Assembly: GCA_944322605.1 (NCBI GenBank)
Contig: CALUPD010000001.1
Location: 124,001 to 188,000, forward strand
DNA length: 64,000 bases
Direction of reading: 5' to 3'
From: an uncultured Bacteroidales bacterium
Lineage (GTDB): Bacteria > Bacteroidota > Bacteroidia > Bacteroidales > UBA932
A program made the position numbers and the translations under genes. The notes beneath the pieces were generated by a model that saw only the letters and a list, made by a program, of their open reading frames with translations, had not been told where the DNA came from and did no database searches. This document shows, piece after piece, positions 1 to 64,000 of this stretch (the first letter of the stretch is position 1; every line of letters begins with the position of its first letter).

Positions 1-1
1 C

Positions 2-244
2 TTCCAGTCTCCGAATAATCACATACTCCTGACTTCGGCTCCGGCGCAGAGGACAGGAAGCGCGAGCGGCATGCTTGCGACCGCCCGCCTTGTCGGGCAG
101 ACCACCGGCACGGCCTTGGTCGCCCTGATGTTCCATCTGTTCGGAAACGACGCCCCTCATGAAGCCATGTTCCTTGCAGGAATCCTTACCATATGCGGGG
201 CTGCATGCTCGGTCTTGAGGCTTAGGACGGAAATGGTCGGCTGA
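2..244 (+). CDS. MFS drug exporter, C-terminal fragment
   Basis: The window opens inside a reading frame that runs to TGA at 242-244, giving about 80 residues of a C-terminus. It reads like the end of a DHA2-type major facilitator exporter: a FQSPNN start, then SGMLATARLVGQTTG, a stretch seen in the last third of EmrB/QacA-like 14-helix proteins, followed by two hydrophobic helices (ALVALMFHLF and AMFLAGILTICGAACSVL). The 5' part lies outside the window, so substrate and full length cannot be judged. It converges on the porin gene that ends at 491, with a 246-base gene-free interval between them. Confidence 0.75.
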   Translation, partial: FQSPNNHILLTSAPAQRTGSASGMLATARLVGQTTGTALVALMFHLFGNDAPHEAMFLAGILTICGAACSVLRLRTEMVG

Positions 245-490
245 CGGGGCATCCGCCCAAAAGACAAGAGACGGAGATGGCAGAAACAAGGAAAAGGAGG
301 CTCGCGCATGCCTCATTTTCTGCGTGCAGGTTTCGGCATGCAAGGCCGCGTGCCGTGCGTGCCGAAGCTGCGAGCGCGGAGGCAAGGTGACATTCCCGGG
401 CGTTCGCTTGCATGATGGCAGGATTGTTTTGACGGTCTGCCGCTTCGTTCAAAACGCATGTCAAAATGCGATTTTGCGATAGCCGGTCTT

Positions 491-1645
491 TCAAATGATG
501 TATTGCAGCCGGACTTGCGCAAGAAAAAGGTTTTTGCTGTAAAGGGGGGTGCAATGCCGTCCCGGCCATACGTAGCCGACATTGAATTTTATTCCGATAT
601 GACTGTCAATGTAGAAATTGACCCCTAAGGACAAGTCCGTTTCTTCCCCTCCGAATATTCCCGGGAGATGGTCGTCGAGATTGGTGTAATTCAGCCGCAC
701 GGCCAGTTCCAAGGCTCTTTCTTCCGCAGGACGTTCCGGTATGCCGTAATCCATGTCATAACCGAATCCTTTTCCCTTGACAAGCAGGCAGGCCTGCACG
801 TATCCGCCGTGCGGCCTATAGCATTTTCCTCCGGCGAGGCGGTTTATTCGGTTCAGATAGTATTCGGCCTGGATCATCCATTTTTCCGACATGTAAAGGA
901 ATTCCAGCGCGCCTTTCAATTGGCTGCCGCAGTCCGGGATTTCTGCTTCGAGCAGAGGCCGGGCGAACATGGAAGTGATTCCTGTGCTGCTGATTTTCCT
1001 TGATGCTGCATTTTCGGGCATGCCTTCTCCCTTGCGCAGCTCCCTGCTCCGGTATGAAAAAGCCGCTCCGGCATGCAGTAGCTTGCGGCCTGCCGATTTT
1101 CTCCACGCGGCTCTCGATGTGGATACGATGATATTTTTCTTTTCGTTTCCGAGGTTGTTTATGTCGTTGCATGTGTAAAGCCCGGTGGCAAGATACCAGC
1201 CTCCCGTGCGGTAATGAATGGCCGCGCCCAATTTGCGCCCGTCTGTGAATGCAAGGACCGATGCCGCCGACTGGTGGAAACGCAGGTCGGCCGTGCTGAT
1301 GAGCATGTCCATGGAAAACGGCTCGTAAGCGTTTCCTACGGACAGGATGCAATTCCCGAGACGGAAATTCATCAGAAGGTCTTTTATTTTCACTTTTCCG
1401 TCCCCGTATCCTAAGTCGGCTTTTATTTCATATGTTTTATAGGACGCTTTTATTCCTATCCTGAAATCTTCCAGTCTGAAATATGCTTTCGGCCCGTTTC
1501 CTTCATAGCCTGAGACGGTCATGTCAGCCAAAGCCCTTGAACGCAGTACGATTTCAGGACCGTCCTTGCCGGCTGCCTGCATTGCCGTTATGGAAAAAAG
1601 CAAGGCGATGAAGGCAGCCGGCGGTCCTGCAAGTCTTTTAGGCAT
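491..1645 (-). CDS. OprO/OprP-like phosphate/phosphonate porin
   Basis: A 384-residue protein with an N-terminal signal peptide (positively charged start, hydrophobic core to about residue 24) and alternating amphipathic beta strands to the end. The C-terminus ends in an aromatic/hydrophobic strand (AQVRLQYII), as expected for an outer-membrane beta barrel. The pattern [29 protein letters not shown] and the following FEPFSMDM-like stretch resemble the phosphate-selective porin O/P family. The start overlaps the phnW stop by 8 bases, so it is the last gene of the four-gene leftward phosphonate operon. That context suggests passage of 2-aminoethylphosphonate or other phosphorus compounds across the outer membrane; this is inference, since porin selectivity is not readable from sequence. 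Confidence 0.7.
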
Positions 1646-2729
1646 GGAATATTTCCCTTATGGCTTCCGTGAGGCGCGTGAAGTCTTCAGGACGGACATC
1701 CCCGATGTTGCCTATGCGGAACGTGTCGGCCTGCGATATTTTTCCCGGATATATCACGAATCCCTTCGATTTCAGCTTCAGATAGAAATCCTTGAAGTCG
1801 AAATCCTTTGCAGGGTAAAGGAAGGATGTGATTATAGGGGACTGGATGCTGTCGTCCAAAAGCGTTTCGAACCCGAGGCTTCGCATTCCTTTGACGAGGG
1901 TGTCGTGGTTTTCGCGGTAACGCGTGTTACGTGCCTGTATTCCTCCTTCTTCTTCAAGTTCGGCAAGAGCCTGCATGAATGCCCTTACTACATGGGTGGG
2001 CGAGGTGAATCTCCATTTGCCATGTCCTTTTTCCATGGTTTCCCATTGGTCGAAAAGGTCGAGGGACAGGGATCTTGAGACTCCCTTGCATTTTTCCATG
2101 AGCGAGCGGCGGGCGATTACAAGTCCGAACCCCGGAACTCCCTGCACGCATTTGTTGGAACTGCTGATCATGAAGTCTATTCCGAGCGCGTGCATGTCGA
2201 AAGGCACTCCGGCGAAACTGCTCATCGCGTCCACGATCAATGTTTTTCCATGTTTCTTTACGGTCCCGGCTATTTCTTCGAGCGGATTCAGTATTCCTGT
2301 TGTCGTTTCGCAGTGCACGACGGACACATGGGTCGTTTCTGGATAGCTTGAAAGGTATTTGTCTATTTTTTCAGGCTCCGGCTGGGCAGTTTCGCTGAAT
2401 TCCATCATTTCGTAGTTCAGCCCGTAATAAGAAGATATGGCTCCCATCCTTTTTCCGTAAGCCCCGTTGGCGATTATGAGCAGCCTGTCTTCCGGCCTTA
2501 CGACCGAGCCGAGGACCGATTCCACGCTGAATGTCCCGCTGCCTTGCATCAGGATTGCAGTGTATTCTTCAGGACGGCTTGTTGCAAGCGCGGTCAGCTT
2601 TTTCCGTATTTCTTCGACGATTCCTTTGTTGTAGTCATCGTCCCATGTACACCAGTCGCTCATCATTGCTTGTTTTACTGTTTCCGATGTGGTAAGCGGT
2701 CCTGGAGTCAATAATAAATAAGGTCTCAT
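1638..2729 (-). CDS. phnW: 2-aminoethylphosphonate--pyruvate transaminase
   Basis: A 363-residue fold-type I aminotransferase. PhnW moves the amino group of 2-aminoethylphosphonate to pyruvate, giving phosphonoacetaldehyde and alanine. The start [11 protein letters not shown] matches the PhnW/serine-glyoxylate aminotransferase family, Asp167 in VDAMSSFAG should contact the PLP ring nitrogen, and Lys193 in [11 protein letters not shown] is the expected Schiff-base lysine. Length is normal for PhnW (about 360-370). It lies 51 bases downstream of phnX on the same strand and overlaps the porin start, which makes the substrate assignment much safer than homology alone. Cytoplasmic. Confidence 0.93.
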
Positions 2730-2780
2730 GTCAATTTCTGTTTTTAATTTTATTCAGTGCAAATTGCGGATTTACGCATT

Positions 2781-3575
2781 TTATTCGTTGGACATCCTTT
2801 GGTTTATGCTGTCGATCAAGCCCGGAAGTTCCGTTATGGAGTCTACCACGTAATCGGCTCCTGCCGCGTACATCCTGTTCCTCACGGCTGTCATGCGTGT
2901 CTTGAGTTCGGGAAGCGGCATCGACCCGGCCTCTTCCTGTGTCAGTGCGAGCTCGTTGCTTCCGATAATTACTCCTATTGTCCATACCCCTGCATTTACG
3001 CCTTCGCGTATGTCTGCAATGGTATCGCCGTATTTGATCACGGAAAAACGCGATTTTACGGCGAGGTCGCACATGTTCCTGTAAATCATGTAAGGCGCAG
3101 GCCTTCCTGAGGGCAGGTTGTCGGAAGTCACGCAGTTGTCGATGACATATCCTTTTTTGGCGGCGGCAGGAATTACGGTCTCCATCATTTTTCCCGTATA
3201 GCCTGTCGTCGAGCCGACTTTTATTCCGGCTTTGCGGAGATTCCCTATCGTTTCCACGACTCCGGGTATTGGTTCGGAATATTTTTCAAGCGATGCGAAC
3301 AATGTCCTTTGGAACGACTCGTACCTTTGAGCCACGTCTTTTTCGTCAGGGTCTTTCCCGTATTTGCTGCGGAATGATTCCCTGACTTCCGGAACGTTGA
3401 ACAACGCCCGGATTTCTTCTATTTTCGTAAGGCCCATGTGCGAACGTATGTCGTTCACGGTCACCGGCATTCCTATTTCGCTGAAGCTTTCCATGAAAGC
3501 AGCCACGGGGGCGAAGCATCCGTAATCCACCGATGTTCCTGCCCAGTCCATGATGATGCATTCTATCTTTTTCAT
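2781..3575 (-). CDS. phnX: phosphonoacetaldehyde hydrolase
   Basis: A 264-residue HAD-superfamily phosphonatase. It cleaves the C-P bond of phosphonoacetaldehyde to acetaldehyde and inorganic phosphate. The N-terminal motif MDWAGT carries the nucleophile Asp10 and Ala12, the signature that distinguishes PhnX from ordinary HAD phosphatases (DxD). Lys51 in MGLTKIEEIRAL is the cap-domain lysine that forms the Schiff base with the aldehyde. Motif II (STTGYTG) and the acidic C-terminal motif (KYGDTIADIREG) are present. It sits between the DUF5690 gene and phnW, so AEP breakdown is complete with these two enzymes. Confidence 0.94.
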   Translation of the reverse strand: MKKIECIIMDWAGTSVDYGCFAPVAAFMESFSEIGMPVTVNDIRSHMGLTKIEEIRALFNVPEVRESFRSKYGKDPDEKDVAQRYESFQRTLFASLEKYSEPIPGVVETIGNLRKAGIKVGSTTGYTGKMMETVIPAAAKKGYVIDNCVTSDNLPSGRPAPYMIYRNMCDLAVKSRFSVIKYGDTIADIREGVNAGVWTIGVIIGSNELALTQEEAGSMPLPELKTRMTAVRNRMYAAGADYVVDSITELPGLIDSINQRMSNE

Positions 3576-3631
3576 TTTATCTATGTTTTATGATTATGAT
3601 CGTTGGAATTTTGTTTATATCGCGTTTGTTT

Positions 3632-5044
3632 TCAAAAGCATGTCGTCTTCCATGGAACCGATGCCGTTCCTGTCTCCCAAACAGGATTTTTGCCCGGGCC
3701 TGTCTTGCGTTTTTCCCTGATTATGTAAATCATGGAGCCTATGAAGGCCATGCAGCATGCGGTCCCTATGCAGGTGCTCATCCCGTTATAGAATGTGAGC
3801 CAGTCGATTCCGGTAGCGTGCAGTTCCTTGAACAGCAGCAGGGCCAATGTGCCGGCGTATCCGAAAAAATCTATCGTTACAATGAAAAATCCTACGTTCC
3901 CTTTTATGCGGAAGCATGCGATGAACCTTTCGAAAAATATGGTCTGGAAGCTCAGGTATGCGATGTCGAGGCATACGCTTTGGAGCAGAAGCCATATTCC
4001 GGCCGGAAGCGCGAGGCTGTGGTAATTAGCCCCGATAAGGGCGAGAACGCACATTCCCGCTGTCGAAAGGGCAAGCAGGGAGCAAAGGACCTTCGCGTGG
4101 TTGTTGGAAAATGCCAGTATTGCGAATATTCCAAGCATCAACAATGTCGCTATGCTGTCTGTTTGCGCGAATACCCATGACGATACCGTATCTACATCGA
4201 TTATCCTGACGATGAAGTCTTCCTTTATGTCGCGCTGGACCGTAAGGAGCAGGTTCGCGGCGAATAGCATCGTCAACAGGGGCATGAACCTTTTGAACAG
4301 TTCCATCCTTCCTCGCTTGTCGAGGGAGACCCTTTCCGAGCGTGACGCCATGTCCGATGCCGTAGGCTTCGGCAGCCTTGTCAGTATCCATCCCGCAAGG
4401 CATAGCAGCGGGAATGCGACGGCCCCTATGAGGGCCGGCATCCAGAATTCGCTTACGTGCAGTTCGTTTATGGTGTAAAGCCCTAAGGATTTAGCGATTC
4501 CTGAACTTAGGGCCATGCTTGTTCCCATTATGCTGGCAAGCATGTCCGTCGTGCGCCGTCCTTCAAGAAAACTGAAAATCACTCCCCACATGCACCCTAA
4601 TGACAATCCGTTGAAAAACAGCGCGGCTATATTGTACGGCAGCGGAAGGATTCCGAATGCGATCAGGGATATTTCGGACATTGCGGCGGATCCTATTATG
4701 AATTTAAGCCTTCCTTCGGGCTTAAGTTCGGATATGAATTTTATTCCGAGCAGTTTGGATGCCGCGTATCCTATGAGCTGGATTATGCTTACGGCGACCT
4801 TGTAGTCCATTCCCCATGCCGTGAGGCCTTCGAATTCCGCAGCGGTGAACGGTTTTCTCAATGCGTACACCAAGGAGTAGGACAGCAGCGCGGTTCCTCC
4901 TGCCCATAGTATGAACAGCCAGTCCGGCAAGGTGCGCTTGCCGGCGGCTTGGTTTGCCCTTTCTGCGGGCGGATTCGGATTAATAGATGCCGTGCATGCG
5001 TTTATGCCATGGCTCGTTTCTGTTTTATGGAAAATATCGCGCAT
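3632..5044 (-). CDS. DUF5690 membrane protein, candidate AEP transporter
   Basis: A 470-residue polytopic membrane protein of the DUF5690 type with about 11-12 hydrophobic segments starting near residue 42. Residues 60-66 (YALRKPF) in the first helix resemble the conserved YxxRKxF of organophosphate:phosphate antiporters such as GlpT and UhpT, so an MFS/OPA-like fold is plausible. It is the first gene of the operon, 56 bases upstream of phnX. No other inner-membrane carrier is encoded in the cassette. I therefore infer import of 2-aminoethylphosphonate or a related phosphonate, possibly in exchange for phosphate. Transport itself is not shown by the sequence. The C-terminal tail (residues 445-470) is Lys/Thr-rich and cytoplasmic by charge. 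Confidence 0.7.
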   Translation of the reverse strand: MRDIFHKTETSHGINACTASINPNPPAERANQAAGKRTLPDWLFILWAGGTALLSYSLVYALRKPFTAAEFEGLTAWGMDYKVAVSIIQLIGYAASKLLGIKFISELKPEGRLKFIIGSAAMSEISLIAFGILPLPYNIAALFFNGLSLGCMWGVIFSFLEGRRTTDMLASIMGTSMALSSGIAKSLGLYTINELHVSEFWMPALIGAVAFPLLCLAGWILTRLPKPTASDMASRSERVSLDKRGRMELFKRFMPLLTMLFAANLLLTVQRDIKEDFIVRIIDVDTVSSWVFAQTDSIATLLMLGIFAILAFSNNHAKVLCSLLALSTAGMCVLALIGANYHSLALPAGIWLLLQSVCLDIAYLSFQTIFFERFIACFRIKGNVGFFIVTIDFFGYAGTLALLLFKELHATGIDWLTFYNGMSTCIGTACCMAFIGSMIYIIREKRKTGPGKNPVWETGTASVPWKTTCF

Positions 5045-5070
5045 AGTCGTTTTCTTTTTCGATTACGGCG

Positions 5071-5078
5071 CAAATATA
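5071..5078 (-). promoter_or_regulatory. Bacteroidota -7 box for the phosphonate operon
   Basis: Read on the minus strand this is TATATTTG, a perfect match to the Bacteroidota sigma-ABfr -7 consensus TAnnTTTG. It lies 27-34 bases upstream of the DUF5690 start codon. No clear -33 TTTG at the usual spacing was found. Confidence 0.5.
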
Positions 5079-5308
5079 TTTTCGCCTTTTCCGGCGAAAA
5101 ATGAATTTTGATTTGGAAATTTTTAATAAATATTCATAAACCAAAGCGTTACAGAAATGAAATGCGGATTAACAAAAACGCAACAGTTTTGTAACTCCGT
5201 TATGGAATGGCGGCATGATTTATTCATTAATTTTACTTTCCGGTTTAACAGGCCATGCGTTTGCAATGCCTTTTGGCTCAGGCGCCGGCTTTTCAGAAGT
5301 TTTTCCAT

Positions 5309-6220
5309 ATGAAAGAATTGAAGCAGATATATGATCGGATTTCGTTTTTAAGGAACAGCGGAGTGAAGATGAAAGACATAGCGGAGGCGATCGGCTTTTC
5401 GCCGAGCATGCTGTCTTCAATCTATTCGACAGTGCTGCCTTCGTATTTCAAGAATGTCTCGATGGGAGAGAATGAGGAAGAAGCCCTCGATCATGCCCTT
5501 GTGTGGGTCAATAACGTGTCCAAGAAGAAATTGGTCTCCGCTCTGCCGTCCATCATGAGCACGTTGGCGGCCATGGATGACGGCAGGGGATTCGGCATGG
5601 GGGCGGATGCCGGGAATTCATTCTTGTCCGCCGTGGGACACGGGATGGCGGAAGCCGTCAGGTTAGTTTCGCCTTTTTGCGGGGCTTATATGAGTTACAG
5701 CATTTCTTCAAATTGCGCAAAAATGAAGATGGAGCCTTATCTTATATCCTTGTCGGAAGACGGAACATATGCGGAAGCCTTGCATAAAAGCGCTTACGGC
5801 GTAGTCCATCGCGGTACTGTCATGATGAACGGGATGAGCCATATTTACATATGCTTCAACGAGAATCCGGGAATGCAGCTTTCCCTGTTTTACATATGCC
5901 TGAAAATCCCGATGTATGACAATCCCCCATTTTTGCGCGGGCTCTACATGTGCCTTGACTATAATTCGAATCCTGTTGCAAGAAGGATACTGCTTGTGAA
6001 AATGCAAGGCGGGGACGCGGCCGGGCTTTTCAAGGACATGCACGGCGGAATGAAGGAGGGCGGGGAGCTTGACGGCATCGAACGCAAGTACTACGAGTAT
6101 GCATGCATGGAGAATGACAGCCTGAGGCTTTGCAACATCCCTTCCCCGCAGATGACTGCTGACGACCTTGCTGCCGAAAAGGAAATGCTTGAATCAGGCC
6201 GCATAAAATTTGGATGCTAA
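5309..6220 (+). CDS. HTH-domain protein, possible regulator
   Basis: A 303-residue protein if begun at the ATG at 5309 (MKELKQIYDRIS); an in-frame ATG at 5255 would add 18 residues without conserved look. Residues 1-45 form a helix-turn-helix of XRE style (NSGVKMKDIAEAIGFSPSMLS). The remaining ~250 residues are a soluble domain with several aromatic/Met-rich strands (YLISLSEDGTYAEAL, IYICFNENPGMQLSLFYICLKIPMY) that I do not recognise. It is transcribed away from the phosphonate operon across a 264-base interval, the usual place for a regulator, and precedes a MATE exporter by 25 bases. A regulatory role in either direction is inference. Confidence 0.6.
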   Translation: MKELKQIYDRISFLRNSGVKMKDIAEAIGFSPSMLSSIYSTVLPSYFKNVSMGENEEEALDHALVWVNNVSKKKLVSALPSIMSTLAAMDDGRGFGMGADAGNSFLSAVGHGMAEAVRLVSPFCGAYMSYSISSNCAKMKMEPYLISLSEDGTYAEALHKSAYGVVHRGTVMMNGMSHIYICFNENPGMQLSLFYICLKIPMYDNPPFLRGLYMCLDYNSNPVARRILLVKMQGGDAAGLFKDMHGGMKEGGELDGIERKYYEYACMENDSLRLCNIPSPQMTADDLAAEKEMLESGRIKFGC

Positions 6221-6245
6221 AATCTTTTGGCCCACATTTGCGGCC

Positions 6246-7607
6246 ATGAAAGAAGATGCTATAGATTTCGGAAAGGTAAAGGTTTCCTCTTTGTTCAGGA
6301 AATTGTTTTTCCCGACTTTGCTCGGGATGCTCGGCATGTCGGCGATGACTGCGATAGACGGCATTTTTGTCGGACATAGCGTTGGAAGCGACGGGATAGC
6401 GGCTATCAATATAGTTTGCCCGATGCTCATGCTTCTTACCGGCATCGGACTCATGATAGGCACGGGATGTTCCGTGGTATCGTCCATACATCTGTCCCGG
6501 GGCAGGTTGAAGGTGGCCAGGCTGAATGTCACGCAGGCGGTAGTATTCGTGTCGGCAGTGGCGGTTCTTGTCGTTTCCCTGATGTTATGTTTTCCTGAAA
6601 GGACGGCAAGGCTTTTGGGATCTTCGGAATATCTTCTTCCTATGGTGAAGGAGTATATGGTATGGTATGTCCCTTCATGGATTTTCATGATGTGGACCGC
6701 TGTGGCTCTTTTTATAATAAGGCTGGACGGCTCTCCTAAGATTGCAATGGCATGCAGCCTTGTTTCAGCGGTTCTGAATATTTTCTTGGACTGGCTTTTC
6801 ATGTTCCCTTTCGGTTGGGGGCTTATGGGAGCGGCTTTCGCGACATCGATAGCTACTGCCGCAGGAGGGATTATGGCCATATCTTATCTTTTGTTCTTTG
6901 CTAAGGATTTGAGGATGTATCCGTTGAAAACGAGCGCGAAAAGCATAAGGCTTTCAATCAGGAACATAGGTTACCAGTGCCGTGTCGGGTCTTCGGCTTT
7001 GCTTGCCGAGGCTACGATGGCAGTGCTGATGTTTGCCGGCAATATAGTGTTCATGCGTTATCTTTCCGACGACGGGGTGGGCGCGTTCGGCATAGCGTGC
7101 TATTATATGCCTTTCATTTTCATGGTCGGCAATGCCATAGCCCAGTCCGCGCAGCCTATAATCAGCTATAATTTCGGCCTCGGGGACACAGGAAGGATAC
7201 GCGAGGCGGAATCCGTGGCGATAAAGACGGCTTTGTTGTGCGGGCTTGCGGTGACATTCGTATTCATAGGCTTGCCGGAGATTCTGGTCGGCCTTTTCGT
7301 GGATTTGCGGACGGATGCGGCCTGCATAGCGGTTTCGGGATTTCCTTATTTCGCCTTGGGATTTGTATTCTTTATTTTCAATATTACGGCTGTCGGCTAT
7401 TTCCAAAGCGTGGAAAGGGTTCTTCCGGCTACTTTGTTCGCTCTTTTGCGCGGAGTCGTTTTTCTTGTCCCGAGTTTTATCATTATGCCGTCGGTCGCAG
7501 GCACATGCGGGATATGGCTGTCCATGCCGGTGGCCGAGTTGCTGACATCGTTGTCCATAGCCGTTTTCTATTTTGCCGGCAGGCATGCGAAGCATGGCGG
7601 CAGGTAA
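6246..7607 (+). CDS. MATE family multidrug/Na+ exporter
   Basis: About 453 residues from the ATG at 6246 (MKEDAIDFGKVKVS); the ATG at 6210 would overlap the previous gene by 11 bases. Twelve hydrophobic segments in two halves of six. LFRKLFFPTLLGMLGMSAMTAIDGIFVGH is the classic MATE first helix, and the second half begins near GSSALLAEATMAVLMFAGN. The family exports cationic drugs or metabolites using Na+ or H+ gradients across the inner membrane; it resembles the MepA-like subgroup common in Bacteroidales. It follows the HTH gene closely and may be co-transcribed. A convergent terminator hairpin lies just after the stop codon. Confidence 0.9.
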   Translation: MKEDAIDFGKVKVSSLFRKLFFPTLLGMLGMSAMTAIDGIFVGHSVGSDGIAAINIVCPMLMLLTGIGLMIGTGCSVVSSIHLSRGRLKVARLNVTQAVVFVSAVAVLVVSLMLCFPERTARLLGSSEYLLPMVKEYMVWYVPSWIFMMWTAVALFIIRLDGSPKIAMACSLVSAVLNIFLDWLFMFPFGWGLMGAAFATSIATAAGGIMAISYLLFFAKDLRMYPLKTSAKSIRLSIRNIGYQCRVGSSALLAEATMAVLMFAGNIVFMRYLSDDGVGAFGIACYYMPFIFMVGNAIAQSAQPIISYNFGLGDTGRIREAESVAIKTALLCGLAVTFVFIGLPEILVGLFVDLRTDAACIAVSGFPYFALGFVFFIFNITAVGYFQSVERVLPATLFALLRGVVFLVPSFIIMPSVAGTCGIWLSMPVAELLTSLSIAVFYFAGRHAKHGGR

Positions 7608-7611
7608 TGAA

Positions 7612-7640
7612 AAAGGATCCGCCAATCAGGCGAACCCTTT
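7612..7640. terminator. Convergent terminator hairpin
   Basis: Arms AAAGGATCCGCC and GGCGAACCCTTT pair around a 5-base loop. On the minus strand the two imperfect positions become G-U wobbles and the stem is followed by TTTTT, so it suits the lipoprotein gene arriving from the right; it starts five bases after the MATE stop and may serve both strands. The rest of 7641-7804 shows nothing recognisable. Confidence 0.55.
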
Positions 7641-7804
7641 CTTGCTGCGGATATTGACCGGATTATGTGAAGAAAGCACATTGAGAACACCAGACCCCAT
7701 GGCTTTTCTTGCTGTGAATATGGTCCGTATTATCCGTGTTTACGAGCCCTTGAGGCTTGTCCATGCTGATAATCCAGTCGTCGGATGGCGTTTTCGGCCT
7801 TCGA

Positions 7805-9136
7805 TTATTCGAATACCCAAATTCCCGGAACCATGAACGTTACCCCGAATCCTTCGCTGACGGTATAATATCCTCCCCATACTTTTCCGTTGTCGGATAC
7901 GGACAATACGATGTAAGGGTATTTGAATCCCTCGGCAGTGCTGTCTTCGGATACATAGCGGTCGATATAATCTGCATAGTACAGTACTTCTCCTTCAGGA
8001 GTCATGAGCTTTCCCTGTCCGTAAACAGTTCCGTCATATCCTATGAAAGATGGCATGTTTACAGGAATTTCGGTAAGAGTTCCGCTTGGAATGTCGTACA
8101 TGAAATTGCTGGAAACGCTTTGTCCGTCTACCATGAAATATCCGACTGCTTTCGTGCCGTCCTTGCTTACCGAGGTAGCTTCTCCGAAATAGAACCATTC
8201 AGCTTCAGGGGATTCTCCGTAGATTCTTATCAGGTTGCCGTTTGCATAGACTGCCGGAGATACCATGCCGTTCCCCCATTCTGTCTTTCCGGCGATTACG
8301 GTGCCGTCTTCCGACATGCCGAGTGCCATCATGGTGTACTGTCCTACATTTTCACGCGGCAGGTTTTCGAGTTCCGGCTGCATCACGTAGTCTATCCACA
8401 CGGCAAGCGAAGGAATAGGTATGCTTTTTTCAGGAAGCTGTTCCATTATCGAGCCTACTACCACATGCCCGTCGTCGGAGATGAATACAGGAGATCCTTC
8501 ATCAGGAAAGGCTTCCCATACTCCGTCGGAATAATAGCCGCTGCCGCCTACTACAAGGCCGTTGTTCGAAACGTCCTTCGCATGGCATTCAGAAGAAGAA
8601 CCGTCGTTGAGGTCGGTGAATTCCCTTGTTTCATAGCTCCAAAGCATTGCCTGGTGTCCCATGTCTTCATCTACCGCTACCGCCCATTTGCCGTTTCCGG
8701 ACACTGCCGTCACGCGCGAGTTGATCATGCCTATCGATGCCTGTTCTGCCTCGGTAAGGCTGTAAAAAGTCACATGGGTCGGTTCTACAGGGGAAAACTG
8801 CTGAATCCTGATTTCTTCTTCAATGCCGTCCGCATTGACAGTCAAGGCCGCTTCGCGGGAATTTTCTCCAATCCATACCTCGGCCGTCACTTCTATTTTG
8901 GCGTTGCCCGTCCCGCTTTCAGGAACTACCGTGTACCATGTCTGCCCGTCCGTAGTGATGTTCCATTGCGTGTCGGAACCCGTTTCGACTATGAAGCTCT
9001 TGGTTTCCCCGTCGGCCGAGAATTCAAGCCTGTTTTCTGAAACATTCAAAAAACTCTTTTCTCCTTCATCCGTCTTGCAGGAGAACATCGCCAGCAGGGC
9101 TGCGCCTGTGGCGAATGCCGTAATCAATTTTTTCAT
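7805..9136 (-). CDS. BACON-domain lipoprotein with VSxDG beta repeats (copy 1)
   Basis: A 443-residue surface or periplasmic lipoprotein. Signal peptide with lipobox LAMFSC (Cys20). Residues ~30-115 form a BACON domain (FLNVSENRLEFSADG through EEEIRIQQ), a domain often linked to carbohydrate or mucin binding in Bacteroidota. The rest holds about six short repeats of the form S-x-D/N-G-x-x-V-x-G (AVSGNGKWAVAV, DVSNNGLVVGGSG, ISDDGHVVVGS, GMSEDGTVIAGKT, SVSKDGTKAVGYF, SVSDNGKVWGGYY), resembling HAF-type extracellular repeats or beta-propeller blades. No catalytic residues recognised. It is a tandem paralogue of the gene ending at 9290, with which it shares most of its sequence and its upstream leader. 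Confidence 0.75.
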   Translation of the reverse strand: MKKLITAFATGAALLAMFSCKTDEGEKSFLNVSENRLEFSADGETKSFIVETGSDTQWNITTDGQTWYTVVPESGTGNAKIEVTAEVWIGENSREAALTVNADGIEEEIRIQQFSPVEPTHVTFYSLTEAEQASIGMINSRVTAVSGNGKWAVAVDEDMGHQAMLWSYETREFTDLNDGSSSECHAKDVSNNGLVVGGSGYYSDGVWEAFPDEGSPVFISDDGHVVVGSIMEQLPEKSIPIPSLAVWIDYVMQPELENLPRENVGQYTMMALGMSEDGTVIAGKTEWGNGMVSPAVYANGNLIRIYGESPEAEWFYFGEATSVSKDGTKAVGYFMVDGQSVSSNFMYDIPSGTLTEIPVNMPSFIGYDGTVYGQGKLMTPEGEVLYYADYIDRYVSEDSTAEGFKYPYIVLSVSDNGKVWGGYYTVSEGFGVTFMVPGIWVFE

Positions 9137-9225
9137 ATGACAATAATTTAATAAGTAGTTTATGACTATAAAGATAAATAATTATTATCAAATATCAAAT
9201 TTAATCGCACCTCTGCCGGATAAGT

Positions 9226-9265
9226 AATAAAAAAAACATTGCTGCAATTTCAGCAGCAATGTTTT
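9226..9265 (-). terminator. Rho-independent terminator of the copy 2 lipoprotein gene
   Basis: A perfect 12-base-pair stem (AAAACATTGCTG at 9233-9244 with its complement at 9254-9265) and 9-base loop. Read leftward it is followed by a run of T residues. It lies 25 bases past the stop of the gene that ends at 9290. Confidence 0.85.
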
Positions 9266-9289
9266 GTCGAATCGGTTTATGCGTATTTT

Positions 9290-10594
9290 TTATTCGAATA
9301 CCCAGATTCCGGGTATCATGTATGTCACGCCTGTTCCTTCCGTAATTGTGTAATATCCTCCCCATACTTTTCCGTTGTCGGATACGGAAAATACGATGTA
9401 AGGATACTGGAAGTCGACATTGCTTTCGCCGGTTACGAACTGGTCGATGTAGTCGTAGTACGATACTGTTTCTCCGGCAGGAGTCCGCATAGAGCCTTGT
9501 CCGTAAATGGTTCCGTCATAGCCTACGCATGCAGGGAGAGGAACGTCGATTTCTGTAAGGGTTCCTGTCGGGACATCGTAGACGAAATTGTTGGATACGG
9601 AAACTCCGTCTTCCTGGAAGTATCCGACTACTTTCGTGCCGTCCTTGCTTACAGCCGTAGCTTCGCCGAAGTAGAAGTATTCGGCTTCCATCGATTCGCC
9701 ATAAATCCTGGTGAGGGTTCCGTTGGCATGTACGGCAGGGGAAACCATGCCGTTAGGCCATTCGGTCTTTCCGCAGATCACGGAACCGTCTTCCGACATG
9801 CCGAGCATCATCAGGCCGAACTGTCCCCTGTCTTCTTCAGGAGGAAGGTTTTCGAGAGGCGGCTGTTTTACGAAGTCTATCCATATAGTGGGTTCTCCGG
9901 CGGAAGTTCCGCCTACCACGTGTCCGTCATCCGAAATGAAGCGCGGGTTTCCATCCGGTAAATCAGACCATACCCCGTCGGAATAATAGCCGCTTCCGCC
10001 TACTATCATGCCGTCGTTGGATACGTCAGATGCGTTGCATGTAGACTGAGAACCGTCGTTGAGGTCCATGAATTCCCTTGTTTCATAGCTCCAGAGCATT
10101 GCCTGGTATCCCATGTCTTCATCTACTGCTACGGCCCACTTGCCGTTTCCCGAGACTGCCGTCACGCGCGAGTTGATCATGCCTATGGATTCCTGTTCTG
10201 CCTCGGTAAGGCTGTAGAATGTAACCATCGTAGGATCGACAGGAGTAAGCTGCTGTATTCTTATTTCCTGGTCTGACGCTCCGTCTGCTGAAACAGTGAG
10301 CAATGCTTCACGTGTTGTCGATTCGAGGTAGACTTCGGCGGTGACTTCCACCCTTGCGTTGCCTGTTCCGCTTTCAGGGGAAACGGTATACCAGTCCTGT
10401 CCGTCGGTAGTGATTGTCCATGTCATGTTCTGGTCGCTTGTTTCGATTATGAAACTCAATGTTTCGCCATCGGCAGAGAAATCAAGGCGGCTCTCGGAAA
10501 CCGAAATGCTGGCACTGTCTTCACCCGGCTTGCAGGAGAAAAATGCCAGTGCCGCAATCGTCACGGCGCATGCCGTAAATAATCTTTTAATCAT
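9290..10594 (-). CDS. BACON-domain lipoprotein with VSxDG beta repeats (copy 2)
   Basis: A 434-residue paralogue of the neighbouring downstream gene. Lipobox ALAFFSC places the lipid-anchored Cys at residue 21. The BACON domain covers about residues 30-118 (ISVSESRLDFSADG to QEIRIQQ), followed by the same series of S-x-D-G-x-x-V-x-G repeats. By eye roughly two thirds of residues agree with copy 1, with near-identical blocks such as FYSLTEAEQ and MINSRVTAVSGNGKWAVAVDEDMG. Copy 2 lacks a short insert present in copy 1 (around EQLPEKSIPIPSL). It has its own terminator, so the two can be expressed separately. Function unknown; ligand binding at the cell surface is a guess from the BACON domain. 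Confidence 0.75.
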   Translation of the reverse strand: MIKRLFTACAVTIAALAFFSCKPGEDSASISVSESRLDFSADGETLSFIIETSDQNMTWTITTDGQDWYTVSPESGTGNARVEVTAEVYLESTTREALLTVSADGASDQEIRIQQLTPVDPTMVTFYSLTEAEQESIGMINSRVTAVSGNGKWAVAVDEDMGYQAMLWSYETREFMDLNDGSQSTCNASDVSNDGMIVGGSGYYSDGVWSDLPDGNPRFISDDGHVVGGTSAGEPTIWIDFVKQPPLENLPPEEDRGQFGLMMLGMSEDGSVICGKTEWPNGMVSPAVHANGTLTRIYGESMEAEYFYFGEATAVSKDGTKVVGYFQEDGVSVSNNFVYDVPTGTLTEIDVPLPACVGYDGTIYGQGSMRTPAGETVSYYDYIDQFVTGESNVDFQYPYIVFSVSDNGKVWGGYYTITEGTGVTYMIPGIWVFE

Positions 10595-10930
10595 ATGACA
10601 ATAATTTAATAAGTAATAAGTAGTTTATTCCACCAAAATTATATAGAATAGTGAAAAAAAGCAATAGATTTATAAAAAATAATCAGTATCCGCAAAATCC
10701 CTGCTGGATATGCCGGCTGTGAATGTCCGGGCGGCGCATCACTTCCACGCCTGCCGGCAGGGCTTCTCCCGTTCACAAAGGCATGCCGGCCTTTCAGCAT
10801 GCATAAGTATTCGAAACCATGCCGATAATCATGGAATTAACCGGTATCCGCGAAAATCTCTTCCGGATTCGGAGGAGGAGCGGTTCTTAAGGCAGGCGGA
10901 ATATGGCCCGGATTGCCGTATAAAACGCGG

Positions 10931-10967
10931 CAATCCCTGCTGCGGGTTTTAATTGCAACAGGGATTG
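10931..10967. other. Intergenic hairpin
   Basis: CAATCCCTGCTGC at 10931-10943 pairs with GCAACAGGGATTG at 10955-10967 with a single C-A mismatch and an 11-base loop containing TTTT. It lies 138 bases beyond the stop of the leftward MFS gene and has no T-tract on either side, so it is not a standard terminator. It might be an RNA structure or a remnant repeat. Confidence 0.45.
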
Positions 10968-10984
10968 TTGTCATGTGTGTTGGC

Positions 10985-11016
10985 CAAAAAGATGAATTTC
11001 AAGGCTTGCGAAGATG
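10985..11016 (+). repeat. 32-base intergenic repeat, copy 1
   Basis: Matches 28921-28952 at 29 of 32 positions, with the core AATTTCAAGG(C/T)TTGCGAAGATG. Both copies lie outside genes, next to unrelated coding sequences. Confidence 0.55.
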
Positions 11017-11104
11017 GGGAATCACGGTGCGCAGGCGCATGCATGAATTTCCGAATCAATCGCGAAGCAGAAGCGTCTTTTTGATGCCTTATTCGTGGCT
11101 GGTC

Positions 11105-12478
11105 CTATTTTATGTTAGGCAATTCCAATCCGTATCCTTTCACTTTGTCCTCCCTCTTCAGCCAAAGCCCGAATATCAGCGCAAGGACTCCGAATGACGA
11201 GAATATCATCATAGGGACAAGGTATCCTCCGGTGGCATTGAGCACTTTTCCGATAAGCAGAGGAACAAGGCACAGCCCTATGTTCTGGACCCAGAATATC
11301 AGGCAGTACGCGCTGCCGAGGATTTTTTCGTCTATGATTTTCGGAACGCTCGGCCAAAGCGCGGCGGGAACCAGCGAGAAGCTTACCCCGAGCACTGCGA
11401 TCAGAGCCACTGCGAACCATTGCTTGGGATATTGAGGAAGCACGAATGCGAAGCTCAGATGGCATACTATCATGATTATCGCTCCGAGCATGAGCATGGA
11501 CGCTCCCTTTCCTTTCCTGTCGAGGAATATGCCGAGCAGGGGAGTCAGGCACATCGCGAGGATAGGGAAGAAGCTGAACAGCCTTGAAGCCGTGCTTGCG
11601 TCAATGTTCAATGTTACTTCAAGATAGTTCGGCGCGTATCTCTGGAACGGGAATATGGCCGAATAATAAAGCACGCAAAGAAGGGCTACGAGCCAGAACA
11701 TCTTGCTTGTGAATATCTTTCCGAGGTCCTTGATGTGGAATTCGTCTTCCGGCGATTTTTCTTCCGTCGCCATTCCGGCCGCAACGAGCTGCTTGTCGAG
11801 CTTCGAGTCCATTACTGCGAATATGATGAAGTTCAAAAGCCCGATGAGCAAAAGGACGGTGCAGAAAGCTACAGGGGCAACGACAGATCCGTCGAATTTA
11901 TCAGCCACTATAGGTGATATCCACATTACCGCGAAAACGCCGAGCCTTGCAATAGCCATTTCAAGTCCCATTGCAAGCGCCATTTCCTTGCCTTTGAACC
12001 ATTTTGCTATGGATTTCGATACCGTGGTCCCGGCCATTTCGCATCCGCATCCGAAGATCATGAACCCGAGCGAAGCCATCTTCGCGCTTCCAGGCATGGC
12101 TGTCCACCATGAATTGAGCCATTCGCAGAATCCGGTACCCTGGAACCAGTCGCTTATCCCTACGTATTTTATGCTTGCCCCGATTACCATCAGCGATGCC
12201 GACAGGATTCCGGTGTACCTGATTCCCATCTTGTCAAGGATGATCCCTGCAAGAATGAGGAACCCGCATACGTTGAGAAGGTATTCTGCTGCGGCATATG
12301 TTCCGAACACGCCGCTGTCCCATCCTCTTGTGCTTTCAACGAGGGATTTGAGAGGAGACATCACATCGACGAACATGTATGCGAAGAACATCATCAATGC
12401 GATGAGAATTAAAGCTGCCCAACGGGCGATCGCGCTGTCGTTGAGCATTCTGTTTACTTGAACTTTTATCTGATCCAT
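11105..12478 (-). CDS. MFS transporter (MFSD1-like)
   Basis: About 457 residues from the ATG at 12478 (MDQIKVQVNRML); the longer frame upstream is rejected because a -7 promoter box lies inside it at 12515-12522. Twelve hydrophobic segments with a central cytoplasmic loop (residues ~205-240, acidic, EEKSPEDEFHIKDLGK). The A-motif-like GIILDKMGIRYTG follows helix 2 and its counterpart GIFLDRKGKGAS follows helix 8, typical of major facilitators. The overall layout (AYMFVDVMSPLKS in helix 1, ALWPSVPKIIDEK before helix 11) resembles the MFSD1/oxalate-formate-like branch found in Bacteroidota. Substrate unknown. Confidence 0.85.
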   Translation of the reverse strand: MDQIKVQVNRMLNDSAIARWAALILIALMMFFAYMFVDVMSPLKSLVESTRGWDSGVFGTYAAAEYLLNVCGFLILAGIILDKMGIRYTGILSASLMVIGASIKYVGISDWFQGTGFCEWLNSWWTAMPGSAKMASLGFMIFGCGCEMAGTTVSKSIAKWFKGKEMALAMGLEMAIARLGVFAVMWISPIVADKFDGSVVAPVAFCTVLLLIGLLNFIIFAVMDSKLDKQLVAAGMATEEKSPEDEFHIKDLGKIFTSKMFWLVALLCVLYYSAIFPFQRYAPNYLEVTLNIDASTASRLFSFFPILAMCLTPLLGIFLDRKGKGASMLMLGAIIMIVCHLSFAFVLPQYPKQWFAVALIAVLGVSFSLVPAALWPSVPKIIDEKILGSAYCLIFWVQNIGLCLVPLLIGKVLNATGGYLVPMMIFSSFGVLALIFGLWLKREDKVKGYGLELPNIK

Positions 12479-12514
12479 TTTTACGTTTTTATGGTTTTTG
12501 TCGGTTTGATTCTT

Positions 12515-12522
12515 CAAATGTA
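12515..12522 (-). promoter_or_regulatory. -7 box of the MFS gene
   Basis: On the minus strand TACATTTG matches TAnnTTTG. It lies 37-44 bases upstream of the ATG at 12478 and supports that start over the longer frame. Confidence 0.5.
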
Positions 12523-12563
12523 CCGTTTTTAGATAAAATCTCAAAAATATATAAGTAATATGG

Positions 12564-12571
12564 TATTTTTG
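12564..12571 (+). promoter_or_regulatory. -7 box of the ybaK-like gene
   Basis: TATTTTTG matches TAnnTTTG, 18 bases ahead of the ATG at 12590. Together with the box at 12515 it makes a divergent promoter pair. Confidence 0.5.
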
Positions 12572-12589
12572 TAAATAAAACGAACAGGA

Positions 12590-13075
12590 ATGCATAAAAT
12601 CAGTAAGACGAACGCGGCGAGGATTCTCGACCGCAAGAATATAAAGTACGAGCTGATCCCTTATTCATGCGATGAGGAACATTTGTCGGCGGACCATGTG
12701 GCCTCGCAGCTCGGCGAGGATTTGCGGCAGGTGTTCAAGACGCTTGTGCTGAGGGGGGACAGGACCGGGATTTTCGTTTGCGTGATACCGGGCGGATGCG
12801 AACTGGATTTGAAGGCGGCGGCAAAGGTGTCGGGAAACAAGAGCGCGTCGATGCTCCACGTGAAAGAGCTGCTTCCGCTGACAGGATACATAAGGGGAGG
12901 ATGCTCTCCTATCGGAATGAAGAAGGATTATCCTACATTCATCCATTCCTCATGCATGGATTTCGATGCCATATACATAAGCGCGGGAATCAGGGGGCTT
13001 CAAATCAGGATATCCCCGTCCGATCTGGTCGGCGCGGCCGGTGCTGTCGTGGCTGATCTTGCGGCAGCCATGTAA
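12590..13075 (+). CDS. ybaK: Cys-tRNA(Pro)/aminoacyl-tRNA deacylase, YbaK family
   Basis: A 161-residue single-domain protein of the YbaK/EbsC family. These free-standing editing enzymes hydrolyse mischarged Cys-tRNA(Pro). Recognisable parts are the N-terminal KTNAARILDRKNIKYELIPY, the conserved VFKTLVLRGDR strand-turn, the Lys-containing segment ELDLKAAAKVSGNKSASM, and the glycine-rich RGGCSPIGMKKDYPTFI, where GGxSPxG is the family hallmark. Length is normal. It stands alone between divergent and convergent neighbours and probably forms a single-gene unit. Confidence 0.93.
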   Translation: MHKISKTNAARILDRKNIKYELIPYSCDEEHLSADHVASQLGEDLRQVFKTLVLRGDRTGIFVCVIPGGCELDLKAAAKVSGNKSASMLHVKELLPLTGYIRGGCSPIGMKKDYPTFIHSSCMDFDAIYISAGIRGLQIRISPSDLVGAAGAVVADLAAAM

Positions 13076-13081
13076 ATGAAT

Positions 13082-13118
13082 AGCCCCCGAAAGTCTGATA
13101 TGAAACTTTTCAGGGGCT
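13082..13118. terminator. Convergent hairpin between ybaK and the MazG-like gene
   Basis: AGCCCC(C)GAAAGT at the left pairs with ACTTTTCAGGGGCT at the right over about 11 base pairs with one mismatch and one bulge. It begins six bases after the ybaK stop. Neither side has a strong T run, so efficiency is uncertain. Confidence 0.5.
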
Positions 13119-13137
13119 TCAAAAATGCGGGCGTCCT

Positions 13138-13509
13138 TTATTTTTCAGGAAGTCCGCCCGGGTTTATTTTCGTATTGCCGGCATGCCTTTCCTTGTCCCG
13201 GCTTGTCTTTTTTTCAATATTCCTGGCTAATGACGAGTCAAGGTCTATTCCGCTTTGGTTCGCAAGGCAGGCGACGACCCAAATTATGTCGGAAAGTTCG
13301 TCTGCCAATGCTTCTTTTGCGGCTTCCGGGCTTTCCGATCCTTTTTCTCCAGGCTTGAAAGACTGCTCTCCGTAGATTCTCGATACGAGCCTTGCGGCCT
13401 CTCCGACTTCTTCCGTGAGAATTGCCATGTTGGTCAATTCATTGAAATATCGTATGCCGTATGTCCTTATCCAGCTGTCTACGAGTTTCTGGAATTCGCC
13501 TATGGTCAT
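13138..13509 (-). CDS. MazG-like nucleotide pyrophosphohydrolase
   Basis: 123 residues when started at the ATG at 13509 (MTIGEFQKLVDSWI), which overlaps the previous stop by four bases (ATGA). The all-alpha fold shows the MazG/NTP-PPase metal motif as ILTEEVGEAARL (ExxE) followed by ALADELSDIIWVVACLANQSGIDLD (ExxD). Such single-domain enzymes hydrolyse nucleoside triphosphates to monophosphates, as house-cleaning of abnormal nucleotides. The longer in-frame extension upstream lies inside the preceding gene and is rejected. Translational coupling with the small membrane protein is clear from the overlap, but a shared function is not known. Confidence 0.88.
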   Translation of the reverse strand: MTIGEFQKLVDSWIRTYGIRYFNELTNMAILTEEVGEAARLVSRIYGEQSFKPGEKGSESPEAAKEALADELSDIIWVVACLANQSGIDLDSSLARNIEKKTSRDKERHAGNTKINPGGLPEK

Positions 13510-13877
13510 TTTACGGATATTATTTTGTCGACTACGTAGCGTTGCATTCCCCTCCACGGCAATGCCCCGAGGTATTCCTTGTAATGCAGTTCGACCTGCC
13601 GTCCTCCGCATCTCATCAGCGAATCGGCTATTTCCTTGTCGGTCACTGAAAATTCGAATTCATACGATTGGAGGGAAGCAGTGTTGTACTTCGATGTGAA
13701 TCCGGACTGTATGGCCTTTCCTTCATAAGTTTTGAAAACGTAGCCTTTGTAGACTACGTAATTCAGTTCCCCGGCCTTTACGCCTTCTCCGAACACGAAA
13801 TAGAATTTGAAGTAGACGAGGCAGGCTAATATCACGGCTGCGGCCGGAATAATGATTGTCAGGATTTTGCGTTTCAT
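13506..13877 (-). CDS. Membrane-anchored protein of unknown function
   Basis: 123 residues from the ATG at 13877 (MKRKILTIII); the in-frame upstream ATG at 13904 adds only nine residues. Residues 5-27 form one hydrophobic helix, so it is probably anchored in the inner membrane with a periplasmic domain of ~95 residues. That domain contains alternating beta strands (ELNYVVYKGYVFKTYEGKAIQSGF, YEFEFSVTD, VELHYKEYLG). Similar small proteins are common in Bacteroidales and have no assigned role. It lies between the DEAD-box helicase gene and the MazG-like gene and overlaps the latter by four bases. Confidence 0.75.
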   Translation of the reverse strand: MKRKILTIIIPAAAVILACLVYFKFYFVFGEGVKAGELNYVVYKGYVFKTYEGKAIQSGFTSKYNTASLQSYEFEFSVTDKEIADSLMRCGGRQVELHYKEYLGALPWRGMQRYVVDKIISVK

Positions 13878-13919
13878 CTCTAAAATCACATATGCATTGG
13901 GCAAATATCAGATGTATTC

Positions 13920-15563
13920 TCAGTCGATGACGGAAGCGGTTATTTTCCGGTTCTTATAGACGGCTCCGTCAAGTTCGGCTACAAGGAATTTCGCCGAGTT
14001 CTTGCTTACGGCGACAATCACGTGCGATTTCCGGATGTCTATCTTTCCGATATTCTTTTTGCCTATTCCGCATGCCGACGCCAGCCTTAGGATATGCCTT
14101 GCTGTCACGCTTTGCCTGTCTCCTATGTTGTCGATTTTCACATGGATGAATCCTGATTCGTCAGGCCTTTGCGTATTCTTTTCAGGCTTGTCGGCTTTTT
14201 TGGCTTCTTTTTCCTTTTTCTTTTTCTTCTCGGAAACCACGTTCAGATCCGGTGCGGTTTTGTAGTATTCGATGATCCGGTTGAATTTGAGAGTGAATAC
14301 TTTTTCGATAAGTTCCTCCTTGCTTATCCATGAAAGCCTTTCGGTTATGACAGGAATGAACTCGGCGATGTTCTGCGAAGTCTCCATTTCTGCGAGATAA
14401 TCGGAAAAATGCATGATCCTTCTAAGGCATACGTCTTTTCCATCGGGAATCCTCGTCTTTTCGAATTGGATGTTCGCGGATTTCTCTATCCTCCTTATCC
14501 TGCTTCTTTCCTTTTCGGTTATTATCACGTAGGAAATCCCTGTCTTGTCGGCTCTTCCGGTCCTTCCGCTGCGGTGCGTGTACTGTTCCGGGTCGTCGGG
14601 CAGGTTGTAGTTGATTACATGGCTCAGCCCGTTCACGTCGATTCCCCTGGCCGCCACGTCTGTCGCTACGAGCAGCCTGAGGCTTTTGTGCTTGAACCTC
14701 TTCATTACGATTTCCCTTTGGGCCTGGGACAGTTCGCCGTGGAGGCTGTCGGCATTGTATCCGTCCTTTATGAGGGCGTCAGCGACATCCTGAGTTTCCT
14801 GCCTTGTCCTGCAGAATATTATGCCGTATATGTCAGGATTGTAGTCGACAAGCCTTTTCAAGGCTGCGTACCTGTTCTTCGAACTGGTTTCGACGTAATA
14901 GTGCTTGACGTTTTTCGATGCGGAATTCCTTGTCCCGATAGTTATGATTTCGGGGGAATCCATGTAATTCTTGATGATTTTTTCTATTTCGTCAGGCATT
15001 GTGGCGGAGAACAGCATGGTCCTGCGGTTTTCCGGCACGGAGCTGAAGATTGTGTCGATTTCGTCCTTGAATCCCATGTCGAGCATTTCGTCGGCTTCAT
15101 CGAGCACGAGGGCCTTGATGTTGCTGATGTCGGCGACACGCCTTTTCATGAGGTCTATTATTCTTCCCGGAGTCGCTACTATTATCTGCGCTCCCTTTTT
15201 CAGCTGCCTTATCTGCGTTTCGATGCTTGCGCCTCCGTAGACAGGGACGATGGTGATGCCGTTCTTGTATTTGGCATAGTTTTTAAGGTCCGAGTCTATC
15301 TGTTTTGCAAGTTCCCTTGTCGGCGCGAGGATCAGTATCTGCGTTTGAGGGTCGTTTTTGTCGATATGCTCTATTGATGGAAGGCCGAAGGCCGCCGTCT
15401 TTCCGGTTCCGGTCTGCGCAAGGCATACTATGTCCTTGATTTCCGAGCTGTTCATCAGCAGCGGTATTACGCGCTCCTGCACAGGCGTGGGTTTGACGTA
15501 TCCGAGGTCTTCGATTGCTTTTAATGTTTCTTGGCTGAGCCCTGATGTTGAAAAATCTGTCAT
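13920..15563 (-). CDS. deaD: DEAD-box RNA helicase, DeaD/CsdA type
   Basis: A 547-residue ATP-dependent RNA helicase. N-terminal RecA domain: Q motif (GYVKPTPVQERVIP), Walker A AQTGTGKT, PTRELA, Walker B LDEADEMLD, SAT. Second RecA domain (~220-345): FCRTRQET, VATDVAARGIDV, HRSGRTGRADKTG. A basic Lys-rich linker (~430-455) leads to a C-terminal DbpA-like RNA-binding domain of ~75 residues (DRQSVTARHILRLASACGIGKKNIGKIDIRKSH). This layout is typical of DeaD/DbpA proteins acting in ribosome assembly or cold-tolerant mRNA decay. The start overlaps the GNAT gene stop by four bases, so the two are coupled. Confidence 0.92.
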   Translation of the reverse strand: MTDFSTSGLSQETLKAIEDLGYVKPTPVQERVIPLLMNSSEIKDIVCLAQTGTGKTAAFGLPSIEHIDKNDPQTQILILAPTRELAKQIDSDLKNYAKYKNGITIVPVYGGASIETQIRQLKKGAQIIVATPGRIIDLMKRRVADISNIKALVLDEADEMLDMGFKDEIDTIFSSVPENRRTMLFSATMPDEIEKIIKNYMDSPEIITIGTRNSASKNVKHYYVETSSKNRYAALKRLVDYNPDIYGIIFCRTRQETQDVADALIKDGYNADSLHGELSQAQREIVMKRFKHKSLRLLVATDVAARGIDVNGLSHVINYNLPDDPEQYTHRSGRTGRADKTGISYVIITEKERSRIRRIEKSANIQFEKTRIPDGKDVCLRRIMHFSDYLAEMETSQNIAEFIPVITERLSWISKEELIEKVFTLKFNRIIEYYKTAPDLNVVSEKKKKKEKEAKKADKPEKNTQRPDESGFIHVKIDNIGDRQSVTARHILRLASACGIGKKNIGKIDIRKSHVIVAVSKNSAKFLVAELDGAVYKNRKITASVID

Positions 15564-16129
15564 TTATCTGATGGCATTATGGTTAATTGTTCTTTTCGGA
15601 ATTTTTCGTATTCCGCAGCCGTTATCGTTTCCGGCCACGTCATTATTTTCATTTCTAAGAAACGGCAATCGCTGTGGTAGGGAGGTTGGAAATGCTTGTG
15701 CCCGTTCAATATGAATCCGTTGCGTTCGTAGAATTTCTGCCTGCGCGCGGCGGTTTCATTATCGGGTATTTCGATCTCCAATATTATCGGTTTCCCGAAT
15801 GATTTGAGAATATCCAGGATTCGGCTTCCGATTCCGCCGTTCCTGGCTGCCCTGTCTATCGCGAAATGTTCTCCGTACAGATATTCTCCCATGTCCCAGA
15901 ACGTAAGCAGCCCGGTCGGGACGCTTTCTTTTGCCTTTTCTTCGTCGGCATATAATGCGAGGAAATGGAATCTGCCGTCCTTTAAGGAAAGGGCCATATT
16001 GTCCATGCTTCTCTTTTCTTCGTAGGGAAAGCTGTAGTCGTAGATTTCCATGCATCTCCTGAACGCTGCGTCAGGAGATGTTATCCTTTTATATGCCGGG
16101 AAATGTTGCGTGTTCGCGATATTGTCCAT
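15560..16129 (-). CDS. GNAT family N-acetyltransferase
   Basis: 189 residues from the ATG at 16129 (MDNIANTQHFPAYK). The acetyl-CoA binding motif A is visible as EHFAIDRAARNGGIGSRILDIL (R/Q-x-x-G-x-G/A type), followed by the beta-5 strand KPIILEIEIPDN and the typical ARRQKFYERNGFILN (motif B, where the Tyr is the usual general acid). The C-terminal PPYHSDCRFLEMKIMTW completes the fold. The acceptor substrate is unknown. It is upstream of and overlaps the helicase gene. Confidence 0.87.
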   Translation of the reverse strand: MDNIANTQHFPAYKRITSPDAAFRRCMEIYDYSFPYEEKRSMDNMALSLKDGRFHFLALYADEEKAKESVPTGLLTFWDMGEYLYGEHFAIDRAARNGGIGSRILDILKSFGKPIILEIEIPDNETAARRQKFYERNGFILNGHKHFQPPYHSDCRFLEMKIMTWPETITAAEYEKFRKEQLTIMPSDK

Positions 16130-16268
16130 ATGCCGTATTCGTTTAAATGCCGGTGCGCATGAGGCCGTGGCAATGATAGGGCTGGCCTGCGGCGTTCCGG
16201 CGCGATAGTTATTGCGGCAGCATAGTCCTGTGAGAATGGCTGTCCGCGATGCGTTTTTCAAGACACCT

Positions 16269-16307
16269 TAAAAGGCCGTGACCGGAATCGGCATTCCGGC
16301 ACGACCT
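16269..16307 (-). terminator. Terminator of glyA
   Basis: On the minus strand AGGTCGTGCCGGAA pairs with TTCCGGTCACGGCCT (one wobble, one bulge) around a six-base loop, followed by TTTT. It lies about 40 bases beyond the glyA stop. Confidence 0.7.
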
Positions 16308-16347
16308 CTTTGTCCTGATATGCTTGTCCGCTTTTGGCGGAAGAGTA

Positions 16348-17628
16348 CTACCATGCATTCAAAGGAAGTCCCTGCATTTTCATGCGAACCTGCTCGCGGA
16401 CTTCGTTGATTACATCTTCGTTTCCGATGTTGCTCAGAATCCTGTCGATCATGTCAACTATCGATTCCATGTCTTTTTCGACCAGTCCCCTTGAGGTTAT
16501 GGCAGGCGTTCCCACCCTGATTCCGGAAGTCTGGAACGGCGATCTCGAATCGAAAGGCACCATGTTCTTGTTGATTGTGATGTCTGCTTTTACCAAAGTG
16601 TTTTCAGCGACTTTTCCTGTAAGGTCAGGGAATTTGGTCCTGAGGTCGATGAGCATGAGGTGGTTGTCAGTTCCTCCCGATACTACTTTGTATCCTCTCT
16701 TGAGGAATGCTTCAGCCATTGCCTGTGCGTTTTTCTTGACCTGTGTCTGGTATTCCTTGAATTCAGGCTGTAGGGCTTCGAAGAATGCGACTGCCTTGGC
16801 TGCTATGCAGTGTTCGAGCGGGCCGCCCTGTATTCCAGGGAATACGCTTGAATTTATGACAGCTGACATTTTCTTGATTTCGCCTTTAGGAGTCTTGATT
16901 CCCCACGGATTTTCGAAGTCCTTGCCGATAAGGATGATGCCGCCTCTCGGTCCCCTGAGGGTCTTGTGGGTCGTCGAAGTCACGATATGGGCGTATTTTA
17001 CAGGGTTCTTGAGAAGTCCTGCCGCGATAAGTCCAGCCGGATGCGCCATGTCGACCATGAGGATCGCCCCTATCTTGTCCGCGATGGCGCGCATTCTTTC
17101 CCAATCCCATTCCCTTGAGTATGCCGATGCTCCGCCGACGATGAGTTTCGGCTTGTATTCAAGGGCTTTCCTTTCCATGTCGTCGTAGTCCACATAGCCT
17201 GTTTCAGGATTTACTCCGTATGAAACGGCATGGTAGAGGATTCCTGACATGTTTACAGGAGAGCCGTGGGTAAGATGTCCTCCGTGCGCGAGGTCGAGTC
17301 CCATGAATGTGTCTCCGGGCTTGAGGCATGCCATGAATACCGCCATGTTGGCCTGTGCGCCTGAGTGAGGCTGCACGTTTGCGTATTCTGCATCGAACAG
17401 TTCCTTTATCCTGTCGATTGCGAGCTGTTCAACCTGGTCTACTATCTGGCATCCGCCGTAATATCTTGCGCCCGGATAACCTTCAGCATATTTGTTTGTC
17501 AAAACAGAGCCGAGGGCTTCGAGCACCTGCTTCGAAACGAAGTTTTCGGAAGCGATGAGTTCTATGCCGTGAACTTGCCTGTTTTCTTCTTTTTTGATAA
17601 GTTCAGATATTTGAATATCCTGTTTCAT
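16348..17628 (-). CDS. glyA: serine hydroxymethyltransferase
   Basis: A 426-residue PLP enzyme that interconverts serine plus tetrahydrofolate with glycine plus 5,10-methylene-tetrahydrofolate. The N-terminal [16 protein letters not shown] carries the substrate-binding Glu/Ser, [12 protein letters not shown] and [11 protein letters not shown] follow, and [14 protein letters not shown] contains the PLP lysine. The C-terminal [15 protein letters not shown] is diagnostic. Length is standard. It has its own promoter (17686-17693) and terminator (16269-16307). With fhs and ftcD elsewhere in the window it belongs to one-carbon metabolism. Cytoplasmic. Confidence 0.97.
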
Positions 17629-17685
17629 CGTGTTTTATATTAAAATAAATTAGTCTTTAGCTTGTTCGAATACAAACGATTCGCA

Positions 17686-17693
17686 CAAAGATA
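17686..17693 (-). promoter_or_regulatory. -7 box of glyA
   Basis: TATCTTTG on the minus strand matches TAnnTTTG and lies 58-65 bases upstream of the glyA ATG, leaving a leader of about 50 bases. Confidence 0.55.
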
Positions 17694-17812
17694 GTGAAAA
17701 TATGTTTCGTCGGAAAAAATATTTTCCTGCCCATGATGCCTCCGGTAGTCCGTCCATTGCCGCAGGCTGCTGTCTTCCAATCCGGGCGGCATGGCAATGC
17801 CGGCCTTTTAAA

Positions 17813-18352
17813 TCATAAGGCATGGCGGATTTTGGACGCATAGTCCCAAAGCACCACCCCCACTGAGACCGAGACATTAAGGGAATGCTTGGTGCCGTAT
17901 TGGGGGATTTCCACCACTGTGTCGGCCATGTCGACCGCGCCCTGGAGGACGCCTTTGACTTCGTTGCCGAAGATGAAAGCGTATTTTTTTCCTGGCGACG
18001 GGCGGAATTCGTCGAGGCTGACCGAATTTTCCGCCTGCTCCACGGCTATTATTTCATAGCCCTGGGATTTTAAAGAGCGGACGGCTTCCATCGTGTCGCT
18101 GAAATACGACCAGTCGACCGAAAACTCGGCTCCCAAGGCGGATTTGTGTATTTCCGGGCTTGGCGGCACGGCTGAAATCCCGCATAATATCACGGATTCG
18201 GCGCGGAACGCGTCGGCTGTCCTGAATGCAGACCCTACGTTGTGCTGGCTTCTTACATTGTCGAGCACTACGGAAAAAGGCATCTTTTCCGTTTTCTTGA
18301 ACTCTTCTACGGAAAGGCGCCCTAATTCCGAATTCAGCAGTTTCCTGTTCAT
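17813..18352 (-). CDS. SpoU/TrmH-family RNA 2'-O-methyltransferase
   Basis: 179 residues from the ATG at 18352 (MNRKLLNSELGRL); the upstream extension in the same frame is unlike the family. It shows all three SpoU motifs: motif 1 VLDNVRSQHNVGSAFRTADAF, motif 2 AFIFGNEVKGV, motif 3 SLNVSVSVGVVLWDY. The SPOUT fold binds AdoMet in a deep knot and methylates ribose in tRNA or rRNA. The protein lacks an N-terminal L30e-like substrate-binding domain, which makes it more like minimal TrmH/TrmL than RlmB. The exact RNA target cannot be read from sequence. Confidence 0.9.
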   Translation of the reverse strand: MNRKLLNSELGRLSVEEFKKTEKMPFSVVLDNVRSQHNVGSAFRTADAFRAESVILCGISAVPPSPEIHKSALGAEFSVDWSYFSDTMEAVRSLKSQGYEIIAVEQAENSVSLDEFRPSPGKKYAFIFGNEVKGVLQGAVDMADTVVEIPQYGTKHSLNVSVSVGVVLWDYASKIRHAL

Positions 18353-18380
18353 GCGTAAATCGTTTTGCGTTTTAAGAACA

Positions 18381-18421
18381 AAGCCCCGGGCCGGGCCGGT
18401 TTTCCCGGTCATGCGGCCCAA
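18381..18421 (-). terminator. Possible terminator of fhs
   Basis: On the minus strand GGGCCG and CCGG segments pair across a GAAAA loop with CCGG and CGGCCC, giving a G/C-rich interrupted stem, followed by CTTTGTT. It starts about 25 bases after the fhs stop. The stem has an unpaired stretch, so the call is tentative. Confidence 0.4.
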
Positions 18422-18446
18422 GGCATGCCATAGGCGTGATGCAGGC

Positions 18447-20117
18447 TTAAAACAGCCCGGTTATGTTTCCTTCGCCGTCGATGTCTATATTGTTCGAAGA
18501 AGGTTCTTCAGGAAGACCCGGCATGCGCATGATGTCTCCCGTGATAGGTATCAGGAACCCTGCTCCTGACGCTATCTCTATTTCCCTCACTGTTATGATG
18601 AAGTCTTTCGGCCTTCCGAGGAGGGCAGGGTTGTCCGACAGGGATTTCTGCGTTTTCGCGACGCATACCGCGAGGTTTCCGAGGCCGAGGTCGTATGCTC
18701 GTTTGAGGTGCTGCTTGGCTTTGGGAGTGTAATCCACGGCAGTCGCGCCGTATATTTTCTTGGCTATTTTTTCTATTTTTTCTTCTATGCTGTCGTTAAG
18801 GTCGTAAAGCGGAGTGTACTTGGACTTGTTGTTGTCCACGATTTTGAGGACTTCTTCGGCGAGGCTTATGGCTCCTTCTCCGCCGTTTGCCCACACGTCC
18901 GCTACGGCTACCGGAACTCCGAGCTGTTTGCAGAAGTCCTTGATATATTCGATTTCTTCCGGAGTGTCGTTCGCGAACTTGTTGATTGCGACTACCGGAG
19001 CGAGATTGAATATCTTTATGTTTTCTATGTGTTTCTGGAGGTTTTCGATACCTTTTTTCAGATATGCGATGTCCGGAACTGCAAGGTCCTTGATGCTCAT
19101 TCCTCCATGGTATTTCAATGCCCTGACCGTGGCCACGAGGACTACTCCGTCAGGCGAAAGGTTTCCGAAGCGGCATTTTATGTCTAAGAATTTTTCGGCT
19201 CCGAGGTCGAATCCGAATCCGGCTTCCGTTATGGTATAGTCGCTGAGGGCCATTGCCGTTTTTGTGGCTACTATGGTGTTTGTTCCCTGCGCTATGTTTG
19301 CGAAAGGGCCTCCGTGTATGATGGCAGGCGTTCCTTCGAGAGTCTGCACGAGGTTCGGCTTTATGGCGTCTTTGAGCAGGGCCGCCATTGCTCCGTTCGC
19401 TTTAAGGTCCCTTGCATAAATCGGCTGCTTGTCGTAAGTGTAGCCGATGAATATGTTGCCTAACCTTTCTTTAAGATCGTCTATGTTGTTGGAGATGCAG
19501 AGTATGGCCATTATTTCGGATGCTGCCGTGATGTCGAATCCCGTTTCGCGAGGTATTCCGGAAGTGGTTCCGCCCAATCCGGCGACGATATGCCTTAGCG
19601 AACGGTCGTTCATGTCCATCACCCTTCTCCATGATATGGTCCTCGGGTCGAGGTTGAGCGAGTGCTTCTTGCTTTGGATGTTGTTGTCGATGAGAGCGGC
19701 CAGCAGGTTGTGGGCTTTTTCAACCGCGCTGAAGTCTCCGGTGAAATGGAGGTTGATGTCTTCCATTGGCAGCACCTGCGAGTAGCCGCCTCCGGTCGCC
19801 CCTCCTTTTATGCCGAATACAGGACCGAGGGATGGTTCCCTCAGCACCACGGTCGCTTTTTTGCCGAGCCTGTTAAGTCCTTGGGTAAGCCCGATCGAAA
19901 TCGTCGTCTTTCCTTCTCCGGCCGGAGTAGGGGATATGGCCGATACCAATATGAGCCTTGATCCGTGCTTGTCGTAGTCGTCCTTGTATTTGAGAGGAAG
20001 CTTCGCTTTGTATTTGCCGTAAAGCTCAAGGTCGTCCTGGTCCACGCCTAATTTTGCGGCAATTTCCGTTATGGGTTTCAGTTTTACGCTTTGCGCAATT
20101 TCAATATCAGATGCCAT
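18447..20117 (-). CDS. fhs: formate--tetrahydrofolate ligase
   Basis: 556 residues from the ATG at 20117 (MASDIEIAQSVKLKPI); this start sits just below a -7 box at 20148-20155. Fhs couples ATP, formate and tetrahydrofolate to 10-formyl-tetrahydrofolate and is reversible. Hallmarks are KLPLKYKDDYDKHGSRLILVSA, the nucleotide loop TPAGEGKTT, LREPSLGPVFGIKGGATGGGYSQV, INLHFTGD, and FDLGAEKFLDIKCR. Length matches the family. In a histidine-fermenting anaerobe the reverse reaction can yield ATP from C1 units donated by the hut operon (47.9-54.8 kb); direction of flux is inference. Confidence 0.97.
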   Translation of the reverse strand: MASDIEIAQSVKLKPITEIAAKLGVDQDDLELYGKYKAKLPLKYKDDYDKHGSRLILVSAISPTPAGEGKTTISIGLTQGLNRLGKKATVVLREPSLGPVFGIKGGATGGGYSQVLPMEDINLHFTGDFSAVEKAHNLLAALIDNNIQSKKHSLNLDPRTISWRRVMDMNDRSLRHIVAGLGGTTSGIPRETGFDITAASEIMAILCISNNIDDLKERLGNIFIGYTYDKQPIYARDLKANGAMAALLKDAIKPNLVQTLEGTPAIIHGGPFANIAQGTNTIVATKTAMALSDYTITEAGFGFDLGAEKFLDIKCRFGNLSPDGVVLVATVRALKYHGGMSIKDLAVPDIAYLKKGIENLQKHIENIKIFNLAPVVAINKFANDTPEEIEYIKDFCKQLGVPVAVADVWANGGEGAISLAEEVLKIVDNNKSKYTPLYDLNDSIEEKIEKIAKKIYGATAVDYTPKAKQHLKRAYDLGLGNLAVCVAKTQKSLSDNPALLGRPKDFIITVREIEIASGAGFLIPITGDIMRMPGLPEEPSSNNIDIDGEGNITGLF

Positions 20118-20132
20118 AATAAAAACATTTTG

Positions 20133-20140
20133 TAAATTTG
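20133..20140 (+). promoter_or_regulatory. -7 box of the rightward 20.2-22.9 kb operon
   Basis: TAAATTTG matches TAnnTTTG, 34 bases before the ATG at 20175, in the 57-base divergent interval with fhs. Confidence 0.5.
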
Positions 20141-20147
20141 TTCCTTG

Positions 20148-20155
20148 CAAATATA
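20148..20155 (-). promoter_or_regulatory. -7 box of fhs
   Basis: TATATTTG on the minus strand, 31-38 bases upstream of the fhs ATG at 20117. It overlaps the region of the divergent promoter, so the two units may compete. Confidence 0.55.
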
Positions 20156-20174
20156 GAAATTTTGATTTGAATTT

Positions 20175-21050
20175 ATGCAGAACGCGCAAAAAGAAGATGA
20201 TTTCAAGATCCTTGCCGGAAAGATTGCCGACTTGCTTTCCAAAAGCGCGAAGGATTATGAATCGAGGTTGAAATTGGCTGAGAATGTCATAAGAAACCTT
20301 TTGCTCAGGGTCGAGTCCCTTGAAAATGCGGTGAGCATGCTTGAAAGGAAAACGGACGAGGCCGGAGCTGCCGGCATGCCGGATTACGGAGTCATTGATG
20401 ACGAGGACGGAATACCGCTTGTGATAAACGGCGTGATCCAGGAACAGAAAGACGGGGATGAAGACGTTCCTGAAGACTCCCGGACCATGGTTTATGAAGA
20501 TGCAGCCTGCGGCGGTCCCGTGATTGAAGATGTTTCAGCGGTCGAAGACGGCATGCGCGGCCCTGAAACCCGTGCCGGCCGAATTTTGCATGAAGAACCT
20601 GAGCCTGCGCATGCCCGTGGCATGCAGGACGGGTACATGGAATCAGATGAGCCGGAATCAGGTGACGGCCAAGGCCCTGATACGGGAAGCCATGCTGATG
20701 AGGACCCGCAGGCGGCGGAAGGGCAGCCGGTGAAAAGGCTCAGGTACGAAGAGCTTTCCCTGTTCGACATTCCCGGTCCGGAATCGTCCCCTTCATGGAA
20801 GACCGACATGCCCGGACCTTATATCACGCACATATCGCATGGCATAAGCATAAATGACAAGATACGCTATATAAACGAATTGTTCGGAGGCGATTCTTCG
20901 CTTTACCGCGAAGTGGTCGGGCATTTGGATGAATTGCCGGCTTTTGCGGAAGCGGAATCGTATCTTAATGCAAGGTTTCCCGAGTGGAATCCGGATTCCG
21001 ATGCCGTTTACGGTTTCTATATGGCAATAAGACGAAAATTAAGGGCTTGA
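20175..21050 (+). CDS. Coiled-coil / acidic linker / conserved C-terminal domain protein
   Basis: A 291-residue protein with three parts. Residues 1-60 are helical with heptad character (IADLLSKSAKDYES, AENVIRNLLLRVESLENAVSML) and likely a coiled coil. Residues ~60-215 are strongly acidic and low in hydrophobics, so probably disordered; the DNA here contains five GCATGC palindromes. Residues ~220-291 form a compact helical domain (SINDKIRYINELFGGDSSLYREVV, FAEAESYLNARFPEWN, YGFYMAIRRKLRA) that looks conserved. I do not recognise a named family. It is the first gene of a run with rsmI (one base between) and a helix-hairpin-helix gene. Confidence 0.75.
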   Translation: MQNAQKEDDFKILAGKIADLLSKSAKDYESRLKLAENVIRNLLLRVESLENAVSMLERKTDEAGAAGMPDYGVIDDEDGIPLVINGVIQEQKDGDEDVPEDSRTMVYEDAACGGPVIEDVSAVEDGMRGPETRAGRILHEEPEPAHARGMQDGYMESDEPESGDGQGPDTGSHADEDPQAAEGQPVKRLRYEELSLFDIPGPESSPSWKTDMPGPYITHISHGISINDKIRYINELFGGDSSLYREVVGHLDELPAFAEAESYLNARFPEWNPDSDAVYGFYMAIRRKLRA

Positions 21051-21051
21051 T

Positions 21052-21765
21052 ATGTCGAAATTATACATAGTGCCTACCCCTGTAGGCAATCTTGAGGACA
21101 TGACCCTCAGGGCAATAAGGATATTGAAGGAAGCGGATCTGATTCTTGCCGAAGACACGCGCACCAGTTCCGTGCTGCTCAAGCATTATGGCATAGGGAC
21201 GAGGATGGAATCGCATCATAAGTTCAACGAACACAAGACGGCGGGAGCGGTATGCGAAAAGATACTCTCAGGGCTCACTGTGGCCCTTATAAGCGATGCC
21301 GGCACCCCGGGGATTTCCGATCCGGGATTCCTTCTTGTAAGGACGTGCCGCGACGCCGGTGTCGAGGTCGAGACATTGCCAGGTCCTACGGCTTTTGTCC
21401 CTGCTCTCGTGAACTCGGGATTCCCTTGCGACAGATTCTGTTTCGAAGGATTCCTTCCCGTCAAGAAGGGGAGGCAGACAAGGTTGAGGATATTGGCGGA
21501 AGAGGCGCGCACGATGATTTTCTACGAGTCTCCTTACCGGCTTGTTAAAACGCTGGAACAGCTTGCCGATGTTTTCGGAGCTGAAAGGCGCGCTTGCGTG
21601 TCGAGGGAACTTACGAAGAAATTCGAAGAAAACAGAAGGGGAACGCTTGCCGAACTTGCCGCGTGGTATGGCAAGAACGCTCCGAAAGGAGAAATAGTCT
21701 TGGTAGTGGAAGGAAAGGACGAGAAGGGGAAAGGCTATGAAACCGAAGATCAGGAAGAACAATAG
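21052..21765 (+). CDS. rsmI: 16S rRNA (cytidine-1402-2'-O)-methyltransferase
   Basis: A 237-residue AdoMet-dependent methyltransferase of the tetrapyrrole-methylase fold. RsmI modifies the ribose of C1402 in the 16S rRNA decoding centre. The N-terminal LYIVPTPVGNLEDMTLRAI, the AEDTRTSSVLLKHYGI stretch and SDAGTPGISDPGFLLV are diagnostic, followed by PGPTAFVPALVNSGFP and ESPYRLVKTLEQL. The usual ~280-residue RsmI has a longer C-terminus; this one stops after the core domain, as many Bacteroidota versions do. It starts one base after the upstream gene and overlaps the next gene by 29 bases. Confidence 0.95.
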   Translation: MSKLYIVPTPVGNLEDMTLRAIRILKEADLILAEDTRTSSVLLKHYGIGTRMESHHKFNEHKTAGAVCEKILSGLTVALISDAGTPGISDPGFLLVRTCRDAGVEVETLPGPTAFVPALVNSGFPCDRFCFEGFLPVKKGRQTRLRILAEEARTMIFYESPYRLVKTLEQLADVFGAERRACVSRELTKKFEENRRGTLAELAAWYGKNAPKGEIVLVVEGKDEKGKGYETEDQEEQ

Positions 21766-22918
21766 GGAAAAGGAAAGAGAATGCGATGATAATGTCCGGC
21801 ATGTCGATGCCGGCCTGTTTTCCGGTATCGGCATGCCGGATTCCCGGTCCGGACATTCCGGCAGCTGCGGAAGCGGGGAATGCGCGGAAGAGAACGGATA
21901 TTCCCGGGTCGGAAAACCTTCAGGGGTGAAAAGGGCGACCGCGCTCATGATTGCTGTGCTTGTCCTGATACAGGTACTTGTATATGTTTTCAAGGTCGTC
22001 CCTGAGAAAAACAAGGCATGCGGCGATGCCTTTGCAGGCCGTTCTGCTGACAGCATTGTTTCATTGCCTGCCGCCGGAAAGCCGGCGCCTGAAAAATCAC
22101 TGTTCGAATTCGATCCTAATTCCATAGACAGTTCCGGGCTTTTGAAGCTCGGCTTTTCTCCGGCCCAGGCGTCGTCGATCATCAAATACAGGCGGAAAGG
22201 CGGAAATTTCAGGAAGCCCGAGGACTTTTCAAGGCTTTATGTCGTAAGCGAAAGGAAATACCGTGAATTGGAATCTTATATAAAAATTCCTGTCCGTAAG
22301 GAGCCTGGCGGGCAGGTCGTCCGTGACGGCGCCGCGCGCAAAGGCGCATGGCTTTTAAGGAGCGGGGATGGTTCGCTCCAGGCAAGGGCCATTGGCAGTG
22401 GCGGCATGCATGATCCGGGAGTCCGGAGCCGTGATTTTGACATGCGGGCCGAAGGCGGATGGAGAACGGAGGGCGCTGGTTGCGGAAGCGTATCGTCGGG
22501 CAGGACTCCGTCCCGCCGCGCCGCTGTCGACATAAATGCCGCAGGGGCGGAGGCTTTGGACTCCCTTCCGGGAATAGGGAAATATTTTGCTGCTAAAATA
22601 ATGGAATACCGCAGCAGGCTCGGCGGTTTCTCTTCTGCGGACCAGCTTTTGGAAATCGAAGGGTTCGGAAAAGAACGTCTTGAAAGGCTGCGGGACAGGA
22701 TAACGGTTTCGGAATTCGCGAAAATAAATCTTATGACCGCCGATTCGGCGTTCATGGCCGCGCATCCGTACATAGGAGGTTACAGGTACAGGGCCATAAG
22801 GTTTTTCATATCCTACATGCGGTCTCATGGAAAGGATTCGGTCCGCATGGAGGACATTCTTGCAAACGATGTCATAGTCACTGACAAAGCCGCCTATCTG
22901 CTGGAAATCTTCGAATAA
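21737..22918 (+). CDS. Membrane-anchored helix-hairpin-helix (ComEA-like) protein
   Basis: 393 residues. Residues 1-65 are cytoplasmic, basic then Gly/Ser-rich; residues ~67-87 form one transmembrane helix (TALMIAVLVLIQVLVYVF). Outside it are three helix-hairpin-helix-type repeats: residues ~125-175 (LFEFDPNSIDSSGLLKLGF), ~260-325 (VDINAAGAEALDSLPGIGKYFAAKI with IEGFGKERLERL), and ~330-393. A low-complexity Gly/Arg-rich linker separates the first and second. The family resembles the DNA receptor ComEA, and Bacteroidota often carry such proteins. DNA binding or uptake is inference. The 5' end overlaps rsmI by 29 bases. Confidence 0.78.
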   Translation: MKPKIRKNNREKERECDDNVRHVDAGLFSGIGMPDSRSGHSGSCGSGECAEENGYSRVGKPSGVKRATALMIAVLVLIQVLVYVFKVVPEKNKACGDAFAGRSADSIVSLPAAGKPAPEKSLFEFDPNSIDSSGLLKLGFSPAQASSIIKYRRKGGNFRKPEDFSRLYVVSERKYRELESYIKIPVRKEPGGQVVRDGAARKGAWLLRSGDGSLQARAIGSGGMHDPGVRSRDFDMRAEGGWRTEGAGCGSVSSGRTPSRRAAVDINAAGAEALDSLPGIGKYFAAKIMEYRSRLGGFSSADQLLEIEGFGKERLERLRDRITVSEFAKINLMTADSAFMAAHPYIGGYRYRAIRFFISYMRSHGKDSVRMEDILANDVIVTDKAAYLLEIFE

Positions 22919-23007
22919 TCCTGCGCGAGGGTTTTGCCGGATTTCCGGAAGGCGGACGGCTCGTGCATTATTCCTTGCGAATCCATACGTATTTGTCCGA
23001 GTTTGTA

Positions 23008-23015
23008 TATCTTTG
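23008..23015 (+). promoter_or_regulatory. -7 box of the ABC exporter genes
   Basis: TATCTTTG matches TAnnTTTG, 33 bases ahead of the ATG at 23049. Confidence 0.5.
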
Positions 23016-23048
23016 TAAGCGTTAAAAACAACCATTCAATAAACCAAT

Positions 23049-23969
23049 ATGAACAACATCATTTCTTGCAAGAATGTTGTCAAGAGATTCGGAAGCCATA
23101 CCGCGCTCAATTCGGTAAACGTGGATGTTCCGGAAGGCAAAATATACGGGCTTCTCGGCCCGAACGGAGCCGGAAAGACGACATTGATCAGGATTATCAA
23201 CCATATAACGGTCCCGGATTCAGGCGAGGTCGTTTTCAACGGGCACCCCCTTACGTCGAAGGACGTGCTGGACATAGGATACCTTCCTGAGGAACGCGGC
23301 CTTTATAAAAAAATGAAAGTAGGCGAGCAGGCCATATACCTCGCGCGCCTGAAAGGAATGAGTCGCAACGACGCCATGGAAGAATTGAAAAAATGGTTCG
23401 TGGAATTCGGCATACAGAGCTGGTGGAACAGGAAGGTGGAGGAACTGTCGAAAGGAATGGCGCAGAAAGTGCAGTTCATCATAACGGTGCTGCACAAGCC
23501 TTCTTTGCTGATTCTCGACGAGCCGTTTTCGGGATTCGATCCGGTAAACGCGCAGATAGTGCGCAACCAGATTCTCAAGTTGAAGGAAAACGGTTCCACC
23601 ATAATACTTTCCACCCATAACATGGAATCCGTGGAAGAACTCTGCGACAACATAACGCTCATCAACAAGTCCAATGTCGTGATTCAGGGAAGCGTGGATG
23701 AGATACGCCGCGAATACGGCAACAATCATGTAGAAGTGCTTTACCGCTCCCAGTCTCCGGCTGCAATATCAGGGAACGGGCAGGTAAGCGTTATCAGCGA
23801 CGAGGAATACAAGAGCGTCAGGAGGATGGTGCTTGGCGTGGACGGGAAAATAGTTTCTTCGGAACTGCTCGGCCTGTTGGTTTCCAACAATATAGACGTC
23901 GTGTCCTATCGCGAGCTGATGCCGAGGATGAATGATATATTTATTAAACTCGTAACACAAGGAAAATAA
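23049..23969 (+). CDS. ABC transporter ATP-binding protein (NatA-like)
   Basis: A 306-residue ATPase. Walker A is LLGPNGAGKTTLIR, the signature motif reads ELSKGMAQKVQF (the LSKGM form typical of ABC-2 exporters such as NatA), and Walker B is LLILDEPFSGFDP followed by the switch His in STHNMES. Residues ~225-306 form the C-terminal extension common in NatA-like ATPases. One base separates it from the permease, so the pair is certainly one exporter. Possible substrates include Na+, lipids or antibiotics; none can be chosen. Confidence 0.92.
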   Translation: MNNIISCKNVVKRFGSHTALNSVNVDVPEGKIYGLLGPNGAGKTTLIRIINHITVPDSGEVVFNGHPLTSKDVLDIGYLPEERGLYKKMKVGEQAIYLARLKGMSRNDAMEELKKWFVEFGIQSWWNRKVEELSKGMAQKVQFIITVLHKPSLLILDEPFSGFDPVNAQIVRNQILKLKENGSTIILSTHNMESVEELCDNITLINKSNVVIQGSVDEIRREYGNNHVEVLYRSQSPAAISGNGQVSVISDEEYKSVRRMVLGVDGKIVSSELLGLLVSNNIDVVSYRELMPRMNDIFIKLVTQGK

Positions 23970-23970
23970 A

Positions 23971-25338
23971 ATGGATCTGAAAAAAATATCGGTTATCATA
24001 TCCCGTGAATTCGTCACGAGAGTGAAGAAAAAATCATTCATAATAACGACAATAGTCACTCCGATACTTTTTGTCGCCCTTATGTTCATCCCGTCTTTGG
24101 TCATGCTTTATTCGGAAGATACGGGAGAGGTGAAGAAAGTCATGATAGTGGACGAATCCGGCTGCCTGGAAAACGCTTTCGAAGGCCGCGAGGAGATAGA
24201 CGGCTACAGGTTCATAGTGCAGGAATACTTTACTATCAAAGAGGCCCGTTCGATGTTCGACAGCCTCGGCGTATATGCGTTGGTAGGAGTCTCCCCGATG
24301 GACGAAAACGGCAATGTCACTGCGGTCTCCTACAGCCGCAGCAAGGTGAACGTCGACTTCCAGCGGTTGGTGACGGAGAATATTTCCAAGGTTTTCAGGG
24401 ATTTGAAGCTGTCCAAGTACGATATTGAAAATGTGGACGATCTGCTTTCGGATGCAAGGTACGACGTTCCATTGAAGACAATAACGATCGACGATGAAGG
24501 GAAAGACAAGGTCGACATAGTGGAAATTTACATGGCAATATCGTATGTTGCCACGTTCCTTATATACATATTCATATTCTCGTTCGGAAGCATGGTCATG
24601 CGAGGTGTCATAGAGGAAAAGACCAACAGGATAGTAGAAGTCATAATATCTTCAGTGCGTCCGGTAGAACTCATGCTCGGCAAAATCATAGGGGTCGCTT
24701 CGGTAGCGATTACGCAGTGCTGCATATGGGTGGTATTCATAGGTATAATAGTTTTTGGAGTGAAGTCTTTCATAGGCTTCGACCAGGTGCAGGAAGTGCT
24801 TGCGGCGCAGCAGGCCGCCGGTACGGAACAGGTCGTAGGGATGGAGTCTCTCTCGTCCATACAGCAGGAATTGGCGGGCGATCCTGAAATGATGGAAATC
24901 ATAGGCATGATAGGGGATATAAATTTCGGATTCATATTCCTGTCGTTCGTGCTGTATTTCATTTTGGGCTACCTGCTTTATTCGTCAATGTTCGCGGCAA
25001 TCGGCAGCGCGGTCGAAAACGAAACCGATACGAACCAGTTCATGATGCCAGTCACGATACCTCTTATCGTAGGGCTTGTCATGATGATGCACACGTTCAA
25101 TTATCCTGACAGTTCCTTGTCGTTCTGGGGTTCGATAATTCCGTTTACCTCCCCTATGGTGATGATGGCGAGGGTTCCGTTCGGGGTGCCGATGTGGGAA
25201 TACGCATTGTCTCTCGGATTGCTTGCCGTCACTTTCCTCGGCATCACATGGCTGTCTGCGAAGATTTACCGCACGGGAATACTGATGTACGGCAAAAAGC
25301 CTTCATGGAAGGATTTGTGGAAATGGATCAAATATTGA
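23971..25338 (+). CDS. ABC-2 type permease (NatB-like)
   Basis: A 455-residue permease with one N-terminal helix (residues ~25-45), a large extracytoplasmic domain (~50-185), then five or six helices in the C-terminal half. The layout, including the motif MRGVIEEKTNRIVEVIISSVRPVELMLGKIIG, is typical of NatB/ABC2_membrane_3 permeases that pair with NatA-type ATPases. A Gln/Glu-rich loop around residues 265-310 (VQEVLAAQQAAGTEQVV) separates helices three and four. The partner ATPase gene ends two bases upstream. Confidence 0.9.
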   Translation: MDLKKISVIISREFVTRVKKKSFIITTIVTPILFVALMFIPSLVMLYSEDTGEVKKVMIVDESGCLENAFEGREEIDGYRFIVQEYFTIKEARSMFDSLGVYALVGVSPMDENGNVTAVSYSRSKVNVDFQRLVTENISKVFRDLKLSKYDIENVDDLLSDARYDVPLKTITIDDEGKDKVDIVEIYMAISYVATFLIYIFIFSFGSMVMRGVIEEKTNRIVEVIISSVRPVELMLGKIIGVASVAITQCCIWVVFIGIIVFGVKSFIGFDQVQEVLAAQQAAGTEQVVGMESLSSIQQELAGDPEMMEIIGMIGDINFGFIFLSFVLYFILGYLLYSSMFAAIGSAVENETDTNQFMMPVTIPLIVGLVMMMHTFNYPDSSLSFWGSIIPFTSPMVMMARVPFGVPMWEYALSLGLLAVTFLGITWLSAKIYRTGILMYGKKPSWKDLWKWIKY

Positions 25339-25390
25339 TTAATGGGCTCTGGCGGATTTCGCGGCGGCCCGTTGGATTAGTTCTGTTGCG

Positions 25391-26179
25391 ATGATTGGAG
25401 TTTTCGATTCCGGGGTAGGCGGCCTTTCCGTATTTCGGGAAATATACAGGCTGATGCCGGCGGAGGAATATATTTACATAGCCGATTCGGCGCATTGCCC
25501 TTACGGGTCCAAGCCTGCTTCTGAAATAACGGAAAGGGCGGCGCGCATTTCCGAATACCTCATCAGGTCCGGCTGCCGCATGATAGTGGCTGCCTGCAAC
25601 ACGGCTACGGCAGCGGCCATAAGCTATTTAAGGAAAAATTATCCCGATACCGTGTTTGTCGGCATGGAGCCTGCCGTAAAGCCTGCCGCCACATCGACAG
25701 AAAGCGGCGTGATAGGGGTTCTTGCAACAAAAGGCACTTTGTGCGGGGAACTGTACCACAATACGCTCGCGCGTTTCGCCTCCGGTGTGTCTGTAGTTGA
25801 GACGATAGGTGAAGGCCTTGTGGAAATAGTCGAAAGCGGGCAATGTTCATCTGAAAAGGCCGAATCGCTTTTGCGCAAGTATATCGGGCCTATGATTGAC
25901 ACCGGTGCTGACAAGATAGTGTTGGGCTGCACGCACTATCCTTTCCTTGCAGGAACCATAAGGAAACTGTACGGGGATTCGGTCGGGCTTGTCGATCCTG
26001 CTCCTGCCATAGCGTCGAGATGCGAATATCTTGTAAGGGAGCATTCGCTTTCATCTCCTGGCAGCAGGCTGATGTTCTGCACGACCGGGCGCAACGCCGG
26101 AATACTTGAGGACATGGTCCGTGCGAATTTTTCCGGCATTGAAGCAAGGCATCCGGAGTTTAAAACGATAGTAATATAA
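25391..26179 (+). CDS. murI: glutamate racemase
   Basis: A 262-residue cofactor-independent racemase that makes D-glutamate for peptidoglycan. IGVFDSGVGGLSV holds the conserved Asp6 and substrate loop, Cys69 in VAACNTATAAA is one catalytic cysteine, and the second lies in VLGCTHYPFL. PYGSK at ~38-41 is also typical. Length matches the family. It begins 52 bases after the ABC permease and ends 22 bases before the subtilase gene; it is likely expressed with one of these neighbours, but no shared function is seen. Confidence 0.96.
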   Translation: MIGVFDSGVGGLSVFREIYRLMPAEEYIYIADSAHCPYGSKPASEITERAARISEYLIRSGCRMIVAACNTATAAAISYLRKNYPDTVFVGMEPAVKPAATSTESGVIGVLATKGTLCGELYHNTLARFASGVSVVETIGEGLVEIVESGQCSSEKAESLLRKYIGPMIDTGADKIVLGCTHYPFLAGTIRKLYGDSVGLVDPAPAIASRCEYLVREHSLSSPGSRLMFCTTGRNAGILEDMVRANFSGIEARHPEFKTIVI

Positions 26180-26201
26180 TAAGAATCATAAAATTGCATA
26201 C

Positions 26202-28916
26202 ATGAAATACGCATTTGTAATCTTTTCGGCCATGGCTTTGTCTTTGGCCGTGTCATGCACCAAGATGGATGACAGGCTGCCAAGCGATGATTCCCATGGC
26301 AGCGGGAATATTATGGCCGACCCTTCGTTATATAAGGAAAATATGTTGAGAATCAAGGTGTCTGCGCCATATGCGGACCGTTTGGCTTCGTTGGAGGGCA
26401 GCGACGGCGTTGTCACGTCTGTAAAATCGTCTGCCGTTTTCGGAGACCCGAATATTCTTTATGTGAAAAGGACATTCAACAAAGGGGGAAAATACGAACA
26501 AAGGAGGCGCAGCCACGGCCTTCATTTGTGGTATGACGTTTATTTGGACAATGCTTCCGCATTGACGAAGTCCCAGTCATTGTTTTCGGAGACGGAGGGG
26601 GTTGAGATAATAGAGCTTGTTCCTGTCGGGAAACTGGACGGGCAGGCAAGGCCTGCGGGCAGGGATGCAATGAAACAGCATGCGGAATCTTCCGACTTGC
26701 CTTTCGACGATCCTATGCTTGCAGATCAATGGCATTACAGGAATGACGGTTCAGTGCCTGGCTCTGCGGCAGGATGCGACATAAACATAGTCCCTTTGTG
26801 GAATGAAGGCGTAAAAGGAGCCGATGTCATAGTCGCTGTGATAGACGGGGCCGTCGATGCAGAGCATGAGGACCTTGCCGCCAACATGTGGGTCAATGAG
26901 GAGGAATTGAACGGACTGCCCGGCGTGGACGATGACAATAACGGCTATGTTGACGATATTCACGGATATAATTTTTACGCCGATAATGCCATCCTTGCAT
27001 ACCATGACCATGGTACCCATGTCGCAGGGATAGTCGCGGCTGTGAACAATAACGGCATCGGAGTCTCAGGAGTGGCCGGAGGCGACGCCAAGGAAGGAAT
27101 AAAAGGCGCAAGGATCATGTCATGCGCGTTGTTCGGAAGCAATAACGAGTTCGGCAATTTCGCAGACGCCATGGCATATGCTGCCGACAACGGTGCTGTG
27201 ATAGCCCAGAACAGCTGGAGCTACGGTTATCGTGAAACGCAGATCAGGCCTTCCGACAAGGCCGCTATAGATTATTTCATCGAGACTGCCGGGAAAGACG
27301 ATCCGGATAGCGGAATGCATGGCGGAATAGTGATTTTCGCGGCAGGAAATTATGACCAGTCGATAGGCTATCCTGCGGCATACGACAAGGTGTTTGCCGT
27401 CGCTTCTCTTGCGGCGGATTATGAAAAGGCCTCGACTTCCAATTACGGCGATTGGGCCGACATATCGGCTCCGGGAGGGGATACTCCTAAGAACCATACC
27501 GTACTGAGCACGATAACGACGGCGGCGGGAAAGTATGGGGAGATGACAGGCACTTCCCAGGCCTGCCCGCAGGTTTCCGGAATAGCGGCCCTGATAATAG
27601 CGAATAATGAAGAGCCGGGATTTACTCCGGACAAATTGCGTGACAAGCTTCTCAATTCTTCGCGGAACGTGGATATGTACAACCGTGGCGAAGTTTATGA
27701 AGGATTGATTGGCAGAGGCCTTGTGAACGCATATAATGCGGTATTGAGGACCGGCAGCGAAGAAGCTCCTTATCCTGTCGGCGACCTTTCTCTCGAAACG
27801 CAGTCTAACAAAATATACGCGGAGTGGACTCCTTCCGCAGACCCGGACGAGGGCATGGCTTACGGCTTCGCCTTGTGTTACAGTGAAAGTCCGATAGATG
27901 TGTCCGCAGGAGCGGAAAACCTTCCGGCCGGTGTCGCGATTGCCAGGTTCGAATCGGAGAATTATGCGGAAGGAGAGAAAGCGGAGGGGCATGCAGTGGC
28001 AGGATTCGATACGGATTACTATGTCACGATGTACGCATACGACCTTAGCGGAAACTGTTCCTCGCTTTCGCCTGTTCAGGAAATAAGGACCGGCGGAAAC
28101 AATGCACCTGTCATCGAACCGTCATCCGTGGATGTCTCCATTGCCAAGAACGAGAAGAAGGACATTGCGCTTTCAATTTCCGATCCGGACGGGCATTCAT
28201 TCAGCTGGGATGCCGTAAGGGCATCGGAAGCCCTTGTGGTGGAACAGACCTCCGATGATGAAATAACCCTTCATTTCGACGGAAGCAAGGCTGCGATAAG
28301 AACGCATAAGGGCAGCCTGACCGTCACGGATGAATACGGGGCGTCTTCTTCCGTCGATATAATTTATACGATAACCGGAATATATCCTCCCGAACTTATA
28401 AAGGAATTCAACGATGTGAGGATGACAGGCAACATGAAGCAGGTCGGATTCGACCTTTCGGAATATTTCAAGGACGCCGACAATGAAATCCTGTCATATT
28501 CAGCAACGGCTTCGGTAGAAGGCATAGTGGAATTCGAAATCGATTCCGACAATCTTATAATAAGAAAGCTTGAAGAAGGAATCACCGATGTTACAGTCAG
28601 GGCTTCCGACAGCAAGGGCGATTATGCGGAAGATACGTTTACCGTCAATACCGGAATAGATCCCGGAAGCGGAAGCGTGAGCGTTTCTCCGAATCCTGCC
28701 GTGGATTATGTGGAAGTGCGCGTGTCTGTTCCTTCCGATGATGCGGATATAAAATTGGTGAACCCTCTCGGCCATGTCGTCTATGCTGCCGAAGGAGTGG
28801 AAATAAGCATGTCGTCTCCTTGCAGGATAGGACTTGAAGGCCTTGCGGCCGGGACTTATTCCGTGTCCGTTACCTCGTCAGGCCGCACGGAAACCGCAAG
28901 GTTCGTGAAGCTGTAG
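26202..28916 (+). CDS. Secreted S8 (subtilisin-like) protease, lipobox plus T9SS-type C-terminal domain
   Basis: A 904-residue protein. The signal peptide ends in a lipobox (SLAVSC, Cys19). A propeptide of ~160 residues precedes the peptidase S8 domain: catalytic Asp215 (VAVIDGAVD), His270 (DHGTHVAG), oxyanion Asn383 (AAGNYD) and Ser452 (GTSQACPQVSG). A Ca-binding-like stretch DDDNNGYVDD lies at ~243-252. Residues ~525-630 resemble an FN3 domain and ~640-820 two cadherin/Ig-like modules (SDPDGHSFSW, DADNEILSYS). The last ~75 residues (VSPNPAVDYVEVRV, LGLEGLAAGTYSVSV, ending ARFVKL) fit a type A Por-secretion sorting domain. Lipobox and sorting domain together are unusual. Probably surface proteolysis for peptide nutrition. 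Confidence 0.88.
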   Translation: MKYAFVIFSAMALSLAVSCTKMDDRLPSDDSHGSGNIMADPSLYKENMLRIKVSAPYADRLASLEGSDGVVTSVKSSAVFGDPNILYVKRTFNKGGKYEQRRRSHGLHLWYDVYLDNASALTKSQSLFSETEGVEIIELVPVGKLDGQARPAGRDAMKQHAESSDLPFDDPMLADQWHYRNDGSVPGSAAGCDINIVPLWNEGVKGADVIVAVIDGAVDAEHEDLAANMWVNEEELNGLPGVDDDNNGYVDDIHGYNFYADNAILAYHDHGTHVAGIVAAVNNNGIGVSGVAGGDAKEGIKGARIMSCALFGSNNEFGNFADAMAYAADNGAVIAQNSWSYGYRETQIRPSDKAAIDYFIETAGKDDPDSGMHGGIVIFAAGNYDQSIGYPAAYDKVFAVASLAADYEKASTSNYGDWADISAPGGDTPKNHTVLSTITTAAGKYGEMTGTSQACPQVSGIAALIIANNEEPGFTPDKLRDKLLNSSRNVDMYNRGEVYEGLIGRGLVNAYNAVLRTGSEEAPYPVGDLSLETQSNKIYAEWTPSADPDEGMAYGFALCYSESPIDVSAGAENLPAGVAIARFESENYAEGEKAEGHAVAGFDTDYYVTMYAYDLSGNCSSLSPVQEIRTGGNNAPVIEPSSVDVSIAKNEKKDIALSISDPDGHSFSWDAVRASEALVVEQTSDDEITLHFDGSKAAIRTHKGSLTVTDEYGASSSVDIIYTITGIYPPELIKEFNDVRMTGNMKQVGFDLSEYFKDADNEILSYSATASVEGIVEFEIDSDNLIIRKLEEGITDVTVRASDSKGDYAEDTFTVNTGIDPGSGSVSVSPNPAVDYVEVRVSVPSDDADIKLVNPLGHVVYAAEGVEISMSSPCRIGLEGLAAGTYSVSVTSSGRTETARFVKL

Positions 28917-28920
28917 GCGT

Positions 28921-28952
28921 CAAAAGGAGGAATTTCAAGGTTTGCGAAGATG
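28921..28952 (+). repeat. 32-base intergenic repeat, copy 2
   Basis: Matches 10985-11016 at 29 of 32 positions. It begins five bases after the subtilase stop and runs directly into the terminator hairpin at 28953. Confidence 0.55.
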
Positions 28953-28989
28953 AAAAAACCGCATAGCGTTATCGCGCATGCGGTTTTTT
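28953..28989. terminator. Bidirectional terminator between the subtilase and eno genes
   Basis: A perfect 12-base stem (AAAAAACCGCAT with its complement ending in TTTTTT) and a 13-base loop that can itself form GCG/CGC. A/T runs on both sides let it work on either strand. The rest of the interval to 29109 holds nothing recognised. Confidence 0.88.
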
Positions 28990-29109
28990 ATTAATCATAA
29001 CGCAGAAACTACCCTTTTGGGCCTCTTTGCTGGTATTTCCTGATTATGTTGCAGCCGTGCCTTTTTGACACAGGCCGTTTTCATGCCTGACGGCTTGGCC
29101 GTATGGCGT

Positions 29110-30751
<1,642 letters not shown>

Positions 30752-32764
30752 ATGGCAATGCAATTTTCTTTAAAATCACCATACAAGCCGACAGGGGACC
30801 AGCCTTCCGCCATAGAGCAGTTGTGCCGGGACATAGATGAAAAAAACAGGGCGGTCACTCTTCTCGGGGTGACCGGTTCGGGCAAGACTTTTACCATGGC
30901 TAACGTTATCCAGAGGCTGCAAAGGCCAGCCTTGATTCTCAGCCACAACAAGACGCTTGCCGCGCAGCTGTACGGCGAATTCAAGTCGTTTTTCCCGGAC
31001 AACGCCGTGGAATATTTCGTGTCGTATTACGACTATTACCAGCCGGAGGCCTATCTGCCGGTGACTGACACGTATATCGAAAAGGACCTTAGCATAAACG
31101 ATGAAATCGACAAGCTGAGGCTTAGCGCGGCTTCCGCCCTGCTGTCCGGCAGGAGGGATGTCATAGTCATATCGAGCGTGTCATGCCTTTATGGCATAGG
31201 CAATCCTGACGATTTCCATGAAAACACGCTGCATGTCTCCGTGGGCCAGCAGCTGAGCAAGGACAAGCTTCTTTACGGCCTCATAGACGGGCTTTACGGA
31301 CGGAGCGACGCCCAGTTCGAGCGGGGCAAATTCAGGGTGAACGGAGATACGGTGGACATTTATCCCGCATACGGGGATACGGCCATCCGCATCGTCTTTT
31401 GGGGAAACGAAATAGAAGAAATGGAGTATTTCGATCCCCAGACAGGGGCTACCGTTTCGGAGGCCGACGAGGTGTCGATATATCCCGCTACGAATTTCGT
31501 GACGACAAGGGAAAGGATAAAATCGGCTGTCGCTCAGATACAGGACGACATGCTCCGGCAGACGGAATATTTCGAATCGATAGGCAAAAAGTTAGAAGCC
31601 AAAAGGATAAAGCAAAGGGTGGAATACGACCTCGAAATGATAAAGGAAATAGGATACTGCCCGGGCATAGAGAATTATTCCCGTTATTTCGACGGGAGAA
31701 AGCCGGGAACGAGGCCTTTCTGCCTGATTGATTATTTCCCGGAAGATTTCATTACCTTTATAGACGAAAGCCACGTGACTTTGCCGCAGATACGCGCGAT
31801 GTATGGCGGGGACAGGTCGAGAAAGGAGGTCCTCATAGAATACGGATTCAGGCTGCCGGCCGCAGCGGACAACAGGCCGTTGAAATTCGAAGAGTTCGAG
31901 TCGATAATAGGCCAAAGGGTATATGTCAGTGCTACTCCGGGAGATTACGAGCTGGAAGATTGCGGCGGCCTTATAGTCGAGCAGGTGGTGCGGCCTACGG
32001 GACTTCTCGATCCTCCTATAGAAGTGCGCGGCAGCAAGAACCAGGTGGATGATTTGCTTGAAGAAATCAACATAAGGGCGGAAAAGGACGAAAGGGTCCT
32101 TGTGACGACCCTGACAAAGAGGATGGCCGAGGAACTCGACAAGTACCTCTCCAAGGCAGGCGTCAGGTGCAGGTACATACATTCCGATGTCGATACGCTC
32201 GAAAGGGTCCAGATCATAGAGGATTTCCAGAACGGCCTGTTCGACGTGCTTATCGGGGTGAACCTTTTGAGGGAAGGGCTTGACATGCCGCAGGTGTCGT
32301 TAGTGGCCATATTAGATGCGGACAAGGAGGGCTTCCTGCGCTCGGACAGGGCATTGACCCAGACGGCGGGCCGCGCGGCAAGGAACGTGAACGGCCTGGT
32401 GATAATGTATGCCGACACTATTACCGGGTCGATGAAAGCGACTATCGACGAAACGGAAAGAAGGAGGAAAAAGCAAAAGGAATACAATTTGGAACACGGG
32501 ATAATCCCGCGCCAGGTTTCCAAGAGCGGGCATAACGTGCTTGCGGGCCAAAAGCCGGCGCAGTACGCGGATATGGACGAATTCCCTTCGACGGCAGTGT
32601 CGGATCCGGTCATAGAGCATATGGGCGTGCAGCAGCTGAAAAACGCCATCCTCAATGCGAAGGCCGAAATGGAAAAAGCGGCTGCGGAACTCGATTTTCT
32701 CCGCGCCGCCAGATTCCGCGATGAAATGAATAACCTTAAAAAAATATATGAAAGCAGGAAATGA
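30752..32764 (+). CDS. uvrB: excinuclease ABC subunit B
   Basis: About 670 residues from the ATG at 30752 (MAMQFSLKSPYKPTGDQP; 30758 is an alternative). UvrB is the damage-verifying helicase-like subunit of nucleotide excision repair. Walker A VTGSGKTFTMANV, the YDYYQPEAYLP beta-hairpin, FIDESHVTLPQIRAMYGGDRSRK, TLTKRMAEEL, NLLREGLDMPQVSLVAILDADKEGFLRS and QTAGRAARN are all present. The C-terminal UVR motif (AAELDFLRAARFRDEMNNLKK), which binds UvrC or UvrA, ends the protein. Its stop overlaps the relA start by four bases. Confidence 0.97.
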   Translation: MAMQFSLKSPYKPTGDQPSAIEQLCRDIDEKNRAVTLLGVTGSGKTFTMANVIQRLQRPALILSHNKTLAAQLYGEFKSFFPDNAVEYFVSYYDYYQPEAYLPVTDTYIEKDLSINDEIDKLRLSAASALLSGRRDVIVISSVSCLYGIGNPDDFHENTLHVSVGQQLSKDKLLYGLIDGLYGRSDAQFERGKFRVNGDTVDIYPAYGDTAIRIVFWGNEIEEMEYFDPQTGATVSEADEVSIYPATNFVTTRERIKSAVAQIQDDMLRQTEYFESIGKKLEAKRIKQRVEYDLEMIKEIGYCPGIENYSRYFDGRKPGTRPFCLIDYFPEDFITFIDESHVTLPQIRAMYGGDRSRKEVLIEYGFRLPAAADNRPLKFEEFESIIGQRVYVSATPGDYELEDCGGLIVEQVVRPTGLLDPPIEVRGSKNQVDDLLEEINIRAEKDERVLVTTLTKRMAEELDKYLSKAGVRCRYIHSDVDTLERVQIIEDFQNGLFDVLIGVNLLREGLDMPQVSLVAILDADKEGFLRSDRALTQTAGRAARNVNGLVIMYADTITGSMKATIDETERRRKKQKEYNLEHGIIPRQVSKSGHNVLAGQKPAQYADMDEFPSTAVSDPVIEHMGVQQLKNAILNAKAEMEKAAAELDFLRAARFRDEMNNLKKIYESRK

Positions 32765-34947
32765 CCATGGAATACAAAAATGAAATGGAACAATTGTGCG
32801 GCATGTTCACGGATTCCGAAAAGGAGAAGATAATGTCTGCATTCGGCCTTGCCATGAAGAGCGTAGAGGGCATGAAAAGGGGAAATGACAGGCCTTTCAT
32901 AGAGCATCCCATAGGAGTTGTCCGCATACTTGTAGATGAAGTAGGCCTCGGGGCCGATTCGGTGACTGCATACCTCCTGCACGAGGCGACACGGTTTGAT
33001 AAGGGGTTGTTTGCCAACGCAGAAAAGGATTACGGGAGCAGGATTGCCGGCATGGCTGACAGCCTGAACAAAATATCGGCAATACGTCCCAAGGATACGA
33101 GGCTGGAAGCCGAGAATTACAGAAAACTCATAATATCCTATTCGTCCGACCCGCGCGTGGTGTTGATAAAGCTTGCGGACAGGCTCGAAGTCATGAGAAA
33201 CCTCGACCTTCTTCCCAAACAGAGCAGGGAACGGAAAAACACGGAAACCCTTATGCTTTATATCCCCCTTGCGCACCAGCTCGGCCTGTACAGGCTCAAA
33301 AGCGAGATGGAAAACCTTTATTTCAAGTATTCGGACATAGTCCATTACAGGGAAATTACCAACAAGCTAAAGGCTACCGAACGTTCGAGGCAGAATCTCG
33401 TTACAGCCTTCATAAATCCGTTGAAGGACAAGCTGACGGCATGCGGCATAAAATACGAATTGAAGGCCAGGACCAAAACGGCCTATTCGATATGGAAGAA
33501 GATGCAGGCGCAGTCCGTGCCTTTCGAAGGCGTGTACGATGTGTTCGCCATAAGGTTCATTATCGATTCCCCTCCCGACCATGATACGGAAAAAGATCTT
33601 TGCTGGAGGGTGTATTCGCTCGTGACGGAGGAATACGAGCCTGATGTGTCGAGGCTCAGGGACTGGCTTTCAAAGCCCAAACCGAACGGTTACGAATCCT
33701 TGCATACGACAGTGAAAAACAAGGAGGGCGAGGCGATAGAAGTGCAGATACGCACGAGGAGGATGGACGACATAGCAGAGAACGGATTCGCGGCGCATTG
33801 GGCGTACAAGGGCATAAAAAGGGCCAAGTCGATGGACGAATGGCTTGCAAGCGTCAAGAAGCTGCTTGAAAACCCTGATCCTTCAGTATCCGGCACTGCT
33901 ATAAAGTCAATCGATGACGTGCTTGTATATACTCCTGCAGGCGACCTTAGGAGGCTTCCGAAAGGAGCCTGCGTGCTGGATTTCGCGTTCGAGATACATT
34001 CCAATCTCGGACTTAAATGCTGCGGGGCGAAGGTGAACGGCAGGATAATGTCGATAAGGGAGCTTTTGCACACGGGCGACGTTGTGGAGATAATGCAGAA
34101 CAAGAACCAGAAGCCGGCTGCGGACTGGCTGAATTTCGTGGTTACTCCCAAGGCCAAGGCGAAAATCAGGCAAAAGCTTAACGAGGAGGAAAGCAAGCAC
34201 GCGGCGGCAGGCAGGGAACTTCTGCAACGGAGGCTGAAAAACTGGAAAAAAGAGGTGGACGACGACCTTATGAATGAAATATGCAAGAGGTTCGGCTATA
34301 AGACCTCCACTGATTTTCTCTCGGCCCTCGGCACTGAATCTTTCGACATAGCGGACCTGAAAGAATTTTTGGACGAGTATTTTTCATCCGAGGAAGATGC
34401 TTCAAGGCACGATGCTCTTGAAAATGCGGAATCCGGCGGGCATGGAAACGAGGACATTCAAGGAGGCAACGGCTCTGGAGACGGGTATATAACAATCGGG
34501 AAATTGAACGACATAGGTTATTCGTTCGCTAAATGCTGCAATCCGATCTATGGCGACGACGTGTTCGCTTTCGTGACCAGGAACGGCGGGGTGAAGATCC
34601 ATCGCATGAGCTGCCCTAATGCGGCGCGCCTTATCGAGAACTACCCTTACAGGATACAGATGGTGAAATGGAAGGATACGGCCCCGGCTGCCAATTTCCA
34701 GGTCAATCTGAAGATTGTTGCGGAAGACGAGCTGACTAACGGGCAGTATATTCTTGACGAAGCCGGAAAGCATGGCGTTTCGATACGTTCGTTTTCAATG
34801 GAGGACCATTATTCCGGAAAAAACAAGTCAGGCACCGTAGTGAAGATGCAGGTTTCCGTCAAGAGCAACCAGCATCTCGACAGGTTCGTGTCCGGGCTGA
34901 AAAAGCTCGACGGCGTGAAGAATGTGGTCAGGGTGAAACAGTCATGA
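32761..34947 (+). CDS. relA: RelA/SpoT-family (p)ppGpp synthetase with degenerate hydrolase domain
   Basis: 728 residues. Residues ~20-160 form an HD-type domain in which the hydrolase motif HDxxED is altered to HEATRF at 74-79; His49 and Asp140 (LADRLEVMR) remain. Hydrolysis is therefore probably lost. The synthetase domain (~215-375) looks intact: KTAYSIWKKM, VYDVFAIRFI, PKPNGYESLHT and EVQIRTRRMD. A TGS domain follows (~395-455, VYTPAGDLRRLPKGACVLDFAF), then a Cys-containing zinc-finger-like region (FAKCCNPIYGDDV) and a C-terminal ACT-like domain. Likely a RelA-type alarmone synthetase. Its start overlaps the uvrB stop (ATGA), so it is translationally coupled to a DNA repair gene. Confidence 0.9.
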   Translation: MTMEYKNEMEQLCGMFTDSEKEKIMSAFGLAMKSVEGMKRGNDRPFIEHPIGVVRILVDEVGLGADSVTAYLLHEATRFDKGLFANAEKDYGSRIAGMADSLNKISAIRPKDTRLEAENYRKLIISYSSDPRVVLIKLADRLEVMRNLDLLPKQSRERKNTETLMLYIPLAHQLGLYRLKSEMENLYFKYSDIVHYREITNKLKATERSRQNLVTAFINPLKDKLTACGIKYELKARTKTAYSIWKKMQAQSVPFEGVYDVFAIRFIIDSPPDHDTEKDLCWRVYSLVTEEYEPDVSRLRDWLSKPKPNGYESLHTTVKNKEGEAIEVQIRTRRMDDIAENGFAAHWAYKGIKRAKSMDEWLASVKKLLENPDPSVSGTAIKSIDDVLVYTPAGDLRRLPKGACVLDFAFEIHSNLGLKCCGAKVNGRIMSIRELLHTGDVVEIMQNKNQKPAADWLNFVVTPKAKAKIRQKLNEEESKHAAAGRELLQRRLKNWKKEVDDDLMNEICKRFGYKTSTDFLSALGTESFDIADLKEFLDEYFSSEEDASRHDALENAESGGHGNEDIQGGNGSGDGYITIGKLNDIGYSFAKCCNPIYGDDVFAFVTRNGGVKIHRMSCPNAARLIENYPYRIQMVKWKDTAPAANFQVNLKIVAEDELTNGQYILDEAGKHGVSIRSFSMEDHYSGKNKSGTVVKMQVSVKSNQHLDRFVSGLKKLDGVKNVVRVKQS

Positions 34948-35115
34948 CCCTGTTTCCGGAAAACGATGCGGGTTCTTTGCGGCAATCTGCGCACGGAACT
35001 TGCGGTACGGCGGATTCATGGCTGCCATGTTACGGTTTGCAGGGTTATGCAGCGGCATGGATGGATGTCTGAAAAAACGACCCTGCGCATAGGGGATATA
35101 AATATCAGGATGATT

Positions 35116-37905
35116 ATGGATGACAAGTATATAGAAATAACAGGCGCGAAAGAAAACAATCTTAAGAATGTCAGCATTAAAATACCGAGGGACAAGCTTG
35201 TCGTGATTTCCGGGGTTTCCGGCTCCGGCAAATCCAGCCTTGCCTTCGATACTTTGTTCGCGGAAGGCCAAAGGCGGTTCAGCGAGAGCCTTTCTTCTTT
35301 CGCGAGGCAGTTTCTCGGCAGGATGTCCAAGCCGGCAGTCGAAAAAATAGAGGGGATACCTCCTGCAATCGCGATAGAGCAGAAGGTGAACAGCAGGAAT
35401 CCGCGTTCGACAGTGGGGACGACTACGGAAATATACGATTACCTGCGCGTGATTTTTGCGAAAATCGGCAAGACATATTCGCCTGTAAGCGGGCGGCTTG
35501 TGAAAAAGGATACCGTGCAGGGAGTCATAGAGTTCATCTCGTCTCTTCCTGTGCCCTCTTATGTTCATGTCCTGGCTGATTTCGGGTGGGATAGGAACGA
35601 GTACAGGGTCGAGAAGCTCATAGAATTGAAAGAGACCGGATTTACGCGTTTGTACTCTTCCGGCAATACTGTAAAGATAGATGCCGTGCTTTCGTCCATG
35701 CATGATTTCGAGAACAGCGACCTTAAACTATTGGTGGACAGGTTCGTAATCGACGGCCCTTTGACCGGGCAGCAGGTCGTGATGATGTCTGATTCCATAG
35801 AAAAGGCTTTTTCATACGGCGAGGGCCGCATTGCCGCCGCATACAGGCAGGAGAGGAACGGCTCCGACACGATAAGGGAGTTCTCCGCCTTGTACGAGGC
35901 TGACGGCATGGTATTCAAAGAGCCTGACGAATTGCTTTTCAGTTTCAATAATCCGATAGGAGCCTGCCCTCATTGCGGGGGATACGGGAAAGTGGACGGC
36001 ATCGACGAGAAATTAGTGATTCCGGATATTACGAAATCCATATATGACGGGGCCATAGCCTGCTGGCGCGGCGATACGATGCGTTATTTCAATGACGAGC
36101 TTGTCAATAACGCGCATTATTTCGATTTTCCCGTGCACAGGCCGTATAACGAATTGACAAGACGGCAGAAAAACCTGCTGTGGACGGGCAACGAGTACTT
36201 TACGGGGTTGGACAGGTTTTTCGAAATAGTGAAGGCCAACAGGTACAAGGTGCAATACAAGTATCTGCTCAGCCGCTATACCGGCAAAAGCGTCTGCCCG
36301 GAATGCCAGGGCAGCAGGCTCAGGAAAGAGGCCCTTTATGTCAGGATAGGCGAAGGCGGGCATTCTGCCAATATCGCGGAACTCTTGTCCATGAGCATCA
36401 AGGAACTTATATCTTTTTTCGACGGTCTTTCCTTGTCAGAACATGATTATAAAATCGCGCAGCGGGCTTTGACGGAGGTAAGGCAAAGGCTCGAATATAT
36501 GGACAAGGTGGGCCTTTCGTACCTTACCCTTAGCAGGGCTTCCAATACTCTCAGCGGAGGCGAAAGCCAAAGGATAAACCTTGTCAGTTCCCTCGGCAGC
36601 GCGCTTGTGGGGTCGTTGTATATTCTCGACGAGCCTTCCATCGGGCTTCATCCGCGCGATACCGACAGGCTTATAGGCATACTCAAAGGATTGCGGGATC
36701 TCGGCAACACGGTCGTCATAGTCGAGCATGACGATGAAATAATACGTTCTGCCGATTATCTGATAGACATGGGCCCTGGAGCGGGCAGGTTCGGAGGAAA
36801 CGTGGTGTACGAGGGCAGCCCGTTGTCTGACGGACGTTCGCTTACTCTCGATTATATCAACGGAAGGCTGAAGATAGATTATCCTGCGAGGGAATTGCCC
36901 GATTCGGGATTCATAGAAATCAAAGGGGCTGTCGAGAACAATCTGAAAAACGTGGATGCCAGATTCCCGTTAAACGCGTTTACGGTGGTTACCGGAGTGA
37001 GCGGGTCGGGCAAGTCTTCCCTTGTAGGAGGCACTTTGTATCCCGGCATGCAAAGGATCGTGCAGCAGCTCGGAATGAAGGCTACTTCGTATCATGAGCT
37101 GAATATGCCGGACGGAGCCATAGAAGCTGTCGAATACGTGGACCAGAATCCTATAGGAAAGTCCTCGCGTTCCAACCCCGTGACTTATCTCAAGGTTTAT
37201 GACGATATACGCAAGCTCCTTTCCGAACAGCCGTATGCCAAGATAAACGGCTACGGGCATTCCCATTTCTCTTTCAATATAGACGGAGGCAGATGTCCCG
37301 AATGCCAGGGCGAAGGAGTCATAAGGATTCCCATGCAGTTCATGGCCGATGTCCAGATTGTCTGCGAAAGCTGCGGAGGGAAACGATTCAAGCCGGACAT
37401 ACTTGAGGTGAAGTACAAGGGCAAGAACGTGAGCGACATTCTCGACATGAGCGTGGAAGAGGCGATTGCTTTCTTTTCTTCGCAGCCCGAACCTGCTGCA
37501 AGGCGCATAGCCGAGAAGTTGCAACCGCTCATGGACGTAGGCCTGTCATATGTGCAGCTCGGGCAGAACAGCACTACCCTTAGCGGAGGCGAGAGCCAGC
37601 GGGTAAAGCTTGCATATTTCCTGAGCAAGGATGTGAAGCAGAAGAGGACGCTTTTCATATTCGACGAGCCGACTACCGGCCTGCATTTCTCTGACATACA
37701 GAATCTGATGAATTCGTTCAGGGCTCTTTTGGACAGAGGGCATACAATCGTGGTGGTCGAGCACAACATGGCCGTAGTGAAATGCGCGGACTGGATCGTG
37801 GATCTCGGTCCCGAGGGCGGAGAAGACGGAGGAAGGATAGTATACCAAGGACCTGTCTCCGGCCTGAAAGGAGTGAAGGACAGCTGCACGGCAAAGTATT
37901 TATGA
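35116..37905 (+). CDS. uvrA: excinuclease ABC subunit A, Bacteroidota paralogue type
   Basis: 929 residues from the ATG at 35116 (MDDKYIEITGAKENNLKNV); the much longer open frame upstream from 34966 is rejected because it extends past the family N-terminus. Two ABC modules: Walker A GVSGSGKSSLAF and GVSGSGKSSLVG, signatures TLSGGESQRINL and TLSGGESQRVKL, Walker B YILDEPSIGLHP and FIFDEPTTGLHF. The C-terminal zinc module (CPECQGEGV ... CESCGG) is complete. In the first half only one CxxC (GACPHCGGYG) is seen where classical UvrA has two pairs. NER damage recognition with UvrB is the default role. It follows relA after ~170 bases without an obvious terminator. Confidence 0.93.
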   Translation: MDDKYIEITGAKENNLKNVSIKIPRDKLVVISGVSGSGKSSLAFDTLFAEGQRRFSESLSSFARQFLGRMSKPAVEKIEGIPPAIAIEQKVNSRNPRSTVGTTTEIYDYLRVIFAKIGKTYSPVSGRLVKKDTVQGVIEFISSLPVPSYVHVLADFGWDRNEYRVEKLIELKETGFTRLYSSGNTVKIDAVLSSMHDFENSDLKLLVDRFVIDGPLTGQQVVMMSDSIEKAFSYGEGRIAAAYRQERNGSDTIREFSALYEADGMVFKEPDELLFSFNNPIGACPHCGGYGKVDGIDEKLVIPDITKSIYDGAIACWRGDTMRYFNDELVNNAHYFDFPVHRPYNELTRRQKNLLWTGNEYFTGLDRFFEIVKANRYKVQYKYLLSRYTGKSVCPECQGSRLRKEALYVRIGEGGHSANIAELLSMSIKELISFFDGLSLSEHDYKIAQRALTEVRQRLEYMDKVGLSYLTLSRASNTLSGGESQRINLVSSLGSALVGSLYILDEPSIGLHPRDTDRLIGILKGLRDLGNTVVIVEHDDEIIRSADYLIDMGPGAGRFGGNVVYEGSPLSDGRSLTLDYINGRLKIDYPARELPDSGFIEIKGAVENNLKNVDARFPLNAFTVVTGVSGSGKSSLVGGTLYPGMQRIVQQLGMKATSYHELNMPDGAIEAVEYVDQNPIGKSSRSNPVTYLKVYDDIRKLLSEQPYAKINGYGHSHFSFNIDGGRCPECQGEGVIRIPMQFMADVQIVCESCGGKRFKPDILEVKYKGKNVSDILDMSVEEAIAFFSSQPEPAARRIAEKLQPLMDVGLSYVQLGQNSTTLSGGESQRVKLAYFLSKDVKQKRTLFIFDEPTTGLHFSDIQNLMNSFRALLDRGHTIVVVEHNMAVVKCADWIVDLGPEGGEDGGRIVYQGPVSGLKGVKDSCTAKYL

Positions 37906-37972
37906 TTGCGGCTTTACCGCCTGCCTCGGTGAAGGCACTTTAAGCTGCCGCGCGGCAAGCTATCTATGATTG
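37888..37972 (+). repeat. Imperfect 21-base duplication at the uvrA 3' end
   Basis: The last codons and stop of uvrA (37888-37908, core CGGCAA and TATGATTG) recur at 37952-37972 with 17 of 21 positions equal. The rest of the interval to 38189 holds no supported gene. Confidence 0.4.
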
Positions 37973-38189
37973 ATTGCTGTCTGGCAAAAATCTCCGGCGG
38001 GTACGGACTGCATGTTGCATTGCCCCTCGACAGCTTGCGGATTGGTCCGCGCCTGCTCCTTTCGCGGTGCGGTCCGCGTGCCGTATTTCCATCGCTTTGG
38101 CATGGACTCGTCTTTTCAGCATGTCAAAGGGTGTTTTCGGACAGGCATTGCATTACGGCTGTCATGCGATTGCACGATTCAGGCATGGT

Positions 38190-39191
38190 TTATGGCCGAT
38201 TTTCCGACAGGTATTGGATTAGTCTGAATATCAGTTCTGTCCTGCGCTTGAGAATAGGGTATGATATTATGTCCGGAGTGTCGGAGGTCTTGTATGTCCG
38301 TTCATGTATCCCGGAGGTGAACAATATGGCAGGTATTCCGGCCTTTGTGAAATTGTCTTGGTCTGAAAGCCTGTAGAATATTTTGTAGAAAGTCCTGCTG
38401 CCGTAGAAACTGTGGTCTATGTCCAAGTAAGTCCCGTATTTGTTGTTCAGGAGCGAAAGGACTTTTTTAAGGTCTGTTTTCCTGAATGATTCGCATCCGA
38501 GGACCATGACATAGTTGCTGTCGGCATGCGGCGGGGCAAGCACGCTTCCTATCTGGTCGATGTTGATGTTGCATATGATCTTGTCCGCAGGTATTCCGGA
38601 GTTTTTGATGAAATGCGCGGAGCCTGCCATGTTCAGTTCCTTGGCGTCAAGCGCGGCGAATACTATGTTTTTGCCCGGACCCTTGCCTGCTTTGTCCATC
38701 GCTGAGAATATTTCCGCGATATTCAGCAGCGCGGCTATGCCTGAGGCGTTGTCGTCCGCTCCTGGAAATGTCTTTCCGTCAAGTATTCCGATATGGTCGT
38801 AATGAGCCGTGACTATTATGTATTCGTCGTTTCCTTCACGCGACTGGATCATTCCGGCTATGTTTCGTCCTATTGCTGTTCCGGCCATGAATCCGTCAGT
38901 GTATGTCTCTCCTGCAGGCAGCAGCCCGTATTTCTTGAATTCCCCTGTGATGTATCTTCCTGCCTCCATTATGCCTTTGCTTCCGGTTGCGCGGCCTTGC
39001 ATGCTGCTGTCGGAAAGATAGGTTATGATCCTTTCGAGTTTGGCGCGGTAGATAATGTCTCCGAGGTTTTCGTCGTCAAGGGCCTGTGCATGCGCAGGCT
39101 CGGCCGCCAAAGCCGGTACGGCCATGATGCATAATGCTTTTGCGGCGTATGCGGCGTATTTCAGGATTTTGGCAAGATTTGTGGTAATCAT
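38190..39191 (-). CDS. M28 family metallo-aminopeptidase, exported
   Basis: 333 residues with a signal peptide (hydrophobic residues ~10-28, AHA-Q cleavage region near 35). The M28 zinc motifs are readable: VTAHYDHIG (His, Asp), PGADDNASGIAALL (bridging Asp), FAALDAKELNMAGSAHFI (catalytic Glu region, usually EExGLxGS, here slightly altered), NIDQIG (Asp) and IHERTYKTSDTPD (His). These di-zinc enzymes trim N-terminal residues from peptides in the periplasm, in keeping with the two large proteases in this window. It is divergent from the TPR gene with a 44-base shared promoter region. Confidence 0.88.
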   Translation of the reverse strand: MITTNLAKILKYAAYAAKALCIMAVPALAAEPAHAQALDDENLGDIIYRAKLERIITYLSDSSMQGRATGSKGIMEAGRYITGEFKKYGLLPAGETYTDGFMAGTAIGRNIAGMIQSREGNDEYIIVTAHYDHIGILDGKTFPGADDNASGIAALLNIAEIFSAMDKAGKGPGKNIVFAALDAKELNMAGSAHFIKNSGIPADKIICNINIDQIGSVLAPPHADSNYVMVLGCESFRKTDLKKVLSLLNNKYGTYLDIDHSFYGSRTFYKIFYRLSDQDNFTKAGIPAILFTSGIHERTYKTSDTPDIISYPILKRRTELIFRLIQYLSENRP

Positions 39192-39199
39192 TATATTTG
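39192..39199 (+). promoter_or_regulatory. -7 box of the TPR gene
   Basis: TATATTTG matches TAnnTTTG and ends 36 bases before the chosen ATG at 39236. It starts one base past the ATG of the divergent M28 gene. Confidence 0.5.
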
Positions 39200-39214
39200 C
39201 AAGTTAAACTGATG

Positions 39215-39222
39215 CAAATTTA
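39215..39222 (-). promoter_or_regulatory. -7 box of the M28 peptidase gene
   Basis: TAAATTTG on the minus strand matches TAnnTTTG, 24-31 bases upstream of the M28 ATG. The two divergent boxes overlap each other's transcripts within 31 bases. Confidence 0.5.
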
Positions 39223-39235
39223 TGGATTTCCCCGA

Positions 39236-41248
39236 ATGAAACTATCGGTTTTCAAAATATGCCTTGTGCTGGCGTTCTTGTCATTTGCGCATTCATCCGA
39301 AGCCCAATACGACAAGACGCAGTTCCTTTATTCGGGAAGGGGATTCCTTGCCGAGGGAAGGTATTCTTCGGCCATAGAGAATTTCAATGTGCTTGTGAGG
39401 ATAGACCCCGAACTTTACGAGGCGTATTTTTACAGGGGAATAGCGAAATACAGCCTTGAGGATTTCGCAGGCGCGCTGTCCGATTTCGATAAGGCATTGT
39501 CCATAAATCCGTTGTACACTCCTGCATATCATTACAGGGCTATGGCGTACAGCCGCAGGGGGGAATATAATCTTGCGATAGCCGATCTCGACCGCGCTTT
39601 GGATTTGCGGCCCGGCTATACCGGCTTGTATTTCAGCCGAGGAGTGGTCTATTTCCTTTCCCAGCAGTTCGGGCAGGCCATAGATGATTTCAATGTTTTC
39701 CTGAGGCGGGAACCGGATGTGCCGGAGGCGTATCTGAACAGAGGGGCCTCGTATCTTTGCATAGGCGACACCATTCGCGCCCTTGACGATTACGACAAGG
39801 CCATATCGTTGAACCGTTACGATCCGGAAGGATATATACGCCGTTCGCGCATTTACGCCCAACAGGGGAAATCCGCCGCCGCGCTTGCGGATCTCGACAG
39901 GTCCGTGGAACTCGACAGCCTCAATACGTTCGCGTTGTTCAACCGGGCTTTGATCAGGTACGGCGAACATGACATAATGGGAGCCCTTTCGGATTTGGAC
40001 AAGGTGATAGAAATAGAGCCGGGCAATTCCCTGTCTTTGTACAACAGGGCTTTGATACGTTCGCAAATCGGGGATTACGGAAGGGCTTTGGACGATTACG
40101 ACAGGGTCGTGTATATCAATCCTGAAAATGTTCTTGCTTATTTCAACAGGGCGTATGTATTTATAGAATTGTCCATGTACGAAAACGCCCTCGAAGATTA
40201 TACTACCGCGATCGGCCTTTATCCTGATTTTGCCAAGGCCTACCTCAACCGGGCGATAGTCAACAGGGAACTCGGGAATTATGCGGACGCGGAGAAGGAT
40301 TATGCTACTGCCAACAGGAAAATCCTTGAGTATAAGTCCAAGACAGGCAACATGGATTCTGCCGGAGCTTTTGCGGATACGGCGAGGGCGTACAGCCATC
40401 TTCTTTCTTTCGACGCGGATTTCGCCCAGAATGATTTCAATAACGAGCTGTTGCAGGACAAGTCCGTGAACATAATGTTGCTTCCGTCTTACAGATTCGT
40501 TCCTGCCGAATCGGAAAGGATCGTCATGGCCATGGATAATGTTTACTATAGCGCGGATCTTGAGTCATTCATAAGGTCGATGCCGTTTCCTGTCGATTTC
40601 GAGGCTTGTGTCGACAACGGGTCCGGCGCGGGCGCGTCCCTTGCCGGCGATTACGAAAGCCGTCTCGATGCCGCTGTCAGGAATAAAGGGACAGGACGTT
40701 ATTATTTCGCGAAGGCATTGCTTGAATCGTCCATGAATCATTACAATGCGGCCGAGTCTATGTACGGAATGGCTCTCGGCGCAGGAACAGGAACGGAGAA
40801 CTCGGCTTTCTATTATATAAACAGGTCCGTATTGCGGTCCGACATGATAAGCTTCATTTCTTCCGTAGGCAGCAGCGTGCAGGTCCTTTCCTTGGATAAT
40901 AGCGGAAGTACGGCGGCGCAGGTCAAAAATGCCATGAGTGTCGATTACGATTATGCCCCGGCTATGGAGGATTTGAAGAAGGCTGCGGAGATCATGCCTG
41001 ATTTTCCTTATATTTATTACAATATGGGCAACCTGTCATGCATGTCGGGCAATATGCCGGAGGCTATTCTCGAATATACTAAGGCCTTGGAAATATATCC
41101 GTATCTCGCAGAGGCGTATTATAACAGGGGACTTGTGCAGATATTCCTGAAAGACAATGAAAAAGGATGCATGGATTTGAGCAGGGCCGGAGAACTCGGA
41201 ATACAGGAGGCCTATCCTGTCATTAAAAAGTATTGCGATTCCGAATAG
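39236..41248 (+). CDS. Exported tetratricopeptide-repeat protein
   Basis: 670 residues from the ATG at 39236 (MKLSVFKICLVLAF, signal peptide to about residue 24, SSEAQ). Nine consecutive TPR units occupy ~30-350; examples are AYFYRGIAKYSLEDFAGAL, AYHYRAMAYSRRGEYNLAI and AYLNRGASYLCIGDTIRAL, each ending in a D-Y/F-D-K/R-A-L/I-x-L-x-P style helix. Residues ~355-540 are non-repetitive. Two more TPR units close the protein (YIYYNMGNLSCMSGNMPEAI, AYYNRGLVQIFLKDNEKGC). TPR superhelices bind partner proteins; the partner is unknown. Similar long TPR proteins occur in many Bacteroidales. An earlier ATG at 39212 would lengthen the signal peptide and is less likely. Confidence 0.85.
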   Translation: MKLSVFKICLVLAFLSFAHSSEAQYDKTQFLYSGRGFLAEGRYSSAIENFNVLVRIDPELYEAYFYRGIAKYSLEDFAGALSDFDKALSINPLYTPAYHYRAMAYSRRGEYNLAIADLDRALDLRPGYTGLYFSRGVVYFLSQQFGQAIDDFNVFLRREPDVPEAYLNRGASYLCIGDTIRALDDYDKAISLNRYDPEGYIRRSRIYAQQGKSAAALADLDRSVELDSLNTFALFNRALIRYGEHDIMGALSDLDKVIEIEPGNSLSLYNRALIRSQIGDYGRALDDYDRVVYINPENVLAYFNRAYVFIELSMYENALEDYTTAIGLYPDFAKAYLNRAIVNRELGNYADAEKDYATANRKILEYKSKTGNMDSAGAFADTARAYSHLLSFDADFAQNDFNNELLQDKSVNIMLLPSYRFVPAESERIVMAMDNVYYSADLESFIRSMPFPVDFEACVDNGSGAGASLAGDYESRLDAAVRNKGTGRYYFAKALLESSMNHYNAAESMYGMALGAGTGTENSAFYYINRSVLRSDMISFISSVGSSVQVLSLDNSGSTAAQVKNAMSVDYDYAPAMEDLKKAAEIMPDFPYIYYNMGNLSCMSGNMPEAILEYTKALEIYPYLAEAYYNRGLVQIFLKDNEKGCMDLSRAGELGIQEAYPVIKKYCDSE

Positions 41249-41258
41249 CCGTTTCGGC

Positions 41259-41416
41259 AATGGAACGCTGCGCCTCGGCAAAGCTCCCGAGCAAGCTCGC
41301 GGCTCTGCCCTCGGCTTGCAGTTCATTTCCGCTTCGCTGTCGCTCGCGGCAATAACCGTTGCGCCTCGGCAGAGCTTTCAAGCTGCTTGAAGCTCTGCCG
41401 AGGCTTGCGGGTTATT
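41259..41416. repeat. Two tandem ~65-base hairpin elements between convergent genes
   Basis: Copy A (41259-41330) and copy B (41351-41416) share the framework (A)ACCG(C/T)TGCGCCTCGGCA(A/G)AGCT ... GCTCTGCC-CGGCTTGC(A/G)GTT. In copy B the arms GCCTCGGCAGAGCT and AGCTCTGCCGAGGC pair perfectly, with further pairing inward and outward (AATAACC/GGTTATT). Copy A is a weaker version of the same structure. They lie between the TPR and permease stop codons and probably act as a bidirectional terminator; copy B reaches into the permease stop codon. Confidence 0.65.
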
Positions 41417-42644
41417 TTACCCTCATGGTTTTTTCGGGAGAAATTTTGGAGATGAATGTGGAAGGAACTAAAAGTATCAGCAGTATGGCGGCGAAGGCTG
41501 CGATGTCGGTGGCAATCCATGCCGCAGGGTCTATTACGGCAGGCACGTAAGATATGAAATAATTTTCAGGGTCGAGCGGCAGCACTTTGAATCCGGCAAT
41601 CAGCGCGGATACTGCCAAGGCTGCGGCGTTGCCTATGGCCATTCCTTTTACGACTATCATGGATGCTTTGTAAATGAATATTTTTCTGATTTTCCCGTTC
41701 GTCATGCCGAGGGCTTTCAGCGTTCCTATCATCGAAATCCTTTCGAAAAGGATTATCAGCAATCCGGAAATCATGTTGAATCCGCATACTATTATCATCA
41801 GCGCGAGTATTAGCACGAAATTCATGTCCACGAGGACGAGCCAGTCGTAAATGTTCGGAAAAAGGTCTGACGCATAGCCTGGAATCAATGAATGGTCGTC
41901 GTCCGAAGCGTTATACAGCATTTCCTGTATGTCGTATTCTGTTTTTTTCGAAAGGGGGTCGGAATTAGTGTGTATTTCGTATCCGTTTACATAATCTTCG
42001 CTCCAGCCGAGCACCCTTTGCAGCATCCGTATGTCGCACAATATCAGTTTTTCGTCGAGTTCCTCGAAGCGGGCGTCGTAGATTCCTGCGATTTCAAGCC
42101 TTCTTGCCTTGGTTCCGTCGTTTATGAAATATGCCGTGACCTTGTCGCCTGTTTCGAGCCTGTTTTTCTCCGCCATGCGTTTTGAAATCACTATCGAATT
42201 GGATGCTCTGCCTTTGAATTCAGGCAGTATCCCTTCTGCCATCCGGCTTTCGAAGAACGTTCGGCTGAAACTGCTGTCCATTCCCTTGAACAGCAGGGCG
42301 TCCATGCCTTCGGAACTCTTTATTATGCCATATGTGTAAATGAACGGTGATACGTTTTCGACATAGTCCTTTCCTGACAGCTTGCCAAGGTAAGACAGGT
42401 GCTTTTCGACAGGGCGGGCGTTGTCGAAAAGTTCTACGCCCGGAGGGACGAGGAATATGTCTCCCGTAAAGCCGGATACCGTGTTGTTTATCTCGTTCCT
42501 GAAACCTGACGAAATGGACAGTGCGACCAGCATTACCGCAAAGCTTATGGCAACGGAGAAGACGGAAATCCTGTTGCTGAACGAGGATATGGCCTTTTTA
42601 CCGTTGTCTTTTATCCTGCGGGCTATGAATAAGGGGAGATTCAT
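41412..42644 (-). CDS. FtsX/LolC-E-like ABC transporter permease
   Basis: 410 residues from the ATG at 42644 (MNLPLFIARRIKDN). One N-terminal helix (~30-50), a large periplasmic MacB-like core (~55-260), and three C-terminal helices (~270-410, MNFVLILALMIIVCGFNMISGLLIILFERISMIGTLKALG). The ERxxxIGTLKALGM motif before helix three is the FtsX coupling signature. In Gram-negatives this architecture belongs to LolC/LolE, which release lipoproteins from the inner membrane. No ATPase gene is adjacent, so the partner must be encoded elsewhere. It is four bases downstream of the nucleoside phosphorylase gene. Confidence 0.87.
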   Translation of the reverse strand: MNLPLFIARRIKDNGKKAISSFSNRISVFSVAISFAVMLVALSISSGFRNEINNTVSGFTGDIFLVPPGVELFDNARPVEKHLSYLGKLSGKDYVENVSPFIYTYGIIKSSEGMDALLFKGMDSSFSRTFFESRMAEGILPEFKGRASNSIVISKRMAEKNRLETGDKVTAYFINDGTKARRLEIAGIYDARFEELDEKLILCDIRMLQRVLGWSEDYVNGYEIHTNSDPLSKKTEYDIQEMLYNASDDDHSLIPGYASDLFPNIYDWLVLVDMNFVLILALMIIVCGFNMISGLLIILFERISMIGTLKALGMTNGKIRKIFIYKASMIVVKGMAIGNAAALAVSALIAGFKVLPLDPENYFISYVPAVIDPAAWIATDIAAFAAILLILLVPSTFISKISPEKTMRVK

Positions 42645-42648
42645 TTCG

Positions 42649-43524
42649 TTATTCCGCGAGCAGGTTGAGGGATTTTTCAATCATGGAGCGTACATATTCG
42701 CCGTAATCAGGCTTGCTGTCTTTCGCGTAGCGGTTGGCTATGACGCAGCATACGGTGCCGGCTTTATGCCCGAGGTGGGCGGAGAGTCCGGCTACGGCCG
42801 AGCTTTCCATTTCGAAATTCGTGATTTTCAGGTCTCCGAACCTTACGGCTTCGAATTTTTCAAGCATGTCCGGCATCGAAAGCGGCATGCGCAGCACCCT
42901 TCCTTGCGGGCCGTAGAATCCTGGAGCGGACATGGTGACACCCATGAACGCTTCCTTTGAGAACAGTCCGGCCAATGAATCGTCGGCTTTTGCCACATAT
43001 GGCCTCGGAAGGATGTCGAGCCATCCGGTAGATGAAATGAATTTGTCTTCCATGTCTTTGTCGGTGATCTTGTCCCTTTCCGCGTACCAGTTCAGAAGCC
43101 CGTCGAAACCTATCGAGTATTTTGAAAACACCATGCTTCCGAGAGGAATGTCGGGCTGTATGGAGCCTGTCGTCCCCATCCGCAATATGCGCAGCTGCCT
43201 CAGCCTGTCTTTTACGGTCCTTGTCTTGAAGTCTATGTTGGCAAGGGCGTCCAGCTCGTTCAGCACTATGTCTATGTTGTCTGTGCCTATTCCGGTCGAC
43301 AGGACAGTCATCCTTTTCCCCTTGAATGATCCGGTGACGGATACGAATTCCCTCGACGCTTTCCTGAATTCCCGGTTGTCGAAAAATGAAGCCACCGTAT
43401 CCACGCGTCCCGGGTCTCCTACAAGGATTACGGTGTCGGCTATGTCTTCCGGAAGCAGGTGCAGGTGAAATGCGGAGCCGTCAGGATTTATTATAAGCTC
43501 CGATTCAGGAATTATTCTTTTCAT
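42649..43524 (-). CDS. Uridine phosphorylase-like nucleoside phosphorylase
   Basis: 291 residues from the ATG at 43524 (MKRIIPESELIINPDG); the longer frame to 43560 contains a promoter box and is rejected. Phosphate-binding VGDPGRVD is the PNP/UDP family start; STGIGTDNIDIVLNELDAL, RMGTTGSIQPDIPLGSMV and FEMESSAVAGLSAHLG (with the ribose-binding Glu-Met-Glu) follow. It cleaves a nucleoside with phosphate to base and ribose-1-phosphate; uridine is the likeliest substrate given the residues near the active site, but purines cannot be excluded. Length is slightly longer than classical Udp (about 250). Confidence 0.88.
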   Translation of the reverse strand: MKRIIPESELIINPDGSAFHLHLLPEDIADTVILVGDPGRVDTVASFFDNREFRKASREFVSVTGSFKGKRMTVLSTGIGTDNIDIVLNELDALANIDFKTRTVKDRLRQLRILRMGTTGSIQPDIPLGSMVFSKYSIGFDGLLNWYAERDKITDKDMEDKFISSTGWLDILPRPYVAKADDSLAGLFSKEAFMGVTMSAPGFYGPQGRVLRMPLSMPDMLEKFEAVRFGDLKITNFEMESSAVAGLSAHLGHKAGTVCCVIANRYAKDSKPDYGEYVRSMIEKSLNLLAE

Positions 43525-43547
43525 TCTTTCTGTTTTTGTTGCCTTAG

Positions 43548-43555
43548 CAAAGTTA
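43548..43555 (-). promoter_or_regulatory. -7 box of the nucleoside phosphorylase gene
   Basis: TAACTTTG on the minus strand matches TAnnTTTG, 24-31 bases upstream of the ATG at 43524 and inside the longer alternative frame, so it helps choose the start. Confidence 0.55.
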
Positions 43556-43602
43556 TGCAATTTTTAGGATTTTATTAAATTAGCAGCCTAAAAGTAGGAT
43601 AT

Positions 43603-44022
43603 ATGATACAGAGAATACAGTCGCTTTATTTGCTTATTGTCTCAGGACTTTTGTTTTCAATGTTTTTCAGCAATATGATGGTTACTTCCTCGGGGAGCAT
43701 ATCATATGTGTCGAGCGCGGCTTTCGCGATATTGATAACCGTTACTTTCGTATTGGCTTTCGTTTCGATATTCCTTTACAGGCACAGGATCGTGCAGATG
43801 AGGCTCGTAATGATAGACGCCATAGTCCTTTTGGCTTTCCAGATATGGATAGGGTATTGGTTCTTCACAAAGCCTGACGGCACCGCGTTTTCGATTACGG
43901 CCGTGTTCCCTTTGGTTTGTGTCATATTGTCCGTTCTTGCCTATATAGGCATAGCGAGGGACGAGGCCCTTGTCCAGTCGGTAAGCAGAATCCGTGATAC
44001 GAACCGGAAAAAGAAGAAATAG
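43603..44022 (+). CDS. DUF4293 small membrane protein
   Basis: 139 residues with four hydrophobic helices (residues ~5-25, 38-58, 68-88, 95-117) and a basic tail (RIRDTNRKKKK). The N-terminus MIQRIQSLYLLIVSGL is the recognisable start of DUF4293, a family restricted to Bacteroidota. Function is unknown. It is a single gene, divergent from the nucleoside phosphorylase and convergent with the MltF-like gene. The following 238 bases (44023-44260) hold no supported gene. Confidence 0.85.
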   Translation: MIQRIQSLYLLIVSGLLFSMFFSNMMVTSSGSISYVSSAAFAILITVTFVLAFVSIFLYRHRIVQMRLVMIDAIVLLAFQIWIGYWFFTKPDGTAFSITAVFPLVCVILSVLAYIGIARDEALVQSVSRIRDTNRKKKK

Positions 44023-44260
44023 ACCGGTATTTTGAAATGCCATTGCATCCTGTTTCTTATGCGGAATGCCGTTCGCAGGAGGGATTCAATGCCGCGCTTA
44101 TGGCTTTCATCGCGGACAGCATGGCCGGAATATGCAATATCCTGCGTCAGTTTAAAATCTTCGGAGACTATTGGCATTTGTACCAGCACGGAAAAGTAGA
44201 CTCGTGGAAAATTTTCAGTCAAACGATTTTTCCAAAAGTGGACAGGCGGTTGTTTTCGTT

Positions 44261-45364
44261 TCAGGAAAAAACGGAGCAGTACAGCCTGTAGGTTTCCATG
44301 ACCTCCCTGACATAATTTATGGTCTCCTTTCCGTTGAACCTGCCCAACCGGATGGCGTCGGTGGTATAGTATTCCCTGAGGTTCATAAGAGGTATGGATT
44401 TTTCGACATCGCTCCATGAATCCGGGTCGAGCCCGAGCGATTTTGTGAAATTGCGGCAGTCCCTTATCCGTGCTTCTCCCGCGTTGAACGACGCAAGGGT
44501 GAATTTTATAAGTTCTTCCCCTTCGAGTCCGTTGTCGGACAGCCTGTCTGATATGTCTTTGAGATAGAGAGTTCCGGCATGTATGTTCTGTTCCGGATCG
44601 AAGATGTTGTCTATCCCGTATGCTTGCGCTATGTTCGGCCTTATCTGCATGAGCCCCGTTGCTCCCCGGGATGATTCGACTCCCATGAAGAACCTCGATT
44701 CCTTCTGGATTATCGCGGCGATTATTTTCCAGTCCCATCCAAGGTACTTGCTGCTTTGTTCTTTTATGATTTCGTCGTAAGGGGATATCTGGGACAGTTT
44801 CCTGCGTTTGCGGTTATAGTCCGTCATGTATTTCCTGTAAAGGGCAGGGTATTCATTTCCTGACAAATATGCAGAGTTCCAATAATTCAGCAATTCCATG
44901 ATGCGGCTGTTCCCTTTCATGGTTATGTAGAAATTGCCTTTTATCCCGTCGTCGTTTTTCCCGGTTATTACATTGTCCGCGATGCGTTTGGGCAGGGTGT
45001 CTATGTCCATGTTCAGGACCAGTATGTCCGTATTCCCGTTAAGCAGGTTTTCCCAATGCGTGCTGTCGTTTTCATAAGGCCTTATGTCCATTTTCGCTCC
45101 TGCCCATTTCCCGAATTTTTTAAGAAGCTCGTATTGGAGGCCTATTCCGTTGGATTTCATGTACATGCTCCTGTTCATGGCTATTTCGCATTTCAGGGTG
45201 TCCGGAATCAGGCCGTGCGGGATTGCCCTGGCTTGCCAGGAATCATACTGTCCAAAGCCATGCACGTCCTTATAGATGCTCAGGTATGGCGAAGGGCGAT
45301 CAGCGCATGCAAGCATGAGTATGGCGGCTGTCAGCAGGACAGGTATGGAACGTGGTATTTTCAT
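44261..45364 (-). CDS. MltF-like membrane-bound lytic transglycosylase
   Basis: A 367-residue lipoprotein (lipobox LMLAC, Cys20). MltF proteins have a periplasmic solute-binding domain followed by a lytic transglycosylase. Here residues ~30-190 look like the solute-binding module, though shorter than the ~230 residues of E. coli MltF. Residues ~205-350 are the SLT domain: IIQKESRFFMGVESSRGATGLMQIRPNIAQAYGI contains the catalytic Glu and the GLMQI motif, and LASFNAGEARIRD matches the AYNAG motif. It cleaves peptidoglycan to 1,6-anhydromuropeptides. It lies 10 bases downstream of the porin gene and is probably co-transcribed. Confidence 0.88.
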   Translation of the reverse strand: MKIPRSIPVLLTAAILMLACADRPSPYLSIYKDVHGFGQYDSWQARAIPHGLIPDTLKCEIAMNRSMYMKSNGIGLQYELLKKFGKWAGAKMDIRPYENDSTHWENLLNGNTDILVLNMDIDTLPKRIADNVITGKNDDGIKGNFYITMKGNSRIMELLNYWNSAYLSGNEYPALYRKYMTDYNRKRRKLSQISPYDEIIKEQSSKYLGWDWKIIAAIIQKESRFFMGVESSRGATGLMQIRPNIAQAYGIDNIFDPEQNIHAGTLYLKDISDRLSDNGLEGEELIKFTLASFNAGEARIRDCRNFTKSLGLDPDSWSDVEKSIPLMNLREYYTTDAIRLGRFNGKETINYVREVMETYRLYCSVFS

Positions 45365-45374
45365 GCCTCCTGCG

Positions 45375-47825
45375 TTATTTGATATAGAACGGCCAATGTA
45401 TGCCTACCTTGAATGCGTGCTGGGATCTTATGTAATTATATGCCGAGAAATATTCCCTGTTGAACCACTGCTGGGACGCGTTCACGTATTTTACGAAAAT
45501 GGTAGCGCGCTTCCATTGCAGGTTGAGGAAGAAATCCATGTACGGGAAATTTCCTATCTCCCTTTCATTCTGCGACTGGAATACTCCGAGCGCGGGATTG
45601 TATGCAGGAATATAGTATTTCGTGTTGAAAATCATGTTCGCTCCTATTTGCGCCGTGAGGACGTTTTTGACCAAGTTGAACTCGAAATAATACCGCAGGT
45701 TGAGGGACAGCAGAGGCAATGACACGACGTTTCTGTCCGATGAAAGCTGGAAGAGTATCTTGTTGTCGAGATGCAGCTTCCATACAGTGAAATTTTTCTG
45801 GAGGTATGCCGACATCACGCTTACCGGAATGTTGCTCTGCCTGATTATTCCGAGAGTGTCGTAATATGTCTTCTGGTCTATAAGGGAGTATCCGAAAAAG
45901 GCTTTCAGCTTGTATCTCGGTATGTCGAGTTCCGCCTGCACTGAGGTGGTGGTTTCCTTATTGAAGTCGTTTGACCATCTGTAATGGTTCGAATAGTAGT
46001 AATTTTCATGCCATGACGGCCTCCGGCTTTCCAAATGGAAATTGGCTTTCAGGTGGATGCCCTGCGGGATAGGGAACATGGAGAACCTTGCGTTGACGTC
46101 TAAGTTGAAGTCGTTTGCCCTGTATCCTGCGAAATAATATTGCATGAAGGCGTCCCATGCGAAATATTTTTTCAATTGCCCTTCGGCCCCCGCATATGCG
46201 TACAGGTTGTTGTACGAGGAACTCCGTAGCTTTTCCATGAAGAATTCCGGCCTGAATGCGAAATTTTCTATGTACTGGTGCCCGACACCTGCGTTTATCC
46301 TTGAAATTATCGCGTCGCTGGCCCATGGCTGCACTTTTATGAACAGCTTGTTTTCAAGGCTCATGACTCTGACCGAGTCGTAGCTTGTCGTAGGATGTAT
46401 GAAATAATTGTCGTAAAAGCCGTATTCTACATCGTTCCCGGGATTTATGACGTCGGTGTATATCCTTTTGTAGGTGGAGAATTCCGCGCTGTGTCCGAAA
46501 TACGTGATTGTGCCTTCTCCGGCTTCGGACGTATCCGTCTTTTTCCAGCGGATAGGCAGCCCGTAAGAATGGTGTATGAAGCCTGTATGCCTTTTCAGGG
46601 TCGAGGACGCGTCCGACAGGTTTACGGCAAGGGTCCTTACATCCATGACGGTATCGGTAATGAACCACGGATCAGCCACGCCACCGTTTTCCGACCTCTT
46701 GACGCTTTGGTAAATGTATCCAGCCTGGGCGGTGTATCTTTTCCCCAGGTAGTTCAGGGTTATTGCCAGTGTCCTGTTGTCCGTGTCTTCCCTTTTCAGC
46801 ATTCCGTTCGAGCCGAACCTTTGGTAAAGCACGTTGAAGTTCAGTGCCGGCGTGATATTCTGCGTGCTCATGAATTTCACGTCGCTTTCTTCCTTTTCTG
46901 TATTGGCGAACAGCGTTCCCCAGTATGCAAGTTCGGTGTGCGGCGTTTTCGTGTTGTAGAAAGGCATCGTCTGCGGCGTGTACGAATACATCAGATATGG
47001 GCTGAAAAATTCGAAATCCCTCATCTCCTGCCTTTTGAAATAGTTTGCCGATAATGTGGCCGAGCCTATCACCCCGAGGTATACCGCGTCCACGTCGTCC
47101 CTTTGGAACGGGTATTCGCTATAGTAGTAGTTGGCAGTCGTATCTATTTCCTGAAATGTCATTTCATTGAAATAGTCGTTGTTCGTCCATTTGATTATCC
47201 TTTTGTATTTTAGGGAGTCCGGGACGGCCGGCGATTCGAGGATCCTCGGTTTGGAAGCCCTTATGCTGTCTTTTATGTACCTTATGCTGTCCTTGACGTA
47301 TTTTATGCTGTCCTGCCTGGCCCATCTTTTAATCATGAGGCTGTCCCTGAATGCGTTCCTTGCGGTCTTGGCACTGTCCCTCTTGTATTTTCTAAGTTCT
47401 TTGGGGGTTAGTTTTGCAAGGCTGTCGGCATGCGCTTTCATGATGCTGTCGGCCCTGGCTATGCTGTCCGCTGCGGCAATGGCGATGCTGTCAAGGACTG
47501 CGAGGCTGTCGGAAGCAGCGGCAAGGCTGTCTGCCGTGATCGCGGAGTCCGCTGCAGGAAGGCTGTTGGAAAGGAACGCGCTGCCAGCGGCGGAGGATGA
47601 ATCTTTTTGTATGAAAATTTCAGGATTAGCAGTATCTTTGGCTTCCATTACCGGGCTGCCGACGGAATCCCTGCCTGCCGCGATGCTCTCGTCTGGCAAT
47701 GGCGGCTGCGTGAAGAACCGCGTGCCGGTTTCGGCCGCCTCGGCGTTGCGCGAGGATAGAGCCACGGCTGCCGCGAAAGCGCATAACGATAATATGAAGT
47801 ATATTTTTAGTTTTCCTGATTTCAT
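45375..47825 (-). CDS. Porin_10-type outer-membrane protein with Asp-Ser repeat segment
   Basis: 816 residues with a signal peptide (residues 1-30). Residues ~90-215 form a low-complexity stretch in which the dipeptide DS recurs every 5-8 residues (ADSLAAASDSLAVLDSIAI, RDSLMIKRWARQDSIKY, KDSIRYIKDSIRASK). The remaining ~590 residues are a beta barrel with alternating strands and a final aromatic strand (FKVGIHWPFYIK). Features such as NDYFNEMTFQEIDTT and LGVIGSATLSANYF fit the Bacteroidota putative porin family. Solute unknown. It precedes the MltF-like gene. Confidence 0.8.
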   Translation of the reverse strand: MKSGKLKIYFILSLCAFAAAVALSSRNAEAAETGTRFFTQPPLPDESIAAGRDSVGSPVMEAKDTANPEIFIQKDSSSAAGSAFLSNSLPAADSAITADSLAAASDSLAVLDSIAIAAADSIARADSIMKAHADSLAKLTPKELRKYKRDSAKTARNAFRDSLMIKRWARQDSIKYVKDSIRYIKDSIRASKPRILESPAVPDSLKYKRIIKWTNNDYFNEMTFQEIDTTANYYYSEYPFQRDDVDAVYLGVIGSATLSANYFKRQEMRDFEFFSPYLMYSYTPQTMPFYNTKTPHTELAYWGTLFANTEKEESDVKFMSTQNITPALNFNVLYQRFGSNGMLKREDTDNRTLAITLNYLGKRYTAQAGYIYQSVKRSENGGVADPWFITDTVMDVRTLAVNLSDASSTLKRHTGFIHHSYGLPIRWKKTDTSEAGEGTITYFGHSAEFSTYKRIYTDVINPGNDVEYGFYDNYFIHPTTSYDSVRVMSLENKLFIKVQPWASDAIISRINAGVGHQYIENFAFRPEFFMEKLRSSSYNNLYAYAGAEGQLKKYFAWDAFMQYYFAGYRANDFNLDVNARFSMFPIPQGIHLKANFHLESRRPSWHENYYYSNHYRWSNDFNKETTTSVQAELDIPRYKLKAFFGYSLIDQKTYYDTLGIIRQSNIPVSVMSAYLQKNFTVWKLHLDNKILFQLSSDRNVVSLPLLSLNLRYYFEFNLVKNVLTAQIGANMIFNTKYYIPAYNPALGVFQSQNEREIGNFPYMDFFLNLQWKRATIFVKYVNASQQWFNREYFSAYNYIRSQHAFKVGIHWPFYIK

Positions 47826-47836
47826 AATATAATCGG

Positions 47837-47844
47837 CAAATATA
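47837..47844 (-). promoter_or_regulatory. -7 box of the porin gene
   Basis: TATATTTG on the minus strand matches TAnnTTTG and lies 12-19 bases upstream of the ATG at 47825. Confidence 0.5.
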
Positions 47845-47896
47845 CATTTTTTGGCCGAAGATTTGCGAATCGGTATACAAATCCAATAAAATTTAT

Positions 47897-48265
47897 ATGA
47901 AAGCTGTTTTAACCGTATTGTTCCTGATAATATCGAATATTTTCATGACATTCGCATGGTACGGGCATCTCAAGCTTCAGGAAATGAAGATCTCGTCCAA
48001 CTGGCCGCTTATAGCGGTGATTTTCTTTTCATGGGGGATAGCCTTGTTCGAATACATGTTCCAGGTGCCTGCCAACCGCATAGGGTTTTCGGGCAACGGA
48101 GGCCCCTTCTCATTATTGCAGCTTAAAGTCATGCAAGAGGTGATTACTCTCGTAATTTTTTGTATTTTTACAAAAATTTTCTTTAACGGGGAAACTCTGC
48201 AATGGAATCATTTCGTGGCTTTCGCCCTTTTGGTCCTTGCGGTGTATTTCGTGTTTATGAAGTAA
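47897..48265 (+). CDS. DUF486 small multidrug-resistance-like membrane protein
   Basis: 122 residues with four hydrophobic helices (residues ~3-22, 36-56, 68-95, 100-120) and the sequence FAWYGHLKLQEMKISSNW between the first two, matching DUF486 (a DMT/SMR-like family). The conserved EYMFQVPANRIGF and LQLKVMQEVITL are also family-like. Length is standard for the family. It is 23 bases upstream of ftcD on the same strand, so it may be part of the hut transcript. A transport role is not established. Confidence 0.85.
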   Translation: MKAVLTVLFLIISNIFMTFAWYGHLKLQEMKISSNWPLIAVIFFSWGIALFEYMFQVPANRIGFSGNGGPFSLLQLKVMQEVITLVIFCIFTKIFFNGETLQWNHFVAFALLVLAVYFVFMK

Positions 48266-48288
48266 ATGGATAATAAAATATTGAATAG

Positions 48289-49992
48289 ATGAAAAAAAGA
48301 TTGGTAGAATGCGTCCCTAATTTCAGCGAAGGGCGCGATATGGCTGTAATCGATCAGATTACTTCGGAAATAAAATCCGTAGAAGGCGTTTCTTTGTTAA
48401 ACGTGGATCCCGGGTTTGCGACCAACAGGACGGTCGTTACCTTCATAGGCGAGCCTGAGCTGGTATGCGAGGCTGCTTTCAAGGCAGTTGCAAAAGCCAA
48501 GGAACTTATAGACATGAGAGGCCATCACGGAGAGCATCCTCGCATGGGGGCTACCGACGTATGTCCTTTGGTTCCGGTAGCGAACATAACCATGGAAGAA
48601 ACCGTGGAATACGCCAGGTCCTTGGCGAAAAGGATAGGCGAAGAGCTTTCGATACCTGTCTATTGCTACGAATCGGCAGCTACTTCTCCTGCAAGGAAGA
48701 ACCTCGCGGTAGTGCGTGCCGGAGAATACGAAGGCCTTGCAAAGAAATTCGAAGATCCTAAAATGCAGCCTGATTTCGGCCCTGCCGTTTTGGACGAGTC
48801 GGTCGCAAAAAGCGGAGCTACGGCAGTCGGCGCAAGGGATTTCCTGCTTGCAGTGAACTATAACCTGAATACCACGTCCACAAGGAGGGCCAACGCCATC
48901 GCTTTCGACGTGCGTGAAAAAGGGCGTGTAAAGAGGGAAGGCAATCCTATAACGGGAAAGAAAGTTCTTGACGAAAACGGAAAGGAAGTCTACATACCTG
49001 GCACTTTGAAAGGTACAAAGGCCATAGGCTGGTTCATAAAGGAATACGGGATAGCCCAGGTTTCCATGAATATTACTGACATGTACGCCACACCTCTCCA
49101 TAAGGCGTTCGAAGAAGTTTCCGCAAAAGCCGCCGCAAGGGGCGTGCGCGTTACCGGAACTGAAATAGTCGGCCTCGTGCCTAAGAAGGTGCTTGTCGAT
49201 GCCGGTAAATATTTCCTTGCGAAGCAGCAGCGTTCCGCAGGCATATCGGAAAGCGAAATCATAAAGATCGCTGTCAAGTCCCTCGGATTGGACGACCTTT
49301 GCCCGTTCAAGCCTGAAGAAAAGGTGATCGAATACCTTATCGCCGACAAGTCCGAAAAGCTGGTGGACATGACATGCTCCGGATTCGCAGAAGAAACGGC
49401 CAGCGAATCTCCGGCTCCAGGCGGCGGATCCGTTTCGGCCTACATGGGAGCCTTGGGAGCCGCTCTCGGCACGATGGTCGCCAACCTGTCCGCCCATAAG
49501 CCCGGCTGGGACGAAAAATGGGAGTTCTTCGCAAAATATGCAGAGGAAGGCCATGCCATAATGGAAGAGCTTCTGCATCTTGTAGACGAGGACACGGCGG
49601 CATTCAATGAAATAATGGGCGTATTCGCAATGCCGAAATCCACTCCTGAAGAAAAGGCGGCAAGGGCCGCCGCTATGGAAAAAGCTACGCTTTATGCGAC
49701 GGAAGTTCCTTTGAGGACCATGAAATGCGCATTCAGCGCGTTCCCTGTGCTTGAAGCCATGGTAGAGTCCGGAAATCCTAATTCGGTATCCGACGCGGGC
49801 GTCGGCGCGCTTGCCGTGAGGGCGGCTGTATTGGGAGCAATGCTGAATGTCAAGATAAACGCGGCAGGCCTTAAAGACAGGCAGGCTGCCGACAGCTTGG
49901 TCGGCCAGGCGAACGAAATTGCCGAAAAGGCAAAAGCCAAAGAAGCCGAACTGATGGAAAAGGTAGAAAAAATCATTATGGGAAATAAATAA
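48289..49992 (+). CDS. ftcD: glutamate formimidoyltransferase / formimidotetrahydrofolate cyclodeaminase fusion
   Basis: A 567-residue bifunctional protein. Residues ~1-330 are the formimidoyltransferase (VECVPNFSEGRDMAVIDQI, GHHGEHPRMGATDVCPLVP, STRRANAIAFDVREKGR), which moves the formimino group from formiminoglutamate to tetrahydrofolate. Residues ~365-560 are the cyclodeaminase (ASESPAPGGGSVSAYMGALGAALGTMVANLS), which closes the ring to 5,10-methenyl-tetrahydrofolate with release of ammonia. The same fusion exists in mammals. It is the first enzyme gene of the hut operon and completes histidine breakdown to glutamate without HutG or HutF. Confidence 0.95.
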   Translation: MKKRLVECVPNFSEGRDMAVIDQITSEIKSVEGVSLLNVDPGFATNRTVVTFIGEPELVCEAAFKAVAKAKELIDMRGHHGEHPRMGATDVCPLVPVANITMEETVEYARSLAKRIGEELSIPVYCYESAATSPARKNLAVVRAGEYEGLAKKFEDPKMQPDFGPAVLDESVAKSGATAVGARDFLLAVNYNLNTTSTRRANAIAFDVREKGRVKREGNPITGKKVLDENGKEVYIPGTLKGTKAIGWFIKEYGIAQVSMNITDMYATPLHKAFEEVSAKAAARGVRVTGTEIVGLVPKKVLVDAGKYFLAKQQRSAGISESEIIKIAVKSLGLDDLCPFKPEEKVIEYLIADKSEKLVDMTCSGFAEETASESPAPGGGSVSAYMGALGAALGTMVANLSAHKPGWDEKWEFFAKYAEEGHAIMEELLHLVDEDTAAFNEIMGVFAMPKSTPEEKAARAAAMEKATLYATEVPLRTMKCAFSAFPVLEAMVESGNPNSVSDAGVGALAVRAAVLGAMLNVKINAAGLKDRQAADSLVGQANEIAEKAKAKEAELMEKVEKIIMGNK

Positions 49993-49999
49993 ATTCGAT

Positions 50000-52012
50000 A
50001 TGTCAGAACTTACAGATTTTCAAAAAGAAATATTGGCCGGGATTCCCGATGTCCTTCCTCCTTTGAAACCGTATGACGAATCCGTCAACCACGCTCCGAA
50101 AAGAAAGGACATACTTTCTCCGGCAGAAAAGAAGCTTGCCTTGAGGAACGCCCTCAGGTACTTCGACCCGAAGCACCATGCGGCCCTTATCCCTGAATTC
50201 ATGGATGAACTGAAGAAATACGGGCGCATATACATGTACAGGCTCAGGCCGGATTATAAGATATATGCGCGTCCGATAGATGACTATCCTCACAAGTCCA
50301 GGAAGGCGGCTGCGATAATGATGATGATAAACAATAATCTCGACAACGCGGTAGCGCAGCATCCGCACGAGCTTATAACATACGGCGGAAACGGGGCAGT
50401 GTTCCAGAACTGGGCGCAGTACAGGCTTACGATGCAGCTTCTTGCGCAAATGACGGACAACCAGACTCTCGTGATGTATTCAGGACATCCTCTCGGACTG
50501 TTCCCTTCTCATGAAAACGCACCGAGGGTCATAGTCACCAACGGAATGGTCATCCCTAATTATTCCAAGCAGGACGACTGGGAACGTTTCAACGCGCTCG
50601 GTGTTTCCCAGTACGGGCAGATGACGGCAGGCTCGTACATGTACATAGGCCCGCAGGGCATCGTGCACGGAACTACCATAACCGTGCTTAACGCCGCAAG
50701 GATGCATTCGTCTGAAAACGGCTCGATAGGCGGGAAGCTGTTCGTTTCTTCCGGGCTTGGAGGAATGTCGGGGGCACAGCCTAAGGCGGCGGTGATAGCC
50801 GGCGTTGTAGGGGTGATCGCGGAAATAAACCCGAAAGCTGTCCATACGCGTTATTCGCAGGGCTGGGTCGACGAAGTATATACCTCCCTTGACGAACTCA
50901 TTCCGCGCATACGCAAGGCTGTTGCTGGCAAGGAAGCGGTTTCCCTTGCATATCAGGGCAACATAGTCGATTTGTGGGAAAGGCTCGTGGAAGAGGATAT
51001 GAAAGTGGACCTCGGTTCGGACCAGACTTCGCTTCATAATCCTTGGGCAGGCGGGTATTATCCTGCCGGGTTTACGTTCGAGCAGTCCAACGAAATGATG
51101 GCCAACGATCCTGAAAGGTTCAAGAAAGAAGTGCAGGCTTCGCTCAGAAGGCAGATAGCCGCGATAAACAAGCTTGCCGCGAAAGGCATGTATTTCTTCG
51201 ATTACGGCAACGCATTCCTTCTGGAATCTTCCCGCGCCGGCGCGGATGTCATGAAAGCCGACGGCTCGTTCAAATATCCTTCTTATGTTCAGGACATAAT
51301 GGGACCTATGTTCTTCGATTACGGCTTCGGGCCTTTCAGGTGGGTATGCTCTTCATGCGATCCTGAAGACCTTGCCAAGACGGACATGATAGCCACGGAA
51401 GTCCTTGAGGAAATCGCCAAGACTGCGCCGGCAGATATTATCGGCCAGCTGAACGACAATATACACTGGATAAAGGAAGCAGGCAAGAACCATCTTGTGG
51501 TAGGCTCGCAGGCCCGCATCCTTTATGCGGATTGCGAAGGCCGCACGAAGATCGCCCTCGCTTTCAACAAGGCCATAAGGGACGGCGTGCTTTCGGCGCC
51601 TGTTGTTCTCGGCCGCGACCATCACGACGTGTCAGGAACGGATTCGCCTTACAGGGAAACCTCGAATATCTATGACGGTTCGAGCTTTACGGCAGACATG
51701 GCCGTGCAGAATGTCATAGGCGACTCTTTCAGGGGGGCGACCTGGGTGTCTCTCCATAACGGCGGCGGCGTCGGCTGGGGAGAAGTCATAAACGGAGGCT
51801 TCGGAATGGTCATAGACGGAAGCGAACAGGCTGAAAGGAATATCAGGATGATGCTCCATTGGGACGTGAACAACGGAATCTCCCGCAGGAGCTGGGCCCG
51901 CAACAAAGGGGCGATGGATGCCATAAGGCGTGAAATGGAGCGTACTCCGGAACTCAAGGTGACAATGCCTAATCTCGTGGAGGATTCTTTGATAGAGTCT
52001 TTGGAATTTTAA
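50000..52012 (+). CDS. hutU: urocanate hydratase
   Basis: A 670-residue NAD-dependent hydratase converting urocanate to 4-imidazolone-5-propionate. Signatures: ITYGGNGAVFQNWAQYRL, TLVMYSGHPLGLFPS, VTNGMVIPNYS, SAGQ-like SSGLGGMSGAQPKAA, SLHNPWAGGYYPAG, and HNGGGVGWGEVINGGFGMVIDGS near the end. Proteobacterial HutU is about 555 residues; the extra ~100 residues here are in the N-terminal ~60 and internal parts and are characteristic of the Bacteroidota/animal-type long form. It lies 7 bases after ftcD and 11 before hutH. Confidence 0.96.
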   Translation: MSELTDFQKEILAGIPDVLPPLKPYDESVNHAPKRKDILSPAEKKLALRNALRYFDPKHHAALIPEFMDELKKYGRIYMYRLRPDYKIYARPIDDYPHKSRKAAAIMMMINNNLDNAVAQHPHELITYGGNGAVFQNWAQYRLTMQLLAQMTDNQTLVMYSGHPLGLFPSHENAPRVIVTNGMVIPNYSKQDDWERFNALGVSQYGQMTAGSYMYIGPQGIVHGTTITVLNAARMHSSENGSIGGKLFVSSGLGGMSGAQPKAAVIAGVVGVIAEINPKAVHTRYSQGWVDEVYTSLDELIPRIRKAVAGKEAVSLAYQGNIVDLWERLVEEDMKVDLGSDQTSLHNPWAGGYYPAGFTFEQSNEMMANDPERFKKEVQASLRRQIAAINKLAAKGMYFFDYGNAFLLESSRAGADVMKADGSFKYPSYVQDIMGPMFFDYGFGPFRWVCSSCDPEDLAKTDMIATEVLEEIAKTAPADIIGQLNDNIHWIKEAGKNHLVVGSQARILYADCEGRTKIALAFNKAIRDGVLSAPVVLGRDHHDVSGTDSPYRETSNIYDGSSFTADMAVQNVIGDSFRGATWVSLHNGGGVGWGEVINGGFGMVIDGSEQAERNIRMMLHWDVNNGISRRSWARNKGAMDAIRREMERTPELKVTMPNLVEDSLIESLEF

Positions 52013-52023
52013 ATTTTGCAAAC

Positions 52024-53511
52024 ATGGAAATTCATTACATATCATCAGAGAAGATAACCGTCGAACAGGTTGCCCGCATTATTGAGAGCGGAATGATGAT
52101 AGCTCTCAGCGAGGACGCGAAAAGAAGGGTCGTCGAATGCAGGGAATACCTCGACAGAAAAATCGAAACTTCGAAAGAACCCGTGTACGGGATTACTACA
52201 GGATTCGGTTCGTTGTGCAATGTCTCCATAGACAAGGATTCATTGTCCGATCTTCAAAGGAATCTCGTCATGTCGCATTCCTGCGGCATGGGAGACGAAG
52301 TCCCTGCCGAAATCGTAAGGTACATGCTCTTCCTTAAAATACAGTCTTTGTGCTATGGCTATTCGGGAGTGCAGCTCTCGACGGTGGAAAGGCTCGTCGA
52401 ATTCTTCAATAAGGGGATAGTTCCTGTGGTGTACCAGCAAGGCTCTCTCGGAGCTTCCGGGGACCTCGCTCCTCTTGCCAACATGTGCCTGCCTCTTCTT
52501 GGTTTGGGCGAAGCATGGCTTGACGGCGAAAGGATCACTGGAAAGGAACTCAACAGGCGAATGGGATGGGAGCCTGTAAGGCTTGCTTCCAAGGAAGGGC
52601 TCGCCTTGCTTAACGGCACACAGTTCATGTCCGCGTATTCCGTATGGAACCTCATACGCGCGAAGAGGCTTTCGGCATGGGCGGACAGGATCGCGGCAAT
52701 GAGCATAGACGCCTTCGACGGCAGGATAAGCCCGTTCCTCATGCCTATCCATACGATTAGGGCCCATAAAGGCCAGATCGATACGGCAAGGAACATATAT
52801 GAACTGCTTCAGGGCTCGGAAATAATATTAAGGCATAAGGAACACGTTCAGGACCCTTATTCTTTCAGATGCGTGCCGCAAGTGCACGGGGCCGTGAAGG
52901 ATACCATCGATCATGTCGAGAAAGTGGTTACAACGGAAATAAACAGCGCGACTGATAATCCTGTTGTCGTGCCGGAAGAAGACATGATCATTTCCGGCGG
53001 CAATTTCCACGGGGAACCTCTTGCCCTTGTCAACGATTTCCTTGCGATAGCATTGTCCGAACTTGCAAGCATCTCTCAGCAGAGGATGTACCAGCTTATT
53101 TCAGGAAAGAGGGGATTGCCTTCGTTCCTTGTAGCAAAGCCGGGGCTTAACAGCGGTTTCATGATACCTCAGTATGCGGCCGCTTCCATCGTAAGCCAGA
53201 ACAAGCAATATTCGACGCCGGCGTCGGTCGATTCGATAGAATCGTCACTCGGGCAGGAAGACCATGTCAGCATGGGAGCCAATGCCGCGACCAAATGCGC
53301 CAAGGTGGTTGTCAATGCATACGAAGTTCTCGGAATAGAACTTATGGCATCTACCCAGGCACTTGAATTCAGGAGGCCTTTGAAGAGTTCCCCTGCAATA
53401 GAAGACCTGTTTGCACGCTACAGGGAAGTGGTTCCTTTCGTCGATGTGGACAGGGTCATGTATTCGGACATGGCGAAATCGGTGGAATTCTTGAAAAAGA
53501 ACGATTTCTGA
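52024..53511 (+). CDS. hutH: histidine ammonia-lyase
   Basis: A 495-residue lyase converting histidine to urocanate and ammonia. Ala144-Ser145-Gly146 (GSLGASGDLAPLA) cyclise to the MIO electrophile. Tyr55 in VYGITTGFG is the catalytic base region, and the C-terminal SGRKGLPSFL-like segment (ISGKRGLPSFL), QYAAASIVSQNK and EDHVSMGANAATK are typical. Length is normal. It acts first in the pathway although it is third in the operon. Cytoplasmic. Confidence 0.96.
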   Translation: MEIHYISSEKITVEQVARIIESGMMIALSEDAKRRVVECREYLDRKIETSKEPVYGITTGFGSLCNVSIDKDSLSDLQRNLVMSHSCGMGDEVPAEIVRYMLFLKIQSLCYGYSGVQLSTVERLVEFFNKGIVPVVYQQGSLGASGDLAPLANMCLPLLGLGEAWLDGERITGKELNRRMGWEPVRLASKEGLALLNGTQFMSAYSVWNLIRAKRLSAWADRIAAMSIDAFDGRISPFLMPIHTIRAHKGQIDTARNIYELLQGSEIILRHKEHVQDPYSFRCVPQVHGAVKDTIDHVEKVVTTEINSATDNPVVVPEEDMIISGGNFHGEPLALVNDFLAIALSELASISQQRMYQLISGKRGLPSFLVAKPGLNSGFMIPQYAAASIVSQNKQYSTPASVDSIESSLGQEDHVSMGANAATKCAKVVVNAYEVLGIELMASTQALEFRRPLKSSPAIEDLFARYREVVPFVDVDRVMYSDMAKSVEFLKKNDF

Positions 53512-53527
53512 GAAATATTCATTACGG

Positions 53528-54811
53528 ATGAAGAAGATTTATAAAAATATCAAATCGCTGATGGGGGCATATGATGCCCCTGTCATGCGTTTGAAAGGGA
53601 AGGAAATGTCGGTCGTTCCGGTCATAGAGGATGCTTGGCTTTCAGTAGAAGACGGCAAGGTCACGGGATTCGGGCGGATGAAGGACATGCCTTCTTCTTT
53701 TTTTGAAAACAGCGCATGCGTGCCGGACCGGGACAGGGATCGCATAGACACGGAATCAGGAGTTTCCGTAGAAGACTTGTCGGGAAGGTTCGTCTTTCCG
53801 GCTTTTGCCGATTCGCATACCCACATAGTTTATGCCGGGAGCAGGGAAACCGAATACGAAGACAAGATAAAGGGTCTCTCGTATGTTGAAATCGCAAAGC
53901 GCGGAGGGGGAATCCTCAATTCGGCAGATCTCCTGCACAGGACTTCCGAGGAGGAACTTTATGAAACCGCAATGGAACGCCTGTACAAATGCGTTTCCGG
54001 CGGCACTGGCGCGATGGAAATAAAGAGCGGATACGGGCTTTCGACAGAGGACGAGCTGAAGATGCTTCGCGTGATAAGGCGGATGAAAGAGACGGCTCCG
54101 ATTGCGGTCAAGAGCAATTTCCTTGCTGCCCATGCTTTTCCGCGCAATTATTCGAACGATCATGACGGCTATGTGGACCTCATAGTGAACGAGATGATTC
54201 CTCTTGTCGCTTCCGAGGGCCTTGCCGATTTCATAGACGTGTTCTGCGATGAGGGCTTTTTCACAGTGGAGCAGACGGACAGGATGCTGGAAGCCGGCGC
54301 GAAATACGGCATGAGGCCGAAGATCCATGCGAACGAGCTGGCCCTTTCGGGAGGAATACAGGTCGGAGTGAAGCATAACGCGCTTTCCGTGGATCATCTC
54401 GAATATGTCGGCAAAGCCGAACGTGACGCATTGCGCGGCAGCGAGACCATGGCTACCGTGCTTCCGGGTGCTGCTTTCTTTTTAGGAATGCCGTACTCGC
54501 CTGCTAAAGAAATGATAGAAGACGGTCTGTCCGTGGCCCTTGCTTCGGATTATAATCCGGGTTCGTCTCCATCGGCGAGCATGAAGTTCGTTCTTTCCCT
54601 CGCCTCCATAATGATGAGGCTGACTCCTGCCGAGGCTCTCAATGCGGCAACCGTGAACGGGGCTTATGCAATGGGACTGGCAGGAAAATACGGCCAGATA
54701 TTGAAAGGAGAAAAAGCGAATTTCGTTATTACCAAGCCTATGCCGTCATTTGCATACTTCTCTTATTCATATACTGAAGATTTGATAGAGAAAGTAGTGG
54801 TGAATAAATAA
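53528..54811 (+). CDS. hutI: imidazolonepropionase
   Basis: A 427-residue amidohydrolase converting imidazolone propionate to N-formimino-glutamate. The metal site begins with His97-Thr-His99 (FADSHTHIVYAGSRETEYEDK); EIKSGYGLSTEDELKML, AAHAFPRNY and IHANELALSGGIQVG supply further ligands and substrate contacts, and ALASDYNPGSSPSASM closes the barrel. Length is slightly above the ~410 norm. It completes hutH-hutU-hutI; the next gene has its own promoter box. Confidence 0.96.
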   Translation: MKKIYKNIKSLMGAYDAPVMRLKGKEMSVVPVIEDAWLSVEDGKVTGFGRMKDMPSSFFENSACVPDRDRDRIDTESGVSVEDLSGRFVFPAFADSHTHIVYAGSRETEYEDKIKGLSYVEIAKRGGGILNSADLLHRTSEEELYETAMERLYKCVSGGTGAMEIKSGYGLSTEDELKMLRVIRRMKETAPIAVKSNFLAAHAFPRNYSNDHDGYVDLIVNEMIPLVASEGLADFIDVFCDEGFFTVEQTDRMLEAGAKYGMRPKIHANELALSGGIQVGVKHNALSVDHLEYVGKAERDALRGSETMATVLPGAAFFLGMPYSPAKEMIEDGLSVALASDYNPGSSPSASMKFVLSLASIMMRLTPAEALNAATVNGAYAMGLAGKYGQILKGEKANFVITKPMPSFAYFSYSYTEDLIEKVVVNK

Positions 54812-54815
54812 ATTG

Positions 54816-54823
54816 TATATTTG
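54816..54823 (+). promoter_or_regulatory. -7 box of the M6 protease gene
   Basis: TATATTTG matches TAnnTTTG, 30 bases before the ATG at 54854, just after the hutI stop. It suggests that the protease pair is a separate unit from the hut genes. Confidence 0.5.
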
Positions 54824-54853
54824 CGAGAAAAAATTGTAATAAGTTAAGTAATT

Positions 54854-57496
54854 ATGAGAAAAATCCTATTGACGGCGGCTGCATTGCTGATGGCCATGAC
54901 TGCATTTGTCAATGCTGACGCGATGCCTGCCTATCCGAAAAGCGTGGATGTGCGCCAGGCTGACGGAACGTATATTACGGTCCGGTCATACGGCGATGAA
55001 TTTTACCATTACCGTACCACATCGGACGGATATCCTGTGGTAGAGGTGAAAGGCATCTATTACCATGCGAATGTTTCGAATGACGGAAAACTGGTTTCTA
55101 CCGGCGTGAGGGCGCATAACCCTGGCAGCAGGACATCCGATGAACAAAGCATGCTTTCCTTCAAGGCGAAAGGCGTTTCTTCGCAGATAGCGAAGAATGC
55201 CAGGATGACCCTGCTTCAAAACAGCAAAAACAAGATGAGGCTGCTCAGCGGTAACATGAACAGCGATTTCCCTACGACGGGAGAGGTCAAGTCTCTCGTG
55301 ATTCTCGTGGAATTCAGCGATGTTAGTTTCAGGCTCGACAATCCTAACCAAAAGTTCACCGACTTGTTGAACCAGGAAGGCTATAGCGAAAACGGAGCAA
55401 CAGGCAGCGCGAGGGATTATTATCTGGATAACTCGTATGATTCTTTCCAGCCTGAGTTCGTAGTCGTAGGTCCTGTGACGCTCGACCAGACATGCGAATA
55501 TTATGGCAACAACGACAGAGGATCGGACGCTTACGGCGCAGCTGAAATGATAGCGGACGCATGCCGCAAGGCCCATGACGAAGGCCTTGTCAATTTCTCT
55601 GAATACGATTATAACCATGACGGAAAGGTGGACAACGTGTTCGTGTTTTTCGCCGGTGTCAACGAGGCTGAACACGGCTCGGAAGATACGATATGGCCGC
55701 ACAGGTGGGTGTTGCAGGAAGACCTTGTTCTGGACGGGGTTACCATTTACGACTACGCCTGCACATCTGAGTTGAAAGGTTCCAATCCGTATGACATGAT
55801 AATGGCCGGCATAGGAAACTTCACTCATGAGTTCGCCCATGTTCTCGGCCTTCCTGACTTTTACGATACGGACAATGCAAACAGCGGCGGCACTACCGAC
55901 GGCGTGTACAATTATTCGTTGCTCGGCATAGGCTCTTATAATAATGAAAGCCGCACCCCTCCGTATCTCAGCGCGACGGAAAGGTATCTTCTCGGCTGGC
56001 TCGAACCAGAAGTCCTTGAATATACCGGAGAATACGCCCTTTCCCCTATACAGGAGGACAATAAGGCATATATGCTTGAAACAGGCAACGAAGGCGAGTT
56101 CTTCATGCTGGAAAACAGGCAGAATGAGGGGTGGGACGCCTATCTTCCGGGGCGAGGGCTTATGATATTCCATGTGGACAGGTCCCAGAACATAGTCAAC
56201 GGATACCCTGCCTTGAATAAGTGGTCTTTCTATGAAGCCAACGGAAACAGCGTGAACAACAACCCTGAACATATGTGTTACAGGATAGTTTCTTCTTTGG
56301 CAGGGGCAAATTCGGCAAGCACGTCTTTCATGCCGTATCCTGGCGACGGAGGCTTTACGGAATTCTCGAAAACCTCGAATCCGGCAAATACCGCATGGTC
56401 CGGCAAGAATATCGATGCCGAACTGTTCTCGATAAGGGAAGAAGGCAACATTGTATATTTCAGCGCGAAGACATCCAAGGAAAAACCTGTCGAACTGGAA
56501 GGCATCGAGCTTTCAGCAGACAGGACCGAGCTTATAATAAACGATACGCTGAAGATGAACGTGCTGTTCACTCCTTGGAATACTACCGAAAGGGAACTGA
56601 CATGGTATTCATCTAACAGTTCCGTGGCGGCAGTAGACACGGCAGGCGTAGTTACAGGTCTTTCAACAGGATCAGCAACCATAACTGCCAAATCGGCCGA
56701 TGGCAGCATATCAGCGGATTTCAGCCTGAATGTCGCAAGCGGCCAGCTCGTAAGGGGCAAGCTGACGGACAGCCGCAGTGCGAATGTCGTTGGTGCGGAA
56801 GTCACCATAACCATCGACGGTTCAGACTATACCGCGACTTCGGACAGGACCGGCATGGTTTCATTCGAGGGCATTCCTGCAGGTTCAGGCACTGTCACGA
56901 TAGTATCGGATGCATATCCTGAACAGAGCAAGGCTATCAACGTGATAGAAAACGCGAGCCTTTTCGAATACAGGGTGTTGAACGACGATGAGCTCAAGAT
57001 GGGATATTACCCTATCGAGCTGAACGCGGAACCGTATGAAAGCTCGGCATACGTGACATGGGAAAGCACGGATCCTGCCGTAAAGAAATGGATCGTCAAA
57101 TGGTATGAGGCGAATAACACATCTTCTGTGGAAACTGCCGAAACTGAAGAACCTAAATTCGATGTGACCGGCCTCAAGCAGGAAACCTATTATTATGTCG
57201 TGGTTTCTGAAATGACCGAAATCATCGAGGGTGATTCCGGAAGGGTATCTTTCGTTACTACAAAATCGGCAGGTTCGTTGTCACGCATCGTAATAGACAG
57301 GTCGTATGCTAAAGGGGAAACATTATTGCTCAAGGCTTCCAATTTGCCGGAAGGCGCGGAAATATCGTGGACGATCGACGACGCTCCTTATGCTTCAACG
57401 GAACTTGTGCTCAATAATTCGGAGTACAAAATCGAGCTGACCATAAAGACGGCCGACAATACCGAAATAATAACCAAATATTTGAAAGTGGAGTAA
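54854..57496 (+). CDS. Secreted M6-family metalloprotease with Ig-like and FN3-like domains
   Basis: 880 residues with a signal peptide (1-23, ADA-M). A propeptide-like region (~24-140) precedes the M6 (immune inhibitor A-like) catalytic domain: zinc motif HEFAHVLGLPD with His325, Glu326, His329 and Asp335. A Ca-binding-like loop (YDYNHDGKVDN, 251-261) precedes it. Residues ~555-630 resemble a BIG2 Ig-like domain (ELTWYSSNSSVAAVDTAGVVTGLSTGSATITA), ~635-710 a carboxypeptidase-regulatory-like domain, ~720-805 an FN3 domain, and the last ~70 another beta domain. No Por sorting domain is seen. The small lipoprotein gene follows after 6 bases. Confidence 0.88.
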   Translation: MRKILLTAAALLMAMTAFVNADAMPAYPKSVDVRQADGTYITVRSYGDEFYHYRTTSDGYPVVEVKGIYYHANVSNDGKLVSTGVRAHNPGSRTSDEQSMLSFKAKGVSSQIAKNARMTLLQNSKNKMRLLSGNMNSDFPTTGEVKSLVILVEFSDVSFRLDNPNQKFTDLLNQEGYSENGATGSARDYYLDNSYDSFQPEFVVVGPVTLDQTCEYYGNNDRGSDAYGAAEMIADACRKAHDEGLVNFSEYDYNHDGKVDNVFVFFAGVNEAEHGSEDTIWPHRWVLQEDLVLDGVTIYDYACTSELKGSNPYDMIMAGIGNFTHEFAHVLGLPDFYDTDNANSGGTTDGVYNYSLLGIGSYNNESRTPPYLSATERYLLGWLEPEVLEYTGEYALSPIQEDNKAYMLETGNEGEFFMLENRQNEGWDAYLPGRGLMIFHVDRSQNIVNGYPALNKWSFYEANGNSVNNNPEHMCYRIVSSLAGANSASTSFMPYPGDGGFTEFSKTSNPANTAWSGKNIDAELFSIREEGNIVYFSAKTSKEKPVELEGIELSADRTELIINDTLKMNVLFTPWNTTERELTWYSSNSSVAAVDTAGVVTGLSTGSATITAKSADGSISADFSLNVASGQLVRGKLTDSRSANVVGAEVTITIDGSDYTATSDRTGMVSFEGIPAGSGTVTIVSDAYPEQSKAINVIENASLFEYRVLNDDELKMGYYPIELNAEPYESSAYVTWESTDPAVKKWIVKWYEANNTSSVETAETEEPKFDVTGLKQETYYYVVVSEMTEIIEGDSGRVSFVTTKSAGSLSRIVIDRSYAKGETLLLKASNLPEGAEISWTIDDAPYASTELVLNNSEYKIELTIKTADNTEIITKYLKVE

Positions 57497-57502
57497 TTTG
57501 AT

Positions 57503-57919
57503 ATGAAAAAGTACATAATAGCATCTGTAGTCATGGCGTTGGCCGTCCTGTCGTCCGGTTGCAAGAAATCGGAGACGATGCCAATGGAACAGCAAAATTT
57601 CATGATGAACAGCAATTACGGCCTTTATATGGAAGGGATGCAGTCCATGGCTTATGACAAGTACGCTCATCAGCTTGTACGCAACGAGGCTGGAACTTCT
57701 TTCCGTATCCAGTCAGACGACCTGAAGCAGTATGTGTCATGCTCGTTTTCTTCAAGGCCTTCTGCCGAAGGGGAAGAAATAACGGTAGGGTATTCTACCG
57801 GCGGGCTCGGCCTGCTTTCAAGCTATAGCGGAACATTCAATGTCGTAAAGATTTCCGATACGATGGTGTGGCTTTGGGACAAGCAGAACAAGAACGGCAT
57901 CATAGCTTATGTCAAGTAG
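57503..57919 (+). CDS. Small lipoprotein coupled to the M6 protease
   Basis: 138 residues; lipobox LSSGC (Cys20). The mature part of ~118 residues has alternating strands (TSFRIQSDDLKQYVSCSFSSRP, EEITVGYSTGGLGLLSSYSGTFNVVKI, TMVWLWDKQNKNGIIAYVK), so a small beta-sandwich or barrel is likely. I recognise no named family. It starts 6 bases after the protease stop and shares its terminator, so co-expression is nearly certain. In Bacteroidales secreted proteases are sometimes paired with lipoprotein inhibitors; that role here is only a hypothesis. It could also be a chaperone or an unrelated surface protein. Confidence 0.8.
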   Translation: MKKYIIASVVMALAVLSSGCKKSETMPMEQQNFMMNSNYGLYMEGMQSMAYDKYAHQLVRNEAGTSFRIQSDDLKQYVSCSFSSRPSAEGEEITVGYSTGGLGLLSSYSGTFNVVKISDTMVWLWDKQNKNGIIAYVK

Positions 57920-57943
57920 CATAAGAGCAATAATATGAAATCG

Positions 57944-57971
57944 GGGCTGTGCCACATGGCACGGCCCTTTT
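57944..57971 (+). terminator. Terminator of the M6 protease/lipoprotein unit
   Basis: GGGCTGTGCC pairs with GGCACGGCCC (one G-U) around a four-base ACAT loop, followed by TTTT. It starts 25 bases after the lipoprotein stop. Confidence 0.85.
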
Positions 57972-58011
57972 CATTAAGCGGAAGCGCAATAATTTTTATA
58001 ATGCCCTGAAA

Positions 58012-58809
58012 TCAGCCTTCTTTGGCTATGAACTTGTCGATCAGCTTGTCTGCGAGCCTCGGGAATCTCGTGCTTACGAAAATCGTAAGTTTTCCGAGCG
58101 CAGTGAGCACGACTTCCGATTTGCGTTTTTCGAGGCTTCTAAGGAGTATTTTCCCGGCCTGTTCCGCAGTCATCATCTTCTCTTCCTTTCTCGGCGTAGA
58201 TCCTTGTTTGCTTCCGTCTGCAAGGAGCGCGGATTTGCGTATGTTCGTGGCAATGTACCCCGGGGCGAAAATCATCACGTTCAGGCCGTCATGGAGGTGT
58301 TCAATCCTAAGGGTGTTCAGGAATCCCCTGATGGCGAATTTCGAAGCCGAATAGCCTGTCCTGCCGGGAAGCCCTATGTATCCTGCGATTGAGATTACTC
58401 CGACTACCTGTCCTTTGCTTTGCAGCAGCCATGGAAGGGCGTATTTGGTGCAGTAGACTGTTCCCCAGAAATTCACGTTCATCAGTTCGCGTTCCACGTC
58501 GAGGTCCAGGTCCTTGAACCATGCCCTCATGGATATTCCGGCGTTGTTCACAAGCACGTCGATTCCTCCGAATTCCCTGACTGCGGCTTCTATCAAGCCT
58601 TTGCAGTCTGCTTCATTGCTTACGTCGCATTTTACCGGCAGGATGCAGGGATTGGAATACCTTTTCTTGAAGTCCTCTGCCGTTTCCTGCAATTTTTCTA
58701 TGCTCCTTGCGGCCATTACGACCTTTGCGCCGGCTTGTGCGAATATAGCGCAAGAAGCCAGTCCTATTCCCGAACTGGCTCCTGTCACGATTATCGTTTT
58801 TCCTTTCAT
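58012..58809 (-). CDS. SDR oxidoreductase, candidate 3-ketosphinganine reductase
   Basis: A 265-residue classical short-chain dehydrogenase: cofactor motif TGASSGIG, NADP-favouring basic residues in MAARSIEK, LVNNAG, active-site Ser-Tyr-Lys as SIAG...YSASK. The C-terminal ~40 residues are amphipathic (SEVVLTALGKLTIFVSTRFPRLADKLIDKF) and could bind the membrane, as in eukaryotic 3-ketodihydrosphingosine reductases. It is eight bases downstream of a serine palmitoyltransferase gene, whose product 3-ketosphinganine needs an NADPH-dependent reductase. The substrate is therefore inferred from context; other ketone substrates remain possible. Confidence 0.85.
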   Translation of the reverse strand: MKGKTIIVTGASSGIGLASCAIFAQAGAKVVMAARSIEKLQETAEDFKKRYSNPCILPVKCDVSNEADCKGLIEAAVREFGGIDVLVNNAGISMRAWFKDLDLDVERELMNVNFWGTVYCTKYALPWLLQSKGQVVGVISIAGYIGLPGRTGYSASKFAIRGFLNTLRIEHLHDGLNVMIFAPGYIATNIRKSALLADGSKQGSTPRKEEKMMTAEQAGKILLRSLEKRKSEVVLTALGKLTIFVSTRFPRLADKLIDKFIAKEG

Positions 58810-58817
58810 TTTCTCTT

Positions 58818-60071
58818 TTAGTCTATCGACATGTCCTTGACCTTGTCTCCCTTGTATTCCCCGGCTTCAAGCCTTTTCTTGATTTCGGCGAATGCGTTGA
58901 GGGTATATTCGACATGTTCGAGCTCGTGCATTGCGGTAGGTATGAGCCTGTACATTATGACCCCTTTAGGAACGACAGGATATACCACTACCGAGCAGAA
59001 TATGTTGTAGTTCTCCCTCAGGTCTATAAGTATGTTCGTCGCTTCTGCAATATTTCCTTTCAGGAATACAGGTGTCACGCAAGCTTCGGCAACGCCTATG
59101 TCGAAACCTCTTTCCCTCAAGCCGTTCTGGAGGGCGCGGGTTATGGTCCATAATTTTTCCCTGAGGGCATGGCCGTTCCTTATCAGCTCAAGCCTTTTCA
59201 GGCAGCCTTCCACGAAGGCCATAGGAAGCGATTTCGCGTAAATCTGGGATCTGAGATTGTATCGGAGATAGTTGATTATGTCCCTGTCTCCTGCTACGAA
59301 ACCTCCTATTGCAGCCATTGATTTGGCGAAAGCCCCGAAATAGAGGTCTATGCCGTCCATGACATTGAAATGTTCGGATGTTCCCCGGCCGTTAGGACCC
59401 ATTACCCCGAATCCGTGCGCGTCGTCGATGAGTATGCGGAAGTTATATTTCTTTTTCAGAGCCACGATCTTGTCGAGTATGCCGAGGCCACCTGTCATGC
59501 CGTATACCCCTTCGGTTATCAGAAGGATTCCGCCTCCTGTTTCCTGGGTCAGCTTGGTAGCCCTTTCAAGGGCCTTTTCGCATTTTTCGATGTTGTTGTG
59601 AGGATAAACTATCCTTTGGCCCATGTGCAGGCGTACTCCGTCCATGATGCAGGCATGCGCTTCGGAGTCGTAGACTATTATGTCATGCCTTGTGACGAGG
59701 GCGTCGATTGTAGAAATCATGCCCTGGTAGCCGAAATTGAACAGATATGCGTCTTCTTTCTTTTCGAAGTCGGCGAGTTCCCTTTCGAGCCTTTCATGCA
59801 GCGATGTATGTCCGGACATCATTCTTGCGCCCATAGGATATCCAAGGCCGTATTTCGCAGCTGCTTCCGCATCCGCTTTCCTTACTTCGGGATGGTTGGC
59901 AAGTCCGAGGTAGTTGTTGAATGTCCATGCCAGTACCTTCTTTCCGTTAAATGTCATGTAAGGCTGTATTTCCCCTTCCAGCTTAGGGAACATGAAATAT
60001 CCGTGAGCCTGTTTCCTGTACTGTCCCAGCGGACCGCCTTCATCTTTTTTTATTCTTTCAAAAATATCCAT
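58818..60071 (-). CDS. spt: serine palmitoyltransferase (alpha-oxoamine synthase family)
   Basis: 417 residues from the ATG at 60071 (MDIFERIKKDEGGPLGQYRK). PLP enzyme that condenses serine with a fatty acyl-CoA to 3-ketosphinganine. TFNNYLGLANHPEV, GMGARMMSGHTSLHERLE-like GYPMGARMMSGHTS, the PLP-contact DDAHGFGVMGPNGRG, and the Schiff-base lysine in GAFAKSMAAIGGF are present. The N-terminal FPKLEGEIQPYMTFNGKKVL and lack of the biotin-specific features favour SPT over BioF or KBL; Bacteroidales SPT is close to this length. Sphingolipid synthesis is a trait of this group. It lies 20 bases downstream of gyrB. Confidence 0.82.
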   Translation of the reverse strand: MDIFERIKKDEGGPLGQYRKQAHGYFMFPKLEGEIQPYMTFNGKKVLAWTFNNYLGLANHPEVRKADAEAAAKYGLGYPMGARMMSGHTSLHERLERELADFEKKEDAYLFNFGYQGMISTIDALVTRHDIIVYDSEAHACIMDGVRLHMGQRIVYPHNNIEKCEKALERATKLTQETGGGILLITEGVYGMTGGLGILDKIVALKKKYNFRILIDDAHGFGVMGPNGRGTSEHFNVMDGIDLYFGAFAKSMAAIGGFVAGDRDIINYLRYNLRSQIYAKSLPMAFVEGCLKRLELIRNGHALREKLWTITRALQNGLRERGFDIGVAEACVTPVFLKGNIAEATNILIDLRENYNIFCSVVVYPVVPKGVIMYRLIPTAMHELEHVEYTLNAFAEIKKRLEAGEYKGDKVKDMSID

Positions 60072-60091
60072 ATGAGTGTGTATTATGTTTG

Positions 60092-62143
<2,052 letters not shown>

Positions 62144-62158
62144 TCAATTTCAAACATA

Positions 62159-62166
62159 CAAAGATA
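62159..62166 (-). promoter_or_regulatory. -7 box of gyrB
   Basis: TATCTTTG on the minus strand matches TAnnTTTG and lies 22-29 bases upstream of the gyrB ATG, in the 37-base gap after the outer-membrane protein gene. Confidence 0.55.
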
Positions 62167-62174
62167 ACAAAAAG

Positions 62175-63887
62175 TTAGAACTTTATAAAAAGTCCGGCCC
62201 CGAAATTGATGCCGGGCAGGTCGTATCCGTAGATGTACTGCTGCGTGCTGTTTGTAAGGTTGTTCCCTTCGATGAATACGGTAAGGTTATGGTTTATCAT
62301 GTACGCGAGGTTGATGCCTACGTCTACGAATCCTTTGATTCTGGCATCGGTCCGGATTCCGTTGTCCGTATAATAGCATGCCTGCGTGCCGCTTCTGTAG
62401 CCTACGTCCACCCTTGCCACTATCCTGTCTTTCCAGCTGTATTTTCCGTAAAGGAGCATGGAGAACGGAACCTGCATGTACGGGGTGTCGCCGAAATAAT
62501 AATTGTATTTGAAGTCGGCCCCGAGGGTCACGTTCTTTATTCTTCCTGCCATTTCAAGGCCTGCGCCGATCCTGTCGTAATTCTGGTGCATTATGTTTTG
62601 CAGGGAAGAAATGTTCCCGTCTCCCATGAGGTATACGCCGTCGTTTATTTTGCTGTATTCGCCGTAAAGGTTATAGCTGAAAACATCGCTTGCAGTGCCG
62701 GTTATTCCTATTTTGCCGTTTATCCTTTCCGTGGAAATCGACGGAACTGAACATGCAGGCGTGATCCACCTGTAGGTGTCGGACAATTTTGCATAATCGA
62801 GCATCTTGTCGCCGCCTGTTGCCCGGACATAGACGACAAGGGCTTTTCTTATGGCCTGGAACGATATTTCGATGTCGGGAAAGAAGATCTGCCTGCTTCC
62901 GCCGAGCTTTTCTCCCGGGGCGGCGTCCTCGAACGGAACGGAAATGCCAAGGCCGAGGTTGAGCCTCCATCTGTCATGCTCGTAGCGGTATTCGGGATTC
63001 AGCTGCAAGAGGCAGTACGTGTTCCCGTTTCCGTAAAACGCCATTTCCATGTCGTAACCGACGTGGATTTTGTGATGGCTTGCGAACGTGGCTCCTAAAA
63101 GTCCGTTCACCCGCAGGTAATTCTCATCCATTTCCGGATAGGTCGCCTCATGGCCCGGCAGCGATATGGACGGGGAAACGTGCATGTACCTGTGGCTTAT
63201 GTTGACTTTGTAGTCCACGGCTGTCTTTTCCGTATTCGAAGACGATATTCCGAATATGCTTGAGACTCCGTGGTTTTCCGCCGACATGTTGTCTTTCATG
63301 AATGACCTGCTCGCGAATTGGTCGGAGAATATGTCGTAGCCGCTTCCCGTGAATCCGTAGAACGTGTTATATCCGCCCGTGTATCCTGTCTTGAAAAACA
63401 GGTTTCCGGTTTTCCATGCGTGCCTTACAAGGATTCCGGCTGAATTGTCCATGTAATCGGCTATTTTCCCGTTTATCTTGTGCCAGAAAGAATTATGTTT
63501 GCCGTAAATCAGCAGGTCCGTCTTTTCTGTTTTCAGGTCAGGCCTGAAATAAATCTCGCCATAGGGATTCGTAGGATAGGAAAAGCCTATCCTGCTGTAG
63601 AAAACGGGGATTGTCCCTTTCCTGTCTTCGGGAATCTCCAGAAAAGGAAGAGGCGTGAATTCGTACATGTCCTCGTAACGTATGGAGGAGAGGGCGTAGT
63701 CGAATTTTATGTCGAACCGGTAAATGGAATCGTTAACCCTGTAGTCCGGGACCGGCTTCACCATGTTGATTATGTTCGCTTCGTAATCCCTCGATACCCT
63801 GACCTGCGGGTCAATTTCCTGTCCTCCGGATGTCGCTGCGTACAACAGCGCGAATGCAAGCGGAAATATTTTGAGTGGCGTTTTCAT
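62175..63887 (-). CDS. Outer-membrane beta barrel, TonB-receptor-like without plug
   Basis: 570 residues with a signal peptide (1-23). The whole mature length is rich in alternating strands with aromatic girdles (FKTGYTGGYNTFYGF, INISHRYMHVSPSISL, VDVGYRSGTQACYY). The final segments LTVFIEGNNLTNSTQQYIYGYDLPGINFGAGLFIKF resemble the last strands of TonB-dependent receptors. But there is no plug domain and no TonB box, and at ~545 residues it is short for a full receptor. It may be a passive barrel. It begins two bases after the stop of the upstream fragment gene and precedes gyrB. Confidence 0.75.
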   Translation of the reverse strand: MKTPLKIFPLAFALLYAATSGGQEIDPQVRVSRDYEANIINMVKPVPDYRVNDSIYRFDIKFDYALSSIRYEDMYEFTPLPFLEIPEDRKGTIPVFYSRIGFSYPTNPYGEIYFRPDLKTEKTDLLIYGKHNSFWHKINGKIADYMDNSAGILVRHAWKTGNLFFKTGYTGGYNTFYGFTGSGYDIFSDQFASRSFMKDNMSAENHGVSSIFGISSSNTEKTAVDYKVNISHRYMHVSPSISLPGHEATYPEMDENYLRVNGLLGATFASHHKIHVGYDMEMAFYGNGNTYCLLQLNPEYRYEHDRWRLNLGLGISVPFEDAAPGEKLGGSRQIFFPDIEISFQAIRKALVVYVRATGGDKMLDYAKLSDTYRWITPACSVPSISTERINGKIGITGTASDVFSYNLYGEYSKINDGVYLMGDGNISSLQNIMHQNYDRIGAGLEMAGRIKNVTLGADFKYNYYFGDTPYMQVPFSMLLYGKYSWKDRIVARVDVGYRSGTQACYYTDNGIRTDARIKGFVDVGINLAYMINHNLTVFIEGNNLTNSTQQYIYGYDLPGINFGAGLFIKF

Positions 63888-63888
63888 C

Positions 63889-64000
63889 TTAATCCTGTGT
63901 TTTGAGTACTGTCGAGTCTTTGTCTGAATAATGCTTTGCGATGGCGTCTAATCTGATTTTCACGTTTTCTGTCACGTCGTCATTGTCGCTACTGCGTTCG
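63889..64000 (-). CDS. C-terminal fragment of an unidentified protein
   Basis: The window ends inside a leftward frame. The visible 36 residues are charged and helical (ENVKIRLDAIAKHYSDKD, ending VLKTQD) with stop TAA two bases ahead of the barrel gene ATG, so the two are almost certainly co-transcribed. The family cannot be told from this fragment. Confidence 0.5.
   Translation of the reverse strand, partial: ERSSDNDDVTENVKIRLDAIAKHYSDKDSTVLKTQD

Follow-up and report, generated by a model that had tools for sequence, protein, structure and literature searches.

Why does a gene for a small lipoprotein of no recognised family lie directly behind the gene for a large secreted protease in an uncultured Bacteroidales bacterium? 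We analysed a window of 64 000 nucleotides from this organism (GCA_944322605.1, contig CALUPD010000001.1, positions 124,001 to 188,000 of the forward strand); all coordinates below refer to this window. A first-pass annotation, made from the sequence alone, had noticed an 880-residue M6 metalloprotease, a 6-base gap, a 138-residue lipoprotein and one shared terminator. It proposed that the small protein may restrain or fold the protease, citing the lipoprotein inhibitors proposed for C10 proteases. Our analysis suggests that the lipoprotein (LP) probably grips the tail domain of the protease, and that this pairing is kept in many gut Bacteroidales which lack the secretion machine (T9SS) used by their relatives for such enzymes.

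The observation itself was confirmed. The M6 gene occupies 54854–57496 on the plus strand (880 aa, stop codon TAA), and is followed by a gap of 6 nt (57497–57502) and by the LP gene at 57503–57919 (138 aa), which is in frame with M6. LP has the lipobox LSSGC with the lipid-bearing Cys-20 at 57560–57562. A terminator-like hairpin with 11 pairs is located at 57943–57968. It has the longest stem of the five sites found, but shuffled sequences give 8.0 sites, and thus the scan alone proves nothing. Three genes that look, on inspection by eye, like histidine-use genes (urocanase, histidine ammonia-lyase and imidazolonepropionase; 50000–54811) end 42 nt before the protease on the same strand. The sequence TATATTTG at 54816–54823 fits the Bacteroidetes −7 promoter motif TAnnTTTG, so the pair may have its own promoter.

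The protease carries a signal peptide which appears non-lipidated by eye, followed by a propeptide region and the M6 catalytic domain (residues 149–440, 55298–56173). The latter matches Peptidase_M6 with 64.9 bits (cut-off 22) and TIGR03296 with 192.7 bits (cut-off 110.8). The zinc motif HEFAHVLGLPDFYD (residues 325–338, 55826–55867) contains the HExxH form HEFAH at residues 325–329; His-325, Glu-326 and His-329 are invariant in 17 partnered M6 proteases. Further downstream are a Big_2 Ig-like domain (residues 550–618, 56501–56707), a CarboxypepD_reg domain (residues 633–699, 56750–56950), an fn3-like domain below the Pfam cut-off (residues 729–798, 57038–57247) and a terminal Ig-like module of about 78 residues, which we refer to as CTD (residues 803–880, 57260–57493). 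LP has no Pfam match at E ≤ 1, and its NCBIfam matches are noise far below cut-off.

To check whether the pair is conserved, we searched related genomes with LP. This search identified 17 relatives in 16 other genomes of the family at 23–33% identity. All lie beside an M6 gene on the same strand. In 16 cases LP is downstream, with a spacing of −35 to +26 nt; in the remaining locus (L034) LP comes first and the spacing is 6 nt. An additional hit in a genome of another family (G046) has no M6 gene on its 12-kb contig. This hit and those in three further genomes (G207, G275 and G180) matched the first LP profile weakly or only over the signal peptide, and were rejected as they do not match the profile without it. 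A profile of 18 LPs hits 252 of 398 genomes of the family, which is a lower bound because only ten candidates per genome were scored and longer LP proteins can be missed. In the order, a broader profile hits 9 of 295 genomes. Five of these are outside the family, and all five have a CTD-bearing M6 next door. The genome containing the window has one CTD protein at E ≤ 1, the M6 protease, and one LP, plus one LP match with E 0.02. Its three C10 proteases gave no CTD hit. Among five loci from the nearest named records, gut MAGs labelled Tidjanibacter sp., Bacteroides sp. and Bacteroidales bacterium UBA7009, three have CTD and LP, while one locus (L302) has a short flank.

LP turned out to be a portable C-terminal domain. 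Upstream of other M6 genes are longer lipoproteins whose last 110 or so residues are an LP domain. It is preceded by BACON repeats (loci L073, L077, L080, L082 and L086, also L070 and L088; L081 below cut-off) or by a fimbrillin-like part (L076 and L122). In 62 non-redundant copies the LP domain ends 0–14 residues from the C-terminus. The CTD lies at, or within 18 residues of, the C-terminus of the protease.

Which part of the protease does LP accompany? Of 128 distinct LP domains in all DNA examined, 125 have a CTD-bearing product encoded within 400 nt on the same strand. Of the other three, two have an M6 gene cut by a contig end and one LP is itself at a contig end. Orthologues of LP occurring alone, which had been named beforehand as a refuting case, were therefore not found where the flanks allow a check. 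The reverse question was addressed with loci selected by catalytic domain. For the family, we picked 20 M6 loci from the best rows of a search, mostly genomes or copies without an LP by the first profile: 12 have CTD and LP, five have neither and three could not be evaluated. For the order (35 loci), 39 M6 genes have neither and three could not be evaluated. Together, 12 genes have both, 44 have neither and none is mixed (Fisher p 1.8e-12, not corrected for ancestry; the loci L074/L075 and L076/L078 are near copies). Among 30 C10 loci, two (L156 and L168) have both CTD and LP and 28 have neither within 1.5 kb. Four C10 loci found through LP also have the CTD (L120, L121, L122 and L125, the last being the same gene as L168). 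One domain family is thus paired with a metalloprotease and a cysteine protease whose shared part is the tail. Only one CTD partner is neither M6 nor C10: an exported protein of 546 residues (positions 4502–6142 of locus L119), with an LP gene downstream and no Pfam, NCBIfam or PDB match.

Flanks of 1.5 kb are too short to show the end of long neighbours, and 20 of the 30 C10 loci were retrieved again. This revealed a second class of lipoproteins. None of the 24 CTD-less C10 genes counted has an LP, while 22 have a neighbouring lipoprotein which ends in another conserved domain, PKD-like and with a WGDG motif, and which contains BACON repeats in the two cases scanned. Eighteen of these C10 proteases share a tail related to T9SS tails (hhalign probability 96.9) and unrelated to the CTD (0.8); the WGDG domain is unrelated to LP (1.1). 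Tail class and partner class go together inside one catalytic family. As the class-2 profiles were built from these loci, their 17 of 18 pairing is partly by construction, and only the absence of LP is independent.

These data bear on two rival explanations. That the linkage is only an operon of unrelated envelope genes would fit the co-directional and often overlapping genes. It is very unlikely in view of both gene orders, the absence of mixed cases among 56 evaluable M6 genes and the two tail classes with two partner classes. The second rival is that LP blocks the active site of its own protease at the envelope. Gene arrangement and lipid anchor are the same as for the potempins of KLIKK proteases (PMC7296668) and for the staphostatin-like Bfi/Bti lipoproteins proposed as inhibitors of C10 proteases (PMC3462683). 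In addition, three partnered M6 proteases (L025, L030 and L032) lack the propeptide match, so another brake would be useful. However, inhibition by itself does not predict that the partner follows the tail, and does not explain why CTD-less M6 and C10 enzymes have no LP. Most partnered M6 proteases keep a propeptide and the C10 proteases keep an I69 prodomain, and the long spacers in many LP proteins are left unexplained. We consider inhibition unlikely relative to docking but not excluded, and the two precedents keep it a serious rival.

We then asked whether the system is connected with T9SS. The T9SS component SprA was found in 19 of 34 relatives. In the family it is absent from 15 of 21 genomes and present in six (G007, G008, G009, G013, G019 and G020). 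LP was found in 12 of these 21 genomes, 11 with the family profile and one (G010) separately, and SprA is absent from all 12. Of the other nine, six have SprA and three (G001, G012 and G017) have neither (p 0.0015); the five LP-bearing genomes outside the family are not part of this count. The genome containing the window (95.9% complete) has no SprA_N match, SprA being the only component searched. The T9SS sorting domain TIGR04183 has no match in the M6 protease of the window at E ≤ 1, and the CTD shows no profile similarity to T9SS tails (hhalign probability 0.4). The idea that CTD-less M6 proteases always have T9SS tails failed: 14 of 25 do at cut-off (three of five in a first set, 10 of 10 in a set picked for this purpose and one of 10 in a third). 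Two of the 14 (L085 and L087) come from a genus whose sampled member G013 has SprA. We read the pattern as replacement of the T9SS tail after T9SS loss. However, T9SS loss, LP and CTD share a phylogeny, so the counts are not independent; one shared loss would make them dependent.

LP from Cys-20 onwards was predicted by AlphaFold with pLDDT 94.7 and pTM 0.86 as a short helix and nine strands, the barrel domain covering residues 28–138 (57584–57916). Foldseek and VIA comparisons gave no significant relative: the best matches are the lipocalin-like BT_0869 (3hty, E 0.035) and YceI-like and streptavidin-like barrels at Z below 5 (best Z 4.5). A PDB sequence search gave nothing below E 0.18. No potempin was among the top matches of these searches and no staphostatin among the structural ones, which excludes neither. 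With caution, we call the predicted fold a small up-and-down barrel. Such barrels occur among potempins and lipocalin-like staphostatins, and the fold resembles known inhibitor classes in outline, which is in line with the inhibitor reading. When CTD and LP were joined into one chain through the stop codon between the genes, the model reached pLDDT 89.0 and pTM 0.84 with residues 85–99 disordered; we would expect a pTM of about 0.53–0.59 if their relative placement were undefined. Judged from these scores without coordinates or a control fusion, and with the catalytic domain left out, the model supports CTD–LP contact but does not exclude other contacts.

Co-variation was analysed by Mantel tests, which are not corrected for the species tree. 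Over 75 non-redundant triplets, LP distances follow the CTD (r 0.58) more than the longer catalytic domain (0.41), with partial values of 0.47 and 0.13. Because CTD and LP genes touch when LP is downstream, the set was split. With LP upstream, and thus the CTD at the far end (n = 22), LP tracks the CTD given the catalytic domain (partial r 0.48, p 0.002) but not the reverse (0.06, p 0.27). With LP downstream (n = 64), LP tracks the catalytic domain and the CTD equally (0.376 and 0.373), and the 100 residues before the CTD do better (0.57 against 0.33). The result is mixed in the arrangement of the window and clear in the other. The co-variation of downstream LPs with catalytic and middle regions would fit a further possibility, that LP docks on the CTD and also inhibits or chaperones the catalytic domain (dock plus brake, or a secretion chaperone). 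We regard this as unlikely, as direct evidence is lacking and the C10 partners do not share a catalytic domain with M6.

In our view, held with moderate confidence, LP is an outer-membrane lipoprotein which binds the protease through the CTD and so keeps the enzyme at the cell envelope, most likely on the surface. The sequence data show that CTD-bearing M6 and C10 proteases and LP-domain lipoproteins occur as adjacent gene pairs, that the partner class follows the tail class and not the catalytic family, and that the system is found in genomes without SprA where this was checked. The packing of CTD and LP barrel is a prediction, while binding, location, surface exposure and any inhibition are matters of inference. 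In this model the protease would cross the inner membrane by its signal peptide, its CTD would be caught by lipid-anchored LP, and the complex would stay at the envelope, perhaps exposed. In a lineage that lost T9SS, such a tail would replace the T9SS tail as the means of anchoring and perhaps of reaching the surface; the BACON or fimbrillin-like segments between lipid and LP domain would be spacers. The interpretation of the first-pass annotation is thus partly supported: protease and lipoprotein are a conserved functional pair, but the proposal that the small protein restrains or folds the protease is not supported as stated.

A more far-reaching reading is possible but tentative: after losing T9SS, a lineage of gut Bacteroidales rebuilt protease anchoring as a set of matched tail/receptor pairs. 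Class 1 would be the Ig-like CTD with barrel lipoproteins, and class 2 a leftover T9SS-like tail on C10 proteases with BACON lipoproteins ending in a PKD-like domain. Tails and receptors would be swappable between catalytic families, a lipoprotein-based stand-in for T9SS. A tail-specific lipoprotein dock would give an answer to how Bacteroidales without T9SS place non-lipidated proteases at their surface, would name a domain that no library searched here recognises, and would give handles for displaying enzymes on gut commensals. If LP turns out to inhibit, it would be a protease inhibitor keyed to a non-catalytic module.

Protease–lipoprotein pairs as such are known. A partner keyed to a non-catalytic tail in a lineage without SprA is not described as far as our literature search, which reached few subscription papers, extends, and no paper on an M6–lipoprotein pair was found in it. 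Among known systems, the potempins of Tannerella forsythia are also small lipoproteins encoded next to secreted proteases of several catalytic families which share one C-terminal domain (PMC7296668). There, the shared domain is a T9SS tail in a T9SS organism and the lipoprotein is reported to inhibit the protease, while here the tail is not a T9SS tail and the partner class follows it. The Bfi/Bti proteins of Bacteroides are small exported proteins, some of them lipoproteins, encoded a few bp from C10 genes and proposed to be active-site inhibitors (PMC3462683). For LP, pairing with C10 proteases by catalytic type was not found, as its partners are mainly M6. The T9SS type A sorting domain (TIGR04183) is a beta domain of about 75 residues at the very C-terminus of M6 proteases, a position in which the CTD resembles it without sequence or profile similarity. 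Finally, cohesin–dockerin docking also pairs a terminal module of an enzyme with an envelope receptor domain. The domains are unrelated, and here one receptor gene is paired with one enzyme gene.
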